Below are positions 1-64,000 of a stretch of DNA of 64,000 bases, one piece after another; position 1 is the first letter of the stretch; each line of letters starts with the position of its first letter. A program made the translations under genes and the position numbers. Location of the stretch: contig NZ_FOQG01000019.1 in NCBI RefSeq assembly GCF_900113685.1, positions 1-64,000 on the forward strand, written 5' to 3'. Origin of the DNA: Nocardioides psychrotolerans (lineage in GTDB: Bacteria; Actinomycetota; Actinomycetes; Propionibacteriales; Nocardioidaceae). The notes under the pieces are model-generated. The model worked only from the letters and a program-made list of their open reading frames with translations. It ran no database searches and was not told the DNA's origin.

Positions 1-286
1 GGTTGACGTCACGCGAGAGGTAGGCGACCGCACGTCGCATCACCTCGGCCTCCTGCTCGAGCAGACGGATCCGCTTCTTGGCCTCACGCAGCTCGGCTGA
101 CTCGGCCGCGGTCGGGCCTGGCCGGGCACCGTCCTCGATGTCGGCTTTCTTCATCCAGCCGTGAAGGCAGCCCTCGGAGATCCCGAAGTCCTTCGCGATC
201 TGGTTCAACGGAGCTTCGCCCTTGCGGGCAACGGCCACGACATCGTCGCGGAACTCCTTGGGGTACGGCTTCGGCATGACAGACAT
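1..286 (-). CDS. IS3-family transposase OrfA (partial)
   Basis: The visible product begins MSVMPKPYPKEF (a second ATG lies 9 bases downstream at 277) and continues for 95 codons to the window edge. It has the IS3/IS911 OrfA layout. An N-terminal helix-turn-helix contains the segments RDDVVAVARKGEAPLNQIAK and GISEGCLHGWMKKA. A leucine-zipper-like helix follows (ELREAKKRIRLLEQEAEVMR), which in this family mediates multimerisation and joining to the OrfB integrase domain by frameshifting. OrfA binds the terminal inverted repeats. The gene is incomplete only because the window ends. Confidence 0.88.
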   Translation of the reverse strand, partial: MSVMPKPYPKEFRDDVVAVARKGEAPLNQIAKDFGISEGCLHGWMKKADIEDGARPGPTAAESAELREAKKRIRLLEQEAEVMRRAVAYLSRDVN

Positions 287-350
287 CCTTCCAGCGAGGA
301 GCGATCCTCACAGGTCAGGTGTCAACCGATCCCTGGGCAGTCCCATCTTC
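1..350 (-). mobile_element. IS3-family insertion sequence, left part only
   Basis: The 5' portion of an IS3-type element lies here on the minus strand and runs off the window. It contains the start of the orfA transposase gene and about 60 bases of upstream sequence. Its outer boundary is not fixed by the sequence. It must lie between about 310 and 356, because recognisable relaxase coding sequence resumes at about 357 on the other strand. The second inverted repeat, orfB and the target duplication are outside the window, so the terminal repeats cannot be confirmed here. Confidence 0.7.
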
Positions 351-3137
351 GGAAAGGTCCTCCACGAGCACGTCGTCGCCGCGTCGGAGACCTACAACAC
401 CGCGCTCGAACGCCGGCTGACCGAAGCGCTCGGGGTGCAGTTCGTCGAGCGGCCCGGTACCGCGCGGGACAAGCGGCCGGTACGCGAGATCGACGGTGTC
501 GACCTGGCGCTGTGCGAGAAGTGGTCGCAGCGGCGGTCCGACATCGTGGTGCGCCAACGTGAGCTGTCGAGAGAGTTCGCCTCGTCGCACGGGCGGGCTC
601 CGACGCCAACCGAGGCGGTCGCACTCGCGCAGCAGGCGAACCTGGAGACTCGGGATGCGAAGCACGAGCCGCGGTCGTACGCCGACCAGCGGGCACTATG
701 GCGGGCCGAAGCCGTCGGCACGCTCGGCTCGGACCGCGACGTTGCACAAATGGTGTCGGCGGCGTTGCACCCTGTCCGGCGAGCACAGCACGGGATGTCG
801 GCTGCGTGGGTCCACGAGACGGCGGCGCGGGTCGTCGCAGAACTCGAAGCGCGCCGCGCGACATGGCAGATCTGGCACGTGCGTGCCGAGGCGCAGCGGC
901 AGGTGCGCGATGTTGCAGCTCCGGCGGATCGGCTCGCCGAGGTGGTCGAGTGGGTCGTCGACGATGTCATCGGGCGACTGTCGGTCAATCTCTCCCCCGA
1001 CCTCGACTCGGTCAGTGAGCCTGGCCCCTTGCGGCGTCGTAACGGCGAGAGTGTCTACCGGCACTCCGGTGCCGACCAGCACACCAGCCAGCGGATCCTC
1101 GATGCCGAGCAGCGGATCGTCGCGGCGGCCGGTCGGTGTGACGGGTTCGCCTGGTCGACCGACGACGTGGAGCTTTCGGTGCTCGCCGCACGGCTCGATG
1201 GGGAGCGACTTAACCGTGGGCAGGAAGCTTTGGTGGGCGCGATGGCCACGAGCGGAAACCGGGTGCAGCTAGCGCTTGCTCCGGCCGGGTCGGGCAAGAC
1301 GACCGCGATGCGGGCGCTGGCCAACGTGTGGATAGAAGGCGGCGCCAACGTCGTCGGGCTTGCACCGTCGGCGGCCGCTGCGGCTGCACTTGCCGAAGCG
1401 ACCGGGATCGCGTGCGAGACGCTCGCGAAGCTCGACCACGACTTGGCCTACTCCCCCGGCTCCGCTCTGGTTGGCTCCACTGGTCCAGGCACATTGGTGG
1501 TGATCGACGAGGCCGGGATGGCCGACACCCTCACGCTCGACCGGGTCATCGAGTACGCCGTCGCCCGTGGTGCGTCGGTCCGGCTCATCGGTGACGATCA
1601 GCAGCTCGCCGCGATCGGCGCCGGCGGCGTACTCCGCGACATCGCCACCACCCACGGCGCTCTTCAACTCGACGAACTCATCCGCTTCACCGACCCGACC
1701 GAGGCCGAAGCATCGCTCGACCTGCGCGATGGCGAACCGGCAGCGCTCGGGTTCTACGTCGACCACGACCGCGTGCACGTCGGTGACGCCGTCACCTGTG
1801 CCGACGCAGTCTTCGACGCCTGGGCACGCGAGCGTGCCGGTGGACGCGACTGCCTGATGCTCGCGCCCACACGTGAACTGGTTCGCGAACTCAACCTGCG
1901 CGCGCAAGCAGCCCGAGGGCTTGTCGGCTCCTCCGCATTGCTCTCCGACGGCTGTGAGGCGTGCGTTGGCGACGTAGTGATCTCGCGCCGCAACGACCGA
2001 CGCCTCGGCATCAGCGGTACCGACTGGGTCAAGAATGGCGACCGCTGGATCGTCGCCGGCATCAAGGACGGCGCTCTGTCGGTGCGTCATCACGACTCTG
2101 GTTTGCGTACAACGCTCCCCGCGGCGTACGTCGCTGCTCACGTCGAGCTCGGCTACGCCTCCACCGTCCACACCGCCCAGGGCCTCACCACCGACGTCGT
2201 GCACGGCATCGTTACCGGCGAGGAGTCGCGGCAGACGCTCTACACGATGCTCACCCGTGGCCGGGTCGAGAACCACGTCCACGTCGTGCTCGCCGATGTC
2301 GGCGAGGACCACACCCTGCCGAGCCCGACTCTCGACCGGCAGGCGACCACCACCGAGCTGCTCGAAGGCGTTCTGGCCCGCGACGGTTCTGCGGTCTCGG
2401 CAACAACCACCCGGTCGGCGGCTGCTTCACTCGAAGCCCAACTGCAGGAAGCCGTCACCCGGTACGCCGACGCCCTCACCCTGGCCGCTACCAGGACTCG
2501 GGTTGACCTCGATGAGGCTCCGGTCGGGCCGCTGCCTTGGCTGGTCGGCATCCCTTCCGACCTTGCGGAACACCCGGCCTGGGGTCCTTACCTCGCCGCG
2601 CGAGCTCGACGGATGAGCACGCTCGCGACCGAGGTTCAGGAGCGCGCCTCGACCACGCTCCCCGCCTGGACGAGCCGATACGACGACGTGCTCACTCCCG
2701 ACCTGCGCCGCGACTTGGCAGTCTGGCGTGCGGCCACCGGCATCAAACCCCACGACCGCGCCATCGCCGGCCCACCACCGACGGACGACCGCGAGTCGGC
2801 GTATCACCGCCGCCTGACCCGGACGATCAATGCGCGATACGGCGAAGCCATCAAGGTGTGGGAGGAGCGCATCGTCGAGTACGTCGGCAGGCGCGACGAG
2901 CAGACCTTTGAGCTGGCCAAGCAGCTCGACACCTTGAAACGTCGTGGCGTCGACGCCGAGCAGGTCCTCGACCTCGCCGCTGCCCGCAAGCCGCTGCCGG
3001 TCGACTGTCCGACGGCGGCGCTGGCCTACCGGGTGAAGGATCTGACCACGCCCAAGCGGAAGCACCCCGCCTTCCCCGTCGACGAACCGTTCCGGCGCTC
3101 GGTTTCGGGCTTAAGCGGCCCGAGCCTTGGACTCTGA
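351..3137 (+). pseudogene. MobF/TraA-type conjugative relaxase-helicase, 5' end lost to the IS
   Basis: This is the remainder of a conjugative DNA-transfer protein with an N-terminal relaxase and a C-terminal RecD/TraI-like superfamily 1 helicase. Homology resumes inside the relaxase at VLHEHVVAASETYNTALE, so the catalytic tyrosines and histidine triad upstream are gone. The helicase looks intact. It has Walker A (APAGSGKTTAMRAL, near 1275), a Walker B-like VVIDEAGMAD (near 1497), IGDDQQLAAIGAG (near 1590), STVHTAQGL (near 2160) and YTMLTRGR (near 2240). An ATG at 222 opens the same frame but lies inside the IS, so any product would be an IS-relaxase fusion. It marks the region as a disabled integrative or conjugative element or plasmid remnant. 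Confidence 0.85.
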
Positions 3138-3157
3138 CCATGCGATGCCTCAGATAT

Positions 3158-3192
3158 CTTGGAACGTATCGTCTTGCACGATACACTCCAAG
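3158..3192 (+). promoter_or_regulatory. Probable AbiEi operator (imperfect inverted repeat)
   Basis: The arms CTTGGAACGTATCGT (3158-3172) and ACGATACACTCCAAG (3178-3192) form a 15-bp inverted repeat with two mismatches and a 5-bp spacer. The right arm ends one base before the abiEi start codon. AbiEi antitoxins are known to autorepress by binding inverted repeats at their own promoter, so this is the likely operator. There is no Shine-Dalgarno sequence between the repeat and the ATG. Confidence 0.7.
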
Positions 3193-3193
3193 C

Positions 3194-4246
3194 ATGAAGT
3201 CCAACGAAGCGCTGCGCACCCTCGCGGAGCTGACCGCCTACCAATGGGGAATGGTGACGTCTGCTCAGGCAAGCATGCGCGGCATCACCCGTCTGGACCT
3301 CTCCCGACTCGCCGAGGCCAGCCACCTGGAGCGCCTCGCCCACGGCGTCTACAAGGACGCCGGTGCCCCCGCTGGCCGATTCGACGATCTGCATGCTGCC
3401 TGGCTGAGCACTGATCCCAAGCGCCTCGCGGAAGTGCGCATCAAGGACAGCACCAACGACGTGACGGTGGCTGGAGAAACCGCCGCGGACCTCCACGGCA
3501 TCGGTGACTTCCGAGCTCTCCGCTACGACTTCGTCTCCCCAACTCGACGTCAAAGCCAGCGCCGGGAAATCCGCTACCGCCAACGCACCCTTGACCCACG
3601 CGACATCATGCTCGTCGAAGGCATGCCGGTCATGACGATGGAGCGCACGATCGCTGACCTCGTGGATGACAACATAGATCTCAGCCTCGTCGGCGATGCG
3701 CTGCGTGACGCATCCAGCAATCGCACCCTCGACCTCCAGCGCCTTCGCGAACTTTTCGCCCCACTTGCCGCACGGGACGGGTTCAAGAAGGGAGACGGTG
3801 ACGCACTGCTACATCGCCTGATGGAAATTGCGGGCATCGACCTCGATGCTCTCGCCGGGCGCGTGGCAAGAGACGCAACCCTCGGCTCGCTGGTGGCTGC
3901 CAAGTTTGTCGGAGGTCTCAGCAAGACTGATCTCAACCGGATCATCATGACGCCCGAGATGGAGAAGTCGCTGCGCACCATCAACGAGAGCCTCGCCGCG
4001 ACGCTTCAGAGCGCCCTGGCACCACAACTGGCGGCGATGAACGCCAGCACATCGGCCCTCGTCGCGAACCTCCTGGGAGATTCCGGCATCGAGGAGATGC
4101 TGCGCAAGTTCTCGACACAGGTCGTCAGCCCTGAACTGGTGAAGGCGCTCAGCCAGAGTTGGGGCGCTGCCAATGCGACGTCGCCGATCGGTCCTGAGAC
4201 TCTCGCGCTTGCACGTGCCGCACAGAAAGCCGCCGGTCGTGGATGA
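3194..4246 (+). CDS. abiEi: AbiEi-type antitoxin / transcriptional repressor
   Basis: This 350-residue protein starts MKSNEALRTLAELTAYQWGM. It has the AbiEi N-terminal winged-helix domain (about residues 5-60, ending in the LAHGVYKDAGAP turn) and then the AbiEi central region with a VTVAGETAADLHGIGD segment and a TMERTIADLVDD helix. In type IV AbiE systems this protein neutralises the AbiEii nucleotidyltransferase and represses the operon through a palindromic operator, and a matching palindrome lies just upstream. A farther in-frame ATG at 3140 is rejected because it would put the operator inside the gene. The last 150 residues are helical and less conserved. The gene overlaps abiEii by 8 bases, so the two are probably translationally coupled. 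Confidence 0.88.
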   Translation: MKSNEALRTLAELTAYQWGMVTSAQASMRGITRLDLSRLAEASHLERLAHGVYKDAGAPAGRFDDLHAAWLSTDPKRLAEVRIKDSTNDVTVAGETAADLHGIGDFRALRYDFVSPTRRQSQRREIRYRQRTLDPRDIMLVEGMPVMTMERTIADLVDDNIDLSLVGDALRDASSNRTLDLQRLRELFAPLAARDGFKKGDGDALLHRLMEIAGIDLDALAGRVARDATLGSLVAAKFVGGLSKTDLNRIIMTPEMEKSLRTINESLAATLQSALAPQLAAMNASTSALVANLLGDSGIEEMLRKFSTQVVSPELVKALSQSWGAANATSPIGPETLALARAAQKAAGRG

Positions 4247-5150
4247 AATCCAGCCTTATCCCACCAGCGCTGGCGTCGAGACCGCCATCAAGGAAGCAGC
4301 AAAGAAGGCGGCGGCTGCCGACTCCTCCCTCGACACGAACGAGCGAATCCGGCTCGAGTACTTCAACCGCTTCCTCAGCCGCATCTTCTCCGAGGGTGAC
4401 GACTCAGAGTGGGTGCTCAAGGGCGGCACGGGCATGCTTGCTCGCGTGCCGTCAGGCCGGCCGACTCGCGACGTCGACCTGTATCGCAAGGGATACACAC
4501 TGGACGAGGCCCTCGATGACCTTCGTCGCCTGGCCGCAATCGACCTCGGCGACCACTTCGTATTCCAATACATCGGTCGCGAGACGTCGATCGGCGGCGA
4601 GGAACAGCCTTACACCGAGGGCTACGCAGTGTCGTTCGACATCCTCATCGGTGGCCGCAGCAAGAACATCCTGAACGTGGACCTCTCCATCGGCGCAGGA
4701 CTCACTGCTCCGGTGACGATTACGGAACCAGCGAACGCGCTGGACCTACCAAGGCTGATCCGCCATGAATACCGCGTCTACCCGGTCGTCGACCAGATTG
4801 CTGACAAGGTCTGCGCAACCATGCAGACCTACCGCGACCGCCCGTCGAGTCGCGAGAAGGACCTGGTGGATCTGGTCGTGCTCGCCGTCACCCAGAACGT
4901 CGACGGCACCGCGCTTGGCTTCGCCATTGCCAGCGAAGCACGACGCCGCCAGATGGAGCCGTTCGAGCACTTCACGGTCCCGTCCACGTGGGGAACCAGA
5001 TACGCGAAGCTCAGCAAATCGGTGCCCTACTGCGCCGACTACCGCACCGTCGATCTTGCGCGCGAACTCGTCACGCGTCTCATCGATCCCGCACTGACAG
5101 GTGAGGGTGAAGACAGGACGTGGCGCCACGACACCCGCTCTTGGAGTTGA
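4239..5150 (+). CDS. abiEii: AbiEii-type nucleotidyltransferase toxin
   Basis: This is the toxin partner of the AbiE pair, about 303 residues from a GTG that overlaps the end of abiEi. It has the DUF1814/MNT-fold signature of AbiEii: LKGGTGMLARVPSGRPTRDV followed by DLY, meaning the GG-T motif and the R-x-T-x-D-x-D metal-binding motif. A conserved VVDQIADKVCATMQTYRDRP segment follows, and then a region holding a K-D-L-V-D-L motif. Family members transfer nucleotides, for example to tRNA acceptor ends, and arrest growth. An ATG at 4173 in the same frame would overlap abiEi by 74 bases and is less likely. All visible catalytic residues are present, so the toxin looks functional. Confidence 0.88.
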   Translation: MDEIQPYPTSAGVETAIKEAAKKAAAADSSLDTNERIRLEYFNRFLSRIFSEGDDSEWVLKGGTGMLARVPSGRPTRDVDLYRKGYTLDEALDDLRRLAAIDLGDHFVFQYIGRETSIGGEEQPYTEGYAVSFDILIGGRSKNILNVDLSIGAGLTAPVTITEPANALDLPRLIRHEYRVYPVVDQIADKVCATMQTYRDRPSSREKDLVDLVVLAVTQNVDGTALGFAIASEARRRQMEPFEHFTVPSTWGTRYAKLSKSVPYCADYRTVDLARELVTRLIDPALTGEGEDRTWRHDTRSWS

Positions 5151-5156
5151 GTTTCG

Positions 5157-5945
5157 TCAGAGCGCCATGCCCTGGTGATGAGTCATCTGGATCAGCCCGT
5201 CCAAGGCATCGGCCGCGTGCCGCCTGACGGTCCTTGCTGACATCGCGTGGTCTTCGCTCACCATCTGCGCGACCGACGGCGTCGTCAGGCCGGCTCTCCC
5301 CCTGCGCAAGGGCGCCTTCAGCAAATGTGCGGCGTGGGCCAGGTCGAGGAGTAGATCGCGGTCTGCGTCCGACAGGTTCCCAGCGTCGAGCGCGCGGCGG
5401 AGCAGGTCGGCGAGCTGCTCCCTGGGATCCTCAACCGCCTCCGACTCGACGGACGGCATCGACTCGTCCAAGCGCTCGACCAACACCGTGGAGTCCCATG
5501 CCGGGTCACGACGCTTCGCCAAGTCCCCGACGCCAAGCTCGGCCATCGACTCCCGCGCGACGCGATCGAGGATCTTCTTCGCGACGTACCTATCGTCCGT
5601 TGGATCGTGCTCGCAGATCTGGATCCACAGCTGACCGGCCACGATTTCGTCAATCGCGTCGACGAGCCTGCGAAGCTTGCCAGCCAGGAGTGACGCCCCG
5701 GGCACCAGGAGCCAGGCCAGCACAAGGAATGCGCGTGCGTCTTCCTGCGCGACGCAGCGAAGCGCGGCCAGTACGACGTCCCGCTCGGCAGGCTCTGCCA
5801 GCTTCATCCAGCTGGGGAGGTCCTTGACGTCATCGACCACGGCGAGCGCGGGCTCGGTTCCTTGCCAGCGGGGCCACTCAGCTCGCGCTTCTCGCATGTT
5901 TGGGGCATCGAAGTCGTCGACGCCCAGGCTCTTTGCAACGCTCAT
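5157..5945 (-). CDS. Hypothetical protein with C-terminal helix-turn-helix
   Basis: The family is not recognised. The 262-residue product starts at MSVAKSLGVDDFDAPNMREA, chosen because AAGGAG lies 8 bases upstream on the coding strand. The start at 6008 has no ribosome site and would overlap the intergenic operator. The protein is acidic and mostly helical. A central hydrophobic helix (ARAFLVLAWLLVPGASLLAG) resembles sigma-70-like helical bundles. The C-terminal 40 residues (SVAQMVSEDHAMSARTVRRH) form a clear helix-turn-helix, so DNA binding is likely. It is divergent from the XRE gene and convergent with abiEii. Confidence 0.7.
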   Translation of the reverse strand: MSVAKSLGVDDFDAPNMREARAEWPRWQGTEPALAVVDDVKDLPSWMKLAEPAERDVVLAALRCVAQEDARAFLVLAWLLVPGASLLAGKLRRLVDAIDEIVAGQLWIQICEHDPTDDRYVAKKILDRVARESMAELGVGDLAKRRDPAWDSTVLVERLDESMPSVESEAVEDPREQLADLLRRALDAGNLSDADRDLLLDLAHAAHLLKAPLRRGRAGLTTPSVAQMVSEDHAMSARTVRRHAADALDGLIQMTHHQGMAL

Positions 5946-5990
5946 TGCGTTGCTCCTTCCTGTCTGCCCGGGGTTGGGTGACAGGTAGGT

Positions 5991-6008
5991 GTGCGGGCGT
6001 TCCCGCAC
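5991..6008. promoter_or_regulatory. Palindrome between divergent genes, possible operator
   Basis: The sequence GTGCGGG-CGTT-CCCGCAC is a perfect 7-bp inverted repeat. It sits in the 100-bp gap between the leftward HTH protein (start 5945) and the rightward XRE regulator (start 6046). This is a natural binding position for either product. It could also be a short hairpin in the leader. Confidence 0.4.
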
Positions 6009-6045
6009 GAGGGGCCAAAAACACCTGATCGGATATCATCGGTGC

Positions 6046-6690
6046 ATGGAGCGGCCGACGATCATCGAGATCGCGCGCAAGGCGCGCGGCTGGACCCAGC
6101 GCGACCTGGCCGGTGCGGCAGGTACGTCGCAGGCCACCGTGTCGGCGTACGAGCGTCGGGAGAAGTCGCCGTCCCTGGCGGTGATGGAGCGCCTGATCGG
6201 CGCGGCCGGCTACTCACTCAGGCTCGACGTCACCGTCGACTTCATCCCGATCAGCTTCGACGGACACACGATCTACCAGATCCCGAACCGCCTCTGGCGG
6301 GTCGAGCCACGGCTGAGCTTCAGCAAGGTCACGTTCCCCGACTGGCCGACCTCGCGCGAGAGCGGCGGCTTCATCATGCGCAATTGGGATCTCGCTGTCC
6401 GCGAAGAGCGTCGACGGGTCTACGGCTACCTCCTCCGCGAGAGCGTTCCGGTGTGGATCTATCGCTGGGTCGACGGCGCACTCCTCGTCGACCTGTGGGA
6501 CGAGCTCGACCTGCCGAAGCAGCTACGGGCAGCGTGGCAGCCACTCATCAACGACGCGCGTAACGGCCCCATCGAGAACCCGATCTACGTCGGCTTCGAC
6601 CACATTCAGAAGGGGAAGAAGGACGAGCTTGCCGAGCGGATAGCCGCTCTTCGCGCCGGCACCGCGCAAGACCTCGCAGGGCCCGGCTGA
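6046..6690 (+). CDS. XRE-family transcriptional regulator
   Basis: The 214-residue protein begins MERPTIIEIARKARGWTQRD. A classic XRE helix-turn-helix spans residues 5-60 (GTSQATVSAYERREKSPSLA). The C-terminal 150 residues are not recognised. They contain many aromatic residues and an RRVYGYLLRESVPVWIYRWV segment, which could be an effector or protein-partner domain. There is no good Shine-Dalgarno sequence before the ATG, and TATCAT at 6034-6039 could be a -10 box for a leaderless or near-leaderless transcript. It lies 137 bases upstream of the ImmA/IrrE gene in the same direction and may control it, but that gene has its own candidate promoter. Confidence 0.8.
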   Translation: MERPTIIEIARKARGWTQRDLAGAAGTSQATVSAYERREKSPSLAVMERLIGAAGYSLRLDVTVDFIPISFDGHTIYQIPNRLWRVEPRLSFSKVTFPDWPTSRESGGFIMRNWDLAVREERRRVYGYLLRESVPVWIYRWVDGALLVDLWDELDLPKQLRAAWQPLINDARNGPIENPIYVGFDHIQKGKKDELAERIAALRAGTAQDLAGPG

Positions 6691-6827
6691 TATCGGCTGA
6701 TCCCCGAACTGTCGGACCCGCAAGCGACACTGGGAGAAACCCATCCGCGGTCCTGCCCCCTCCGGCGACCGGCTGCGGCAGGATGGAGAACAACCTCGGC
6801 GATAATTTTCACAGGCAGGAGTGAGAG

Positions 6828-7973
6828 ATGACCGTTCGCGTGGACGTCGCTCCTTCCGTGCTGTCCTGGGCTTTGGACGTGACCGGAGCCGACGAAGAAG
6901 GGCTTCACCGTCGCTTCAAGCTCGACAAGTGGCTCGCTGCGGAAGCCCGACCGACGTTGAAGCAGCTTCAGGACTTCGCGAAGGCCGCGGGGGTTCCGTT
7001 CGGCTACCTACTTCTCCCCCAGCCTCCCGCTTGGTCCTTGCCCGTCCCTGACTTCCGGGAAGGGTTCGAGACAGTTCCTACGCCCAGCGCGAACCTCATT
7101 GCTGTCATCGGGCAGTCCCAGCGGCGCCAAGAGTGGTATCGCGACTACGCGCTCGCACTCGGTGTCGAGCCTCTGGCATTCGTCGGCTCTGCAGCCGAGC
7201 TCCCCCCGTTGGAGGCTGCGGCCGAAATCCGCAGCGCCCTCGACTTCCAGGTGTCCGATCGTCACGGCACGTGGGCTGACACACGCAAGGCGCTGCTACG
7301 CGGCTTCGAAACCCTCGGCGGGCTGACCGTCGCGACCTCCATGGTCGAGAACAACACCCGCCGATCTCTCGACGAGAACGAGTTCCGCGGGTTCGCGCTC
7401 GTTGATGACATTGCTCCGCTGGTCTTCGTCAACACCCATCAGACCCTCAATGGCCAGATCTTCACCCTCGCCCACGAGTTCGCCCACGTCTGGCGTGGGA
7501 CCAGTGGCATCGGCAACGAAGACACCCGCTCCGATGGCCAGTCCGACATCGAGCGTTGGTGCAACGCTGTCGCATCCGAGGTCCTCGTACCTCGCGACGA
7601 CTTGGCCGATCGACACGCACGGGTCGCGAGTGCACCGCTGGTGCAAGCCCTCGACACGCTCGCCCATGATTTCCGCTGCGGAACATTGGTCGTCCTGCAG
7701 GCACTGCATCGGACCGGTGTGCGCCGCATCGAGAACTACGCCGCCGCATACGACGCCGAGGTCGTTCGGCTTCGCGACCTCAGCGAGGCGAGGGAAAGTG
7801 GTGGCGGCGACCACTACAACAACCAGCCGTTCCGCGTCGGCGAGCGGCTCTCCCGCGCCCTGATTGCAGACGCACTCGAAGGGCGTACTCCCATCACCGA
7901 AGCTATGCGCCTGATGTCCATGAAGTCCGCGAGCACATTCGACGAGTACGCCCGCCGCCTCGGAGCAGCCTGA
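6828..7973 (+). CDS. ImmA/IrrE (COG2856) zinc metallopeptidase, probable antitoxin
   Basis: This 381-residue protein has an N-terminal region resembling the helical part of XRE-M78 proteins (residues 1-110; no textbook HTH is visible). A peptidase domain follows with the HExxH motif TLAHEFAHVWRG near residue 215 and a downstream ERWCNAVASEVLVPR segment carrying the third zinc ligand (E). A ribosome site AGGAG precedes the ATG, and GATAAT at 6801-6806 is a possible -10 box. M78-family proteases commonly pair with toxins or cleave repressors. Here the stop codon overlaps the start of a DUF4411 gene (TGATG), the arrangement of a toxin-antitoxin operon. Whether it neutralises by binding, repression or proteolysis is not visible. 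Confidence 0.85.
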   Translation: MTVRVDVAPSVLSWALDVTGADEEGLHRRFKLDKWLAAEARPTLKQLQDFAKAAGVPFGYLLLPQPPAWSLPVPDFREGFETVPTPSANLIAVIGQSQRRQEWYRDYALALGVEPLAFVGSAAELPPLEAAAEIRSALDFQVSDRHGTWADTRKALLRGFETLGGLTVATSMVENNTRRSLDENEFRGFALVDDIAPLVFVNTHQTLNGQIFTLAHEFAHVWRGTSGIGNEDTRSDGQSDIERWCNAVASEVLVPRDDLADRHARVASAPLVQALDTLAHDFRCGTLVVLQALHRTGVRRIENYAAAYDAEVVRLRDLSEARESGGGDHYNNQPFRVGERLSRALIADALEGRTPITEAMRLMSMKSASTFDEYARRLGAA

Positions 7974-8461
7974 TGTATCTCCTCGACGCCAACGCCTTCA
8001 TGGAGGCGAACCGCCTCTACTACGCGTTCGACATCGCACCTGGTTTCTGGACCTGGCTCGGCGACCCAACCCACGTCGGCCAAGTCGCCTCGATCGGCGC
8101 TGTGAAGGACGAGATCACAGCTGGCACGGGCGACCTCGTCGACTGGGCTCGCACCCGACCCGATTCGTTCTGGCTCGATGACACAGCAGACGTGGTCGCG
8201 GCCATGACGGAGATCGCCGCCTGGGCAACCAGCCCTGCCCGGCAATACCGGCAAGAAGCGATCGACGAGTTCCTCGACTCCGCGGACTACAAGTTGATCG
8301 CCCACGCGCTCGCTACCGGCTCGACAGTCGTCACCCGCGAGCAGCCGGCGCCGGACTCCAAGAAGCGGATCAAGATTCCCGACGTCTGCCTCGCGTTCAA
8401 CGTTGCGTGGACCGAACCGTTCAGCGCTTACCGTGGACTCGGCTTGAGGCTGGTCGCATAA
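7973..8461 (+). CDS. DUF4411 PIN-like toxin
   Basis: This 162-residue protein belongs to DUF4411, a PIN-like nuclease family. It opens with MYLLDANAFMEANRLYYAFD, which contains the first acidic residue, and the signature PGFWTWL follows. Other probable active-site acids are E in AVKDEI, D in SADYKLIAHAL, and a late D in KIPDVCLAFNV. The family is usually encoded directly behind an ImmA/IrrE or XRE gene and is regarded as the RNase toxin of that pair. Translation is coupled to the upstream gene by a one-base overlap. The length is normal for the family and no key acid appears to be missing. Confidence 0.85.
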   Translation: MYLLDANAFMEANRLYYAFDIAPGFWTWLGDPTHVGQVASIGAVKDEITAGTGDLVDWARTRPDSFWLDDTADVVAAMTEIAAWATSPARQYRQEAIDEFLDSADYKLIAHALATGSTVVTREQPAPDSKKRIKIPDVCLAFNVAWTEPFSAYRGLGLRLVA

Positions 8462-9097
8462 GCCGCAACACCAATCCTGAGCCCGCCTCGCCCTATGCTT
8501 GAGTCACAACTCAATCGTGCGTTCAGGTCCGGGACTTTGGGCAGTTCGACTCTGCTCGTGACCTCCGTCTTGTACCTAATCTGGACTCTCAACATCCAGG
8601 CAACCTTCAAAATCGGATTTCGCTGGTCGCTGTTCGGAGCACAGGTGAAGGGAGTGATGCGTATGACCTCTAAGGGATTCGTGCTGCTGACGGTAGGACT
8701 CACCACCCACGGTTGGGCCTGGTCCTGAGCGCACGATTCAAGCCCCTCCAGATTCCGCAGGGATTCCGCAGGAGATCCGTTCGAGGCCAGAATCAGCCAA
8801 CTTCGCCCAACTGTCAAAATCGACGTTTCCCCAGGTCAGACCGTGTTTTCCCGAGTTGACCAACAGGGGCCAACACGGCCTCCGGTGTTCGAGCTCTACT
8901 ACGACATCTGATCCACGTCGTAGCCCGACAACGGCCCCTGAGCTGCGGAAACGCAGATCAGGGGCCGTTCTCGCCGGCCTGACGTGGGCAATTCCCACGG
9001 ATCCCGCACGAGATCGGCCCGCTCCTCCCTGACGCCGCCTGGGCATCGTGTCGAACCCTGCTCCCCCGGCGGCGCCCCGCAACGCCACACTGCGTCC
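8462..9097. other. Gene-poor region after the toxin-antitoxin operon
   Basis: No convincing gene is seen in these 636 bases. The first 250 are noticeably less GC-rich than the surroundings. A tandem 11-bp repeat (ATTCCGCAGGG/ATTCCGCAGGA) lies at 8753-8774, and a strong hairpin at 8930-8969. The composition and decay fit an element boundary, but no attachment-site duplication was found. Confidence 0.5.
8930..8969. terminator. Strong intrinsic-type hairpin
   Basis: AACGGCCCCTGA (8930-8941) pairs perfectly with TCAGGGGCCGTT (8958-8969) around a 16-base loop that itself contains CTGCG/CGCAG, extending the stem. It is downstream of the rightward ImmA/IrrE-DUF4411 operon. TTC rather than a long T-run follows, so termination would be of the U-poor actinobacterial type. 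Confidence 0.7.
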
Positions 9098-9257
9098 ATG
9101 CGCATCGGAACCTGGAACCTGGAGACTGGAATCACGCTCTGTCGGGCCGGGAGTGGGCAGGCCCCGTCGAGGGACGGCGCTTCGTGCTGGAGACAGCCGG
9201 ATCTCCGACCATGACGCCTACGTGGTCGCAGTCGCCAGCGCCGCGAGTGTCGAATAG
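9098..9257 (+). pseudogene. Endonuclease/exonuclease/phosphatase family remnant, copy A
   Basis: This is a heavily decayed gene. It keeps the authentic N-terminus MRIGTWNLE of the EEP (DNase I-like) family, then jumps with a frame change to the C-terminal portion that reads GDWNHALSGREWAG in the intact frame. About 75 more bases are missing before the SDHDAYVV segment and the TAG stop. The same C-terminal sequence, better preserved, occurs at 14841-15182. The junction occurs at a shared CTGGAGAC-like sequence, which suggests deletion by short homology. Confidence 0.75.
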
Positions 9258-9718
9258 TTGAACGGCCACATCTGCTTCAGTCAATCGCGGCGAATAGACG
9301 CACCTGTCGAGGGTTGCGAATTGGGCATGTCCGGACGGTCCGGAACGCCGTCCACACGGATGGCCTGATGGACGGATCCAGCGTGCGATTTCGCTTCTAA
9401 CGATTGCCCCGCGCGGATGACGTAGCGTCCCATCAAAGTGACTCTCGGAAAGTGAGCGAGGCGGCGGCGTGCCAGCGGTGAGGCGTCGGTTCGCGACGAT
9501 GCTATTCGGCTTGCCGTTGTTGCCTTGCTGGCCCGGCACTTCGTTGCCTGATTCCGACCCAGCCAGGTCGACGACGTGGCGGGTGGTCTGGTGGCGGCTT
9601 CCGAGAGAGGCACGCAGACCCTCATGCCCTATCGGCGCCAGGACGCCGTTCCTGATGCGGCGCACCGCTCGCCTTTCACATCAGCAACATCTCGAGCGTG
9701 GGGGTTGAAGTCTGCCGG
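9258..9718. other. No recognisable gene
   Basis: The first 35 bases still match the downstream flank of EEP copy B (to about 9293, equivalent to 15222). Beyond that, no frame in either direction has actinobacterial codon bias or a recognisable product. The region appears to be decayed intergenic DNA ending at the stop of the SnoaL-like gene. Confidence 0.5.
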
Positions 9719-10102
9719 CTAGCTGTTTCCTGGCTCCGGGGAGAGGTGCTCATGGATACAAGTCCAGGTGTCGCCGTCACGAAGAAGCACGATGGTCTCC
9801 CGCTCGAACACCTCGTCCTCGGCGCCGTCCATGATTCGCACGGTGTGGACGCGGTGGGTGTACACCGCGAGGTCGCCGTACTCCTGCACACGTTGCACCG
9901 TCGAGGTGCACGCAAGGACCTTGAAGCCTGCCTCGCGTTCCCATTCGGACCACATCGCTTCGTACTCCGCACGCGATTCGACGAGATGGTCGGTGTCGTG
10001 GAACAAGAATGTGGCCGCGGGGTCGAAGTGGGCGAAGTAGCGGGCCGAGTCGCTGGATGCGAACGCGGCGACTAGTGAGCTGGCGAATTCCTGCGGGGTC
10101 AT
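9719..10102 (-). CDS. SnoaL-like / NTF2-fold protein
   Basis: This 127-residue protein has the size and pattern of the DUF4440/SnoaL-like NTF2 fold. An N-terminal helix ([20 protein letters not shown]) is followed by [20 protein letters not shown] and alternating strands ending in [17 protein letters not shown]. Such proteins bind or turn over small molecules in a conical pocket. The start codon overlaps the ureohydrolase stop (ATGA), so it is the last gene of the permease-ureohydrolase operon. A specific activity cannot be assigned, but the coupling implies a role in the same pathway. Confidence 0.8.
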
Positions 10103-11118
10103 TGCTTCTCCTGGGATCCGGGCGCCATGGCGCTGAGCAACTCGTAGGCGACGTGCGAGGCCGCGATGCCCGTGATCTCCGCGTGGTCGTAGGCAGGTGA
10201 CACCTCCACGATGTCGGCTCCGACGATGTCGAGCCCGGCCAGGTCGCGCAGAATGGCGAGCAGCTCGCGACTGGTCATGCCGCCGGCCTCGGGGGTGCCG
10301 GTGCCCGGCGCGAAGGCTGGGTCGAGGACGTCGATGTCGATGGAGATGTAGACCGGACGCTCTCCAACTCGTGCTCGGATCCGCTCCGCCACCCCGCCGG
10401 CTCCGAGGGCGTCGATCTCAGTGGCGGGGACCATGGCGAAGCCGAGGTCACGGTCATCGACCAGGTCCCGTGCGCCGTACAACGGACCTCGGGTGCCGAC
10501 GTGGATACACGCCGAGGTGTCGAGAAGCCCCTCCTCGGAGGCTCGGCGGAACGGCGTGCCATGGGTGTAGGCCGCCCCGAAGTAGGTGTCCCAGGTGTCG
10601 AGGTGGGCGTCGAAGTGCACCACCGCGACAGGTTCCTCCGAACCCAGGGCGCGGAGTAACGGCAGGGCGATGGTGTGGTCGCCACCCAGCACCAGCAGAC
10701 GGGGAGCCTGTTCGAGAAGCGCCCGGGCCGAGCGCTCCACCTGGGTGATCGCTTCCTCCAGCGAGAAGGGGTTCGCGGCGATGTCACCGGCGTCGGCAAC
10801 CTGCTGGGCAGCGAAAGGTGAGACGCCGGTGGCGGGGTTGAAGGGGCGCAGCAGTCGTGACGAGGCGCGGATGTGAGCTGGGCCGAAACGAGCGCCGGGA
10901 CGGTAGGACACCCCGGCATCGAACGGCACCCCGACGACGGCGAGGTCTGCACTGTCGACCTCGTCCATCCGCGGCAGCTGGGCGAAGGTGGGTGGACCGG
11001 CGAACCGGGGCACCAGGCTGTTGTCGATCTGGCCCACGTGCCCGCCCTCCGCGATGCGCGGAGGATTGCCGAACAGCGGTGCGTCACGCGTGGTGTCGTC
11101 AGCCATGCGGGTGACCAT
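10099..11118 (-). CDS. Ureohydrolase of the agmatinase/guanidinobutyrase family
   Basis: A binuclear manganese hydrolase of the arginase/agmatinase superfamily, it removes urea from a guanidino compound. All metal-binding motifs are present: [21 protein letters not shown] and [19 protein letters not shown]. The N-terminus has the agmatinase-type [19 protein letters not shown] segment. The length of about 339 residues is normal. ATG codons at 11118 and 11106 are both possible, and the former overlaps the permease gene by 20 bases. It is transcribed with an NCS1 permease and a SnoaL-like protein. Sequence alone cannot separate agmatine, guanidinobutyrate, guanidinopropionate or guanidine as the substrate. 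Confidence 0.9.
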
Positions 11119-12691
11119 CGCTCAGTTCTTCGACTGCCGCCTTGTCCGCCGCGCGGTTGCGCGCGATCTGGCGGTGCGATGAGGCGTTCCCGTCCTCCAC
11201 CACCTCCGCGATGTCCGACTCGCGGGACGGCACCCAGCGCGGACCGTCGGGCCCGAAGACGTAGCGCGGCTCGGGAAACAGGAACAGCGCGGCCACGTAG
11301 ATCGCAGCAGCGAGGCCGATGGACACGAAGAGGCTGATGTCGACGCCGCCCACAGCGTTGCGCAACGGACCCTCGATCAGGGGCGGGTAGTTGGCGAACA
11401 GCAGGCCGCAGACAGCGGCCGGGATCCAGGCCGCCATGCCGCGCCAGTTGATGCCGTTGTGGAACCAGTAGCTGCCTCCGCGCATCCCGAGGTTGAAAAC
11501 CTGGAGGTCGGCTGCGCTGTAGTAGCCCCGCCGTACGACGTACCCGATGGTCATGATGATCATCCACGGCACCGTGCAGATGACGATCGCACCGATGAAG
11601 GCGTTCACGCTGCCGATCAGGTCGAACGCCAGCCGTCCGACGAGGATGAAGACGAACGCGAGCGCCCCGATGAAGAGCGATGCCTGCACCCGACTGAACC
11701 TGGGAAAGACTGAGGAGAAGTCGAGCCCGGTGCCGTAGAGCGAGGTGATGCCGGTGGAGAGTCCGCCGAGGAAGGCGACCACCATCAACAACACGGCGTA
11801 CCAGAGCGGTGAGGCGTTGATCAGCGCCACCACATAGTCGGCCTCGCCGACGACCAGCGTGGCGGTGACCACACCGAAGAGGAACGGCAGCAGGGTGGCG
11901 CACTGGCCGGCGAATGTTGCCAGCAACAGCGATCGTGGCGCGGTGCGTTCAGGGATGTAGCGCGACCAGTCGCCCAGGAACGCGCCGAACGAGACCGGGT
12001 TGCCCATCACGATGAGAGCGGACAGGACGAACGTTGGCCAGAAGCTGCCCAGCGCGTATGCCCCGGCTCCGGGATCGTAGGAGAGGTCGATTTGTCCGGA
12101 GTAGGCAATGACCCCGAGGAGGATCAGGAAGGAGTTGCCGACTACCACCACCTTGTTCACGAGCAGCATGAACGCATACCCGTAGACGACCACGACGATC
12201 ACGATCGCGCCCAGAAGGGCGTAGATCACCCCCCGCAGCAGGTCGGAGTCGGCCACGCCGAAGAGACGGATCATCGCGCCGACCAGGGCGTCTCCGCTGA
12301 CCCACACCGAGATCGAGTAGAACGCGATGGCCGTGAGCAGCGAGAGGAACGAGCCGAGGACCCGACCGCGAACGCCGAAGTGGGCTCCGGACGCGACTGC
12401 GTTGTTTGTGCCGGTCAATGGACCGAACAACCCCATCGGCATCAGGAACAACGAGCCCATCACTACACCTACGACGGTCGCTGCGACTGCTTGCCACAGA
12501 GACAGTCCCAGCAGGATCGGGAAGGTGCCCAAGATGATCGTGGCGAAGGTGTTGGCGCCGCCGAACTGGATCCGGAACAGGTCGACCGGACCGGAGTGGC
12601 GATGCTCCGGGGGGATAGTGTCGATTCCGTGCTGCTCGACCTCGGTCGCCCGGGGGCGGTCGATCGGTGCGTCGTGGGCTGGAGCGCTCAT
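11099..12691 (-). CDS. NCS1-family permease (purine/cytosine/allantoin type)
   Basis: A 530-residue integral membrane transporter with about 12 hydrophobic segments. It carries the NCS1 signature around the first helix ([20 protein letters not shown]) and the following [17 protein letters not shown] segment. NCS1 carriers import nucleobases, hydantoins, allantoin or related nitrogen compounds with sodium or protons. It is the first gene of a three-gene leftward operon and is divergent, across 89 bases, from the cyclase-family hydrolase. Its likely cargo is therefore the nitrogen compound the cluster degrades. No truncation is seen. Confidence 0.88.
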
Positions 12692-12780
12692 CCGTTGCTC
12701 ATTTCCGAAGGTGGCTCATACGTGCTGCGAGGTGGTTGAACGCTAGGTCAGTGTTTACTGGCATGCAATAGTTGTTGCCC
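12692..12780. promoter_or_regulatory. Divergent promoter region of the NCS1/cyclase cluster
   Basis: These 89 bases separate the permease start (12691, leftward) from the cyclase start (12781, rightward). An imperfect palindrome, CAGTGTTTACTG at about 12750-12761, is the best candidate operator for the XRE-cupin regulator encoded just downstream. No clear Shine-Dalgarno sequence precedes the cyclase ATG. Confidence 0.4.
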
Positions 12781-13446
12781 ATGAGAATCCATCGTGTCGT
12801 CGACCTATGTGTTCCGGTCGACTCCGGGACCGTCGCCTATCCAGGGGACCCGTCACCGAGGTTCGAGGTGCACAGCACTATCGAACGGGACGGATTCAAC
12901 CTGCTCGACGTACACATGGGGTCCCAGTCGGGCACGCACGTCGACGCCCCCTACCACTTCGAATCGGACGGCCTGCGTCTCGACGAGATCCCGATCGAAC
13001 GGTTCGTCGGGCCCGGAGTGGTCGTGAACGCCCTCGGTCTGCCGGCACGTGGCCAGATCGGCTGGGAGCACGTCGCGCCGGTCGCAGACCGGCTCGCGCC
13101 GGGCGTGATCGTGCTCCTGCGCACGGGCTGGAGCGCGTACTACGGCACACCGTCCTACTTCGAGCACCCGTTCCTCGAGGCCGAGGCCTGCCGGAAGATG
13201 CTCGATCTGGGTGTGCGTACGTTCTGCATCGACGCGATCAACATCGACGAGACCCCCGACGACACTCACCCAGGAGTGGGCTTCCCGAGCCACCACCTGA
13301 TCTCTCGTGCCGGTGGCGTCATCGGCGAGAACTTCCGACTCGAAGACCTTCCAGAGCGTGACTTCCTCGTGGCGTGCACCCCGATCCGGCTCACGGGTGC
13401 CGACGGCGGCCCGGTGCGGGCCGTTGCGATAGAACTGGAGCCATGA
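12781..13446 (+). CDS. Cyclase-family (kynurenine formamidase/isatin hydrolase-like) hydrolase
   Basis: This 221-residue metal-dependent hydrolase of the cyclase family (PF04199) carries the diagnostic HxGTHxDxPxH-like motif as SQSGTHVDAPYHF near residue 50 (numbering from MRIHRVVD). A C-terminal LAxxP-like strand with histidines includes FPSHHLISRAGG. The family hydrolyses N-formyl or cyclic amides such as N-formylkynurenine and isatin. An in-frame TTG at 12772 is the alternative start. The stop overlaps the ATG of the XRE-cupin regulator (ATGA). Together with the divergent permease and ureohydrolase it suggests opening of an amide or ring ahead of urea release. Confidence 0.87.
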   Translation: MRIHRVVDLCVPVDSGTVAYPGDPSPRFEVHSTIERDGFNLLDVHMGSQSGTHVDAPYHFESDGLRLDEIPIERFVGPGVVVNALGLPARGQIGWEHVAPVADRLAPGVIVLLRTGWSAYYGTPSYFEHPFLEAEACRKMLDLGVRTFCIDAINIDETPDDTHPGVGFPSHHLISRAGGVIGENFRLEDLPERDFLVACTPIRLTGADGGPVRAVAIELEP

Positions 13447-14018
13447 GCACCAGACGGATCCCCGAGGCGCGGGAACGACCCGCGGTCCACATCGGTGCCA
13501 AGCTGCGGGCAGCGCGGAAGCTGCGGTCCCTCACCCTGGACCAGGTGGCGCAAGCGGCAGGCCTCACGAAGGGTTTCGTCAGTCGGCTCGAGCGCGACGA
13601 CGTCTCGCCGTCCGTGGCCTCTCTCGTGGCCGTCTGCGACACCCTCGGGCTGCGGGTCGGCGACCTGTTCGACCCGCCGCTGACCTCGGTGCTGCGCGCC
13701 GGCGAAGGACGGCTCATCAACTTCGGCGGCCATGGAACCGTGGAACGGCTGATCACTCCGGGCACTCAGGCATCACTGGAGGTGATTCACTCGGTGATTG
13801 AGCCCGGTGGCGGCGGTGGGGACGAGCTCTACACCCTCGCCTGTGAGGCCGAGTGCGCCTACGTGCTCCGTGGCACCATCGAGGTCGTGCTGGAGAGCGG
13901 CTCGGAACTGTTGTCAGCCGGAGACGCCATGACCTTCTCGGGCAGCGCGCCGCACACGTGGAGGAACCCGGGTGCCGAGTCGTGCGAGGTCCTATGGATC
14001 CTCGCTCCGGCGCCGTGA
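13443..14018 (+). CDS. XRE-cupin transcriptional regulator
   Basis: This 191-residue regulator has an N-terminal XRE helix-turn-helix (residues 17-72, with LDQVAQAAGLTKGFVSRLER) and a C-terminal cupin-2 barrel (residues 105-190, with ELYTLACEAECAYVLRGTIE and GDAMTFSGSAPHTWRN). This PuuR/SutR-like architecture is typical of local regulators of polyamine, amino-acid and nitrogen-compound catabolism, where the cupin binds the ligand. ATG overlap with the cyclase stop shows they form one operon. The obvious target is the divergent promoter between cyclase and permease. Confidence 0.9.
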   Translation: MSTRRIPEARERPAVHIGAKLRAARKLRSLTLDQVAQAAGLTKGFVSRLERDDVSPSVASLVAVCDTLGLRVGDLFDPPLTSVLRAGEGRLINFGGHGTVERLITPGTQASLEVIHSVIEPGGGGGDELYTLACEAECAYVLRGTIEVVLESGSELLSAGDAMTFSGSAPHTWRNPGAESCEVLWILAPAP

Positions 14019-14192
14019 GGTTTGCTGTCGAACAACTGCAGCATGGGTAGCGATGTCGGGACTGCCCAGGGATGCGGTCTGGAAGGTGAAGAGGTGGGCG
14101 AATGCGAGCCCGAAGACGAGGTAGGGCGTCGTACGGGTCTTCATCAGGTAGCCCAGCGGGAAGGCTGCGAGCAGGGTCAGGATGAGGATCAT
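13992..14192 (-). CDS. Small membrane protein, probably truncated
   Basis: The 66-residue frame begins MILILTLLAAFPLGYLMKTR and has two hydrophobic segments ending in AFAHLFTFQTASL, a pattern seen in small actinobacterial membrane proteins. After about residue 45 the sequence loses character and runs antisense into the end of the XRE-cupin gene. The original 3' end may have been replaced. A ribosome site (AAGGAACC) precedes the ATG on the coding strand. Function is unknown. Confidence 0.5.
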   Translation of the reverse strand: MILILTLLAAFPLGYLMKTRTTPYLVFGLAFAHLFTFQTASLGSPDIATHAAVVRQQTSRRRSEDP

Positions 14193-14236
14193 GAGGGTTC
14201 CTTCTGTCGAGGTGGCGTGAGTGGTCGAAGCCGGTC

Positions 14237-14775
14237 TCAGACGGTCGGGGTCCCGGCGCGGCGAGAGACGACCTCGCGCATCCGGGCGTCCTCAGTCTCG
14301 ACCGCGTCGTTGACGACCCGGACCTGGTCCGGGTCGTTGACGACCCGGACCTGGTCCGACGTCGTCTCGGTGTGGTGCTCGACGGTGTAGAACCTGACCT
14401 CGTGCCCGTCGGGGTCGTGGGTCATGGGCAGGATCCAACCCAGCGTGGCGAAGTGGACCCCCGCGTGCTTGCTGCCGTGCGCGGTCAGCCGGTCGGCGTG
14501 CTCGTCGATGGCGGCCTTGTCAGGGACGCCGATGGCGAAGTAGTCGAAACCGGCCGCTGCCCGGGCCCGGTCCGGATCCAGGCGCAGGGCGAACGGCGGA
14601 CCGCCCTGCGGGTGTTCATGACGACGCCCGTGAGGACCCCGTCCTCACGGAACTCCTGCACGGCCCGGTATCCCAGCCGGGAGAAGTACCACTGCTGGGA
14701 GCGGTCCAGGTCGGAGACGGGAAGTTTGAGGTGATGATGCCCCAGCGACGCTGGGCGGCAGTCGCGTCCAGAGTC
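14237..14775 (-). pseudogene. VOC (glyoxalase/bleomycin-resistance) family protein, frameshifted
   Basis: The minus strand encodes a VOC-fold protein in two frames. The first half reads HHHLKLPVSDLDRSQQWYFS and LGYRAVQEFREDGVLTGVVM. Near 14610 the frame changes, and the second half reads PFALRLDPDRARAAAGFDYF, then HAGVHFATLGWILPMTHDPD and GHEVRFYTVEH. Each half has the conserved VOC pattern, so a single small indel broke the gene. No ATG precedes the first half; a GTG about 75 bases upstream may be the original start. A 27-bp tandem repeat duplicates codons in the C-terminal tail. Confidence 0.75.
14306..14359. repeat. 27-bp tandem duplication
   Basis: Two adjacent 27-bp copies (14306-14332 and 14333-14359), differing only in the last base, lie in the C-terminal tail of the VOC pseudogene. 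On the minus strand they encode a repeated nine-residue unit, DQVRVVNDP-like. The length is a multiple of three, so it arose without breaking that frame. Confidence 0.85.
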
Positions 14776-14840
14776 CCGATGCGTGCGATGCCCGACCCTC
14801 ACGCCGCCTGCGCCATGGCCGAACTGGAAGGCGTAGGTGT

Positions 14841-15182
14841 TTGCTCCTCGATCCTCCCGTGGCGGAGCTGCGGCACACACACGATCCGTGGATGGGCGCC
14901 ACGACTGCGGAGAAGACATTCGCGACCGTCGCTGCCGTGGAGGCCGCCGCCCATGCGGTGTGGGGAGGAGACTGGAATCACGCTCTGTCGGGCCGGGAGT
15001 GGGCAGGCTCCGTCGACGGAAGGCGCTCCGTGCTCGATGCCGTCGAGCGACTGGGACTCCACGTCGCCACCGCCACCTCGCCGCACCAGATCGAGGATCT
15101 CCTCAGCTTCGCAGGAGAGAGCCGTCTCTCCGACCACGACGCATACGTGGTCGAAGTCGCCAGCGTCACGAGCGTCGAGTAG
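14841..15182 (+). pseudogene. Endonuclease/exonuclease/phosphatase family remnant, copy B
   Basis: The C-terminal third of an EEP (DNase I-like) hydrolase. It contains TTAEKTFATVAAVEAA, the catalytic GGDWNHALSGREWAGS motif (Asp/Asn pair) and a terminal RLSDHDAYVVEVASV with the catalytic SDH. The N-terminal two-thirds, including MRIGTWNLE and the metal-binding Glu, are absent. VOC pseudogene sequence on the opposite strand abuts instead. The stop lies about 107 bases before the 3' end of tRNA-Gly. A shorter decayed copy is at 9098-9257. Confidence 0.75.
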
Positions 15183-15288
15183 CCGAGCGGCCACATCCGC
15201 TCGGTCCATCGCGGCCAAAGGTGACGGCCAGGGGACGTCGTCGGGACCGAGCCCACACATGCCGGTGGCGGCCGGCTCCGGCAGATGG

Positions 15289-15359
15289 AGCGGACGCGAG
15301 GATTTGAACCTCGACTCCTTCCCTGGAAGGGAAGCGTGCTGCAACTACACCACGTCCGC
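15289..15359 (-). tRNA. tRNA-Gly (anticodon UCC)
   Basis: The minus strand folds as a 71-nt cloverleaf. The acceptor stem is GCGGACG/CGTCCGC, with discriminator T and no encoded CCA. The anticodon stem-loop is CTTCC-CTTCCAG-GGAAG with anticodon TCC, and the T arm contains GGTTCAAATCC. Its 3' end faces the pseudogene-rich region. tRNA 3' ends are common integration sites, which may explain the rearrangements there. Confidence 0.95.
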
Positions 15360-15584
15360 GAAGCCAGCCTCTGACGAGCCTGGCACGCTCGTAGTATGAA
15401 CCACCTCCAGGACGCCGCCCTACTTGACACTCCGTCGACGAGCCCAGATCGACGTCAAGGCAACGTCGATTGCGACACCACTCTCATCACGCCCGCGAGG
15501 GCAGAACCGCTCGTCGCCCCCGCACCAAGCATCGTCGCCCTGGCCAGACAGATCGTGCGACCCTGCCACTGAAGGGCGGCCAGC

Positions 15585-16080
15585 TCAGTCGCGCGGCCTC
15601 AGGCCCACGTCGCGCACCATCACGAAGTTGCCCAGACCCTTGGGCCGGTCGTGGGTGAAGCCCTCGCGCTCATACCTCGTGCGGGTGTCGTTGTAGAGGA
15701 CGTCGGGCAACGGCTCGGCCGTGGCGACGTACGCCTTGCGGTGCTGGATGCCGGGCAGCTCCTCGGGTGATCCGTGCTCCGCCCACGCGACCGCCAGGTC
15801 GCCCTCGTAGACCAGCGCCGCGTGCGCGATCTCCTCGACCACCAGAGGTTGCTTGAGCACTCGGTTCCCTTCGGCGCTCTGGCCCCTCTCCGCGCAGTCG
15901 GGGTGGAAGTGTGTACACCAGCAGCTGGCGAACATGCCCTTGTTGCGCCCGCCGAGGGCAGCGAAGTCGTCGAACGTATCCGGCGTGAGTGCCCTGATCG
16001 TGAAGTCGGACCTGCGGTCGACGTACGTCGGGTTGCGGACGTTCGGCGTTCCGTTGGCTGATGCTTCCCGGACGGCATGG
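15585..16080 (-). pseudogene. GNAT-family acetyltransferase with internal deletion
   Basis: The frame reads DFTIRALTPDTFDDFAALGG, then GMFASCWCTHFHPDCAERGQ, a YEGDLAVAWAEHGSPEELPG segment, and ends TRTRYEREGFTHDRPKG. These segments match an actinobacterial GNAT-like family. The middle (the acetyl-CoA-binding R/Q-x-x-G-x-A region, expected between RKAYVATAEPLPD and VLYNDTRTRYE) is missing. No ATG, GTG or TTG is found upstream of the conserved N-terminus. The gene is therefore damaged twice. A short MFASC-initiated product of 116 residues could still be made. Confidence 0.7.
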
Positions 16081-16099
16081 ACGAGCGTGGAGAGCCGGG

Positions 16100-17134
16100 T
16101 CAGCTCGGATCGACGGCGCGCACGAGGTCCTGGCCGTCGGCGCTGTGCGGGTTCTCATCGATCGCCTCGACGGCTGGCGTGGGCTCGAGGTCGTCGGTCG
16201 GGCGACGGTCGAGGTGGACCCCGGCGATCATGCACCGCACCGATCCCCCGGCGAGCTCGATCGTGGGGATGTCCACGGCGACGATCTCGCAGGACTCCTC
16301 GATCGTCGTCACCTGGTCTGGCCGCAGGCTCCCCCGCGCGCGGGCCGACATCGCCATGAGGGGGCGGCTCCGACCATCCGGCATGCGGCCGCGGAGCTCG
16401 ACGGCGTTGCCGGCGAAGTCCCGGATCTGCTGCTCGGTGAGCTCCACGATCGTCCGGCCGGTCACCGCGAGCCGCTCGCGTACCTCGGCGCGACGGGCCA
16501 CGTCGGGGATCATCTCGAGGGCGATCATCGCCACCCTCGTGCCGATGCAGGCCATCACGTTGGTGTGGTAGACCGGTACGCTGGCAGAGTCGACGGCATC
16601 GAAGGCCATCGGCTCGTAGCCGAAGTCGGTGCAGAACCGCTCGAGGACGTGGGTGTCGGCACGGTGGCTGCGAGCGGCATAGGCAACCCGTGACACGTGG
16701 TCGAGCACCATCGCGCCGGTGCCCTCGAGGAAGATGCCGTCGGGCTCGAGGCCGGAGTAGTCGACGATGGTCTGCACCCGGTAGTGCGACTTGAGCAGCT
16801 CCAGCACGTCGGCGCGGCGCTCGTGGCGCCGGTTGGAGGCATACATCGGGTAGACCGCGATCTTGCCGCCCGCGTGCGTGGAGAGCCAGTTGTTGGGGAA
16901 GACGCTGTCCGGTCGGGTGTGGTCCTGGTCGTCGAAGACGTGGACGGTCACCCCGGCATCGCGCAGCGCCTGCGCGACGCCGTCCATCTCGGCCACCGCC
17001 CGGGTCGACGTCGCAGCCTGGGACTGTCCCTCGGGGACCTCACGCTGGAAGGCGTTGTCAGCCGCCGTCGCGGCGTTGGGGACGAACCGTGCTGCGCGGA
17101 TCAAGATGACGGCGGATGGGGCCTGAGCACTCAC
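16100..17134 (-). CDS. ctlX: CtlX-type citrulline/methylarginine hydrolase-like protein (amidinotransferase fold)
   Basis: This 344-residue protein belongs to the guanidino-group-modifying superfamily that includes dimethylarginine dimethylaminohydrolase and arginine deiminase. Characteristic segments are SVFPNNWLSTHAGGKIAVYP (substrate-binding), GIFLEGTGAMVLDHV (Glu), PVYHTNVMACIG (catalytic His) and the C-terminal GGSVRCMIAGVH with the nucleophilic Cys. This matches the CtlX family. It starts at a GTG. It lies head-to-tail behind jetC with a 37-bp gap. Together with the ureohydrolase at 10.1 kb, the strain has two enzymes for guanidino compounds in 7 kb. Confidence 0.87.
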   Translation of the reverse strand: MSAQAPSAVILIRAARFVPNAATAADNAFQREVPEGQSQAATSTRAVAEMDGVAQALRDAGVTVHVFDDQDHTRPDSVFPNNWLSTHAGGKIAVYPMYASNRRHERRADVLELLKSHYRVQTIVDYSGLEPDGIFLEGTGAMVLDHVSRVAYAARSHRADTHVLERFCTDFGYEPMAFDAVDSASVPVYHTNVMACIGTRVAMIALEMIPDVARRAEVRERLAVTGRTIVELTEQQIRDFAGNAVELRGRMPDGRSRPLMAMSARARGSLRPDQVTTIEESCEIVAVDIPTIELAGGSVRCMIAGVHLDRRPTDDLEPTPAVEAIDENPHSADGQDLVRAVDPS

Positions 17135-17171
17135 GGTCGGAACCTAGGGCATCGCGGCCGCTGCATTCCAA

Positions 17172-20100
17172 TCACGGCCTCGACGACCGCTCGGCGTCCG
17201 TGATCGACATGATCCACGACTGGTGGGTCGTGCTGCTCTTGGTGATCGCCAGGAGCTCGTCCATGTGCGGCTCGAGGCCGGTGACCTTGTCGAGCGGGAC
17301 TCCGATGATCAGCTGGAAGCCGAGGCCCCGCCAGGCCTGGACGGCGCGGCCGGCGAACTCGGAGTCGGCCTTCACGAAACCCTCGTCGAGGAAGACCGGG
17401 GCGAAGCGCGGGCGCGAGCGCATCTCGTCACCGAGCCGGAAGCGCAGCGCCGACCCCACGATGAAGGCGACGAGCTCCTGGCTCTCGCCCCCGCTCTTCT
17501 CCCCCAACGTCCGGTAGGTCGCATGGAGCTCACCGGTCAGCGAGTCGTAGCGTTCGGCACTGATCTCCACGTGACGTCGCACGTCGAGCAGCCGGTCGCG
17601 GTCAGTCGGGGCGCCGGCGCCCACCTGGGCCGGCTTGCGCAGCTGCTCCATGAAGCGGCTCAGGGCCGTGAACCGCTTCTCCAGCTCCGCCTCCCCCAGC
17701 TCGGACGTAGAGCCCGCGGACAGCGCCCGCAGGTCCCTCATGAACACCTGCACGTGGGCCGGGGCGAGCCGTCGCAGCCGGATCCGCAGCCGGTCTCCGG
17801 CCCCGCCGAACTCCAGTCGGCGCAGGATCGTGTTGATCGGCTCGAGGCGGTCCTCGATCTCCTCGATCGACGCGGCCATCGCACCGACCAAAGGCACCAG
17901 GTCCTGGCCGCTCCACTCGGTCAACCTGCGACGCCACTCGGCACGCCGGTGCGCCAGCCCCTTGCCGCGGATCTCCTCGAGGATGCGTGCGTAGTCGGCG
18001 TAGGAGTCTGCGGTGACACCGAGGTTGGGAGAGTCCCAGTGGAACTTGTAGACCCGGAAGAGCGCCGCCAGGTCTTCCTCGACGCGCCTGATCTCTGCCT
18101 CGGCGACCGCGACCGCTCCGCGCAGCCGCTCGGCCAGGCGGTGGGACGTCTCGGTGAACCGCTCGAGGTCGGTGGGATCCGCCGGGGCCGCCGCAGCCGC
18201 GAAGTCGGCGGCAAGCGCGGTCTCCTGCTGCTCGGTCAGGACCACGGCGCCGTCGGCGTCCATCGCCTCGAGCCGGTCCTTGACGTGGTCCTCGTCGTCG
18301 ACCAGTCGTCCGTGCGCGTCGTTGAGCTCCCGCTGCCGCTGCTCCAGGCAGAACCGCGTCCGGCGTGTGCCCTCCAGCCGCTCGGACAGTGTCTCGATCT
18401 GCGCCTCGAGCGCTTGGAGCTGGTCGTCGGAGGCGAGGATCTCGGCCCTGCGGGCCCCGAGATCGGCGATGCGTCGCTCGCTGCCCTCCACGTCGAGATC
18501 GTCGTAGCGCGCAGTGGCGACGGCGTCATAGGACGTGCGGCGCTGCTCCAGCACGCTGGCCTGCCGGTCCAGCTCGGACACCTCGGCGTCGAGGGCACCG
18601 AGCTCCTGGTCCAGCGCAGCGAGCTCGGCGTCGAGCTCGGCGAGCGCGTCGCCGTTGGAGAAGCCGATGATGCTGCGCGACTCGTTGCGGCCGTGCGTGC
18701 CGCGGCGGCCGTTGCGGGTCTGGCCGGCCATGGTGACGCGGAAGCCGGGACCGGCGAGGCCGGCGGCCGTCTCGACGCAGAGCGCGTTGCGACCCGGCTC
18801 GGCGACGTGCTCCTGCACCCAGCCGGAGAACGGTGAGTCCTGGAAGACCAGCTTGCCGGCCACCCGCTCGGGGTCGGCCGGGCCGAGGTCGGGGAGGTCG
18901 AGCGGCACCCCCTCGAAGGTGAGCCGGCCGCGCAGCCGCAGCCCGTCGATGGCGCCCGAGAAGTCCGCGAGCCGGTCGAGCGGGACGAGGAGCATCCGGG
19001 CGCTGGCGCCGAGCACGGTCTCGATGGCGTCGCGCCAGCCCGCCTCCTCGGGAGCGACGTCGAGCAGCTCGGCCACGAAGGGCAGCTCGTCGATGCCCAG
19101 CCCGCTCGCCTGCGCGACCTCGGCCCGCAGCTCGTGCATCCGCACCGGCACCCGGCCAGCGCGGCTCTCCAGCGAGGCACGCTCGCGGCGGAGCTCGGCC
19201 TGGCGCTGGCTGATCGGGTAGCGCCGATCCCGGGTGGCGTCACGCTCACGCTTGGTGACCTCCTGCTGGCGCTCCCAGCCGCCCAGCCACTGGCGCGCAT
19301 GCAGCTGGAGCACGCGGAACGCCTCGCTCGAGTCGAACGCCGCCTCGAGGTCCGGCGACCGGGCGTCGGTCGCCGCGATCAGCGGCAGGAGACGCTCCTG
19401 GAGCACCGTGCGACGTGAGGCGCGTCCCTCGCGGATGACCTGCTCCTGCTCCAGGGACAGTGCCAGCGACTGGAGCGTCGAGCCCCCGGCGGCGTGGTGC
19501 GCCTCCTTGGCCGTCTCCACGTCGGACTGGAGCGTCTGCTCGGACCCAGCCGTGGCTGCCAGCTCGTCGGCCGTCGTCGCCCGGTCGTGCCGGTTGCTGC
19601 CGACGGCTGCCTCGATGAGCCCGAGGTGGGTGTGCAGCAGCCACTTCCGCAGCGGTGTGTCACCGGGCAGCGTGACGCCGTAGGAGTCGAGCTCAGCGAG
19701 CCGACGCTCGGCGATCCCCTTGCGCTCGTGGAGGCCGGCGATCGGCTCGAGCAGCTCGAGCTTCTGCTCCTCCGTGCGCATGGCGGCGTAGGCCGCGTCG
19801 AGGTCGTCGAAGTGCTCGATGGCGCGATCGGCCGCTGCATAGGTCACCGGCCGTTCGAGGACCATGTCCTTGTAGAGCTCGTCGACGCTGCGCACCTGGT
19901 TGCCGGCCTGGATCCGGGCCAGCAACCGCAGCGCCATCGCCCCGTCGCCGTTGGCGCCGATGCCCAGACGCGCGTGCAGCACCGCGGCATATTCGGCGTA
20001 GGTCCGGTGCACGCGGATGCCCGGGAAGAGCTTCTTGAGGGTCGTGGCATGGAAGCGCTCGGGTACGGCGACCTCGAGGACGTCGAGCGCGAGGGTGCCC

Positions 20101-20654
20101 TCGTGCGTGGCGAGCTGCATCTGCACCTCGCCGGAGCGGGTGGCGCGACGCGGGACGTAGTAGGTGCGCAGCGCGGTGAACCGGCCACCCTGGTCGTTGA
20201 CGAACGTCATCGCCACCGCACCCCAGGTGTCGGTGCCCCTGCCCCGCAGGAGCTTCTCGACCGGTCGACCGGTGCGTGGGTCGTCGATCACGTCGACGGC
20301 GCCGCGCAGGTAGGACAACAGGTTGCGCTGGCCGACGCCGCGGGCTCGCCCGGCCACCGCGTCGTTGGAGGCGCCGTTGAACTTGGTGTCCGACGACATC
20401 ATCAGGGCGGTGTAGGCGTCGAGGACGGTGCTCTTGCCGACGCCGGAAGCTCCCGAGATCATCGTGGCGTCGCCGCCCAGCGGGACGGTGGTCAGCCCGC
20501 TGAAGCCGCCCCAGTTGACCAGCTGCAGCAGCGTGGCCCGCCACTGCACGGTGTTGTCGGCCGGGGTCTCGACCGTGTGCTGCTCGAACAGCCCGTCGAT
20601 GGTCTCCCCCTCGGTCTCGTCGATGCGTTCGGTCTCGTCGATGGACATCGTCAC
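17172..20654 (-). CDS. jetC: JetC-like SMC ATPase (Wadjet/MksB family)
   Basis: This 1160-residue SMC/MukB-like ATPase has an N-terminal Walker A (ISGASGVGKSTVLDAYTALM, about residues 66-85), long coiled-coil arms and a central hinge-like region (about 480-620). The C-terminal half-nucleotide-binding domain carries the signature SGGESQELVAF near 1057 and Walker B FAPVFLDEGF near 1089. In Wadjet and Mks systems this subunit extrudes DNA loops with the kleisin JetA and JetB. The GTG start overlaps the jetB stop, and an ATG six bases on is the alternative. The ATPase looks intact. No jetD nuclease gene follows; the next gene is ctlX. Confidence 0.9.
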   Translation of the reverse strand: MTMSIDETERIDETEGETIDGLFEQHTVETPADNTVQWRATLLQLVNWGGFSGLTTVPLGGDATMISGASGVGKSTVLDAYTALMMSSDTKFNGASNDAVAGRARGVGQRNLLSYLRGAVDVIDDPRTGRPVEKLLRGRGTDTWGAVAMTFVNDQGGRFTALRTYYVPRRATRSGEVQMQLATHEGTLALDVLEVAVPERFHATTLKKLFPGIRVHRTYAEYAAVLHARLGIGANGDGAMALRLLARIQAGNQVRSVDELYKDMVLERPVTYAAADRAIEHFDDLDAAYAAMRTEEQKLELLEPIAGLHERKGIAERRLAELDSYGVTLPGDTPLRKWLLHTHLGLIEAAVGSNRHDRATTADELAATAGSEQTLQSDVETAKEAHHAAGGSTLQSLALSLEQEQVIREGRASRRTVLQERLLPLIAATDARSPDLEAAFDSSEAFRVLQLHARQWLGGWERQQEVTKRERDATRDRRYPISQRQAELRRERASLESRAGRVPVRMHELRAEVAQASGLGIDELPFVAELLDVAPEEAGWRDAIETVLGASARMLLVPLDRLADFSGAIDGLRLRGRLTFEGVPLDLPDLGPADPERVAGKLVFQDSPFSGWVQEHVAEPGRNALCVETAAGLAGPGFRVTMAGQTRNGRRGTHGRNESRSIIGFSNGDALAELDAELAALDQELGALDAEVSELDRQASVLEQRRTSYDAVATARYDDLDVEGSERRIADLGARRAEILASDDQLQALEAQIETLSERLEGTRRTRFCLEQRQRELNDAHGRLVDDEDHVKDRLEAMDADGAVVLTEQQETALAADFAAAAAPADPTDLERFTETSHRLAERLRGAVAVAEAEIRRVEEDLAALFRVYKFHWDSPNLGVTADSYADYARILEEIRGKGLAHRRAEWRRRLTEWSGQDLVPLVGAMAASIEEIEDRLEPINTILRRLEFGGAGDRLRIRLRRLAPAHVQVFMRDLRALSAGSTSELGEAELEKRFTALSRFMEQLRKPAQVGAGAPTDRDRLLDVRRHVEISAERYDSLTGELHATYRTLGEKSGGESQELVAFIVGSALRFRLGDEMRSRPRFAPVFLDEGFVKADSEFAGRAVQAWRGLGFQLIIGVPLDKVTGLEPHMDELLAITKSSTTHQSWIMSITDAERSSRP

Positions 20655-21415
20655 TCCTCCCCTGCTTCGCCCGCGTCGCCGGCTCCCTCGTCGAAGAGCT
20701 CCGTCTGCTCCTGCGGGCTCGCTGCCGAATCGGCGCTGGTGGCGCGCTGGAGCGCCTCGAGCAGCTCCTGGAGCAGGTCGAGCGGGAGCAGCGGCTCGAC
20801 GGCCTCGCTGATCTCGAAGCGGTCCTCCGCTGCCGTGCCGATCAGCAGCCCCGTCTTGACGATGCTGACCACCGCGTTGCGGGCCCGCTTCTCGTCACCC
20901 GCCTCGTCGGTCGCGTGCACGGGGCGGAAGGTCGCGACGTAGTCGACGATGTCGTCGCGATCGATGAACACGTGCGCGTCGCCGCCCCCCAACCCGGCAC
21001 GCAGCCGGTCGCGGAGGTGCACCAGCACCAGCGTCTCCTCGCGCGACCAGGCGGCGTCGTAGAGCAGGGTCGGGAAGCGGCTGCCCGTCTCGGAGGTCGC
21101 CTGCCGCTTCCAGGCCACCTCGCGGGCGCGGTCGACGGCGAGGTCGAGGAAGAGGTCGTTGAGGCGCGAGCGCAGCACCCGCTCGTGCTCGACGAGGACC
21201 TGCCAGTCGCGCGGGTGGGTGCGCGCGCTGATGAAGCGCTGCTTGAGCAGGGTGACGAGGGCGTGGCGCTGGGCGTGCTCCAGACCGCCCTCGTCACCCT
21301 CGAAGAGGGAGACCGACCCCTCGTCCAGGATCTCAATGTCGAGGTCGAGGTCGGGCTCAGCATCCGTCTCCGCGCCCGTGTCCAGCCCCGTCTCCAGGTC
21401 GGTGTCGACGCTCAT
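20651..21415 (-). CDS. jetB: JetB-like DUF4194 protein (MksE/KITE subunit)
   Basis: This 254-residue DUF4194 protein starts with an acidic, low-complexity leader (residues 1-40). The conserved winged-helix core follows (HALVTLLKQRFISARTHPRD, SRLNDLFLDLAVDRAREVAW, FPTLLYDAAWSREETLVLVH). It ends in an acidic tail. JetB bridges kleisin and SMC in Wadjet-type complexes. The ATG overlaps the jetA stop by four bases and its own stop overlaps the jetC GTG, so the three subunits are translationally coupled. Confidence 0.88.
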   Translation of the reverse strand: MSVDTDLETGLDTGAETDAEPDLDLDIEILDEGSVSLFEGDEGGLEHAQRHALVTLLKQRFISARTHPRDWQVLVEHERVLRSRLNDLFLDLAVDRAREVAWKRQATSETGSRFPTLLYDAAWSREETLVLVHLRDRLRAGLGGGDAHVFIDRDDIVDYVATFRPVHATDEAGDEKRARNAVVSIVKTGLLIGTAAEDRFEISEAVEPLLPLDLLQELLEALQRATSADSAASPQEQTELFDEGAGDAGEAGEE

Positions 21416-22902
21416 GCTCGGGTCTCGCTCTCGGGTCGGTCGGGATCGGGCAGGGGCAGGCGGGGCACGGAAAAGATGCGCCGCGACCCGTCGGGACGGA
21501 CGGCGCCGAACACCTCGACAGCCTCCTCGGCCTCCCACTCGCGGTCGGCGGCGAGGTGCAGCAGGCCGAAGATCTCGACCGGCCGGCGCAGCGACGGCTC
21601 GAAGCCGTCGAAGAGCTCGCCGAGGGAGCCAGCCGGCAGCAACGAGGTCAACGACGCCTCGAGCCGCTGGCGCAGCGAGGTCAGCTGAGGCCCACCCTGT
21701 GCCATCACGGCCGCCAGGGAGACCGACGGGCCGTCGCCCGGGTCGGCCGTGGTGATGCGCTCCGGGAGCACGTCGTCAGCCGGGTCGTAGAAGCGCTCCC
21801 GGAGGTGCTCGACCCCGGCGCGCGCCGGCAGCAGGGCGACGTCGAGGACCGCGCGCGGGCCGGTCGTCGCCATCCACGTCATGAGCTCGGCCTCCACCTG
21901 GCGCAGGGTCTGCTCGAGCTCGCGGTCACGGGCCACGTCGTGGGACACGATGTAGTCCTTGAGGGTGGCGGTGACCCGTGAGCGTTGGGCGAGCACGCGG
22001 TCGAGACCGTCGCGCACCAGCCGGACGGTCCCGCGGAGCTCGGCGCGATCGGCGTCGCTGAGGATGCCGTCGGCGATGGGATGCTCCAACAACGCGGTCA
22101 GGTCCTCACGCAGCTGCGTGACCAGGGCGTCGTCGCGCAGGAGGGCGAAGGCGCCCTCGAACGCCCGCCCCTCGTGGGTCGCGTTCATCAGGGAGTCGGC
22201 ACGTGACAGGTAGTCGTCGATGACCTCGCCCGCGGGACGGTCCTCGGCCCGGAACGCCGCCAGGATCTCGCCCCTGATCACCGCGAAGCGCTCCTCGACC
22301 CGGGCGAAGTCGCTGGGAAGCGCGGAGACCAGCGAGAGCAGCTCGGTGAAGCCCTCGTGCATGTAGTCCTCGGTCGCGCTGACCACCTCGGCGCCGTCGA
22401 CCAGTCGGTCGCGCTCCGCCTGGAGCCGGGCGATCTCGGCGTTGAGGATGGTGACCCGCGCGGTGCGATCGGGGTTGGCCTCGGAGTTGAACCGGCGGAC
22501 CGTGCCGAGGATCGTGGCGATCCGGTGCTCGCTGAGGGTGGCCCGGTCACGCGCGAGATTCTTGACCAGCTCCAGCGCCTGCTGGGCGTGGGAGGTCAAC
22601 GTGTAGACCTCGTGCCCGGCCTCGTCGAGCGAGCGCACCAGCCACTGGCCACGCATCCATCGCTGGCAGAGGTCCTTGCCGCTGCCGGTCGGGACCTCGG
22701 ACTCCCCGGAGAGCCTGATCGAGGCGAGGTGCTCCTCGACCTGGGCGTGCAGCCGCGCCGTCGGGATCGGCTTGTTGTTGCGTCCGAAGGCCGCCCGGAA
22801 GATGGTGATCACCACCGGCGCCTGGCGCTGGTGGAGCAGGGTCAGGGTCGGTTGCGCGAAGGCGCCCCTGACCCTCGCCAGCTCGCCGGCGATCTCGCTC
22901 AC
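21412..22902 (-). CDS. jetA: JetA-like DUF3375 protein (MksF kleisin)
   Basis: This 496-residue DUF3375 protein is the kleisin-like subunit of Wadjet/MksBEF complexes. The start is the GTG at 22902 (MSEIAGELARVRGAFAQPTL), preceded by AAGGGGG. The longer frame to 23034 would overlap the divergent gene. Recognisable parts are an N-terminal winged helix (VVITIFRAAFGRNNKPIPTA), the GQWLVRSLDEAGHEVYTLTS strand-turn, a helical middle, and a C-terminal winged helix (EPSLRRPVEIFGLLHLAADR). It is the first gene of the jetABC operon and is divergent from a membrane protein. Confidence 0.88.
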   Translation of the reverse strand: MSEIAGELARVRGAFAQPTLTLLHQRQAPVVITIFRAAFGRNNKPIPTARLHAQVEEHLASIRLSGESEVPTGSGKDLCQRWMRGQWLVRSLDEAGHEVYTLTSHAQQALELVKNLARDRATLSEHRIATILGTVRRFNSEANPDRTARVTILNAEIARLQAERDRLVDGAEVVSATEDYMHEGFTELLSLVSALPSDFARVEERFAVIRGEILAAFRAEDRPAGEVIDDYLSRADSLMNATHEGRAFEGAFALLRDDALVTQLREDLTALLEHPIADGILSDADRAELRGTVRLVRDGLDRVLAQRSRVTATLKDYIVSHDVARDRELEQTLRQVEAELMTWMATTGPRAVLDVALLPARAGVEHLRERFYDPADDVLPERITTADPGDGPSVSLAAVMAQGGPQLTSLRQRLEASLTSLLPAGSLGELFDGFEPSLRRPVEIFGLLHLAADREWEAEEAVEVFGAVRPDGSRRIFSVPRLPLPDPDRPESETRA

Positions 22903-23018
22903 TGCCGTGGCCCCCTTCGAGGTCTCTCGCGTCCGTGCCTGCGACGCGCAAGCATCCCAGAGGGCACCGACGAGGACCGGTCCCGGGGTCACCTGAGACC
23001 GCGGATAGCGTTCGACCC

Positions 23019-23666
23019 ATGACCGACCTCGCACCGGCCCTGCGCTACCCGACCCCTCAGGTGGTGCGAACGCTCAACGTGTCGGCCAAGGGCGGGCTGC
23101 TGCTCCTGCTCGCGCTGGCCCTGCTCAACCCCGAGGTCGGCAACATGGAGGGCAAGGGCGCGGGGATTCGCGCGATCGCCTATCCGCTGCTGGCGTTCAC
23201 CATTCCGGCCGTCTGGTTCACCCTGTGGCGCGAGCGCACCTCGTTCCCCTGGGCTGCGGACCTGCTGGTCACGATCACCTGCTTCACCGACATCCTGGGC
23301 AACCGGATGGACCTCTACGACACCATCGTGTGGTTCGACGACTGGATGCACTTCGCGAACACCGGGCTCCTCGCCGCGGCCGTCGTCCTCCTGACGATGC
23401 ACTGGAGCTCGAGCCTCGGCGCCACGTTGGAGCGGTCCTTGGCCTTCGGCGCCACTGCGGCCCTGGTCTGGGAGGTCGCGGAGTACTACGCCTTCCTCAG
23501 CACCTCCGTCGAGCGCAACGGCGCCTATACCGACACCCTCGGAGACCTGACCCTCGGCACCCTCGGCGCGGTGCTCGCCGGCTTCGTCGTGCACGCCTCG
23601 TGGCGCAGCGGGCGCCTGCGTTCCGCCGCGCCGCAGCTCGAGCTGCCGACGCTCAGCCGCAGCTGA
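23019..23666 (+). CDS. Multi-pass membrane protein, DUF2238-like
   Basis: This 215-residue protein has about five to six hydrophobic segments. A conserved core reads YDTIVWFDDWMHFANTGLLA, then VWEVAEYYAFLSTSVERNGA, and YTDTLGDLTLGTLGAVLAGF. The acid and histidine residues inside the helices (D-D-W-x-H, E-x-x-E) resemble YjdF/DUF2238-type proteins. Its function is unknown. It is transcribed divergently from jetA with a 116-bp gap and is convergent with the DUF2510 gene. Confidence 0.7.
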   Translation: MTDLAPALRYPTPQVVRTLNVSAKGGLLLLLALALLNPEVGNMEGKGAGIRAIAYPLLAFTIPAVWFTLWRERTSFPWAADLLVTITCFTDILGNRMDLYDTIVWFDDWMHFANTGLLAAAVVLLTMHWSSSLGATLERSLAFGATAALVWEVAEYYAFLSTSVERNGAYTDTLGDLTLGTLGAVLAGFVVHASWRSGRLRSAAPQLELPTLSRS

Positions 23667-23690
23667 CGACGCCGCCGACCCCGCCAGGGG

Positions 23691-24539
23691 TCATTCGGAC
23701 GTGGTCTCGTCCTCGTCGACCTTCCACTCGCCGTCCTCCTCCACCAGGGTGATCGTCCCCTTCTGGGTGAAGTCGGTCTCGTCCTCGCCGAAGAACTCGC
23801 TGAAGAGCGCGGCGTCGTCCCCGGTGTAGGAGACCTTCTCGCTGTAGTCGACCGTCGCGGACTTCCCGCTCTCCTCGACGGCGCCGATCTCGATGTCGAC
23901 GTCGATGTCCTCGAGGAGCGTCACGAAGTCGTCGTAGCCCTCCTGCCCCTGGATGGCCTCGGCGAACGCCGTGCAGTCGTCCGCCTCGTAGACCTCGAGA
24001 GCGGCGTCCTGGCTCTGCGCCGAGGTCAGCTCGCAGACCTCCTCCTGGTCACCTTCGACCTGGGCGCGCAGGTAGTCCTCGGCAACGGCAGCAGGTCCGG
24101 AACCGCCCAGCACCACCGTGAAGAGCAGGACGACGCCGACGACGACCAGCACAGCAACCGCCGCAAGTGCGCCGATGAGCTTGCCCTTGCCGCCTCCACC
24201 ACCCCCGCTGGGACCGGCGTACGGCGCCTGCCACGGTGGGGCACCCGGCGGCGGCCCCACGGGCGGCTGGCCAACGGGCGCCTGCCCCATGGGGGCCTGT
24301 CCGATGGGTGCCTGCCCTGCGGCCGACTGACCTCCCCGCGGCGGAGCGACGACGGTCTGGTTCGGGTCGAACCGAGCAGCCTGCGCAGCGGCGGGAGGTG
24401 CCGGTGGGGTCGGCGGTGCCTCCACGGCGGGCGCGGGCTGGACGTGGTCGGTCCACCGCGCCCCGTCCCACCAGCGCTGACCGCCCTGGCCGTCGGGGTA
24501 CCACCCGGCCGGGGTGCTGGGCTGGTTCGGATCGCTCAT
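23691..24539 (-). CDS. DUF2510 membrane-anchored protein
   Basis: This 282-residue protein has three parts. An N-terminal DUF2510 motif (residues 8-38, [20 protein letters not shown]) is a WW-like cytoplasmic module of actinobacteria. A proline/glycine/glutamine-rich linker with repeated GQAPxGQ units (about 70-125) precedes a single transmembrane helix ([20 protein letters not shown]). The acidic extracytoplasmic domain (about 150-282) resembles DUF4878/lipoprotein-like folds. Its role is unknown and the family is often linked to the cell envelope. It stands alone behind the 24.6-kb hairpin. Confidence 0.82.
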
Positions 24540-24593
24540 GGGGATCTCCTCGACTGGCGGGCGGACGCGTCCTGCGCATCATCACACGAGAAA

Positions 24594-24635
24594 TCGACGA
24601 TGACCGGTCGCAGGACGGCGACCGGCCATCGTCGA
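24594..24635. terminator. Hairpin downstream of the DUF6458 operon
   Basis: TCGACGATGACCGGTCGC (from 24594) pairs with GCGACCGGCCATCGTCGA (ending 24635), with one A-C mismatch and a loop of about six bases. It lies just after the stop of the leftward 40-codon gene and before the DUF2510 gene, so it most likely terminates the DUF6458 operon. Confidence 0.7.
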
Positions 24636-24649
24636 CAAGACGTGTCGGT

Positions 24650-24772
24650 TCAGTTGAACCAGAGCGACTCGCAGGAGTCGCAAGCGAACTCACGCACCTC
24701 GACCCCGTCGGTGAAGTCGATGCTGCGCAGCGTCCAGGTGTGCTCGTGGTGCTCGATCGCCGGCACCGTCAC
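24650..24772 (-). CDS. Small CxxC protein (40 residues)
   Basis: A GTG-initiated 40-codon frame reads HHEHTWTLRSIDFTDGVEVR in its middle and ends REFACDSCESLWFN. The terminal CxxC and upstream histidines could bind zinc. Its start overlaps the stop of the DUF6458 gene (GTGA), the usual coupled arrangement in this genome, which supports it as a real gene. The pattern (His-rich start, strand, CxxC, aromatic end) resembles small conserved actinobacterial proteins, but no function is known. Confidence 0.6.
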   Translation of the reverse strand: MTVPAIEHHEHTWTLRSIDFTDGVEVREFACDSCESLWFN

Positions 24773-24984
24773 AGCGGCGGACGGGTGGTGCGCTCCTCGA
24801 CGACGTGGGTCGAGCGGGTGCGCTGCTGGTTGACGACCAGCGACACGACGATCGCGAGGACCCCGGCGGCGAGGAGGATGCCCCCAAGGGCACCGTCGTC
24901 GATCTGCGCGAGATCCATCGTGACGACATCGAAGACCAGGATGAGGCCCAGGATGATGAGAATGATGCCCAGTCCGATGACCAT
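24769..24984 (-). CDS. DUF6458 small membrane protein
   Basis: This 71-residue protein starts MVIGLGIILIILGLILVFDV with AAGGAG seven bases upstream. It has two transmembrane helices separated by a short acidic loop (TMDLAQIDDGALGG), and a basic tail (NQQRTRSTHVVEERTTRPPL), as in DUF6458. Family function is unknown. It forms a two-gene operon with the 40-residue CxxC protein. Confidence 0.8.
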   Translation of the reverse strand: MVIGLGIILIILGLILVFDVVTMDLAQIDDGALGGILLAAGVLAIVVSLVVNQQRTRSTHVVEERTTRPPL

Positions 24985-25107
24985 GACGTCTCCTTCAGGT
25001 GAGAGACGGGCGCGCGGGTGCGCCCGTCGGCCGGAGCCGTCTGATCGGTGCCCCGGCCCGCCCTCCCCCAAACGTCAGCCCAGGAAAAGACTTTTGTGGT
25101 CTGGACC

Positions 25108-27282
<2,175 letters not shown>

Positions 27283-27409
27283 GTTCGCGCTCCCTCGGGC
27301 ATGCCCCGCGCACGTGCGCGGGTGGATGCTCGCGAACCTAGGTGGCCGCCGTGTCCGCATTGTTTCGGGGAGGTGACAGGGGTGGCATCTCTGCGCTGAG
27401 AGACGCAGG

Positions 27410-27868
27410 TCACAGGCTCCCACTGTCGTTGCCAGTGGCCTTGCAAGTGAACGTCGCGGTGAGCAACGGGCCGGTCCAGGAGCGGATCGTGGCGCCGATG
27501 GTGAGGGTCCACGTCGTGGCCGCATTGTCCCGCGCGCGCGATCCCGTGAGCGAGGCAGTCCTGGTCGTCGACGTCGCAGTCGCCTCGGGGGCTCCGGTGG
27601 CCGACAACCGGTAGACGTAGGACGAGCCGGCGGGTCCGGCATCGGTGAAGCCGGTGACCGACACCGTGGCGCTCTCGGTGAGCGTGGTGCGCGAGCAGGA
27701 GAACGTGCCGGTCATGGACGTGGGCGCGACGAGCTTGGCCGTGCCGACCGCGAAGATCGGGGCCTGCCGGGCGGTGAACGCCGCATGAGCGATCTGCGGG
27801 GCCATCAGCAGGCACAGGACGCCCAGGGTCAGCGAGACGGCGCGGCGCGCGATCTCTGACCGGTTCAT
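27410..27868 (-). CDS. Small secreted protein of the SipW/TasA cluster
   Basis: This 152-residue protein has a signal peptide ([20 protein letters not shown] and on to [10 protein letters not shown]) and a mature beta-rich domain full of Thr, Ser and Ala. It has two cysteines (TFSCSR and TFTCKA) that could form a disulfide. No family is recognised. AGGAAG lies six bases before the ATG. Its upstream region carries the same 11-bp-spaced CTTGAGG repeats as the TasA-like gene, and it is divergent from the response regulator. It is probably a minor fibre component or surface protein processed with TasA, but this is inferred from context. Confidence 0.72.
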
Positions 27869-27950
27869 GGGATCTTCCTGCTGCGGGAGGTGGTGCGGGA
27901 GGGTAGCTGCGGGCGGAGCTCGTGGGTCTGCGGCCAGCCTCGTCGACCCA

Positions 27951-27990
27951 CCTCAAGCACGGCCCGGATGAACCTCAAGAAGCCCTCAAG
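27951..27990. promoter_or_regulatory. CTTGAGG direct repeats, probable response-regulator sites
   Basis: CCTCAAG occurs at 27951, 27973 and 27984 on the plus strand, with start-to-start spacings of 22 and 11 bp. OmpR/PhoB-type regulators bind direct repeats with 11-bp spacing. The block lies between the secreted-protein gene (start 27868, leftward) and the regulator gene (start 28009, rightward). An almost identical pair precedes the TasA-like gene at 30666-30683. Confidence 0.65.
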
Positions 27991-28008
27991 GTCTGGCAGA
28001 CTCACGAT

Positions 28009-28737
28009 ATGTCTGCTGCTGGTGTCGAGCGTCGCGCGGTCGTCGTCGAGGACGACGAGGACATTCGCTCGCTCATCGAGTTCACGCTCACGAGTCAGGG
28101 CTTCGAGGTGCGTTCCGTCGACTCCGGGCTGGCCGGGATCGAGTGCGTCGCCAGCTTCGACCCCGACCTCGTGACCCTCGACCTCGGCCTGCCCGGCATC
28201 GACGGGATCGAGACGTGCCGACGCATCCGCGAGACCAGCGACGTCTACATCGTCATGATCACGGCTCGCGACGAGGAGATCGACCGGCTGATCGGCCTCG
28301 AGACCGGAGCCGACGACTTCCTCTCCAAGCCCTTCAGCCCTCGCGAGCTCCAGGCCCGTGTCAACGCCCTCTTCCGTCGGCCGCGCCGCACCACCGCCAC
28401 CATGACCGAGAGCGTCCCCACGCCCCTGCCCGAGACGACCAACGAGATCCTCGACCACGGTCCGCTGAAGGTCGACGTCGACGGACGACGCGCCTTCCGG
28501 GGCGACGAGGAGCTAGCACTGACCCGCACCGAGTTCGACCTGCTGACCGAGCTGATGCGCACCCCCGCGCGAGTGTGGACGCGCGAGGCGCTGCTGCGGT
28601 CGGTCTGGGGCACGGAGTGGGCCACCGACACTCATCTCGTCGAGGTCCATGTCGGCAACCTGCGACGCAAGCTGGGCGACGCCGCGCCGCTGGTGCGCAC
28701 CGTGCGGGGCGTCGGCTACCGCATGGAAGCACTCTGA
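28009..28737 (+). CDS. OmpR/PhoB-family response regulator (orphan)
   Basis: This 242-residue regulator has a receiver domain (residues 8-120) with the acidic pair VEDDED, the phospho-acceptor Asp in DLVTLDLGLPG, Thr in IVMITARDEE and Lys in DDFLSKPFSP. The C-terminal winged helix (about 150-240, LTRTEFDLLTELMRTPARVW through RTVRGVGYRME) is complete. No histidine kinase gene is adjacent; the convergent neighbour is an Hpt-like protein. There is no Shine-Dalgarno sequence at the ATG, and CTTGAGG-type repeats lie 19-58 bases upstream, which suggests autoregulation and control of the secreted-protein genes. Confidence 0.92.
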   Translation: MSAAGVERRAVVVEDDEDIRSLIEFTLTSQGFEVRSVDSGLAGIECVASFDPDLVTLDLGLPGIDGIETCRRIRETSDVYIVMITARDEEIDRLIGLETGADDFLSKPFSPRELQARVNALFRRPRRTTATMTESVPTPLPETTNEILDHGPLKVDVDGRRAFRGDEELALTRTEFDLLTELMRTPARVWTREALLRSVWGTEWATDTHLVEVHVGNLRRKLGDAAPLVRTVRGVGYRMEAL

Positions 28738-28746
28738 CGGGCGCCG

Positions 28747-29112
28747 TCAGCGGTCCTGGCACGCCACGAGGTACGACGTCAGCGCCAGGTCTGCGCGCTC
28801 CGCAGCGTCCGCCAGCAACCGGGCACGCGCGTAGGCGCCGACCAGGTCCCCGGCCCGCAGCCTCGTCTCGATGTAACGCGCCATCTCCACCAGCTCGAGC
28901 GCACCGACGATGCTGCTGGCGACCCGCAGGCTGAGCGTCGCATCCATCGCCTGGTCGAGGTCGCCGCGCTCCGTCGCGGACACGATGCGCGTCACGCGCT
29001 GGGGCAGCAGGCGGCGGTACTTCTGGGCGAAGCTCACCATGAACGGCCAGTGGGACACGTCCACTGCGAGGCGGTCGAGGTCACGGGGGTCGAAGGTGCT
29101 CATCAGGCTCAC
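28747..29112 (-). CDS. Hpt-like helical protein lacking the phospho-acceptor histidine
   Basis: This 121-residue all-helical protein matches the histidine phosphotransfer (Hpt) pattern. Where Hpt domains have H-S-L-K-G-S-S-A-N-x-G-A, it has LSLRVASSIVGALEL at residues 60-74, so Leu replaces the His. The surrounding helices (FMVSFAQKYRRLLPQRVTRI, DLDQAMDATLS, VEMARYIETRLRAGD) fit the four-helix bundle. The GTG start at 29112 overlaps the SipW stop; an ATG at 29103 is the alternative. It may bind the receiver of the convergent regulator without transferring phosphate (inference). Confidence 0.65.
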   Translation of the reverse strand: MSLMSTFDPRDLDRLAVDVSHWPFMVSFAQKYRRLLPQRVTRIVSATERGDLDQAMDATLSLRVASSIVGALELVEMARYIETRLRAGDLVGAYARARLLADAAERADLALTSYLVACQDR

Positions 29113-29804
29113 TCCTGCTCACCATCAGCGAGGTCGGCATCGGCCGGGTCAGCCTCGTCCTTCGACCAGATCGTCGTCAGGCCGAGCAGGAGCGTGCCGG
29201 CGATGGCCACCCAGAGCAGGCCCTTGCTCACGAACGGGTGGTGAAGGGCACGGATGACGGTGCCGATCTCGGGGATGACCCCTTGGACCTCCCAGACGAC
29301 GTCGCCGTCGAGGACGGCCGTCCACGGGTCCACGTTGGCGTTGGCGTCACCCTGCGTGCGCACGGCGACCGTGCCGTCGTCACCGTGGATGACCTCGGTC
29401 ACGCGGTGGGTCTCGACCCGGTGGTCCTCGATCGGGATCTGGTAGCTGATCACGTCACCCACCTCGACGTCGGCAGCCGGTCGGGGCGCCGTCACGACGA
29501 CGTCGCCAGGCATGATGCCGGGCGCCATGCTGCCGGTCAGCATGGTCGCGGTGCGGTAGCCGAAGACGTGGGGGCCGACGGCCAGGACCAGGAAGGACAG
29601 CAGGCAGGCGGCGAGCAGGAGGCTCAGCAACGCGGAGCCCAGGCGGGCGGGCACCGAGCCACGCGGTGCGCGCTGCCCGGACCTGCCGGAGCTGCCGGAC
29701 GCGGCCACGCCGGCGCCCGAGGGCGCGATGGCCTGCGGCCGCCGTACGGGCGTGGGCGCAGCGGCGCGGTGACGGCCGACGACGGTCGGGACGGCGTGGC
29801 TCAT
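29109..29804 (-). CDS. sipW: SipW-type signal peptidase I
   Basis: This 231-residue membrane peptidase follows the ER/SipW-type pattern. A proline/arginine-rich cytoplasmic N-terminus (1-52) precedes a transmembrane helix (LGSALLSLLLAACLLSFLVL). The catalytic Ser motif is TMLTGSMAPGIMPGDVV, followed by HRVETHRVTEV, where a His replaces the Lys of bacterial SPases. GDANANVDPW and a C-terminal helix (LLWVAIAGTLLLGLTTIW) complete it. SipW enzymes mature TasA-like proteins, and such a gene lies directly upstream, 116 bp away. Coupled translation with the Hpt-like gene puts the fibre protein, its peptidase and a signalling protein in one operon. Confidence 0.9.
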   Translation of the reverse strand: MSHAVPTVVGRHRAAAPTPVRRPQAIAPSGAGVAASGSSGRSGQRAPRGSVPARLGSALLSLLLAACLLSFLVLAVGPHVFGYRTATMLTGSMAPGIMPGDVVVTAPRPAADVEVGDVISYQIPIEDHRVETHRVTEVIHGDDGTVAVRTQGDANANVDPWTAVLDGDVVWEVQGVIPEIGTVIRALHHPFVSKGLLWVAIAGTLLLGLTTIWSKDEADPADADLADGEQE

Positions 29805-29920
29805 GGTCGACTCCTGCTCGCTTAGCGGTGGTGGATGGAGGACGGGGTGGTGCTGGTGAGGCTCTGGGCGGCCGCCGCCCCCCAGCGGCAGCCACCCAGG
29901 GCCGGTTCACAGCAGCGGGG

Positions 29921-30556
29921 TCACTTGAAGGTGGCGGCGCGCTGCGTGGCGTCGAAGGTGAAGGTGAGGTTGTTGGCCAGGCCCTGGAAGGTGTTGTCGG
30001 CCGTGGCCGGCAGCAGCAGCTGGATCCGGAGATAGGAGGCCGCACCCACGGCGTTGAGCGTCGTCGTGGCTGCCGCCATGTCGACCGCGGTGCCGATGAC
30101 GGGCTTCGAGGCGATGACGGTGGTGGGCGTCGTGGCGCAGGCCAGCTCGTTGGTGGTGCCGACCTTGGTCCACGGGGTGGCGCACTGCTCGACGGTGAGC
30201 TGCAGGCCGTTGGTGGTGTCGGAGGAGAGCAGGTTGGCCGTGCCTGCCGACGTGGTGAGCTTGACCGACCCGAAGGCCTCGGTGTTGGCGTTGCGGACCA
30301 GGGTGACCGAGCGCTGTACTCGGTCGCCGGGGACCATGTTGGTCGCGGCGACGGTGGTGCCGAGGTCGGCGTGCTGGGTGAGCTCGATCTTGACGTTGCC
30401 GTTGGCGACGGCCTCGCTGGCGGCCGTGCTCGAGGTGAACGCACCGAAGGTGCCGAGACCGGCCACGGAGGCAGCTCCGGCAACCAGGACGACCGAGGCG
30501 AGGATCTTCGTCGAGTGCTTGCGAGCGGTGCGGCTGGAGGCGGTGTGCTTGCTCAT
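29921..30556 (-). CDS. TasA/CalY-like surface fibre protein
   Basis: This 211-residue secreted protein has a long basic N-terminus (MSKHTASSRTARKHSTKILA), a hydrophobic segment and the SipW-type processing region GTFGAFTSSTAASEAVANGN. The mature domain is beta-rich (KIELTQHADLG, MVPGDRVQRSVTLVRNANTE, LTVEQCATPWTKVG, FQGLANNLTFTFDATQ), as in TasA/camelysin proteins that assemble into extracellular fibres. It has two cysteines. It is followed by the SipW-type peptidase. The upstream gap to the SGNH gene holds paired CTTGAGG repeats. Its Shine-Dalgarno sequence is weak. Confidence 0.85.
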   Translation of the reverse strand: MSKHTASSRTARKHSTKILASVVLVAGAASVAGLGTFGAFTSSTAASEAVANGNVKIELTQHADLGTTVAATNMVPGDRVQRSVTLVRNANTEAFGSVKLTTSAGTANLLSSDTTNGLQLTVEQCATPWTKVGTTNELACATTPTTVIASKPVIGTAVDMAAATTTLNAVGAASYLRIQLLLPATADNTFQGLANNLTFTFDATQRAATFK

Positions 30557-30665
30557 GGAGGGAGTCCTAGCTTCGGGCCACCGAAGCGGTGGCGGCAGGT
30601 TCTGGTGATGAACAGAACTCTGCAGGACCCGGATCAAGGCTCCCCCCGGATCAACCACGAGGTTT

Positions 30666-30683
30666 CCTCAAGCAAGCCTCAAG
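30666..30683. promoter_or_regulatory. Paired CTTGAGG repeats upstream of the TasA-like gene
   Basis: CCTCAAG at 30666-30672 and 30677-30683 (plus strand) are spaced 11 bp start to start, 110-127 bases upstream of the TasA-like start. On the coding strand the block reads CCTTGAGG-CTTG-CTTGAGG. The site at 27973-27990 reads CCTTGAGG-GCTT-CTTGAGG. Two TTGATCCGG copies follow closer to the gene. This is a probable binding site for the response regulator at 28.0 kb. Confidence 0.65.
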
Positions 30684-30685
30684 GA

Positions 30686-31486
30686 TCAGCCGACGACGAG
30701 ATCGCGCTCCAGGTCGGCGGCCAACCGCTCGGCGAAGTAGGCGTGACCGTCGTTGTTGAGCAGCCCGCCCTCACCGAAGTAGGCCGGGGCGTCGGCCCCG
30801 GTGAGCCACTCCTCGCCGAAGGTGTCGACGCAGGTGATGTGGTCGTTCTCGAGGGGCTCGCACATGCCCATCCCGCGCGGGTTGCCGTAGGGGAGGACCA
30901 CTGCGATGACCGCGTCAGGCACGCGTCCGCGCAGCGTCGTGACCGTGTTGCGCATGAGCTTGCGGATGACCGGCGTCGTGGCGGGTGAGCGCATCTGGGC
31001 GGAGATGACCACGACGTCCGGCACGAAGTCGTCGTCGGTCTGGAGCCGGAAGACCCGGTCGAGGTATTGGCTGCCGGGCGTCGTCGGCGCGCTGTGCGCC
31101 CAGCCGGAGCCGGGGACGGCGTCCACGCGGTACTCCCAGCCGAGATCCTTCGACACGAGGTGGACGAAGCTGGCCCTCTGCAGGGCGGCTCCCTCCCCCG
31201 CGGTCCAGTCATCGCCGATGAAGAGGACCTTGGCTGCAGCCGGCACGGACAGGGGCGCCCCCGCGGTGTCGGGGCCCGCCGCGGGCACCGCCTCCGGATC
31301 GCCGGAGCCGGTGGAGAACTGAGTGACCAGCAGCGCCACGGTCAGGGCGGTGGCGGCGATGACGCCGAGCAGCGTGAATCGCCGGACAGCGACGTCTCGG
31401 CCCGTGTCGGTGGACCGCCCCCATGACGTGGACACGTCGGCGATCCTACGTGGTCCGGTCCGGTGCGAGATCGGATGTTTGCCCAC
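30686..31486 (-). CDS. Membrane-anchored SGNH/GDSL-like protein with altered nucleophile
   Basis: This 266-residue protein has an N-terminal transmembrane helix (FTLLGVIAATALTVALLVTQ, about residues 37-56) and an external SGNH-like domain. Block I reads VLFIGDDWTAGEGA, where family members have GDS, so the catalytic Ser is replaced by Asp. The other blocks are visible: GSGWA (block II-like Gly), PDVVVISAQMRS (block III region, usually GxND) and DGHAYFAERLAADL (block V His). The GTG at 31486 is the apparent start, but the exact start is uncertain. It lies directly upstream of the TasA-like gene and may be a non-hydrolytic surface protein. Confidence 0.7.
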   Translation of the reverse strand: MGKHPISHRTGPRRIADVSTSWGRSTDTGRDVAVRRFTLLGVIAATALTVALLVTQFSTGSGDPEAVPAAGPDTAGAPLSVPAAAKVLFIGDDWTAGEGAALQRASFVHLVSKDLGWEYRVDAVPGSGWAHSAPTTPGSQYLDRVFRLQTDDDFVPDVVVISAQMRSPATTPVIRKLMRNTVTTLRGRVPDAVIAVVLPYGNPRGMGMCEPLENDHITCVDTFGEEWLTGADAPAYFGEGGLLNNDGHAYFAERLAADLERDLVVG

Positions 31487-31719
31487 GTGGGACCAGGGGC
31501 AGGCTCACCTCGACACGTACTGCTGTTCCGACCTCGTCTCGGACTTTCTTCAGCCCACATCCCGGGGGTGGGCTGCTCCACGAGGCTCACGGAGCGCGGT
31601 GCGTGTCGCACGTCCGGACATGAAAGTGCCAGGACGCGACCTCTGGGGGGCAGTCGATCGCGGCCTGGCCCCGCGATCATCCCACATCTCGCGCCGGACC
31701 GACACCGCCAGTTGCGCGG

Positions 31720-34704
31720 TCAGTCCCAGAAGACGTGGTCGACGACCGCGCGTGCCTGTCGGGTGCAGCGCAGGTAGTCGTTGACCATCTCGTCGGTCGC
31801 CCCCGGCGGGTAGCCCAGGATGCTCGCCACCGCCGCGCGCTGCCGCGTGTCCCGCGGGATCTGGTCACCCGAGGTCCCCCGCACCAACGTCACGGCGTTG
31901 CGGGTCCGGCTTACCATGCGCCAGCCCTCGATCAGCAGGGCGGTGTCGTCCTCACTGATCAGCCCGGCCTCCCGCGCAGCGGCGAGCGCGTCGAGGGTCT
32001 GCGGGGTGCGGAGGGACTCGACCCGGCCGGCGTGGCGCATCTGGAGCAGCTGGACGGTCCACTCGATGTCGGCCAGGCCACCACGCCCGAGCTTGAGGTG
32101 CAGGTGGGGATCGGCTCCGCGGGGCAGACGCTCCCGGTCGATGCGGGCCTTGATCCGGCGGACCTCGAGGATGTCGTCCTCGGAGATCCCGTCCACCGGG
32201 AAGCGCAACGGGTCGATGAGCTCCACGAAGCGACGCCGCAGGTCCTCGTCGCCCACGACCGCGTCGGCACGCAGCAGCGCCTGCGCCTCCCAGACCATCG
32301 ACCACTTGGCGTAGTAGGCGGCATAGGAGTCGATCGTGCGGACCAGCGCCCCCTGCTTGCCCTCGGGGCGCAGGTCGGCGTCGACGTGCAGCGGCGGGTC
32401 GGCGCCCGGGAGGGCGAGCAGACGGCGTACCTCGTTGGCGACGGCCTGGGAGTAGGACGTGGCCACGTGCGCGTCGGCACCGGGCTCGGCCTCGAAGACG
32501 AAGAGGACGTCGGCGTCGCTGGAGTAGGACAGCTCGAAGCCGCCGTAGCGGCCCATCGCGATGATCGCGATGCGCGCGGGCGCCTCGGCCAGCGACCGCT
32601 GCCGTCGTACGGCGAGCCCCGCGACCCGCAGCGTGGCTTCCAGCGTGGCGTCGGTCAGGCGCGAGAGCCCCTTGCCCACGTCGGCCACGTCGGTGAGCCG
32701 CAGCGCATCGCCGGCCGCGATGCGGAACAGCTCGCGCCGGCGTACGGCGCGGATGGCGCGCACGGCCTTCTCGACGTCGTCCTGGCGGCCGGCTGCCGCG
32801 AGCATCTCCTCGACGAGCGGCTCGGCCGGGAGCGGGGCGAGCGATCCCCCGAGGATCCGCACGCCCTGGGGCTCGCGCTCCAGCAGCCCGGTGACGTAGC
32901 GCGAGGTGGAGAGCAGGTGGGCCAGCCGCTCGGCGACGGTGCCCTCGTCGCGCAGGGTCTTGAGGTACCAAGGGGTGCGCCCCAGGGCCTCGCTGATCCG
33001 GCGGAAGCCGAAGAGCCCGGCGTCGGGATCGGGGCCCTCGGCGAACCACTCGAGCATCGCGGGCAGGAGGGCACGCTGGATCGTGGACGTGCGGGACAGC
33101 CCGGCCGTGAGCGCCTCGAGGTGGCGCAGCGCCGCCTGCGGATCGGCGTAGCCGAGGGCGGCCAGGCGGGTGCTGGCCGCTTCCGAGGAGAGCCTGGCCT
33201 CGGAGCCGGGGATCCCTGCGACCGCAGCGAGCAGCGGCCGGTAGAAGAGCTTCTCGTGGAGTCGACGGACCTCGCGGCGGTGGTGCTCCCACACGCGGTT
33301 CAGGGACGGGACCGGCTCCTTGAAGAGCCGGACGCTGCGGCCCAGGCGACGCAGGGACGGCTCGTCCTCGGGCACCACGTGGATGCGGCGCAGCTGGAAG
33401 AGCTGCATGCGGTGCTCGAGCGTGCGGAGGAAGGCATAGGCCTCGTGCAGGGCCTCGCCGTCCTCGCGCCCGACGTAGCCCCCGTCGGTCAACGCTCCCA
33501 GGGCGCTGAGCGTCGCGGTCGGCCGGATGCGCTCGTCCATGCGCCCGTGGACGAGCTGGAGCAGCTGCACGGCAAACTCGACGTCGCGCAGGCCGCCCGA
33601 GCCGAGCTTGATCTGGCGATCGGCCTCGCGCGCCGGGATGTGCTCGATCACCCGCCGACGCATGGCCTGGGCGTCGGTGACGAAGCCCTCTCGCTCGGCG
33701 GCGGACCACACCAGCGGGGCGAGCATGTCGACGTAGTCCCGACCCAGCGCCAGGTCGCCGGCGACCGGGCGAGCCTTGAGCAGCGCCTGGAACTCCCAGG
33801 TCTTGGCCCAGCGCTCGTAGTAGCCGAGGTGGCTGGCGAGGGTGCGCACGAGCGGACCAGCCTTGCCCTCGGGGCGCAGCGCGGCGTCGACGGGCCAGAT
33901 CGTGCCCTCGCTGGTGTGGTCGGAGCAGATCCTGATCAGGTGGCTGGCCAGCTGGGTCGCGGCCCGCACGACCGCGGTGTCGCTGGCGTCCTCGTGCCCG
34001 GGCGACGGCTCGTAGACGAAGATGACGTCGACGTCGGAGACGTAGTTGAGCTCGTGGCTGCCGAGCTTGCCCATCGCGATGACCGACAGGCGCGCGAGCG
34101 AGGCGGACTCCCCCACCCGCTGCCGCGCGACGGCCAGGGCGGCCTCGAGCGTGCCGGCCGCGAGGTCGGAGAGCTCGGCCGCGGCGTCGTCTATCCCGAC
34201 GTCGTGGGACAGGTCACGCGAGGCCAGGCGGAGCAGGACGCGGCGGTATTCCACGCGCAGGGCGTCCACGGCCTCGGCGTCGGGGAGCGTCGCCACCGGC
34301 CGGTCGTCGCGCGGGTCGGCCCCGACCGCCTCCAGCAGGCCCGCCCGCACCGCCCAGGCCGCAGGACGCGTCGAGCCCATGGCTGGGTCGGTGAGCTCGT
34401 GCCACTGCTCGGGGTGGCGGACCAGGTGGTCGGCCAGCGCGCTGCTCGCCCCGAGCACGCACAGCAGCCGCATCGCGGTGCCCTCGTCGTCGGCGATCGC
34501 GGTCAGGAGGGCCGCGCGGTCCTCGACCTCGTCGGCGAGCCGCACGAGGGCCGACAGCGCCAGGTCGGGGTCGGCCGTGCGCCCGAGGATCGCGAGGATC
34601 GGCTCCGCCTGCTCCCCCAGGCCCGTCAGCGCCTCCAGCGCCGCAGCGCTGTCGGTGAACCCGTGCCGGAAGAGCGCGACCTTGGTCGTCGGGGTGCGGG
34701 TCAC
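31720..34704 (-). CDS. glnE: Glutamine synthetase adenylyltransferase/adenylyl-removing enzyme
   Basis: GlnE adds AMP to, or removes AMP from, the conserved tyrosine of type I glutamine synthetase according to nitrogen status. The 994-residue length is normal. Two nucleotidyltransferase halves are present. The N-terminal half has MGKLGSHELNYVSDVDVIFV and the C-terminal half MGRYGGFELSYSSDADVLFV, the G-G/S-x10-D-x-D motif of each half. Each is followed by an RxGxGGLxDIE helix (KLGSGGLRDVEFAVQLLQL and KLGRGGLADIEWTVQLLQM). The GTG start overlaps the amidotransferase stop. The order glnA2, amidotransferase, glnE extends the glnA2-glnE pairing known from mycobacteria. Confidence 0.96.
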   Translation of the reverse strand: MTRTPTTKVALFRHGFTDSAAALEALTGLGEQAEPILAILGRTADPDLALSALVRLADEVEDRAALLTAIADDEGTAMRLLCVLGASSALADHLVRHPEQWHELTDPAMGSTRPAAWAVRAGLLEAVGADPRDDRPVATLPDAEAVDALRVEYRRVLLRLASRDLSHDVGIDDAAAELSDLAAGTLEAALAVARQRVGESASLARLSVIAMGKLGSHELNYVSDVDVIFVYEPSPGHEDASDTAVVRAATQLASHLIRICSDHTSEGTIWPVDAALRPEGKAGPLVRTLASHLGYYERWAKTWEFQALLKARPVAGDLALGRDYVDMLAPLVWSAAEREGFVTDAQAMRRRVIEHIPAREADRQIKLGSGGLRDVEFAVQLLQLVHGRMDERIRPTATLSALGALTDGGYVGREDGEALHEAYAFLRTLEHRMQLFQLRRIHVVPEDEPSLRRLGRSVRLFKEPVPSLNRVWEHHRREVRRLHEKLFYRPLLAAVAGIPGSEARLSSEAASTRLAALGYADPQAALRHLEALTAGLSRTSTIQRALLPAMLEWFAEGPDPDAGLFGFRRISEALGRTPWYLKTLRDEGTVAERLAHLLSTSRYVTGLLEREPQGVRILGGSLAPLPAEPLVEEMLAAAGRQDDVEKAVRAIRAVRRRELFRIAAGDALRLTDVADVGKGLSRLTDATLEATLRVAGLAVRRQRSLAEAPARIAIIAMGRYGGFELSYSSDADVLFVFEAEPGADAHVATSYSQAVANEVRRLLALPGADPPLHVDADLRPEGKQGALVRTIDSYAAYYAKWSMVWEAQALLRADAVVGDEDLRRRFVELIDPLRFPVDGISEDDILEVRRIKARIDRERLPRGADPHLHLKLGRGGLADIEWTVQLLQMRHAGRVESLRTPQTLDALAAAREAGLISEDDTALLIEGWRMVSRTRNAVTLVRGTSGDQIPRDTRQRAAVASILGYPPGATDEMVNDYLRCTRQARAVVDHVFWD

Positions 34705-35423
34705 CGCGCGTCCCCGGCGCTGCTCCCGACGATCCGGGCGAACGAGCGGGCGAGCGGCCGCCAGGCCTCGGTCAGCTCGTCGGCGGCGTCCTCGACCGCG
34801 CGCAGCAAGGTCTCCTGGTCGATGCCGCGCAGGACGTGGGCCTCGCGGTCCTCCTCGGCCCACGGCCGCAGGGTGGCCGCGTCGACCTCCGGGTGCAGCT
34901 GGACCCCCCAGCTGCGCGGGCCGAAGCGAACGGCCTGCGGCTCCCCGGCGTCCGTCTGCGCCAGCACGGTCGCGCCCTCGGGCAGGACCGTGACGACGTC
35001 GTCGTTCCAGTGGACGCCCCGGCGAGGCGTGGCGACCGGGCCGACGAGCTCGTCGGTCGCCGCCTCGGCGGTCCAGCCGACCTCGATCAGACCCAGCTGC
35101 TGCCCGCGTGGGTTGCGCTCGACGCGCCCACCCAACGCCGCGGCCACGAGCTGGTGACCGAGGCAGACCCCGAGCGTCGGGACGCCGGCCGCGTGGGCGG
35201 CCCGGAGCTGCTCCTTGAGCGGACCGAACCAGGCGACCGTGTCGTCCTCGGCCTGCTGGGGCCCGCCCAGCACCAGCACTCCGTCGTACGACGTGAGGTC
35301 GGGCAGGGCGTCACCGGCGTAGGGCCGACACACCTCGAGGGTGCAGCCGGCCTCGGTCAGCCAGCGCCCGAGGAGCACCGGGGGGCACTCGTCCTCGTGC
35401 TGGACGACCAGGACCGACGACAT
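34701..35423 (-). CDS. Class I glutamine amidotransferase-like protein
   Basis: This 240-residue GATase1 protein has the nucleophile elbow GVCLGHQLVAAALGG (Cys about residue 88) and the His-Glu pair in WGVQLHPEVD (about 175). The fold resembles GuaA-type amidotransferases but stands alone with no synthetase domain, like proteins that hydrolyse gamma-glutamyl compounds or supply ammonia to a partner. It is 16 bases downstream of glnA2 and overlaps glnE by four bases. That fits hydrolysis of a gamma-glutamylated product or glutamine in the same pathway, but the substrate is not visible. Confidence 0.88.
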   Translation of the reverse strand: MSSVLVVQHEDECPPVLLGRWLTEAGCTLEVCRPYAGDALPDLTSYDGVLVLGGPQQAEDDTVAWFGPLKEQLRAAHAAGVPTLGVCLGHQLVAAALGGRVERNPRGQQLGLIEVGWTAEAATDELVGPVATPRRGVHWNDDVVTVLPEGATVLAQTDAGEPQAVRFGPRSWGVQLHPEVDAATLRPWAEEDREAHVLRGIDQETLLRAVEDAADELTEAWRPLARSFARIVGSSAGDAR

Positions 35424-35439
35424 CGTGGGACCTGGCCGG

Positions 35440-36783
35440 TCAGATGACCGGGAGCATCTGGTCGCGCTCGAAGACGGAGACCTGCCCGCGGTATTCGTCC
35501 CACTCGGCGCGCTTGTTGCGCAGGAAGTAGTCGAAGACGTTCTCGCCCAGCGTCTCGGCGAGCAGCTCGGAGCGCTCCGCGATCTGGATCGCCTCGTTGA
35601 GGTTGTGCGGGAGGGGCTCGATGCCGAGGTTCTTGCGCTCGCGCTCCGAGAGGGCCCACACGTCGTCCTCGGCCTCGCGGGGCAGCTCGTAGCCCTCCTC
35701 GATGCCCTTCATGCCGGCGGCGAGCACGGCGGCGAAGGCGAGGTAGGGGTTGCAGGCGGCGTCGAGGCTGCGCAGCTCGACACGGGTCGAGTTGCCCTTG
35801 AGCGGCTTGTACATCGGGACCCGGACCATCGCCGAGCGGTTGTTGTGGCCCCAGCAGATGTAGGAGGGGGCCTCGCCGCCGAACATCATCCGCTTGTAGG
35901 AGTTGACCCACTGGTTGGTGACGACGCTGATCTCCGGCGCGTGGCGCAAGACACCGGCGATGAAGCGGCGGCCGGTCTGGGAGAGCTGGTATTCGGCACC
36001 GGCCTCGTAGAAGGCGTTCTGGTCGCCCTCGAAGAGCGAGACGTGGGTGTGCATGCCCGAGCCCGGGTGGGTGGTGAACGGCTTGGGCATGAAGCTGGCC
36101 CAGATGCCCTGTCCGAGCGCGACCTCACGGATGACGGTGCGGAAGGTCATGATGTTGTCGGCGGTCGAGAGCGCGTCGGCGTAGCGCAGGTCGATCTCCT
36201 GCTGACCGGGGCCGCCCTCGTGGTGGCTGAACTCCACCGAGATGCCCATGGCCTCGAGCATCGTGATGGCCTCGCGGCGGAAGTCCGAGCCGTGGGACTG
36301 CGCTGTGTGGTCGAAGAAGCCGCTGCGGTCGACCGGGACCGGGTCGACCCCGGCCTGCGGGCTGTCCTTGAAGAGGTAGAACTCGATCTCGGGGTGGGTG
36401 TAGAAGGTGAAGCCCTTGTCTGCCGCCTTGCTGAGCGTGCGCTTGAGCACGTAGCGGGGGTCGGAGTAGGACGGGCTGCCGTCGGGCATCACCACGTCGC
36501 AGAACATCCGGGCCGTGGCCGGGCCGTCGCCGCCACCTCGCCACGGCAGGATCTGGAAGGTCGAGGGGTCCGGCAGCAGCAGCATGTCGGCCTCGTAGAC
36601 GCGGGCGAAGCCCTCGATCGCGGATCCGTCGAAGCCGATGCCCTCGTCGAAGGCGTTGTCCAGCTCGGCCGGGGCCACCGCGACGGACTTCAAGAAGCCC
36701 AGCACGTCGGTGAACCACAGCCGCACGAAGCGGACCTCACGCTCTTCGAGAGCGCGGAGAACGAAGTCTTCCTGCTTGCCCAT
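35440..36783 (-). CDS. glnA2: Type I glutamine synthetase GlnA2 (or gamma-glutamylpolyamine synthetase-like)
   Basis: This 447-residue GSI-fold ligase has RFVRLWFTDVLGFLKSVAVA near the N-terminus, the acidic loop EGIGFDGSAIEGF, HPEIEFYLF, FSHHEGGPGQQEIDLRYADA, the ATP-binding FGNGSGMHTHVSL-like block (here THPGSGMHTHVSLF) and NRSAMVRVP. At the place where adenylylated enzymes have Asp-Leu-Tyr-Asp-Leu-Pro, it has DDVWALSE, so the target tyrosine is Trp. It should not be a GlnE substrate. GlnA2-like proteins in actinobacteria are thought to glutamylate other amines or be secondary synthetases. It is probably cotranscribed with nadE (57 bp upstream). Confidence 0.92.
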   Translation of the reverse strand: MGKQEDFVLRALEEREVRFVRLWFTDVLGFLKSVAVAPAELDNAFDEGIGFDGSAIEGFARVYEADMLLLPDPSTFQILPWRGGGDGPATARMFCDVVMPDGSPSYSDPRYVLKRTLSKAADKGFTFYTHPEIEFYLFKDSPQAGVDPVPVDRSGFFDHTAQSHGSDFRREAITMLEAMGISVEFSHHEGGPGQQEIDLRYADALSTADNIMTFRTVIREVALGQGIWASFMPKPFTTHPGSGMHTHVSLFEGDQNAFYEAGAEYQLSQTGRRFIAGVLRHAPEISVVTNQWVNSYKRMMFGGEAPSYICWGHNNRSAMVRVPMYKPLKGNSTRVELRSLDAACNPYLAFAAVLAAGMKGIEEGYELPREAEDDVWALSERERKNLGIEPLPHNLNEAIQIAERSELLAETLGENVFDYFLRNKRAEWDEYRGQVSVFERDQMLPVI

Positions 36784-36840
36784 GCGCCACAGCGTAGGGG
36801 CACCGCGGCGTCCGCCCGCGAAGGGGGCGCACGCCGCCGA

Positions 36841-38880
<2,040 letters not shown>

Positions 38881-39252
38881 GCCGCGAGTCTAGGGACCTC
38901 GTCGTCCGTCCGTCGGTCGCGCCGTTCGCGTCGGTCGGGACGGTGCCGTCTGCTTCCGTCGGGACCGCGACCAGTCGGAGCACTGGACGGTCGAACCAGG
39001 ACGCCGAGCTTCGCGAGGACGTGTGGACACGGTGAGGCCGCGCGATGGGTGGCCGGACATGCCGATGACCCCGCCGGCGGGGGGTGTGAGGCGGGGTGCT
39101 CAGGTCTCGCCTGATGGGTTGGTCGGCCTGATGATCGGACCAGTGATGCCCAGATGCTCGCAGCGTGAGCGACCGGACGATGACAGGCCGCACATTCCTG
39201 GGGACCGGCGCAGTCCAGGCGACATCAGCCCTCGTGCCCGCATACTAGTTCG
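38881..39252. other. Intergenic region
   Basis: These 372 bases separate divergent nadE and the META-domain gene. Several GC-rich short repeats of GTCGGTCG type are present near 38910-38950. No coding frame with convincing codon bias or a recognisable RNA was found. It should hold the promoters for both flanking genes. Confidence 0.5.
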
Positions 39253-39720
39253 ATGGCGATCGCAGGCAGGACCCTGCTCTCGGACCGGGTCCTCGTCCGG
39301 CTGCGGGGTTGCGGCGCACAGCACCGGCACCAGGCCGCCGTGGCGTTGGCGCTCGCAATCCTGGTGGGCTGCGCTGCGGGGGCCTTCGCGTGGACCAGCG
39401 TCCGCGACAAGGACACGGAGGGACGCTGGCTGCTCGAGTCCGGCATCGGCGTCCCTGGGTCCGGCCCTGCGTCAGAGATCGTGATCGAGGGTGACCAGAT
39501 CAGGGGCGACGGGCCGTGCAACAGCTTTGGCGCGACCTGGTCCCAGGACGACGGCGTCTCGGGCCTCATGACGACCCTCATCGGGTGCGCGCCCGACGTA
39601 CTGCTGCTGGAGGACCGCTACTTCGAGCTCCTCGATGGCGCGACGTCGGTCGACGTCACCGATGACCGAATGGTCCTCAGCGGCCCTGGCGGCACCCTCT
39701 CGTTCACCCGATCGACATGA
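39253..39720 (+). CDS. META-domain (HslJ-like) membrane-anchored protein
   Basis: This 155-residue protein has an N-terminal hydrophobic segment (AAVALALAILVGCAAGAFAW, residues 29-48) and a META/HslJ domain. The diagnostic features are GRWLLESGIG, the GDGPCNSFGATW cysteine-asparagine motif, LMTTLIGCAPDVLLLEDRYF and RMVLSGPGGTLSF. META domains are found in envelope or secreted proteins, and HslJ is linked to motility and novobiocin resistance. The exact role is unknown. The stop overlaps the start of the following lipoprotein. Confidence 0.82.
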   Translation: MAIAGRTLLSDRVLVRLRGCGAQHRHQAAVALALAILVGCAAGAFAWTSVRDKDTEGRWLLESGIGVPGSGPASEIVIEGDQIRGDGPCNSFGATWSQDDGVSGLMTTLIGCAPDVLLLEDRYFELLDGATSVDVTDDRMVLSGPGGTLSFTRST

Positions 39721-40001
39721 CCCCCATGACGATCCTGGCTCCTCGGATGCGTTGCGCCCTCGGTGTCCTCGTCCCGCTCGTCCTGGTCGCCGGCTGCGGG
39801 GACATCGCCAGGGACTGCACCACGATCGGTGGGGATTCCGGAGTCACCTTCGAGTTCTCGTCCGTCGACGAGCTGGCCGCAGGTCCTCGCCTCGAGGTGG
39901 AAGGTTGCGTCGACTCCACCTGCGAGTCCTGGACCGTCGACACGCGCGACGGGACCCAGGTGTTCGTGCAGGTCGCGGGCCTCGACGGCGAGACGGCTTA
40001 G
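39717..40001 (+). CDS. Lipoprotein, interrupted by an in-frame amber codon
   Basis: The N-terminus is a lipoprotein signal with lipobox LVAGC (VLVPLVLVAGCGDIARDCTT), followed by a short beta-rich domain with two further cysteines in EVEGCVDSTCESW. The frame stops at TAG (39999-40001) after DGETA. Translation past the TAG in the same frame continues sensibly for 28 codons (PVSLTVTTAAGRVVFDGETD and on to VGART) to a TGA at 40088. The natural protein was therefore probably about 122 residues and has suffered a nonsense mutation, or a sequencing error. It overlaps the META-domain gene by four bases. Confidence 0.75.
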   Translation: MTPMTILAPRMRCALGVLVPLVLVAGCGDIARDCTTIGGDSGVTFEFSSVDELAAGPRLEVEGCVDSTCESWTVDTRDGTQVFVQVAGLDGETA

Positions 40002-40204
40002 CCCGTCAGCCTCACGGTCACGACCGCTGCCGGCCGTGTCGTCTTCGACGGCGAGACCGACGCACACCTCGTAGGCGCCCGGACCTGAAGCAAGGGACCG
40101 GTGCCGCAGCAGGGACAGGTCGCGCGCGGTCATGGCAGTGCGCTGGGTCCGAGATCTGCCACGGCCGAACACTAGCCCCTGGCGGCCCGCCCTAGGCTCG
40201 ACGC

Positions 40205-41047
40205 ATGACTGATCAGACGATGGCAGGCCGAACCGTGCTGGTGACCGGGGCGAGCGACGGGATCGGTGCGGAGACGGCGCGCGTGCTGGCGGCCAAGGGG
40301 GCGACGGTCCACGTGACCGGACGCTCCGCCGAGAAGCTCCGGCCGGTGGCCGAGGCGGTCGGCACGGAGCCGCTGGTGGCGGACTTCTCCCGCCTCGACG
40401 ACGTACGACGCCTCGCGGCTCAGGTCGGCGAGCGGGTCGAGAAGCTCGACGTCCTGATGAACAACGCGGGCGGCACGTTCGCTCCGTCGAAGACGACGCA
40501 CGACGGTCACGAGCCCAACTTCCAGGTCAACCACCTGGCGCCGTTCCTGCTGACCAACCTGCTGCGCCCGCAGCTCGCGGCGGCCGGCTCGTCGCTGGTC
40601 GTCAACACCTCCAGCATCGGCAACCTGATGGGCAAGATCGTGCTGGACGACCTCGACTACGAGCGCCGGAGGGCGATCGAGTTCCCGGCGTACGGCACCG
40701 GGAAGCTGATGAACATCGTCTTCACCCGCGGCATCACCCAACGCTGGGCGGAGGACGGCATCGTCTCGGTCGCCGTCCACCCCGGGCCGGTGGGCAGCTC
40801 GTTCGGCCGCGACTCGTGGTTCGTCGGGCTCCTCTACCGCTCGCCACTCAAGCGGTTCGCCACGATCAGCGTCCCCGACGGGGCGGCACCTCTCATCGCC
40901 CTCGCCGAGGGTGGGCCCGTCCACGAGGTCAACGGGCGCTACTACAGCCGTTTCCACGCCGACGGACGCGAGAACAAGCAGGCCCACGACCAGACTGTCA
41001 TCGACGGGCTCTGGGAGCGCTCGGCGGCGCTGGTCGGGGTCGGCTGA
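40205..41047 (+). CDS. Short-chain dehydrogenase/reductase
   Basis: This 280-residue SDR resembles the retinol dehydrogenase/WW-domain oxidoreductase group. It has the NAD(P)-binding VLVTGASDGIGAETARVL, the NNAGG motif (LMNNAGGTFAP), catalytic Ser in VNTSSIGN and YxxxK in AYGTGKLMN. The HVTGRSAEKL segment, with Arg after the second strand, favours NADP(H). The substrate is unknown. It begins a rightward run of five genes, not all closely linked. Confidence 0.92.
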   Translation: MTDQTMAGRTVLVTGASDGIGAETARVLAAKGATVHVTGRSAEKLRPVAEAVGTEPLVADFSRLDDVRRLAAQVGERVEKLDVLMNNAGGTFAPSKTTHDGHEPNFQVNHLAPFLLTNLLRPQLAAAGSSLVVNTSSIGNLMGKIVLDDLDYERRRAIEFPAYGTGKLMNIVFTRGITQRWAEDGIVSVAVHPGPVGSSFGRDSWFVGLLYRSPLKRFATISVPDGAAPLIALAEGGPVHEVNGRYYSRFHADGRENKQAHDQTVIDGLWERSAALVGVG

Positions 41048-41116
41048 CGGGGCTCGCGATGATTCGGTGGCACCCCACCGGTCTGCACGAACATCACCCG
41101 CGACCAAGGAGGCACC

Positions 41117-41581
41117 ATGCCCTCGATCACCCCCTGCCTGTGGTTCGACGCCAACCTGGAGGAGGCGGCGACGTTCTACACCGGTATCTTCCCCAACTCC
41201 TCGGTCGGTCACCTCGCGCGGATGCCCGACGGGTCCGCGCTCGCCGGGGACTTCAACCTCGACGGCCTGACCTTCCAGGGCATCAACGGCGGGCCGATGT
41301 TCGCGCAGTTCACCGAGGCCATCAGCTTCAGCATCAGCTGCGCCGACCAGGTGGAGGTCGACCACTACTGGGACTCGCTCGTCGACGGCGGGACCCCGTC
41401 GATGTGTGGCTGGCTCAAGGACCGCTTCGGGTTGTCCTGGCAGATCGTCCCCCGTCGGCTCATCGAGCTGCTCTCGGACCCGGACCCTGCGCGCGCGCAG
41501 GCGGCCCAGGCGGCGATGCTCGGCATGCAGAAGATCGTCGTGGCCGACCTCGAGGCAGCCGCGAAGGGTGCCAGCGTCTGA
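41117..41581 (+). CDS. VOC-family protein (PhnB/3-dmu-9_3-mt type)
   Basis: This 154-residue protein of the PhnB-like VOC group starts MPSITPCLWFDANLEEAATF and has YTGIFPNSSVG, FNLDGLTFQGINGGPMFAQF, the SLVDGGTPSMCGWLKDRFGL block and SWQIVPRRLIELL. Such proteins are dimeric and many bind a metal, but residues vary and most are of unknown activity. A good Shine-Dalgarno sequence (AAGGAGG) precedes the ATG. Confidence 0.9.
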   Translation: MPSITPCLWFDANLEEAATFYTGIFPNSSVGHLARMPDGSALAGDFNLDGLTFQGINGGPMFAQFTEAISFSISCADQVEVDHYWDSLVDGGTPSMCGWLKDRFGLSWQIVPRRLIELLSDPDPARAQAAQAAMLGMQKIVVADLEAAAKGASV

Positions 41582-41609
41582 CCGACCCGGGGCACCTACC
41601 GTGGGCCGC

Positions 41610-42788
41610 ATGACCGCGTGGAAACGGGTGGCCCTCGCGATGTTCTCGGTCGGGTGGGGCGCCAACCAGTTCTCCCCGTTGCTGATCGCCTACCGCGACG
41701 AGCTGGGGATGTCGACGCAGACGAGGGCCTTCCTCTTCGGTGTGTACGCCGTGGGGCTGATCCCCGCGCTCCTCATCGGCGGGGCTGCCTCCGACCGGTG
41801 GGGACGCCGCGCCGTGGTCGTGCCGCTGGTGGCACTGTCCCCCCTGGCGACCGTCCTGCTCATCGTCGAGCACGAGTCGGTCGCCGGGATCGCGGTCGCG
41901 CGGCTGCTCGCGGGCATCTGCTCCGGGGTGGTCTTCAGCGCCGCGAGCGCGTGGGTCTCCGAGCTGTCCTCGGAGGAGGCCGCCGGCACGGCCGCCAAGC
42001 GAGCGGCGATCGCCCTGTCCGCGGGCTTCGGTGTCGGCCCGCTGGTGGCCGGGCTCGTGGCCGAGCTCACGGCGTACCCCCTGACGGTGCCCTATCTCCC
42101 CCACGTCGCGCTCGGCGTCGTGGCCCTGGTGCTCCTGCTGCCCGTGCCCGGACCACGCCCCACGACCGGGGCAACGCGCTCCCTGCTGCGCGTCCCGGCG
42201 GTCACCCGCACCCGGCCGTTCCTCCTGCTGGTCGCCCCGGTCGCGCCCTGGGTCTTCGGCTCTGCTGCGATCTCGATCGCCTTCCTGCCCGCCGAGATCG
42301 GCGGGTCGACCCGCGGCGCCCTGGCCTTCGCCGGGGTGCTGACCGGCATCACCCTTGGCACGGGCGTGCTCGTGCAGGGCACCGCACGGCGTCTCGACGA
42401 CCGCCGCCCCCTGCTCGCGGGGCAGGTCGGGCTCGTCGCCGCGATGGTGGCCACCGCCATCGCCATCGCCGCGCTCCAGACCGACGTGCGCTGGCTGCTG
42501 CTGATCGCCGGCCCGGTGTTCGGCGCGGCCTACGGCTGCTGCCTGGTCTCGGGTCTGCGCGAGACCGAGCGGGTCGCCGACCACGGCGAGCTCGGCGCGA
42601 CGGTCGCGGTGTTCTACGCGCTGACCTATCTCGGTTTCGGTGCTCCCTACGCGCTGGGCGCGGTCAGCGGTGCGGGTCTCGGCGACGAGGGCGCCCTGCT
42701 GCTGACGGTCGGGGTCGTGGCGCTGTGCCTCGCCGTCGTGTCCTTCGTGGGACGACATGTCCGCAGCACAGGGATCAGCCGTGCATGA
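41610..42788 (+). CDS. MFS transporter
   Basis: This 392-residue permease has 12 predicted transmembrane segments. It carries the MFS loop 2-3 signature GGAASDRWGRRAVVV and a second-half counterpart ARRLDDRRPLL. The pattern resembles drug or metabolite exporters of the DHA type, with substrate unknown. The ATG at 41610 was chosen because the frame upstream overlaps the VOC gene. The 3' end overlaps the phosphotransferase-like gene. Confidence 0.88.
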   Translation: MTAWKRVALAMFSVGWGANQFSPLLIAYRDELGMSTQTRAFLFGVYAVGLIPALLIGGAASDRWGRRAVVVPLVALSPLATVLLIVEHESVAGIAVARLLAGICSGVVFSAASAWVSELSSEEAAGTAAKRAAIALSAGFGVGPLVAGLVAELTAYPLTVPYLPHVALGVVALVLLLPVPGPRPTTGATRSLLRVPAVTRTRPFLLLVAPVAPWVFGSAAISIAFLPAEIGGSTRGALAFAGVLTGITLGTGVLVQGTARRLDDRRPLLAGQVGLVAAMVATAIAIAALQTDVRWLLLIAGPVFGAAYGCCLVSGLRETERVADHGELGATVAVFYALTYLGFGAPYALGAVSGAGLGDEGALLLTVGVVALCLAVVSFVGRHVRSTGISRA

Positions 42789-43668
42789 GCCGCCGGCCCA
42801 CGTCGGCGACCAGGACGTGCTCGACACCGTCCGTGCCACCTGGCTCCCCGACGCGGACACCGCCACCCACCTGCCCGTCGGCTTCGGCGCCCACCACTGG
42901 GCAGCCTCGGTCGCCGGCGAGCGCCGGCTCTTCGTCACGCTGGACGGCCTGGGAGACAGGCGCAGCACCGACTCGCTGACCGCTGCCTACCGCGCGGCCG
43001 CCACGCTGGCTGCCGACGGACTGGAGTTCGTCCACGCCTCGCTGCCACCGCTCACGGTGCCCTTCGCCGACGACCTGCTCAGCGCCACGCCCTGGGTCGA
43101 CGGGCACCGTCCCGAGCGCCTTGACCGCGAGGTCACCTCGACGATGCTCGCCCGACTCCACGCGACCCCACCGCCCGAGGGCACGCCGCGCTGGCGCCCG
43201 CTGGTCGGGCCCGACCTCGCCGAGGACCTGGCGTGCCGCGCCCGGACGACCTGGGACGGCGGCCCGTTCTCCGCGCGGGCCCAGGCTGCCCTGCGCTCCC
43301 ACCTGGCCGCGATCGACACCTGGGTGACCCGCTACCACCGGCTCGCCGAGGAGGCGGCCTCGCGGCCCGTCGTACCCACCCACGGCGAGCCCGACGTCCA
43401 CAACCAGCTCCTCACCGACCGCGGCACCCTCCTCGTGGACTGGGAGTCGCTCCAGCTGGCACCCGCGGAGCGCGACCTCAGGGCCCTGGACGCGGGCGGG
43501 CCGATGACCGAGATGTTCGACCTCGAGTGGCGCCTCGACGAGGTGCAGCAGTACGCCGAGCGGTTCCAGCAGCCTCACACCGGCGGCGCCGACGACCTCG
43601 AGGCGGTCGAGGGCCTGGTCGAGGAGCTCGAGCGACCCGACTGGCACGAGCCGAGCGACCGGCCGTGA
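42757..43668 (+). CDS. Aminoglycoside phosphotransferase-family protein
   Basis: This 303-residue APH/ChoK-like kinase fold has a catalytic loop THGEPDVHNQLL (H-G-x-x-D-x-x-x-N) and the DFG-equivalent LLVDWESLQLAP, in which the metal-binding Asp is present. The N-lobe is weak (GAHHWAASVAGERRLFVTLD, with Thr where the ATP-binding Lys is often found). The substrate is unknown. ATG 42757 overlaps the MFS gene by 32 bases, and GTG 42781 would give an 8-base overlap. Confidence 0.82.
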   Translation: MSAAQGSAVHEPPAHVGDQDVLDTVRATWLPDADTATHLPVGFGAHHWAASVAGERRLFVTLDGLGDRRSTDSLTAAYRAAATLAADGLEFVHASLPPLTVPFADDLLSATPWVDGHRPERLDREVTSTMLARLHATPPPEGTPRWRPLVGPDLAEDLACRARTTWDGGPFSARAQAALRSHLAAIDTWVTRYHRLAEEAASRPVVPTHGEPDVHNQLLTDRGTLLVDWESLQLAPAERDLRALDAGGPMTEMFDLEWRLDEVQQYAERFQQPHTGGADDLEAVEGLVEELERPDWHEPSDRP

Positions 43669-43746
43669 GGCGCACCACAGCGCGCAGCGACCAGGTGCGG
43701 GGATAGCCTGATCCGCAGTCCGTGGACTCCAGCAGGGAGCCGCGAG

Positions 43747-44643
43747 ATGCACGTCGATGGGAGCTCGATGATGAGCACGTCAGAAGAGACCGCGCCCTAC
43801 GGCACCGGCCCTGCCGCGGCCAGCACCACGGCCAGCACAGCCGCCACAGTCAAGCGCGTCCGCACCCACCACCTGCGCGAGATGAAGGGCCGCGGCGAGC
43901 GCTTCTCGATGCTCACCGCCTACGAGCAGTACGCCGCGCAGACCTTTGACGAGGCCGGCATCGAGGTGCTGCTCGTCGGTGACTCCGCGAGCAACAACGT
44001 CTACGGCAACGAGACCTCGCTGCCCGTCACGGTCGATGAGCTGATCCCGCTCACCCGTGCCGTGAGCCGCTCCACGCGCCGGGCCCTGGTCGTCGGCGAC
44101 CTGCCGTTCGGCAGCTACCAGGCCTCCCCCGAGCAGGCCTACCTCACCGCGGTGCGGTTCATGAAGGAGGGCGGGGCCCACGCCATCAAGCTCGAGGGCG
44201 GCGGCGAGATGGCACCCCAGATCGAGAAGCTCACCCAGGGCGGCATCCCCGTCATGGCCCACATCGGCTTCACGCCGCAGTCCGAGCACACGCTGGGCGG
44301 CTACCGCGTGCAGGGCCGCGGCGAGACCGCCGAGCGCATCCTGCGCGACGCCAAGGCGGTCCAGGAGGCCGGTGCGTTCGCCGTCGTCATGGAGATGGTG
44401 CCCGGCAACGTCGCCGCGCAGGTGACCCAGGAGCTGGACATCCCCACGATCGGCATCGGTGCCGGCGCCGGTTGCGACGGTCAGGTGCTCGTGTGGCAGG
44501 ACGCCTTCGGGCTGCGCACCGGCCGCATGGCGAAGTTCGTCAAGCAGTACGCCGACCTGCACGCGGTGCTCCTGCAAGCAGCCCAGGACTTCGACGCCGA
44601 GGTGAAGGCCGGGACTTTCCCCGGGCCCGAGCACACCTTCTGA
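43747..44643 (+). CDS. panB: 3-methyl-2-oxobutanoate hydroxymethyltransferase
   Basis: PanB transfers a hydroxymethyl group from methylene-tetrahydrofolate to 2-oxoisovalerate, the first step of pantothenate synthesis. The 298-residue sequence has an actinobacterial Ser/Thr/Ala-rich leader (1-35) and then the TIM barrel: [40 protein letters not shown] (metal-binding Asp), [37 protein letters not shown] and [19 protein letters not shown]. ATGs at 43747, 43768 and 43771 are possible starts. It is convergent with a secreted protein. Confidence 0.95.
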
Positions 44644-44646
44644 TCC

Positions 44647-46179
44647 TCAGGGGGCCGTGACCCGGCGCCGCGAGCGGCGGTGCAGCAGCAGCGCGAACGC
44701 GAACGCCGGGACCACGGCCGCCGCGGGTGCCAGCAGCGCCGAGCTGGACGCCGTACGGGCCGGGGCGAGGTCGCGTGGCGCCAGCGGCGGCACCGTGCGG
44801 CCGGGCAGGCCACGGAAGCGGTAGACGTCGAAGCCGCGCACCAGGTCGTTGCCGTAGCCGTAGAACGAGCCGTCGCGGTTGATCTTGTTGGTCTTGAAGG
44901 ACCAGGTGTCGGAGTCGGGGAACGTGTAGTGGCCGACCTCGCGCATGCCGATGCCCTGGCCGAGCGCGATCGTGGCCGGCGAGCCCTGCGCGGTCGCGAG
45001 GCCACTGATGTCGAGGACCCGGACGCCCTGGCTGTACCAGGCGATGGTCATCATCTTCTGCCGCGGATACATCCGCAGCACGTGGGAGGTGCAGACGGCC
45101 CCGTCCTGCGGCTGCACGACCGGGATGAACCAGGCGCCGACCTTTACGGGGTTGCGCACCTTAGCGCCGGTGATGTCGTAGACGTGCAGCCCGCCGCCGG
45201 GGCACTCCGTGCTGGCGGCGGCACCGGCTCGCTCGTCGGTGATGACGAGCAGCGTGCGGGTGCTGCCGTCGGGGCGCTTGAAGGTGATCGGGTCGGACTG
45301 GTGCACGAGGTTGATGGTGGGGTCGATGATCTGGCCGATCTGCACCGGCCGAGCGGGGTCGGTGGTGTCGAGGATCAGCGTCTGTGACAGCGCCGCGACG
45401 AAGGCTCGGGTGCCGGCAGCGTTGAAGGTGATGTCGTGCGACTCCGAGCCGAGCGACGTCGGGACGAACGGGATCCGGAAGTCCTGCACCTTCTTGGGCA
45501 GGCTCGGGCTGCGGATGTCGTAGATGGTGATGGCCGGACGAGTGCTGGAGATGAGGTCGGAGTTGGAGTTGTAGAGGAAGTTGCCGCTCGGGTGGATCGT
45601 CATGTTGTGCGAGCCGCGCGGCACCGGCAGGAAGCTCACCGACTGCGGCTGCGCGGGCTGCGTGATGTCGACGATGACCGTGCCGGCGTCGTCAGGATCG
45701 AGCTTCAGGTCGCGGCCGCAGCGGGAGCGGGCGCCCTCGGCGCCGACGGTGCCGTCTGCGGTGTAGCTCGCCAGCACCCGGTTCTTCTTGGTCCACACCT
45801 GGATGTCGCCCTGGCTGACCTTGCAGTCGAAGACGGCCACCCGCTTCGGCTGCGTCGGTCGGCTGATGTCGATGATCTGCATGCCCTTGTCGAGCGTGCC
45901 GGCCAGTGCGTAGTCGCGCCCCGCGATCCGCACGAACTCGATGTCGGAGCCGTTCTGCGCCTCGCCGGTGCGGTCGTACTGCAGGTTGGCCACGTGGGAC
46001 ATCCGCTGTCCGGCGCCGCTCGACGCGACCTGGAACGCCCGCTGGTTGGTCGCGACGTCACCGGCTCCCTCGTGCGCCACCGCTGCGGTGGGGACGGAGA
46101 GGCAGAGGGCCGCGGCGCCGGCGGCGAGCGTCGTCGTACGGGCAAGTCTGGAGCGGGGCACGGGGATCCTCCTGGCCAC
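44647..46179 (-). CDS. Secreted, C-terminally anchored beta-propeller (LVIVD-like) protein
   Basis: This 510-residue protein has a signal peptide (TLAAGAAALCLSVPTAAVAH). Repeated blade motifs follow in which a strand ends IIDISRPTQPKRVA, VIVDITQPAQPQSV, IYDIRSPSLPKKV, ILDTTDPARPVQI and VLDISGLATAQG, as in LVIVD-repeat propellers. A C-terminal hydrophobic helix and a basic tail (AAAVVPAFAFALLLHRRSRR) would anchor it. Surface exposure is likely, but the binding target is unknown. It is divergent from the PQQ-type sugar dehydrogenase gene with a 53-bp gap. Confidence 0.85.
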   Translation of the reverse strand: MARRIPVPRSRLARTTTLAAGAAALCLSVPTAAVAHEGAGDVATNQRAFQVASSGAGQRMSHVANLQYDRTGEAQNGSDIEFVRIAGRDYALAGTLDKGMQIIDISRPTQPKRVAVFDCKVSQGDIQVWTKKNRVLASYTADGTVGAEGARSRCGRDLKLDPDDAGTVIVDITQPAQPQSVSFLPVPRGSHNMTIHPSGNFLYNSNSDLISSTRPAITIYDIRSPSLPKKVQDFRIPFVPTSLGSESHDITFNAAGTRAFVAALSQTLILDTTDPARPVQIGQIIDPTINLVHQSDPITFKRPDGSTRTLLVITDERAGAAASTECPGGGLHVYDITGAKVRNPVKVGAWFIPVVQPQDGAVCTSHVLRMYPRQKMMTIAWYSQGVRVLDISGLATAQGSPATIALGQGIGMREVGHYTFPDSDTWSFKTNKINRDGSFYGYGNDLVRGFDVYRFRGLPGRTVPPLAPRDLAPARTASSSALLAPAAAVVPAFAFALLLHRRSRRRVTAP

Positions 46180-46232
46180 GGGCGGGTGTCAGAGGCCCAA
46201 CGAGCGGTGGCGGATGGGGTTACCGTGAAGCC

Positions 46233-47420
46233 ATGCGATCGCTGACGCTCGGAGTCCTGCTGGCCCTCGTCACCGCAGCCATCCCTGCGGGTGCGTTGAC
46301 CACCTCGTCGTCCGGGGCCGCTGCGGCTCCGACGGCCGTCGTGGCGAAGGAGCCGGCCCGGGCCGCGGTGCCGCGGCTCGTCGTGACCAAGCGGGTCACC
46401 GGGCTCAGCAACCCCTGGGACGTCAAGCCCATCGGCGGGGGCCGCCTGCTCATCACCGAGCGCGACACCGCCCGGCTCTTCGTCGCCGGCAAGGGCGCCA
46501 AGCGACGCGTCGCCTTCCCCTCCGACTCGGTCTGGGTCAACGGTGAGACCGGGCTGATGTCGCTCGAGGTCGACCCCGGGTTCCCCCAGAACCGACGCTT
46601 CTACACCTGCTCCGGCGGCTTCCTCGCCGGCGGCGGGCACGACGTCCGGGTCAACGCGTGGACGCTCAACAAGGCGCTCACCCGGGCGACCCTGGTCAAG
46701 AAGCTGGTCGGCGGGTTCCCGACGACCACCGGGCGCCACGGCGGCTGCCGGCTGCTGATCTCCAGCAACGGCGCGCTGGTCGTGGGCACCGGCGACGCGG
46801 CGGTCGGCACCAACCCGCGCGACCTCGACTCCCTCGGCGGCAAGATGCTGCGGCTGAACCGCACCACCGGGGCGCCCTGGCCGAGCAACCCCTTCATCGA
46901 CGCGCAGAACAAGAAGCGCCGCTACGTCCTGACCTACGGACACCGCAACATCCAGGGCCTCGCCCAGCGTCGCGACGGCACCCTCTGGTCGGTCGAGCAC
47001 GGTTCCTACCGCGACGACGAGGTCAACCGCATCGTCACCGGCGGTGACTACGGCTGGAACCCGGTTCCCGGCTACGACGAGTCGGTGCCGATGACCGACC
47101 AGTCCCTCCCCGGCACGCAGCTCGAGGCCCGGTGGCGCTCGGGAGACCCGACGATCGCCACCTCGGGAGCGTCGTTCGTCTACGGCAAGAAGTGGGGCGC
47201 TCTCGACGGTGCCCTGGCCGTCGCCGCACTGAAGGCGACCCGCGTCGTGTTCCTGACGTTCGACGCCCAGGGCAAGCTGGTCCGCAAGGACGTCCCGAAG
47301 ATCCTGGAGAAGTTCGGCCGGCTCCGCTCGGTCACCCGAGCCCCGAACGGCGACCTGCTCATCACCACCGACACCGACTCCGGCGGTGGCTCGGTGCTGC
47401 GCGTCCGACCGGCCGGCTGA
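46233..47420 (+). CDS. Secreted PQQ-dependent sugar dehydrogenase-like protein
   Basis: This 395-residue protein has a signal peptide (MRSLTLGVLLALVTAAIPAG) and a six-bladed glucose/sorbosone dehydrogenase propeller. Key parts are GLSNPWDVKPIGGGRLLITE, GETGLMSLEVDPGFPQNRRF, the catalytic-His region TTTGRHGGCRLLIS (RHxG), GTGDAAVGTNPRDLDSLGGK, GHRNIQGLAQ and the GGDYGWNPVPGYDES binding segment. Aldose sugar dehydrogenases of this group oxidise sugars with PQQ. PQQ synthesis genes are not in the window, so cofactor supply is unknown. Confidence 0.9.
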   Translation: MRSLTLGVLLALVTAAIPAGALTTSSSGAAAAPTAVVAKEPARAAVPRLVVTKRVTGLSNPWDVKPIGGGRLLITERDTARLFVAGKGAKRRVAFPSDSVWVNGETGLMSLEVDPGFPQNRRFYTCSGGFLAGGGHDVRVNAWTLNKALTRATLVKKLVGGFPTTTGRHGGCRLLISSNGALVVGTGDAAVGTNPRDLDSLGGKMLRLNRTTGAPWPSNPFIDAQNKKRRYVLTYGHRNIQGLAQRRDGTLWSVEHGSYRDDEVNRIVTGGDYGWNPVPGYDESVPMTDQSLPGTQLEARWRSGDPTIATSGASFVYGKKWGALDGALAVAALKATRVVFLTFDAQGKLVRKDVPKILEKFGRLRSVTRAPNGDLLITTDTDSGGGSVLRVRPAG

Positions 47421-47508
47421 GCAGGTCCCGTACGACGAGCCCGGGCCGGCGTGAGGAGCCGGCCGAACGTTCAGCCGTGCCGACCGGCACCCGCCGGTCT
47501 GTCGCGGC

Positions 47509-47796
47509 TCAGGCGGTCCAGCCGAGGAAGGCGCCGCCGGCCGTGAGCGCGCCGAACCAGAACACGAAGGCGAACAGCGCCACCCACACCAGCCGCCTCG
47601 GGTGAGGCGTCCACCACGCGCAGCACAGCACGAAGAGGGCGATCCAGACGAGGACGAGGAGCACCACTCCCCACCAGGGGGCGACCAGGCCGCTGGCGGC
47701 GTACAGGAAGAACGCCGCAGCCATGAGGATCATCCCGACGAACGGCCAGGGCTCGACGGTGCGCGGCGCGGTCGCGCGGCGACGGCGTGACAGCAC
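47509..47796 (-). CDS. Small membrane protein
   Basis: This 95-residue protein starts at GTG with a basic leader (MLSRRRRATAPRT) and has three transmembrane helices (FVGMILMAAAFFLYAASGLV, GVVLLVLVWIALFVLCCAWW, WVALFAFVFWFGALTAGGAF). Tryptophan is frequent at the membrane edges. The family is not recognised by function. It lies six bases downstream of the 65-residue gene and is probably cotranscribed. Confidence 0.72.
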   Translation of the reverse strand: MLSRRRRATAPRTVEPWPFVGMILMAAAFFLYAASGLVAPWWGVVLLVLVWIALFVLCCAWWTPHPRRLVWVALFAFVFWFGALTAGGAFLGWTA

Positions 47797-47802
47797 GGGG
47801 GC

Positions 47803-48000
47803 CTAGTCCTCGAGCTGCTCGTCGTCCCAGCCGGCGTCCGACTCCTTGTCCCAGGCCTCGGTGCGCTCCGCGGCCGTCTCCAGCGCGCGGGAGGCCTCGG
47901 CCTCGGTGGAGTAGGGGCCGAGCCGCTCCTTGTTGGGGCAGCCGTCGTGGCCCTCGACCCGGGAGTGCTTGATGCAGTACCAGAACTCGCTGTCGCTCAT
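47803..48000 (-). CDS. Conserved small actinobacterial protein
   Basis: This acidic 65-residue protein begins MSDSEFWYCIKHSRVEGHDG, continues CPNKERLGPYSTEAEASRAL and ends in a Glu/Asp-rich helix. The two Cys and two His near the start (C-x2-H-x5-H-x2-C) could bind a metal. The GPYSTEAEASRAL part resembles a SPOR-like strand-helix. Similar proteins are widespread in actinobacteria without known function. It probably forms an operon with the downstream membrane protein. Confidence 0.72.
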   Translation of the reverse strand: MSDSEFWYCIKHSRVEGHDGCPNKERLGPYSTEAEASRALETAAERTEAWDKESDAGWDDEQLED

Positions 48001-48084
48001 GGCGCCGAAACTACACTTCTCCCCCTTGCTCTCCCGACCACCAGGGCGTCCACCGCCCTGGTCGCCCGGGTCGAGGCGCTCCAG

Positions 48085-48226
48085 GGCGAGCTACCTCGAC
48101 CAGGGCGTGACCTTCGACATCGGCGGCGAGTTCCGGGTGCTCCAGGACAACGTGCGGGTCCCCTCGGGCGTGTCCTACGTGATGACCAACCGCCGCGCGA
48201 TCTCCGCAGCGCCAAGAACGAAATGA
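48085..48226 (+). pseudogene. Short C-terminal coding remnant upstream of rnpB
   Basis: A plus-strand frame reads SYLDQGVTFDIGGEFRVLQD, then NVRVPSGVSYVMTNRRA, and stops at 48226. It has good codon bias but no start codon, and the preceding sequence is antisense to the divergent small gene. It looks like the tail of a lost gene. The family was not recognised. Confidence 0.4.
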
Positions 48227-48267
48227 CGAGGCTGGGGATCCGGCACTGAGGGCACTAGGGTGTCGCG

Positions 48268-48650
48268 TGCGGATGGGCTGGCCGGGCGACCGCGTGGACC
48301 GGAGTGATCTGGTCCCCGAGGAAGGTCCGGGCTCCACAGAGCAAGGTGGTGGGTAACACCCACCCGGGGTAACCCGCGGGACAGTGCCACAGAGAACAGA
48401 CCGCCAGCCGCTCCTCCGGGAGTGGTCGGCAAGGGTGAAACGGTGGAGTAAGAGACCACCAGCGGCCCGGGCGACCGGATCGGCTCGGCAAACCCCACCT
48501 GGAGCAAGATCAGACAGTGCGCGTTCGAGGGCTGCTCGCCCGAGTGCACGGGTAGATCGCTGGAGGCTGTCGGCAACGGCAGTCGTAGATGGATGGTCGC
48601 CGGCTGGCTTGCCAGTCACAGAACCCGGCCTACAGGCCAGCCCGTCCGCA
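48268..48650 (+). ncRNA. rnpB: RNase P RNA, bacterial type A
   Basis: The catalytic RNA of RNase P, which matures tRNA 5' ends. The hallmarks are the 5' P4 half GAGGAAGGTCCGGGCTCC followed by ACAGAGCAAGGTGGTGGGTAA, the GGTGAAACGGTGGAGTAAGA segment, and the 3' conserved CACAGAACCCGGCCTACAGG. The terminal P1 helix is perfect: GCGGATGGGCTGGCC (from 48269) pairs with GGCCAGCCCGTCCGC (ending 48649), which defines the ends to within a base or two. GGTCCGGG has G where most RNAs have A (AGTCCGGG). Confidence 0.93.
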
Positions 48651-48710
48651 CCGGGTCCCGGCGGCCCCGTGGTGTGATGGTGACGCCCCGGAGCGCAAGG
48701 GAGGCCGCCC

Positions 48711-49901
48711 ATGCAGGACGCCCCGCCCTCGCACGGCGCCCCGTCGTTCAGCCGCTTCTGGACGGCGGCGACCCTGAGCTCCTTCGGCACAGCCGTGACC
48801 ACGGTGGCGATGCCCGTCCTGGTCGTGACGACGCTCGAGGCCTCCGCGTTCGAGGTCGGGGTCGTGAACGCCGCCCAGTTCCTGCCGTACGCCGCGCTGG
48901 GCCTGGTCGCCGGGGTCTACGCAGACCGGTGGCGACGCCAGCGGATCCTGGTGTGGAGCAGCGTCGGTCGGGCGATCACCCTGGGTGCGATCCCGGTGCT
49001 GTGGGCGCTCGACGCCCTCCAGGTGTGGCCCCTGGTCGGGCTCCTGCTCCTGTTCGGGTCCTTCTCGGTGTTCGCGTTCGCAGCGACCCAGTCCCTGCTG
49101 CCACGGATCGTGCCGCGTGAGCGACTGGTCGTCGCCAACGCCCGCCTCGACCAGAGCGATGCCGCCGCGCAGACGCTGGGGCCCGCTCTCGGGGGCGGGT
49201 TGGTCGGGCTGCTCGGCGCACCCGTGGCCATTGCCGTCGACGCGGTCAGCTATCTCCTCGACGCGCTCCTCAACGCCGGACTGCGCGTCACCGAGCCCCC
49301 GGTCGACGCCTCGACGCCGCGCAACCTGCGTCGCGAGATCGGCGAGGGCCTGCGCTTTACCTACCGCCACCGCACCCTGGCGCCCCTCGCGTTGTCCACG
49401 CACGTGTGGTTCCTCGCCAACGGCGCGGGCTTCACGGCGCTGTCCCTCGTGGCACTGCGCGAGATGGCGCTGTCCTCCCTCGTCTTCGGGCTGCTGGTCA
49501 CCGTCGCCGGCAGCACCGGTCTCGTCGGCGCGAGCATCGCCCCCTCCCTCGGCCGGCGGATCGGTGCCGGGCCGGCGATCGTCCGGTCCCGGGCGGTCTA
49601 CCCGGTCGCCTGGCTCCTCGTCGCGCTGGCACCGACGGTGTCCACCGCCGCCGGGGTCGCTCTGCTGACCGTGGCCCTGGGACTGCACGGGCTCGCCGGC
49701 GGCCTGGAGAACGCCAACGACATGGGCCTGTGGCGGCGGTCGGTCAACCGCACCTCGGCGGCCGTCGGCGCCCTCCTGGGCGGCACTGCCGTGGCGTTCC
49801 TCGGTGCGAGCCCGGCCCTGCTCGGCGTGGCGGTGGTCTTCACCGTCGCCGTCGCTGTCGCCGGGCTCTCCCCGCTCCGGGAGGTGCGCCAGGTCCTCTA
49901 G
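48711..49901 (+). CDS. MFS transporter (MFS_3/enterobactin-exporter-like)
   Basis: This 396-residue permease has about 12 hydrophobic segments. Its motif A is GLVAGVYADRWRRQRILVWS, followed by QSLLPRIVPRERLVVANARL and a conserved LDQSDAAAQTLGPALGGGLV helix, typical of the MFS_3 group of exporters. The substrate is not predictable. It follows rnpB by 60 bases. Confidence 0.87.
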   Translation: MQDAPPSHGAPSFSRFWTAATLSSFGTAVTTVAMPVLVVTTLEASAFEVGVVNAAQFLPYAALGLVAGVYADRWRRQRILVWSSVGRAITLGAIPVLWALDALQVWPLVGLLLLFGSFSVFAFAATQSLLPRIVPRERLVVANARLDQSDAAAQTLGPALGGGLVGLLGAPVAIAVDAVSYLLDALLNAGLRVTEPPVDASTPRNLRREIGEGLRFTYRHRTLAPLALSTHVWFLANGAGFTALSLVALREMALSSLVFGLLVTVAGSTGLVGASIAPSLGRRIGAGPAIVRSRAVYPVAWLLVALAPTVSTAAGVALLTVALGLHGLAGGLENANDMGLWRRSVNRTSAAVGALLGGTAVAFLGASPALLGVAVVFTVAVAVAGLSPLREVRQVL

Positions 49902-49918
49902 CGACCGTCCTCTAGCGC

Positions 49919-50272
49919 TTAGCGACGGGCCGAACGGCCCCGGTGCACGCGTCGGCGTACCTGCCACATCCGCAGCGTCGCCGCGATGGCGGCCAGCAGC
50001 AGACCCGCCGTGGCCGCCACGAGCAGAGCGACCGCCAGCGGTGTCTGGCCCTCCCAGCCGAAGTAGGACACCGTCACGTCCTGGGTGTTCTGGGCGATGA
50101 AGACGATGAGCAGGATCAGCACCAGACCGAGGGCGACGACGCCGAGCCACAGGCCGCTGGTGCGTGAGCCGCGCAGCGGGTCGGGGCGGTCGGCTTCGGT
50201 CGACGACGTGGGCATCGGCCCCGGGTCTGCGCCCCCACCGGTGTCGCGGGGCGTGGTGGTCGGGTCAGTCAT
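49919..50272 (-). CDS. LapA-domain (DUF1049) membrane protein
   Basis: This 117-residue protein has a Pro/Thr/Asp-rich leader (1-38) and two transmembrane helices (LWLGVVALGLVLILLIVFIA and PLAVALLVAATAGLLLAAIA) with the LapA motif QNTQDVTVSYFGWEGQ between them. The C-terminus is highly basic. LapA is linked to envelope assembly in Gram-negative bacteria; in actinobacteria the role is unknown. The ATG at 50272 has AAGGAGAG upstream. Confidence 0.85.
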   Translation of the reverse strand: MTDPTTTPRDTGGGADPGPMPTSSTEADRPDPLRGSRTSGLWLGVVALGLVLILLIVFIAQNTQDVTVSYFGWEGQTPLAVALLVAATAGLLLAAIAATLRMWQVRRRVHRGRSARR

Positions 50273-50417
50273 GCTCTCTCCTTCGCGGGTCCTGGCGACC
50301 CGGTACCCCGCTGGTCCCTTCGTCACCGCGCCTGGTCCGCGACCATTCCGAGATTCGATGAAACCGGGCGCTGCCGCAGCCGGGCCCTGCCCCAGGGTTC
50401 CTCACTAGGCTGGACCC

Positions 50418-50876
50418 ATGACCTGGGCGACCTGCGACCACGGCCACGCCCACTGGGGCCGGCGCGGAGCGGCGGGTCTCCTCCTGGCCGAGGAAGGACG
50501 CGTCCTGCTCCAGCTGCGCGCCCGCTGGGTCCACCGCGGGGGCACGTGGTCCATCCCCGGCGGCGCCCGCGAGCGTGGCGAGTCCGGGGTGCAGGCGGCC
50601 CTGCGCGAGGCGAACGAGGAGCTGGGGCTCACGGCGCACGCGGTCGACGTGCGTGGCTCGTCGACCGCCAGCTGCGGCGGCTGGACCTACGAGACGGTCC
50701 TCGCCGTGCCCACCCGGCAGCTCGACCTGCACGACCACGCCGAGAGCGACGGCCACCGCTGGGTGCCGCTCGCGGAGGTCGAGGCGCTGCCCCTGCACCC
50801 GTCGTTCCGCACGGCATGGTCGGCACCGGGCTCGACGATCGTGGCCTTCGTCGCCGACAGCTCGGGCACGCCATAG
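50418..50876 (+). CDS. Nudix hydrolase
   Basis: This 152-residue Nudix-fold hydrolase has a full Nudix box (GGARERGESGVQAALREANE followed by ELG) at about residues 53-75, with the metal-binding R-E-x-x-E-E. The surrounding AGLLLAEEGRVLLQLRARWV and GTWSIPGGA strands are standard. MutT/ADP-ribose-type substrates are possible, but specificity cannot be read. Confidence 0.92.
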   Translation: MTWATCDHGHAHWGRRGAAGLLLAEEGRVLLQLRARWVHRGGTWSIPGGARERGESGVQAALREANEELGLTAHAVDVRGSSTASCGGWTYETVLAVPTRQLDLHDHAESDGHRWVPLAEVEALPLHPSFRTAWSAPGSTIVAFVADSSGTP

Positions 50877-50946
50877 GACGTTCGGCTGCGCGGGACTGTG
50901 GGTGCCCCTAGCCTCCGGGGACACGTCTCGTTCCGGGGAGGGAACC

Positions 50947-51627
50947 GTGCCAGGACATCTCGCCCGACTGCTGCTCGCGCTCGCCCTTGGCTGCGCGACC
51001 CTGAGCAGCGTCGCGTCGCCGTCGTACGCCGCCGACAAGGACTGCGGCGACTTCGCGACCCAGGCCGCGGCCCAGGGCTACTTCCTCGACAAGGGCGGCC
51101 CGCGACGCGACCCCGACCGCCTCGACTCCGACGGTGACGGCGTGGCCTGCGAGTCCAATCCGTGCCCGTGCTCGACCGCCCAGAGCGGCTCCGGGGCGGA
51201 CGCGCCGCCGGACGTCAAGCGGCAACGGGCGCGCATCGTGCGCGTCTCCGACGGCGACACCGTGGTGGCGAGGTTGAGCCGCAACGGGCTCGAGGTCAAG
51301 GTCAGGCTGCTCGGCATCGACACCCCCGAGGTGTTCGGCGGCGTCGAGTGCGGGGGTCGGGCGGCGTCCCGCACGACCAAGCACCTGCTCCCCCGAGGCA
51401 CGCGGGTCACGCTGGTGTCGGACCCGACCCAGGACCTCCGCGACCGCTACGGACGGCTGCTGCGCTACGTGATGAAGGGCAGCACCGACATCGACCAACG
51501 CCTCGTGCGTCGCGGCCGCGCCCGGGTCTACGTCTACGACGACGACCCGTTCCGTCGGGTGAAGGCCTACCGTGCCGCCGCCCGCAAGGCTCGGGCGGCC
51601 GGACTCGGTCTCTGGGGCAGCTGCTAG
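50947..51627 (+). CDS. Secreted thermonuclease-family protein with N-terminal excalibur motif
   Basis: This 226-residue protein starts at a GTG with GGGGAGGG upstream. It has a signal peptide (LLLALALGCATLSSVASPSY), then an excalibur calcium-binding motif (DRLDSDGDGVACESNPC) at about residues 57-73. A staphylococcal-nuclease domain follows (about 95-226) with VRVSDGDTVVARL, KVRLLGIDTPEVFGGV (catalytic Arg and Asp), RDRYGRLLRYVM (Arg) and a terminal GLGLWGSC. In many proteins the excalibur motif follows the nuclease; here it precedes it. It probably degrades extracellular nucleic acid. Confidence 0.88.
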   Translation: MPGHLARLLLALALGCATLSSVASPSYAADKDCGDFATQAAAQGYFLDKGGPRRDPDRLDSDGDGVACESNPCPCSTAQSGSGADAPPDVKRQRARIVRVSDGDTVVARLSRNGLEVKVRLLGIDTPEVFGGVECGGRAASRTTKHLLPRGTRVTLVSDPTQDLRDRYGRLLRYVMKGSTDIDQRLVRRGRARVYVYDDDPFRRVKAYRAAARKARAAGLGLWGSC

Positions 51628-53084
51628 GCCTCGTCCGGCAACAGTCGGAACTCGACGGTCCGCGTCGCCGCGTCGGCCTTCTCCAACCGCACCAGGACGT
51701 CGGTCCCCAGCGGCAGCTCGCCGTCCCCGACGACACGGGCCTCGACACCCACGCCGGTGAGCATCACGGTCCCGCGGGACGGGTCCTTGCGGTCGAGGCT
51801 GACGACGACGCCAGGGAAGTCCTCGCCGACGCGGGCCGTCAACAACCCGGCCTCGACCAGGTCGAAGACGGCCCGTTCATAGCTCTTGGCCCGCTGCCCC
51901 GACTGCTGCATCTCCTTCGGCAGCGCCGGCAGCGCCGCGAGCACCCAGTCGGGCACGGGCTCCCCCGAGCAGAGCGCGACACACACCTCGGCGGCGTAGC
52001 GGTCGGCGAGTCGGCGCAGGGGCGCCGTCACGTGGGCGTACTCGGACACGAGCGCCGCATGCATCGGCTCGGCCGGCACCTCGCCGTCGAAGGCGACGTA
52101 GCCACTGCCGCGCAGCAGGCGGGCCGAGGCGACGATCATCGCCGCGTGCGCCGGATCGGTGGCGTCCAGCGAGCGGATGAAGTCGGGATAGAGCTGCTCG
52201 GCCGGCCACTCGATGTGCAGCGCTCGGGCCGTGCGATGCAGACGCTGGACGTCACGCGGGTCCGGCGGCGGGAGAGTCCGCAGCAGCCCCACCCGGCCGT
52301 AGACCATGAGCGAGGCGGCCCCGAAGCCGGTGAGGAGGGAGATCTGTGCGTTCCAGAGCTCGACCGGCAGCAGGCTGCGGAACTCCAGGGTCCAGTGGTC
52401 GCCCTGGATGTCGATCTCCTGCTCGGGCAGCGGCAATGACACCCCACCGCGGGCGGCGTCGCGGGCAAGACGGAGCTCGCCGATCTCCTTCAGCAGCACG
52501 AGGACCTCGCTGGCGCTCGCGTCGTCGATCGCCCGCTGGGCCTGCTCGTAGGTCAGCTTGGCGGTCGAACGAACGCGGGCCCGCGCGACGGTGATGTCGG
52601 TGCCTTCACCGGTCTCGTCGAGGACGATCGTCCACAGCAGTGCCGGCCGGACCTCACCGGCCAGCAACGACCCGGCGTTCTCCGAGATGACCTTGGGGTG
52701 CAGCGGCACCTTGCTGTCGCCGCCGTAGAGCGTCTCGCCCCGGCGGTGCGACTCCAGGTCGACCGGGTCGCCAGCGGTGATGAAGGCCGCGAGGTCGGCG
52801 ATCGCGTAGTGGACGACGTAACCGGTGCCGTCGCGCTCGATGTGCAGCGCCTGGTCGAGGTCCATCGCCCCCTCGGGGTCGATGGTGACGAAGGCGAGCT
52901 CGGTGCGGTCGAGCTCCGGCATCCGCGGCCTCGCCGCGGCGGCGGCCGCTGCGACCTCCGTCTCCGGCGGGAAGTCCGGGGTCACGTCGAGCTCGGCGCG
53001 GATCCGTCCGATCCCCTCGCGCAGCAGCGCTGCGACGGCACCGTCCTCGGCTCCGGTGATGTGGACGACGCGGTTGCTCGGCAT
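51624..53084 (-). CDS. RNB-domain (RNase II/R family) exoribonuclease
   Basis: This 486-residue 3'-5' exoribonuclease has an RNB catalytic domain with the metal-binding VTIDPEGAMDLDQALHIERD and downstream YAIADLAAFI, then LHPKVISENAGSLL. SEYAHVTAPLRRLADRYAAE carries the conserved T-A-P-L-R-R motif. It lacks cold-shock domains at the N-terminus and is shorter than RNase R. The last 80 residues resemble an S1-like barrel. The ATG at 53084 was chosen because the frame upstream runs antisense to yaaA. It is divergent from yaaA with an 87-bp gap. Confidence 0.9.
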   Translation of the reverse strand: MPSNRVVHITGAEDGAVAALLREGIGRIRAELDVTPDFPPETEVAAAAAAARPRMPELDRTELAFVTIDPEGAMDLDQALHIERDGTGYVVHYAIADLAAFITAGDPVDLESHRRGETLYGGDSKVPLHPKVISENAGSLLAGEVRPALLWTIVLDETGEGTDITVARARVRSTAKLTYEQAQRAIDDASASEVLVLLKEIGELRLARDAARGGVSLPLPEQEIDIQGDHWTLEFRSLLPVELWNAQISLLTGFGAASLMVYGRVGLLRTLPPPDPRDVQRLHRTARALHIEWPAEQLYPDFIRSLDATDPAHAAMIVASARLLRGSGYVAFDGEVPAEPMHAALVSEYAHVTAPLRRLADRYAAEVCVALCSGEPVPDWVLAALPALPKEMQQSGQRAKSYERAVFDLVEAGLLTARVGEDFPGVVVSLDRKDPSRGTVMLTGVGVEARVVGDGELPLGTDVLVRLEKADAATRTVEFRLLPDEA

Positions 53085-53171
53085 GGCTCCGAGCCTAGAC
53101 GAGGGTGAGGCGCGCCTCACCTCGAGCGACCAGCGCAGGTCGACCACGGCGACCTCACTAGGGTTTGCCGC

Positions 53172-53951
53172 GTGCTGATCCTGCTGCCGCCCAGCGAGGG
53201 CAAGACCGCTGCGCGCCGTGGCAAGCCGCTCGACCTCTCCGCGCTCGGCAGCCCAGTGCTCACCTCGGCCCGCGAGCGCGTCCTCGATGCCCTGGTGACC
53301 CTCTGCGAGGGCGAGCCCGACGTAGCTGCCGCGACGCTCGGCGTACCCAGGACCCAGCTCGATCTGGTCGCCCTCAACGCCACCGTCCGCGATGCGCCGA
53401 CAGCGCGAGCCGACCAGGTCTACAGCGGCGTGGTCTACGAGGCGCTGGACTTCGCGACGCTGTCGTCGGCGGCCAAGCGCCGCGCCACCTCGCGCGTCGC
53501 CGTGACGAGCAGCCTCTTCGGGCTGGTCCGCCCCGGCGACCGGATCCCCGCCTACCGGCTCTCCGGCGACGCCACCCTGCCCGGCCTCGGCGGTGTGGCC
53601 GCGCACTGGCGAGACGCGCTCGGCCCGGCGCTCACCGAGGCCCTGGGCAAGGGCCTGCTCGTCGACCTCCGGTCCCAGATGTACGCCGCGTTCTGGCGGC
53701 CGCCGGCTGACCTCGCGAAGCGCGTGGCCACCGTCCGCGTGCTGCACGAGGTCGACGGCAGCCGCAAGGTCGTCAGCCACTTCAACAAGGCGACCAAGGG
53801 GCGCATCGTGCGCGAGCTGCTCGAGGACGGCCGTGACCCCCGCACCCCCGCGGCCCTGGCCGACGTCGTCCGCGACCTCGGGTGGACCGTCGAGGTCGGC
53901 GCCCCCTCCCCCCAGGGCACCCAGCTCGACGTCGTCGTCTCCGCCCTCTGA
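53172..53951 (+). CDS. yaaA: YaaA/DUF328 peroxide-stress protein
   Basis: This 259-residue protein starts MLILLPPSEGKTAARRGKPL (GTG start). It has the family signatures YSGVVYEALDFATLS, TSSLFGLVRPGDRIPAYRLS, LVDLRSQMYAAFW and VSHFNKATKGRIVRELLE. YaaA lowers intracellular iron and DNA damage during peroxide stress in E. coli, and the family has a DNA-binding-like fold. The length is normal. Confidence 0.93.
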   Translation: MLILLPPSEGKTAARRGKPLDLSALGSPVLTSARERVLDALVTLCEGEPDVAAATLGVPRTQLDLVALNATVRDAPTARADQVYSGVVYEALDFATLSSAAKRRATSRVAVTSSLFGLVRPGDRIPAYRLSGDATLPGLGGVAAHWRDALGPALTEALGKGLLVDLRSQMYAAFWRPPADLAKRVATVRVLHEVDGSRKVVSHFNKATKGRIVRELLEDGRDPRTPAALADVVRDLGWTVEVGAPSPQGTQLDVVVSAL

Positions 53952-54058
53952 TCGCCCGTACGCCGAGTCGGCGCGATGTTGCACGTCGCACCGCCGCGGC
54001 CTCCCGCCTCCCCCCTGCGGGCGTGCCGCGTGATCGCGGCGGCTGCCACGCTGGTCGG

Positions 54059-54544
54059 ATGACCGACGAGACGCACGACCACGCCGCCGACCACGCCGCC
54101 GACCACGGCCGCCCCAGCCCCGAGCACCGCCGCCCCGACGGGGTCGACGACGCCACCGTCGAGGCCCTCGGGAAGCTCTCCGCCGCCCTCGACCACGTGG
54201 AGGACGCGCGTGGGCACCTCTATGCGTTCCACCGGCTCTGCGGCAGCGCCGAGACGACCCTGGAGGAGGCGACCGCGATGATCCGCGATGCCGGGCACCC
54301 CGACCTCGCCGACGCCCTCGACACCGACGTGCTGGGTCGCAACCCGCTCCCGGGAATGTGGTCCTTCCAGATGGTCGAGGCCTACGACGACGGCTACTAC
54401 GCGGCGGCCAGGGGACTCCAGCAGCGCGCCCTCGACCAGCTCGTCGAGGGCCGCCGCCACGTGTTCGAGGCGGAGATGAAGGAGCTGCGCCGCACCCAGG
54501 GGCGATCAGGCCACGAGGCCACGCCCGAGGACGTCACCGGCTGA
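54059..54544 (+). CDS. Conserved actinobacterial hypothetical protein
   Basis: This 161-residue protein has a His/Asp-rich N-terminus with a repeated DHAADHAADH unit (residues 7-17) and a helical body: LGKLSAALDHVEDARGHLYA, MIRDAGHPDLADALDTDVLG, GMWSFQMVEAYDDGYYAAAR. It resembles a family of unknown function common in actinobacteria. The N-terminal histidines could bind metal. It is convergent with the RNase H/phosphatase gene. Confidence 0.75.
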   Translation: MTDETHDHAADHAADHGRPSPEHRRPDGVDDATVEALGKLSAALDHVEDARGHLYAFHRLCGSAETTLEEATAMIRDAGHPDLADALDTDVLGRNPLPGMWSFQMVEAYDDGYYAAARGLQQRALDQLVEGRRHVFEAEMKELRRTQGRSGHEATPEDVTG

Positions 54545-54596
54545 GTGCCGAGTGCCGAGTGCGCGTGATGGTGCTGCAACATCGTGCCGAGTCGGC

Positions 54597-55808
54597 CTAC
54601 CAGCGCGTGGGGTCGGCGAACGCGTCGCGGGCCGGTGGCAGCGCGTTGTAGAGCCGCATCGACGTCCGCGGCTCGTCCCCGTCGGCACCGCCGCCGAAGA
54701 ACGACACCACCGTCACCGATGCCGGGCTCAGCTCCATGCGGAACACCGAGTCCAGCGGCGCGTTGACGGCGTGCGAGACCAGGGTCTTGATCGGCGTCAC
54801 GTGGCTGACGACCACCACGGTCTCACCGGCGTGGTCCGACAGGACCCGCTGGAGACCGGCGAGCACCCGCTCCTCGACGATGCTGAACGACTCGCCGCCC
54901 TCGGGAGCCGCATCGATGGACCCCAGCCACGCGTCGAGCATCTTGGGGTGCGCCTTCGCGACCTCGCCGAAGGTCATTCCGTCCCAGATCCCGAACTCCA
55001 TCTCCGCGAAGCCCGGTTCCTCGACGAGCGCCTTGCCCAGGACCTCCGCGACGATCTCCGCCGACTCCCGGGTGCGCCGTACGGGCGAGGCGATGACGAC
55101 CTCGATCTTCTCAGCGATGGGCGCCAGCCACTCGGCCGTGGCACGCACCTGCTCGCGGCCCTCGTCGCTCAGCGGCGGGTTGGCGCTGGCCAGGCCTCCG
55201 GAGAACCGCTTCTCCACCGTGTGGGCGGTGACGCCGTGACGCACCAGGATCAGCGTGGTCGGCTCCTGCGACGTCGCCGACCAGCCGCGCGCCTGGCTCT
55301 GCAAGGACGCCGGGGGGTCGCCTGCCGCAGCCGCAGCCGGACTCTCGATCTCCTCGATCAGCGAGTCTTCGTCGGCGGCGACCGTGACACCGTCACGCAT
55401 CCCGTCCATCGCCTCGTTGGCCAGTCGGTCGGCGTGCTTGTTGCGCTCCCGCGGGATCCAGCTGTACGACGTGCCCGCAGGCGCCAGCGCGGCCGCCTGC
55501 GCCGCGAGTGGCTGCATGCTGGGGTGCTTGATCTTCCAGCGACCCGACATCTGCTCGACGACGAGCTTGGAGTCCATCCGGACCTCGATCTCGGCGTCGG
55601 GCGCGTGGTCGCGCGCCAGGCGCAGGCCGGCGATCAACCCGGAGTACTCCGCGACGTTGTTGGTCGCCCGCCCGATCGTGCTGCCCTCCTCCGCGAGGAC
55701 GCGGTCGGTGTCGACGTCACGCAGGACCGCGCCATAGCCGGCGGGTCCGGGGTTGCCGCGCGAACCGCCGTCGGCCTCGATGATGACGCGACGGATCCGC
55801 TCGGTCAC
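54597..55808 (-). CDS. Bifunctional RNase H / histidine phosphatase
   Basis: This 403-residue fusion is the counterpart of mycobacterial Rv2228c. The N-terminal RNase H domain (1-140) has IEADGGSRGNPGPAGYGAVL, ATNNVAEYSGLIAGL, VRMDSKLVVEQMSG and the late Asp in NKHADRLANEAMDG, giving a full D-E-D-D set. After a linker, a histidine-phosphatase/CobC-like domain (200-400) has LILVRHGVTAHTVEKRFSGG, SPVRRTRESAEIVA, FAEMEFGIWDGMTF and VVSHVTPIKTLV. It removes RNA from RNA-DNA hybrids, and the phosphatase is CobC-like. The GTG start overlaps the zinc-ribbon gene. Confidence 0.95.
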   Translation of the reverse strand: MTERIRRVIIEADGGSRGNPGPAGYGAVLRDVDTDRVLAEEGSTIGRATNNVAEYSGLIAGLRLARDHAPDAEIEVRMDSKLVVEQMSGRWKIKHPSMQPLAAQAAALAPAGTSYSWIPRERNKHADRLANEAMDGMRDGVTVAADEDSLIEEIESPAAAAAGDPPASLQSQARGWSATSQEPTTLILVRHGVTAHTVEKRFSGGLASANPPLSDEGREQVRATAEWLAPIAEKIEVVIASPVRRTRESAEIVAEVLGKALVEEPGFAEMEFGIWDGMTFGEVAKAHPKMLDAWLGSIDAAPEGGESFSIVEERVLAGLQRVLSDHAGETVVVVSHVTPIKTLVSHAVNAPLDSVFRMELSPASVTVVSFFGGGADGDEPRTSMRLYNALPPARDAFADPTRW

Positions 55809-56548
55809 AGCCCGGACTCGCCCGTGCGCACGAGGATGCGCGTGCACTCCTCACAGCGCACGACCTCGTTGCTGGGCTTGGCGCGGATGATCGCGAGCTC
55901 GGCGTTGTCGATCGTGAGCTGGCAGCCGGTGCACCGACGCTGGCGGAGCTCGGCTGCGCCGACACCACCCTTGTTGGTCCGCAGCCGCTCGTAGAGCGCC
56001 AGCAGGTCCTCGGGCATGCCCTCGAGCGCGGGAGCCCGCTTCGCGACGGCAGCGTCGACCTCGGCGTCGATCGCGGCGAGCTTCTCGTCCCGCGCGATGG
56101 CGAGCTCGGCCAGGCGGGCGTCGGCCTCCTGCACCTGTCCGGTGAAGGTCGCCAGCGCCTTCTGCGCCTCCTCGCGTTGCTCCATGACGTTGATCTCCTC
56201 GTCCTCGAGCGTCGCGATGCGACGGTCGAGGGAGACCAGCTCGTGCTGCATGCGCTCGAGGTCCTTGGGGTTGGAGATCTGGCCCGAGTCCATGCGGTCG
56301 CGATCACGGGTGCGGCGGGTCTTGACCGACTCGACGTCGGCGTCGGCCTTGGCCTGCGCCGCCGTCAGGTCGTCGAGGACGATCTGCGCGTCACGCATCT
56401 GATCGACCAGCTCGCCGCGCGACTGCGTGAGCGCGGCCATGTCCGCGAGCTCGGGCAGGTGACTGCGCTGGTGGCCTAGCTGGGCGACCTGGGCGTCGAG
56501 CGCCTGCACGTCGAGCAGCTTGAGTTGGGCGAACGGGTCGGCTTTCAG
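55805..56548 (-). CDS. Coiled-coil zinc-ribbon protein (Rv2229c-like), probable CTG start
   Basis: The protein is a long helical hairpin (residues 20-190, rich in Glu, Arg, Gln) followed by a C4 zinc ribbon with CTGC and CEEC pairs. Such CT398-like proteins are thought to act in nucleic-acid or protein handling with Nif3. The conserved N-terminus KADPFAQLKLLDVQALDAQ is in frame only from a CTG at 56548, with GAGGAG six bases upstream. The first GTG (56509) would cut off 13 conserved residues and has no ribosome site. The order Nif3, zinc ribbon, RNase H/phosphatase is conserved in actinobacteria. Confidence 0.85.
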   Translation of the reverse strand: MKADPFAQLKLLDVQALDAQVAQLGHQRSHLPELADMAALTQSRGELVDQMRDAQIVLDDLTAAQAKADADVESVKTRRTRDRDRMDSGQISNPKDLERMQHELVSLDRRIATLEDEEINVMEQREEAQKALATFTGQVQEADARLAELAIARDEKLAAIDAEVDAAVAKRAPALEGMPEDLLALYERLRTNKGGVGAAELRQRRCTGCQLTIDNAELAIIRAKPSNEVVRCEECTRILVRTGESGL

Positions 56549-56558
56549 CGTGTGCTCC

Positions 56559-57677
56559 TCAGAGACGGAACTTCCAGGGGTCGGTGGCGGTCGTGCTCAC
56601 CCGAGTGCCCACCGTATCGCCCAACGCCGCGAGGACCCGAGCCTCCACCACCGGCAGCCAGGTCCACTCCGCCGCCCAGTGCGCCACGTCCACCAGCGCC
56701 GGTCCGTCCTGCTCGAGGAACTCACTGGCCGGGTGGTGCCTGAGGTCGCTGGTGACGTAGACGTCGGCATCGGTCCGGAGCAGGTCACCGAGCAGGAAGT
56801 CACCCGCCCCGCCGCACACCGCCACCCGTCGTACGACGCGGTCGGGATCACCCGCGACGCGCACGCCATGGGCCGTGCCGGGCAGGGCCGCCGCGACGAT
56901 CTCGGCGAAGCCGCGCAGCGTCGTCTCCGCCACGGTGCCGATGCGTGCTGTGCCGGTCGTGGTGTCCCCGTGGTCGGCCAGCTCGATGATGTCGTAGGCC
57001 GGCTCCTCGTAGGGGTGAACCGCCGTCAGCGCCGCGATCGCCCGGCGACGCAGCCCACGTTCGACGATGACTTCGACCCGCTCCTCCTCCACCACCTCGG
57101 GCAGGCCGATGGTCCCGATGGCGGGTGTCGCACCGACCATCGGCCGGAAGCGCCCCTTGCCTGCGCTCGAGAACGACGCGTGCTCGTAATCGCCGACGCG
57201 TCCCGCTCCGACGGTCGCCAGCGCGTCCCGCACCGCCGGCGCGGCCCCGACGGGGACGAAGACGGTGAGCTTGTCGAGCGGGGTCGAGCCACCCGGGAGG
57301 ATCGGCGCCAGGTCGGTCAGCCCCAGGGCACGGGCCAGCGCCTCGGACACACCGCCGACGGCACGGTCGGCGTTGGTGTGGGCGGTGAGCAGGGCACAAC
57401 CACCGGCCGCCAGGGTCGACAGCGTGCGTCCCTTGGGCGTCGTCGCGGCGAAGCCGTGCACCGGCTTGAGGAAAAGCGGGTGGTGCACGACCAGCAGGTC
57501 GGCTCCCCACTCGATCGCCTCCCGGGCGACCTCGATCGTGGGATCGACCGCGAACATCACTTTCGCGACCTCGGCGACGGGGTCGCCGTGGACGAGGCCG
57601 ACGGCGTCCCAGGAGTCGGCGGTCCAGGGCGGGTACCACTCGTGCAGCAGGTCGACGAGGTCCTTCAAGGCGGGCAT
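56559..57677 (-). CDS. Nif3-like dinuclear metal-centre protein
   Basis: This 372-residue NIF3/DUF34 protein carries the metal-binding VVHHPLFLKP motif (two His) near residue 65, LTAHTNADRAVGGV (Thr-His-x-x-x-Asp) and the C-terminal counterpart DVAHWAAEWTWLP (His and Glu). The central PII-like insert (about 130-235, LTVFVPVGAAPAVRDALATV) is present. Family members form hexameric toroids. Activity is unsettled, and GTP cyclohydrolase-type or metal chaperone roles have been proposed. It is the first gene of the three-gene operon. Confidence 0.95.
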   Translation of the reverse strand: MPALKDLVDLLHEWYPPWTADSWDAVGLVHGDPVAEVAKVMFAVDPTIEVAREAIEWGADLLVVHHPLFLKPVHGFAATTPKGRTLSTLAAGGCALLTAHTNADRAVGGVSEALARALGLTDLAPILPGGSTPLDKLTVFVPVGAAPAVRDALATVGAGRVGDYEHASFSSAGKGRFRPMVGATPAIGTIGLPEVVEEERVEVIVERGLRRRAIAALTAVHPYEEPAYDIIELADHGDTTTGTARIGTVAETTLRGFAEIVAAALPGTAHGVRVAGDPDRVVRRVAVCGGAGDFLLGDLLRTDADVYVTSDLRHHPASEFLEQDGPALVDVAHWAAEWTWLPVVEARVLAALGDTVGTRVSTTATDPWKFRL

Positions 57678-57884
57678 GCCGGCGAGAGTATCGGCCGGGT
57701 GGCGCAGGATCCGTCGTGAGTACGACGGCGGATGCCCGTGCCACCCTCGGCGACCGGGCTCACGACATGACCACTCGGATCGTCCTCCATGTCCTCTTCA
57801 ACCCTGGCGCTGCTCGACCTCGCGATCCACGCGATCCACGCGGTGTTGAGCCGATGGGTCGCGTCGCGTCGTAGGGTCGGCGTC

Positions 57885-58190
57885 ATGCCCGTCGTGAAGA
57901 TCAACGCCATCTCCGTCCCCCCGCAGGCCCACGAGGAGCTCGAGAAGCGCTTCGCCGCCAGGGCCCACACGGTCGACGGGTCGCCCGGCTTCCTGGGCTT
58001 CCAGCTGCTCCGCCCGGTCGCCGGCGAGGAGCGCTACTTCGTGGTGACGCAGTGGGAGGACGAGGAGTCGTTCGCCGCGTGGCGTGACGGGTCGGCTGCT
58101 GCCGCCCACGCAGGCGAGCGGGCCCAGCCCGTCTCCAGCGGCGCCGACCTGCTGGAGTTCGAGGTCGTGCTCGACGTCAAGCCCGGCTGA
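57885..58190 (+). CDS. Antibiotic-biosynthesis-monooxygenase domain protein (MhuD/IsdG-like)
   Basis: This 101-residue ABM-fold protein reads MPVVKINAISVPPQAHEELE, FAARAHTVDGSPGFLGFQLL, and YFVVTQWEDEESFAAWRDGS. The Asn near position 7, the W in TQWEDEESF and a His in AAAHAGE match heme-degrading MhuD/IsdG relatives. It probably works as a dimer. Heme degradation is likely, but other monooxygenase roles cannot be excluded. It is a single gene in this context. Confidence 0.88.
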   Translation: MPVVKINAISVPPQAHEELEKRFAARAHTVDGSPGFLGFQLLRPVAGEERYFVVTQWEDEESFAAWRDGSAAAAHAGERAQPVSSGADLLEFEVVLDVKPG

Positions 58191-58412
58191 GATCTCCCCC
58201 GCGCGCGGCCTCAGCGAGACGGTTGTCACCAACAGACGTCAGGAGCGGTGCGACGGCTGCCGCAGCCAGGCCGCCCGCAGCCAGGGGCAGCCATGCCACG
58301 ACCCGGTCGCTCGTGCTCGGATCGGCCAGCTCGCGCACCGCGAGCAACAGCAAGCAACCCGCGCAGCACCTTGAATTCGGTCCTGCCGAACACCTCGGCC
58401 CTGGCTCGCTCC

Positions 58413-59969
58413 CTAGTTGACCTGGCGGTCGAAGCCCTCCCAGTAGGGCGCGCGCAGCTTGAACTTCTGCAGCTTGCCGGTCGCCGTGCGGGCCAGCTCC
58501 TCGCGGAACTCCACCGACGTCGGCGCCTTGTAGCCAGCCGCCTTGTCCTTGCACCACGCGATCAGCTCGGCCTCGGTCACCTGCTCCCCTGGCGTCAGCA
58601 CGACGAGCGCCTTGATGGTCTCGCCCCACTTCTCGCTCGGCACGCCGATGACAGCCACCTCGGCCACAGCCGGGTGCGAGAAGAGCACGTCCTCGACCTC
58701 GATCGAGGAGACGTTCTCACCGCCGGTGATGATGACGTCCTTCTTGCGGTCCTGGAGCGTGAGGTAGCCGTCGTCGCCGACCACGCCACCGTCCCCGGTG
58801 TGGAACCAGCCGCCGCGCAGTGCGGTGGCGCTCTCCTCCGGCTGCGCCCAGTAGCCCTCGAGCACCACGTTGGAGCGCGCGAGCACCTCACCGGCACCCT
58901 CGGGGGACTCGTCGGTCATCAGTCGTACGCCGAGGGCGGGTGCGCCGGCACGGACGAGCTTCTGGGCGCGCTCCTCGGGCGAGAGGTCGTCCCACTCCGC
59001 ACGCGTGCGGTTGATGGTGAGCAGCGGCGAGGTCTCGGTGAGGCCGTAGATCTGGATGAACTCCCAACCGAGCTCCTCCTGCACACGCACGACGGTCTTC
59101 GTGGGCGGCGGCGCACCGGCCATGATGATCCGGACCTTGTCGCGGCCGGGGATCTCGCCTTCCCAGTCCTGCGCGGCCTCGAGCACCGCGGCCGCGACGG
59201 CGGGTGCCGCACACATGACCGTGACGCCGTGCTTCTCCACGCGACGCAGGATCTCGGCGCCGTCGATCTTGCGGATGACGACCTGCTTGACGCCCAGGCC
59301 GGTCATCGCGAAGGGCATGCCCCACCCGTTGGCGTGGAACATCGGCAGCGTGTGCAGGTAGACGTCGCGGTCGGTCACCGCCGTGTGCATCGCGAAGGTG
59401 ACCGCGTTGGTCCAGATGTTGCGGTGGGTGATCTGCACGCCCTTGGGACGCGCGGTCGTGCCCGAGGTGTAGTTGATGCACGCCGTCGCGGTCTCGTCGG
59501 GCTCCCACGGTGCGGGGTCGATCCCCTCGGCGGCGTAGAGGTCGTCGTCGGCGCCGATGACGAAGCGGAACTCCGCCTTCACCCCGGCGAGGGCCTCCTC
59601 CAGCTCGGGGTCGACCACGAGCACACGTGCACCGGAGTGCTCGACGATGTAGCTCACCTCGTCGGGCCGCAGCCGGAAGTTGACCGGCACCAGGACCCGG
59701 CCGGAGCCGGCCACGCCGAAGAACGCCGTGAGCAGGCGCGAGCTGTTGTGGCTGACGAACGCCACCCGCTCCCCCACGCCGATGCCCAGCTCGTCGAGCT
59801 TGGCTGCCTGGCGGCGCGCGAGCGCGCCGATCTCGGCGTAGGTGAGCTCACCCTGCGCGTCGCCCAGGGGGCGGGCCGGCTGGTCGGGCTCGTCCACGGC
59901 GCCGATGCGGTCGCCATAGACCTGCACGGCTCGGTCGATGAAGTCGTTGACACTGAACGGGACGATCAA
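58413..59969 (-). CDS. Acyl-CoA synthetase (AMP-dependent ligase)
   Basis: This 518-residue ANL-superfamily ligase activates a carboxylic acid as acyl-adenylate, then acyl-CoA. It has the P-loop YTSGTTARPKGVQITHRN, the MFHANGWGMPF motif, IYGLTETSPLL, WFHTGDGGVVGDDGYLTLQD and the terminal Lys in RTATGKLQKFKLR. It resembles medium/long-chain ligases (FadD-like). The start is the TTG at 59969 (MIVPFSVNDFIDRAVQVYGD) because AGGAGG lies six to seven bases upstream; the longer frame to 60086 lacks this. Confidence 0.92.
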   Translation of the reverse strand: MIVPFSVNDFIDRAVQVYGDRIGAVDEPDQPARPLGDAQGELTYAEIGALARRQAAKLDELGIGVGERVAFVSHNSSRLLTAFFGVAGSGRVLVPVNFRLRPDEVSYIVEHSGARVLVVDPELEEALAGVKAEFRFVIGADDDLYAAEGIDPAPWEPDETATACINYTSGTTARPKGVQITHRNIWTNAVTFAMHTAVTDRDVYLHTLPMFHANGWGMPFAMTGLGVKQVVIRKIDGAEILRRVEKHGVTVMCAAPAVAAAVLEAAQDWEGEIPGRDKVRIIMAGAPPPTKTVVRVQEELGWEFIQIYGLTETSPLLTINRTRAEWDDLSPEERAQKLVRAGAPALGVRLMTDESPEGAGEVLARSNVVLEGYWAQPEESATALRGGWFHTGDGGVVGDDGYLTLQDRKKDVIITGGENVSSIEVEDVLFSHPAVAEVAVIGVPSEKWGETIKALVVLTPGEQVTEAELIAWCKDKAAGYKAPTSVEFREELARTATGKLQKFKLRAPYWEGFDRQVN

Positions 59970-60301
59970 TGAGGCCTCCTCTGTGACGGGTGCCACTGTA
60001 GTGAGGGCCACGTTGCCTCGCGGTTGCCCGGGTCTCCCGCGCGCCGAGCGGGTCGGCCTGAGCGCCCAGCGGTCACGAGCGTCCATGAGAGTCCTCTCAT
60101 GGAGGTCTCACTCCCGACCCACGATCCGCCGCCATGCTGTGCCCATGAGATCAGTCGCCAGATCTTCATAGTGAGTTTTCCTTTGTCCGAGTGATGTTCT
60201 GCTGACAAGGAAGACCCTGACCGCCGCTGGTGAGCGCGCCATGAGGTCGAGATGAGACCGCTCTCACCGAGCGCCTCCGGCCCTGCGTCCGCCTCCGGAC
60301 G

Positions 60302-60342
60302 CGACGCGACCCCGGCCCATGGGATGGGCCGGGGTCGCGTCG
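60302..60342. terminator. Perfect 19-bp hairpin
   Basis: CGACGCGACCCCGGCCCAT (60302-60320) pairs perfectly with ATGGGCCGGGGTCGCGTCG (60324-60342) around a 3-base loop. It lies just after the stop of the leftward histidine-rich gene (60350), so it most likely ends the DUF4331 operon. It could also limit transcription from the right-hand side. Confidence 0.88.
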
Positions 60343-60349
60343 ATCTGGG

Positions 60350-60754
60350 TCAGTGCGGCCAGTCCGCGGAGGCGACCTCTCCCCCATGGATCTCGACCAC
60401 GAGGCGCACGTCGTTGCTGCCCTTCTCGAACAGCTCGTAGGTGCCCTCGACCAGCTCGGGGAACACCAGTGACGGCAGCTCCCCTCCCTCCACGGGCCGT
60501 CTGATGACGGCGACGTGGAGGCGGTGCCCGTGCCCATGTCCATGCCCGTGGCCGTGACCGTGGTCATGGTCAGGGGCGGTCTCGACCGGCTCCGCACCTT
60601 CCGGAGCGATCTCGACCTCGAGCCCGGCCATGTCGGCCGGCATCGTCACCACGAGGGCGCCGATGTCACCCCCGATGTCCAGCATGACGGCCGATCCCTG
60701 GCCGGCGTGCGGGTTCTCGGGAGAGTCGAGATGACGGGGCGCGGGCTCGGTCAC
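60350..60754 (-). CDS. Histidine-rich protein of the DUF4331 operon
   Basis: This 134-residue protein has an N-terminal beta-rich part (SAVMLDIGGDIGALVVTMPA, MAGLEVEIAPEG). A striking His-Gly run follows (DHDHGHGHGHGHGHGHR, about residues 62-78), then LHVAVIRRPVEGGELPSLVF and GTYELFEKGSNDVRLVVEIH. No signal peptide is seen. The His-Gly segment should bind divalent metals. The GTG start overlaps the DUF4331 stop. Similar proteins occur in actinobacteria, but their function is unknown. Confidence 0.8.
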   Translation of the reverse strand: MTEPAPRHLDSPENPHAGQGSAVMLDIGGDIGALVVTMPADMAGLEVEIAPEGAEPVETAPDHDHGHGHGHGHGHGHRLHVAVIRRPVEGGELPSLVFPELVEGTYELFEKGSNDVRLVVEIHGGEVASADWPH

Positions 60755-62139
60755 GACGCCTCGGTCGTCCCCGGCACGGTCTGGTAGCCACCACCGGGCA
60801 GGCCCAGGAACGGGAAGGAGTTCGGCGGCTTCGGGTTCTCGTCGGACGTGCCGTCGGAGACGGCGTTGACTGCTCCGTCCACCTCGTAGGACGGGTCGAC
60901 CAGCGGGATCGTCAAGCCGGCAACGGCGCGCAGCTCGATGGTCACGACGTCATCACCCACCCGGCGGCCGTTGGGGAACCCGGCCGCGTCACCGGCGACC
61001 AGACCCAGCGGGTTCTGGTCGGCGAACGCGGTCGGCGGCACCGCCAGGTTCAGGCGCACCATGTCCGCCTGCACGGGACCCGTGAAGTTCTGGAACCCCG
61101 GAACGACGCCTGCGGGGATGCCCGTCATCAGGATCGCGTTCAGGTCGGCCCGCGGCTTGGTGTAGGCCGCGAGGTTCGGGAACGCACCCGGGTAGAGGGC
61201 CGGCAGCAGACGAGCGAGCTCGGGACGGTTGACGTACTTGGTGTACTTCGCGTCGCCGCTCGGCGCCGAGGCGTTCCAGGAGTCCTTCTCGGCCATCGGG
61301 ACGATGACCTCGTTGAACAGCGGGTTGGCCAGGCGCGACACCTGGACCCACGGACCGTTGTCGACGTACTTGCCGGCCTTGGAGTTGAAGACACGACCCT
61401 TGCGACGGCTCGCCGTCGCCCAGACACCGATGACGGCCTTGGGGTCCATGACGTCGGTCGGCCGCACGTTGTTGCGGGTCAGCTCCCGGATCGGGACCTG
61501 CAGCGCGATCGTGTGCACGTTGTAGGACTGCACCGAGTTGACCCCACCCATGTTCGGCATGGAGATCAGGTGCGCCTCGTTGAGCGGACGCAGGGCTCCG
61601 AGGTCGAAGATGCTGCCCAGGTCGACGTGGAACGCGTCGGCTCGCTGGCCGGCGTAGACGTCGCGCGTGCCGCCCTTGAGCTTGTGGATGGCCTGCCTGC
61701 TGAGCTTCGCGAAGTCCGGGGTGCTGCGCACACCGACGTTGACCGGCGGGCAGGGCAGGTTGCGACCCAGGACCTCTTTGCGACCGTTCTTGATCCGCGT
61801 GACCGTGTAGTACTGCGGGCGGTTCCAGTTCGGCGAGTCGATGTTCTCGATCGGGCCGGTGTTGTAGAGGAACGTGTCGGCGTTGCGGATCTTTGTGCTG
61901 AACTTGAACTGGTAGCGGATGTCCGAGGCGGCCTTGCCCTTGTTGGACACGTGGATCTCGTAGAGCACGTCGTCGCCGAACTCGTAGAAGTTCGGGCCGC
62001 CGTCCGGCTTCTGGAGCGGGATGAAGTTGGCGATGAGGACTGCCTTCGCCGGGTTGTTCGGGTTGACGAACGCGTAGACGTCCGTGCCGTCAGCGACCGG
62101 GTCCTTGGAAATTTCCGGTGCTTCTCTGTGCGACGACAT
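60751..62139 (-). CDS. DUF4331 protein
   Basis: This 462-residue DUF4331 protein has the canonical N-terminus SSHREAPEISKDPVADGTDV followed by YAFVNP. Other conserved blocks are ANFIPLQKPDGGPNFYEFGD, YEIHVSNKGKAASDIRYQF and the C-terminal DPNPLGL-like DQNPLGLVAGDAAGFPNGRR with RVGDDVVTIELRAVAG. No classical signal peptide is visible. The family has no proven function. It has a strong AGGAGG ribosome site and lies two bases after a small Tat-signal protein, with a His-rich protein downstream. Confidence 0.93.
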   Translation of the reverse strand: MSSHREAPEISKDPVADGTDVYAFVNPNNPAKAVLIANFIPLQKPDGGPNFYEFGDDVLYEIHVSNKGKAASDIRYQFKFSTKIRNADTFLYNTGPIENIDSPNWNRPQYYTVTRIKNGRKEVLGRNLPCPPVNVGVRSTPDFAKLSRQAIHKLKGGTRDVYAGQRADAFHVDLGSIFDLGALRPLNEAHLISMPNMGGVNSVQSYNVHTIALQVPIRELTRNNVRPTDVMDPKAVIGVWATASRRKGRVFNSKAGKYVDNGPWVQVSRLANPLFNEVIVPMAEKDSWNASAPSGDAKYTKYVNRPELARLLPALYPGAFPNLAAYTKPRADLNAILMTGIPAGVVPGFQNFTGPVQADMVRLNLAVPPTAFADQNPLGLVAGDAAGFPNGRRVGDDVVTIELRAVAGLTIPLVDPSYEVDGAVNAVSDGTSDENPKPPNSFPFLGLPGGGYQTVPGTTEAS

Positions 62140-62141
62140 CT

Positions 62142-62396
62142 TTACTTGCCTCCTGCAGCGTTGAGGATGCGGGTGACGAGGTCGCGGTCGTTGATGACGA
62201 CCTCGCGCTCGCCGACGAGGAGCACGAGCTCACTCCCGCGGTGGTTGTCTACGACGGCGACGACTCGCTCCTGCGCGCGCCCCGCCTTGGGCTTGGCCTC
62301 TGCAGCGTTGGCGCTCTTGGTCGTCAGTCCCACCGTGGTGGCTGCTGCTCCCGCGCCGGCAACTGCCAGCAACTTACGTCTGCTCGTCTCGTTCAT
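62142..62396 (-). CDS. Small Tat-signal protein
   Basis: This 84-residue protein has a twin-arginine-like signal (MNETSRRKLLAVAGAGAAAT, then TVGLTTKSANAAEA). Its short mature part has alternating hydrophobic strands (QERVVAVVDNHRGSELVLLV) and the tail DLVTRILNAAGGK. The family is not recognised. The start at 62396 fits the Tat n-region; a longer frame exists, but its extra residues are arbitrary. It heads the DUF4331 operon, two bases from the next start. Confidence 0.72.
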   Translation of the reverse strand: MNETSRRKLLAVAGAGAAATTVGLTTKSANAAEAKPKAGRAQERVVAVVDNHRGSELVLLVGEREVVINDRDLVTRILNAAGGK

Positions 62397-62513
62397 CGAA
62401 CGCGCCTCCAGGCAATCCGTGGGCGCCTCGGGGTGAGGCACGCCACAGGACGTTCGGCGCGAGGACGGCGGCGGATTGGGAAAACCGGCAAGGATCTTGA
62501 GGAGTGGACCTGG

Positions 62514-62585
62514 TGGGCGCAGAGGGGATCGAACCCCCGACCACCTCGTTGTAAGCGAGGGGCTCTACCGCTGAGCTATACGCCC
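62514..62585 (-). tRNA. tRNA-Val (anticodon UAC)
   Basis: The minus strand forms a 72-nt cloverleaf. The acceptor is GGGCGTA with TGCGCCC and discriminator A. The D arm is GCTCAGCGGTAGAGC, and the anticodon loop CTTACAA in a CCTCG/CGAGG stem gives anticodon TAC. The T arm contains GGTTCGATCCC. CCA is not encoded. Confidence 0.96.
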
Positions 62586-62664
62586 GATGCTCGAAGCGGG
62601 CAGAACATTACGGGACGTCGCCCAGGGCCGCCGAACGCGTCCGCGAAAGCCTCCGAAATAAGTC

Positions 62665-62696
62665 GAACCGCTGGAGTCTCGGGTCACCAGCGGTTC
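62665..62696. terminator. Hairpin downstream of the peroxiredoxin gene
   Basis: GAACCGCTGG (62665-62674) pairs with CCAGCGGTTC (62687-62696) around a 12-base loop. On the minus strand the hairpin is followed by GACTTATTTCGG. It lies between the peroxiredoxin stop (62764) and the tRNA-Val gene, so it probably ends the leftward peroxiredoxin operon. Confidence 0.65.
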
Positions 62697-62763
62697 AACA
62701 AGTAGAACTCTAGACAAGCCTCCCGGACTCGTCATCCCGTCTCATCAAAAGGGGGTGATCGGT

Positions 62764-63228
62764 CTAGGCCAGTGCCGTCAGCTGGCGCAGGTGCTCGTCG
62801 AGGTCGCGCCCTTCGGGGATCGCGTTGTGGACGGCCCAGCGCACGACGCCCTCCTGGTCGATGACGTACGACGAGCGGTGCGGAGCACCGGTCGAGCTGT
62901 CGAAGACGTCGTAGGAGCGCGACACCGACCCGTGCGGCCAGAAGTCGCTGAGCAGCGGGAAGTTGAGGCCGTCCTGGTCGGCGAAGGCGCGCAGCGCGAA
63001 CATCGGGTCGCAGGAGATCGCCAGCACCTCGGTGTCGAAGGTCAGGAATTCCGCGAGCCGGTCCCTGATACCGGCCATCTCGCCGGTGCAGACACCGGAG
63101 AAGGCATAGGGATAGAAGAAGATAGCGACGGCCTTGGAGCCACGGTAGGACGACAGCGTCACGTCCTGGCCGAACTGGTCGCGCAGCGTGAAGTCGGGTG
63201 CCGGCCCGCCGAGCTGCAGCCCGGTCAC
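62764..63228 (-). CDS. ahpE: AhpE-type 1-Cys peroxiredoxin
   Basis: This 154-residue peroxiredoxin of the AhpE group reduces peroxides through the Cys in FYPYAFSGVCTGEMAGIRDR (P-x3-S-x-V-C-T-x-E). PAPDFTLRDQFGQDVTLSSY and SYVIDQEGVVRWAV are standard strands. The downstream Cys (ISCDP) occupies the usual non-resolving position. The GTG start overlaps the stop of the upstream acyl-CoA synthetase gene, so they are cotranscribed. Confidence 0.92.
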   Translation of the reverse strand: MTGLQLGGPAPDFTLRDQFGQDVTLSSYRGSKAVAIFFYPYAFSGVCTGEMAGIRDRLAEFLTFDTEVLAISCDPMFALRAFADQDGLNFPLLSDFWPHGSVSRSYDVFDSSTGAPHRSSYVIDQEGVVRWAVHNAIPEGRDLDEHLRQLTALA

Positions 63229-64000
63229 TCCTCATCCCTGTCGGTCGCGCCGTCGCGCTTGGCCAGCTCGCGCTTGAGCACCTTGCCGGTGGCGTTGCGC
63301 GGCAGCTCGTCGAGGACGACGATCTCGCGCGGCACCTTGTAGCGGGCGAGGTTCTGCTTCACCCACGCCTTGAGGTCGTGCTCGGTCACCGAGGTGTCGT
63401 TCAGCACGACGAAGGCACGCAGTCGCTTGCCGTAGTCGGTGTCGTCGACGCCGACGGCGGCGGCCTCCACGACCGCCGGGTGGCGCGCGAGGCAGTCCTC
63501 GACCTCCTTGGGGAAGACGTTCTCACCACCGGAGACGATCATCTCGTCGTCGCGGCCCTCGACATAGAGCCGGCCGTCCTCGCCGAAGCGACCCACGTCG
63601 CCCGACGACATCAGCCCGTCGATCATCTCCTTGTGCCCGCCACCGGTGTAGCCCTCGAAGAGGAGGCTGTTGCCGACGAAGATCCGCCCCGGCTCCCCCG
63701 CCGGGACCTCACGCCCCTCGGCGTCGTAGATCTTCACCACCGTCGCGTACGGCGGCCGGCCGGCCGAGGAGGGCGCCTCACGGAGGTCCTCAGGTGTCGC
63801 GATCGAGGCATAGGCGACCTCGGTGGAGCCATAGATGTTGTAGAGGTTGTCGCCGAAGTGGTCCATCCAGTCGAGGGCCAGGTCGCCGGGCAGCGCGGAG
63901 CCCGACGCGGCGACGACCTTCACGTGGGACAGGTCGTAGGAGGCGAGGGTCGCCTCAGGCAGTGCCATGATCCGCTGCAGCATCACCGGGATGACGACCA
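63225..64000 (-). CDS. Acyl-CoA synthetase / AMP-dependent ligase (3' part; continues past the window)
   Basis: The visible 258 codons are the C-terminal half of an ANL-superfamily ligase. It has YNIYGSTEVAYASIATPEDL (A5 motif), the linker RFGEDGRLYVEGRDDEMIVS and GGENVFPKEVEDCLARHP, and the terminal catalytic Lys in NATGKVLKRELAKRD. The frame remains open to the window edge (preceding residues VVIPVMLQRI). It is coupled to ahpE by a 4-base overlap. Substrate unknown, fatty-acid type likely. Confidence 0.9.
   Translation of the reverse strand, partial: VVIPVMLQRIMALPEATLASYDLSHVKVVAASGSALPGDLALDWMDHFGDNLYNIYGSTEVAYASIATPEDLREAPSSAGRPPYATVVKIYDAEGREVPAGEPGRIFVGNSLLFEGYTGGGHKEMIDGLMSSGDVGRFGEDGRLYVEGRDDEMIVSGGENVFPKEVEDCLARHPAVVEAAAVGVDDTDYGKRLRAFVVLNDTSVTEHDLKAWVKQNLARYKVPREIVVLDELPRNATGKVLKRELAKRDGATDRDEE

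What the first reader, a model, noticed from the sequence alone, without database searches (positions are those of the whole stretch)
28747..29112. Hpt-like protein with Leu in place of the phospho-accepting His
The helix that carries H-S-L-K-G-S-S in Hpt domains reads L-S-L-R-V-A-S-S here (residues 60-67), with the flanking G-A kept. It is translationally coupled to the SipW-type peptidase and convergent with an orphan response regulator. It may be a receiver-binding adaptor or sequestering protein rather than a phosphotransferase.
Basis: partly seen in the sequence, partly recalled or inferred. Interest (0 to 1): 0.55.

Follow-up and report, generated by a model that had tools for sequence, protein, structure and literature searches.

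The report
His-less Hpt protein tied to SipW
A small signalling protein of soil bacteria has kept the shape of a phosphate-relay protein but has lost its working histidine; it sits beside a gene regulator and is in some species fused to a membrane enzyme that releases fibre-type proteins, so it probably works by docking rather than by passing phosphate.

Summary
The 118-121 aa protein at 28747-29112(-) folds as an Hpt domain (AF2 pLDDT 94.8; P. aeruginosa HptB, Z 16.4) with Leu at the phospho-accepting position. It is not a one-off: Leu stands there in 50 of 50 orthologous loci, and in 79 of 88 His-less rows of a wider tree (rows fetched with a Leu-containing pattern left out). No other His is conserved; dN/dS indicates purifying selection. 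The gene is convergent to an OmpR-type response regulator (RR) with an intact phospho-site in 49 of 67 RR loci, and in 12 of 13 loci found with the protein alone (the 13th is a large His-bearing protein). Phased CTCAAG repeats lie upstream of both the RR and the tasA-sipW-pseudo-Hpt operon. Best reading: a bacterial pseudo-Hpt that docks on the RR's receiver without phosphotransfer, as feedback from, or tethered to, the SipW/TasA module. Binding and its sign are inferred, not shown.

The parts
28747..29112 (-). pseudo-Hpt gene; likely start ATG 29103, 118 aa; Hpt fold, Leu in place of the phospho-accepting His
28912..28935 (-). codons of L-S-L-R-V-A-S-S, the former phospho-His helix; first codon (28933-28935) is the Leu at the His position
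   Evidence: sequence; alignments
28009..28737 (+). OmpR/PhoB-type response regulator, convergent; both acidic residues, acceptor Asp, Thr and Lys present
29109..29804 (-). SipW-type signal peptidase; its stop overlaps the GTG of the pseudo-Hpt ORF
   Evidence: TIGR02228 57.8 bits, cut-off 51.85
29921..30556 (-). TasA/camelysin-family secreted protein, likely SipW substrate, first gene of the presumed tasA-sipW-pseudo-Hpt operon
   Evidence: PF12389 34.5 bits, cut-off 22.5, in the right frame; relatives
27410..27868 (-). second small secreted-type protein, divergent from the RR gene
   Evidence: relatives beside the RR in most loci with SipW; no family match over a cut-off
27952..27990 (+). 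three CTCAAG repeats at 27952, 27974 and 27985 (22 and 11 bp apart) just upstream of the RR; predicted RR binding site
27997..28002 (+). -10-like CAGACT close to the RR start (leaderless transcript possible)
   Evidence: conserved TCTGGCA block; the -10 reading is inference
30668..30683 (+). second 11-bp-phased repeat TCAAGCAAGCCTCAAG, upstream of the tasA-sipW-pseudo-Hpt operon

Best explanation
The protein is a conserved bacterial pseudo-Hpt: an Hpt bundle that cannot carry phosphate at the canonical site and works by docking. Supported by computation: the fold, the conserved Leu (LSL), purifying selection, pairing with a phosphorylation-competent OmpR-type RR, coupling or fusion to the SipW signal peptidase, and shared direct repeats upstream of the RR gene and of the tasA-sipW-pseudo-Hpt operon. 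Inferred: the RR binds those repeats and switches on its own gene and the operon; the pseudo-Hpt, made last in the operon or hung on SipW's cytoplasmic end, binds the RR's receiver on the face used by Hpt and kinase DHp domains. There it competes with phosphorylation or holds the RR at the membrane, giving negative feedback that ties production of fibre proteins to the amount or state of SipW.
For: Fold: AF2 pLDDT 94.8, pTM 0.87; VIA-align Z 16.4, 1.9 A, 114 residues with HptB 7c1i; Pfam Hpt hit at E<0.1 by 44 of 48 members. Leu 50 of 50; 79 of 88 His-less rows not fetched by a Leu pattern; His-to-not-His needs 2 changes on the tree. No column holds His in more than 12 of 48 (A1) or 4 of 30 (A2) rows. 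dN/dS 0.14-0.73, median 0.31, in 12 pairs. RR pairing: 12 of 13 loci found with the protein alone, 18 of 19 profile-found loci of a second family; 49 of 67 places found by RR search, all 49 convergent. Acceptor Asp and Lys in 95 of 95 RRs. HisKA/HATPase kinase divergent from the RR in 3 of 3 Arthrobacter loci tested and kinase in L032. Fusions: 11 ORFs; fused domain folds as Hpt, Z 16.5 with 7c1i over residues 215-331. Repeats: 21 of 35 RR loci with SipW or the divergent secreted-protein gene, 0 of 38 without; 18 of 29 tasA upstream regions with at most one mismatch, about 0.02 per region expected.
Against: No binding, cofolding or expression data. The partnership is not obligate: 18 of 73 RR loci have no pseudo-Hpt (3 of these have SipW), 23 of 38 RR loci without the SipW module still have it, and 35 of 80 named loci show neither an OmpR-type RR nor SipW beside it. 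L187, a near relative, shows no RR in the 6 kb on its 3' side. Outside the order the residue is less fixed: of 17 stand-alone class-search loci 11 Leu, 2 Ile, 1 each Val, Gln, Ser, Gly. In the second family the +3 Lys/Arg is often Glu, Ala or Gly. Comparing RRs with and without a pseudo-Hpt gave no clear enrichment on the docking face. The repeats are assigned to this RR by position only, and the exact pattern is no commoner genome-wide than its reversed control (4 and 4).
Confidence: 0.6

Rival explanations
1. The domain is a regulatory subunit of the SipW peptidase itself (its stability, activity or place) and does not act on the receiver.
For: 11 fusions and 39 adjacent loci, 35 after removing contigs held twice; 16 of 80 named loci have SipW but no OmpR-type RR beside it.
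Against: It pairs with the RR in 23 RR loci without SipW or the divergent secreted-protein gene; of 20 second-family loci only L032, L168 and L169 show a SipW-like hit, not in line with the pseudo-Hpt. The Hpt fold is a receiver-docking fold (recalled).
Confidence: 0.15
2. It is a phosphatase or a protector of RR~P (as CheZ-type phosphatases or the PmrD connector, both recalled), acting on the phosphorylated receiver.
For: Ser at His+1 in 48 of 48 (A1) and 29 of 30 (A2) rows; RR phospho-site intact.
Against: No invariant acidic or amide side chain at the centre, which known receiver phosphatases use (recalled); the Asp at His-3 is Val or Ile in 13 of 30 A2 rows.
Confidence: 0.12
3. It is a decoy for hybrid-kinase receivers or for true Hpt domains elsewhere in the cell, as plant AHP6 is; its link to the neighbouring RR is only regulatory.
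For: The genome holds five other Hpt matches over the cut-off, in ORFs of 766-1128 aa, all with His at the motif; AHP6 represses cytokinin signalling (PMC12785465, passages).
Against: The conserved neighbour is an OmpR-type RR, in three Arthrobacter loci beside a kinase without a receiver match.
Confidence: 0.08
4. It is a working phosphotransfer protein that uses another residue.
For: The fold is intact.
Against: No other His column is conserved; the residue at His+4, Gly in many Hpt domains (recalled), is Val, Thr, Ala, Ser or Asn.
Confidence: 0.03

Closest known systems
Hpt domain family, PF01627 (closest solved: P. aeruginosa HptB 7c1i, Shewanella Hpt 3myf)
   Same: Hpt fold, Gly-Ala after the active helix, basic +3 residue in 47 of 48 A1 rows, detectable sequence similarity
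   Different: No phospho-accepting His; conserved Leu-Ser-Leu; no Gly at His+4
Plant pseudo-HPts (Arabidopsis AHP6/APHP1)
   Same: Hpt protein without the phospho-accepting His; AHP6 acts as a repressor (PMC12785465, passages seen)
   Different: Bacterial, with one prevailing substitution (Leu), paired with an OmpR-type RR gene, coupled or fused to a signal peptidase; independent origin is inference
Bacillus SipW-TasA system
   Same: SipW-type peptidase with a TasA/camelysin-family protein in one gene row; B. subtilis SipW is bi-functional, with a second role in surface-adhered biofilm (PMC4238804, passage; the primary paper is not held)
   Different: Actinobacterial SipW has, or is followed by, an Hpt-fold domain; I recall none in Bacillus SipW and did not test it
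Receiver-binding connectors such as PmrD (recalled)
   Same: Small protein expected to act on an RR receiver without phosphotransfer
   Different: Not an Hpt fold (recalled); here the domain derives from an Hpt

Membership tests
Hpt phosphotransfer domain (PF01627) | Four-helix Hpt bundle | tested here: met
   AF2 model and Z 16.4 with 7c1i
Hpt phosphotransfer domain (PF01627) | Sequence similarity above Pfam's cut-off | tested here: inconclusive
   Window protein 22.0 bits against 24.6; 44 of 48 members match at E<0.1, best 2.1e-8
Hpt phosphotransfer domain (PF01627) | Phospho-accepting His | tested here: not met
   Leu in 50 of 50 loci
Hpt phosphotransfer domain (PF01627) | Transfers phosphate to a receiver | not testable with these tools
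   needs biochemistry
Pseudo-HPt (as plant AHP6) | Hpt fold without the His, conserved as such | tested here: met
Pseudo-HPt (as plant AHP6) | Inhibits a phosphorelay by competition | not testable with these tools
   no binding or phosphorylation assay
SipW-type signal peptidase partner | Physical or genetic link to SipW | tested here: met
   11 fused ORFs; 39 adjacent loci, four of them contigs held twice

The most novel reading that the evidence does not exclude
SipW in some actinobacteria is a receptor as well as a peptidase: its membrane-tethered, His-less Hpt domain captures the receiver of an OmpR-type regulator and releases it according to the peptidase's state, so that secretion of TasA-type fibres is read out directly as a transcriptional signal. 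This would be a phosphotransfer-free use of the Hpt fold in bacterial two-component signalling and a parallel to the second, regulatory role of Bacillus SipW.
Probability: 0.25. Interest if true: 0.85.

Novelty: new variant of a known kind. Interest (0 to 1): 0.68.

Why it matters
In my literature searches His-less Hpt proteins appeared only in plants (passages of the three bacterial papers, concern kinase or transmitter domains). Here a bacterial lineage has kept an Hpt domain with Leu at the catalytic place across at least two families of one order and in Arthrobacter, beside a regulator that can still be phosphorylated, and has joined it to a signal peptidase, probably more than once. If it binds the receiver, it is a phosphorylation-free input into two-component signalling and a concrete, testable route by which a SipW-type peptidase could regulate genes. 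The genera involved are soil bacteria in which the test is simple.

Tried and rejected
One-off mutation or decaying gene: rejected (50 of 50 Leu; dN/dS 0.14-0.73).

Other helical bundle: unlikely. Foldseek's ten best rows are Hpt proteins though with weak E-values (best 1.7e-3, none under 0.001); by VIA-align 21 Hpt rows (Z 12.7-16.4) come before the first unrelated bundle, a bRIL fusion at Z 12.6. The tool warns that Z under about 13 can be mere arrangement for bundles, so the case rests on the top rows and on sequence.

A second conserved His as phospho-site: rejected.

Bias: 37 of the 50 loci came from the RR search, so RR pairing is quoted apart for loci found with the Hpt-like query. The 73 RR loci are the 67 places plus six (L149-L154) found through the pseudo-Hpt profile. 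The named loci were fetched with a pattern containing the Leu (MDAVLSLK) and are no evidence for Leu; 39 of the 143 tree rows are such. Profiles A1 and A2 also favour Leu.

Wrong frame, mended: the TasA query was read one base out of frame, and the glnA query too. repeat the TasA work in frame: Pfam PF12389 over its cut-off, only a chance NCBIfam match under cut-off, and the tasA-upstream count becomes 18 of 29 instead of the 13 of 15. The table uses SipW and the divergent secreted gene only and is not touched.

Receiver-face comparison of 54 RRs with and 18 without a pseudo-Hpt: differences at RR residues 17, 24, 25, 29 and 88, but others lie elsewhere and in the DNA-binding domain; inconclusive and confounded by descent.

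CTCAAG repeats in SipW loci and L227: 6 sites against 2 and 1 in controls in 19 loci; 84 other loci 48 against 27 and 3. Not claimed.

Tree: 115 columns, 63 of 140 inner branches open; the fused state needs 5 changes but starred branches force only 1, so repeated fusion is likely, not proven.

Papers: no paper with SipW and 'Hpt domain', none with SipW-dependent, Actinobacteria and response regulator, one off-topic with SipW, Arthrobacter and TasA. The 12 of 13 papers listed are on plants by title; of the 6 and 7 I saw listings only, except passages of PMC11481889, PMC3842833 and PMC5964349. One search added nothing used; PMC4551309 and PMC4292775 were seen as passages.

Full report
WHAT IS THERE. 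The genome belongs to the genus Nocardioides, inferred from contigs of its genus-mates that have the lengths of named Nocardioides contigs (for example G150:C345 and N. oceani, both 291404 bases). The ORF 28747..29112(-) gives a 121-aa (GTG) or, better, a 118-aa (ATG 29103 with AGGAG) protein. Pfam finds only Hpt, slightly under its cut-off; no NCBIfam model matches. The active helix reads D-A-T-L-S-L-R-V-A-S-S-I-V-G-A, with Leu in the register of the His of 7c1i.

FOLD. With 48 rows as alignment AF2 gives pLDDT 94.8 and pTM 0.87. Foldseek's ten best PDB rows are Hpt domains or HPt proteins, with weak E-values (best 1.7e-3). VIA-align gives Z 16.4 over 114 residues at 1.9 A with P. aeruginosa HptB, and 21 Hpt rows before the first unrelated bundle at Z 12.6.

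CONSERVATION. In 50 loci (the window, 12 found by protein search in 96 relatives, 37 by searching the neighbouring RR) the residue is Leu in 50 of 50; LSL is invariant in the 48 rows of A1. The 13th relative of the protein search, L020, is a large protein with His and was left out. Profile searches reach a second family of the same order (18 Leu, 1 Ala in 19 loci) and further families of the class. Of 17 class-search loci kept as stand-alone or SipW-linked (L218-L234), 11 have Leu, 2 Ile, and one each Val, Gln, Ser and Gly; of the other 16 fetched, 15 have His and 1 Glu. A tree of 143 de-duplicated rows holds 118 Leu, 16 His and 9 others; the loss of His needs two changes on poorly supported branches. 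Without the 39 rows fetched by a Leu pattern it is 79 Leu of 88 His-less rows. Two His-bearing small proteins are convergent to an RR in L156 and L157 and may show what the ancestor looked like. No other His is conserved and no A1 or A2 row has Gly at His+4. dN/dS is 0.14-0.49 in 11 of 12 pairs and 0.73 in one. So the protein is kept, and kept without its His.

THE REGULATOR. The convergent gene 28009-28737(+) is an OmpR/PhoB-type RR. In 95 RRs (the best one of each locus) the acceptor Asp, the Lys and the first acidic residue are present in 95, the second acidic residue in 93; the two exceptions are the partners of the His-bearing Hpts in L156 and L157. A search of 215 genus-mates with the RR gives 67 places in 60 genomes; 49 of 67 have the pseudo-Hpt. 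With six loci added through the pseudo-Hpt profile it is 55 of 73, all 55 convergent, 45 of them with stops within 50 bp of each other. From the other side: 12 of 13 loci found with the Hpt-like protein, 18 of 19 in the second family, 6 of 8 further loci of the own family and 10 of 17 of the class search have a convergent OmpR-type RR. In three Arthrobacter loci tested a HisKA/HATPase kinase stands divergent from the RR, giving the order pseudo-Hpt > < RR kinase >; L032 has the same order with a kinase 41% identical. These three kinases find nothing in the window, so there the RR seems to have lost, or never had, a neighbouring kinase of this kind.

THE PEPTIDASE. SipW (29109-29804) precedes and overlaps the ORF. 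Of six tested, a signal peptidase model matches 6 (5 over the TIGR02228 cut-off) and Pfam Hpt 5 at E<0.05 (2 over cut-off). The AF2 model of L155 has a long helix, a beta-rich part, a second helix, a loose linker and an Hpt domain (block pLDDT 90-98; Z 16.5 with 7c1i); the whole has pTM 0.40, so the arrangement of the parts is not reliable. That the domain faces the cytoplasm follows from SipW topology (recalled). In 39 other loci the sipW stop and the domain start are -7 to +50 bp apart (37 loci) or 194 and 255 bp (two); four of the 39 are contigs held twice. Of 80 named loci 29 have the RR, 21 SipW (5 both) and 35 neither.

THE CIRCUIT. Upstream of the RR stand CTCAAG repeats at 27952, 27974 and 27985, directly before a -10-like block. 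Phased 11-bp repeats in place of a -35 element resemble PhoB boxes (recalled). In the window the pattern YCAAGN6YCAAG occurs twice where 0.17 is expected. Repeats of 11- or 22-bp phase occur upstream of the RR in 21 of 35 RR loci that have SipW or the divergent secreted-protein gene and in 0 of 38 that lack both (Fisher p 2e-9, too good because the loci are related). In loci with the module 38 sites stand against 6 (reversed control) and 1 (wrong spacing) in 378 kb; without it 4 against 3 and 0 in 383 kb. The second window site, 30668-30683, lies upstream of the tasA-sipW-pseudo-Hpt operon; with one mismatch allowed 18 of 29 tasA upstream regions have one, where about 0.02 per region would be expected from the rate. 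In the whole genome TCAAGN6TCAAG occurs 4 times, 2 of them here; the reversed control also occurs 4 times, so it is the clustering at this locus that speaks, not the total.

READING. The simplest account is a feedback loop: the RR drives its own gene and the fibre operon; the operon ends in a protein with the shape to dock on the RR's receiver that cannot pass phosphate at the usual site. Where it is fused, the docking domain hangs on the peptidase. Whether docking blocks phosphorylation, stores the RR at the membrane or protects RR~P is open; I favour inhibition, by analogy with AHP6. Receiver binding rests on gene pairing and fold alone. B. subtilis SipW has a second role in surface-adhered biofilms (PMC4238804, passage); an Hpt-like domain on SipW in these bacteria would be a parallel to that, not an explanation of it.

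NOVELTY. A pseudo-Hpt is a known kind in plants. I found no bacterial family of this sort and no SipW-Hpt link in the searched library, which lacks most subscription journals. I call it a new variant of a known kind.

Noticed in passing
L156 (5590-5952) and L157 (4966-5355): Small stand-alone Hpt proteins with His (HTLKSGA), convergent to an RR whose second acidic residue is Ala (D-A instead of D-D): a possible ancestral-type pair in the same genus, with an odd receiver.
   Followed up: partly
window 27990-28009 and RR upstream regions: TCTGGCA followed by a -10-like block stands directly before the RR start in many loci (TCTGGCA in 34 of 73 upstream regions), also where the CTCAAG repeats are absent; a leaderless transcript is possible.
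   Followed up: partly
L077, L079, L081, L085, L086, L088, L093: RR relatives near glnA and/or glnE without pseudo-Hpt or SipW; five of these seven genomes (G176, G223, G170, G097, G008) hold a second RR copy, in three cases beside SipW. The glnA query was out of frame, so the glnA call rests on DNA likeness.
   Followed up: partly
L309-L312, L317-L319, L323, L325, L327-L329: Arthrobacter-type loci that keep the pseudo-Hpt in the same place while in 8 of 12 the RR and the next gene are replaced by other genes: a natural test of whether the pseudo-Hpt has distant partners.
   Followed up: no
L235, L236, L238-L240, L243: Small His-bearing Hpt-like proteins with HALGSP in place of HxLKG, convergent to long ORFs with a weak receiver-like match, all from one family, f41.
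   Followed up: no
L279: Two pseudo-Hpt matches in one locus of Arthrobacter sp. MA-N2, near a SipW-like match.
   Followed up: no
window 30686-31486 (-): GDSL-type hydrolase-like gene between the tasA operon and glnE; a relative also stands in L021, where SipW and TasA-like genes were not found.
   Followed up: no
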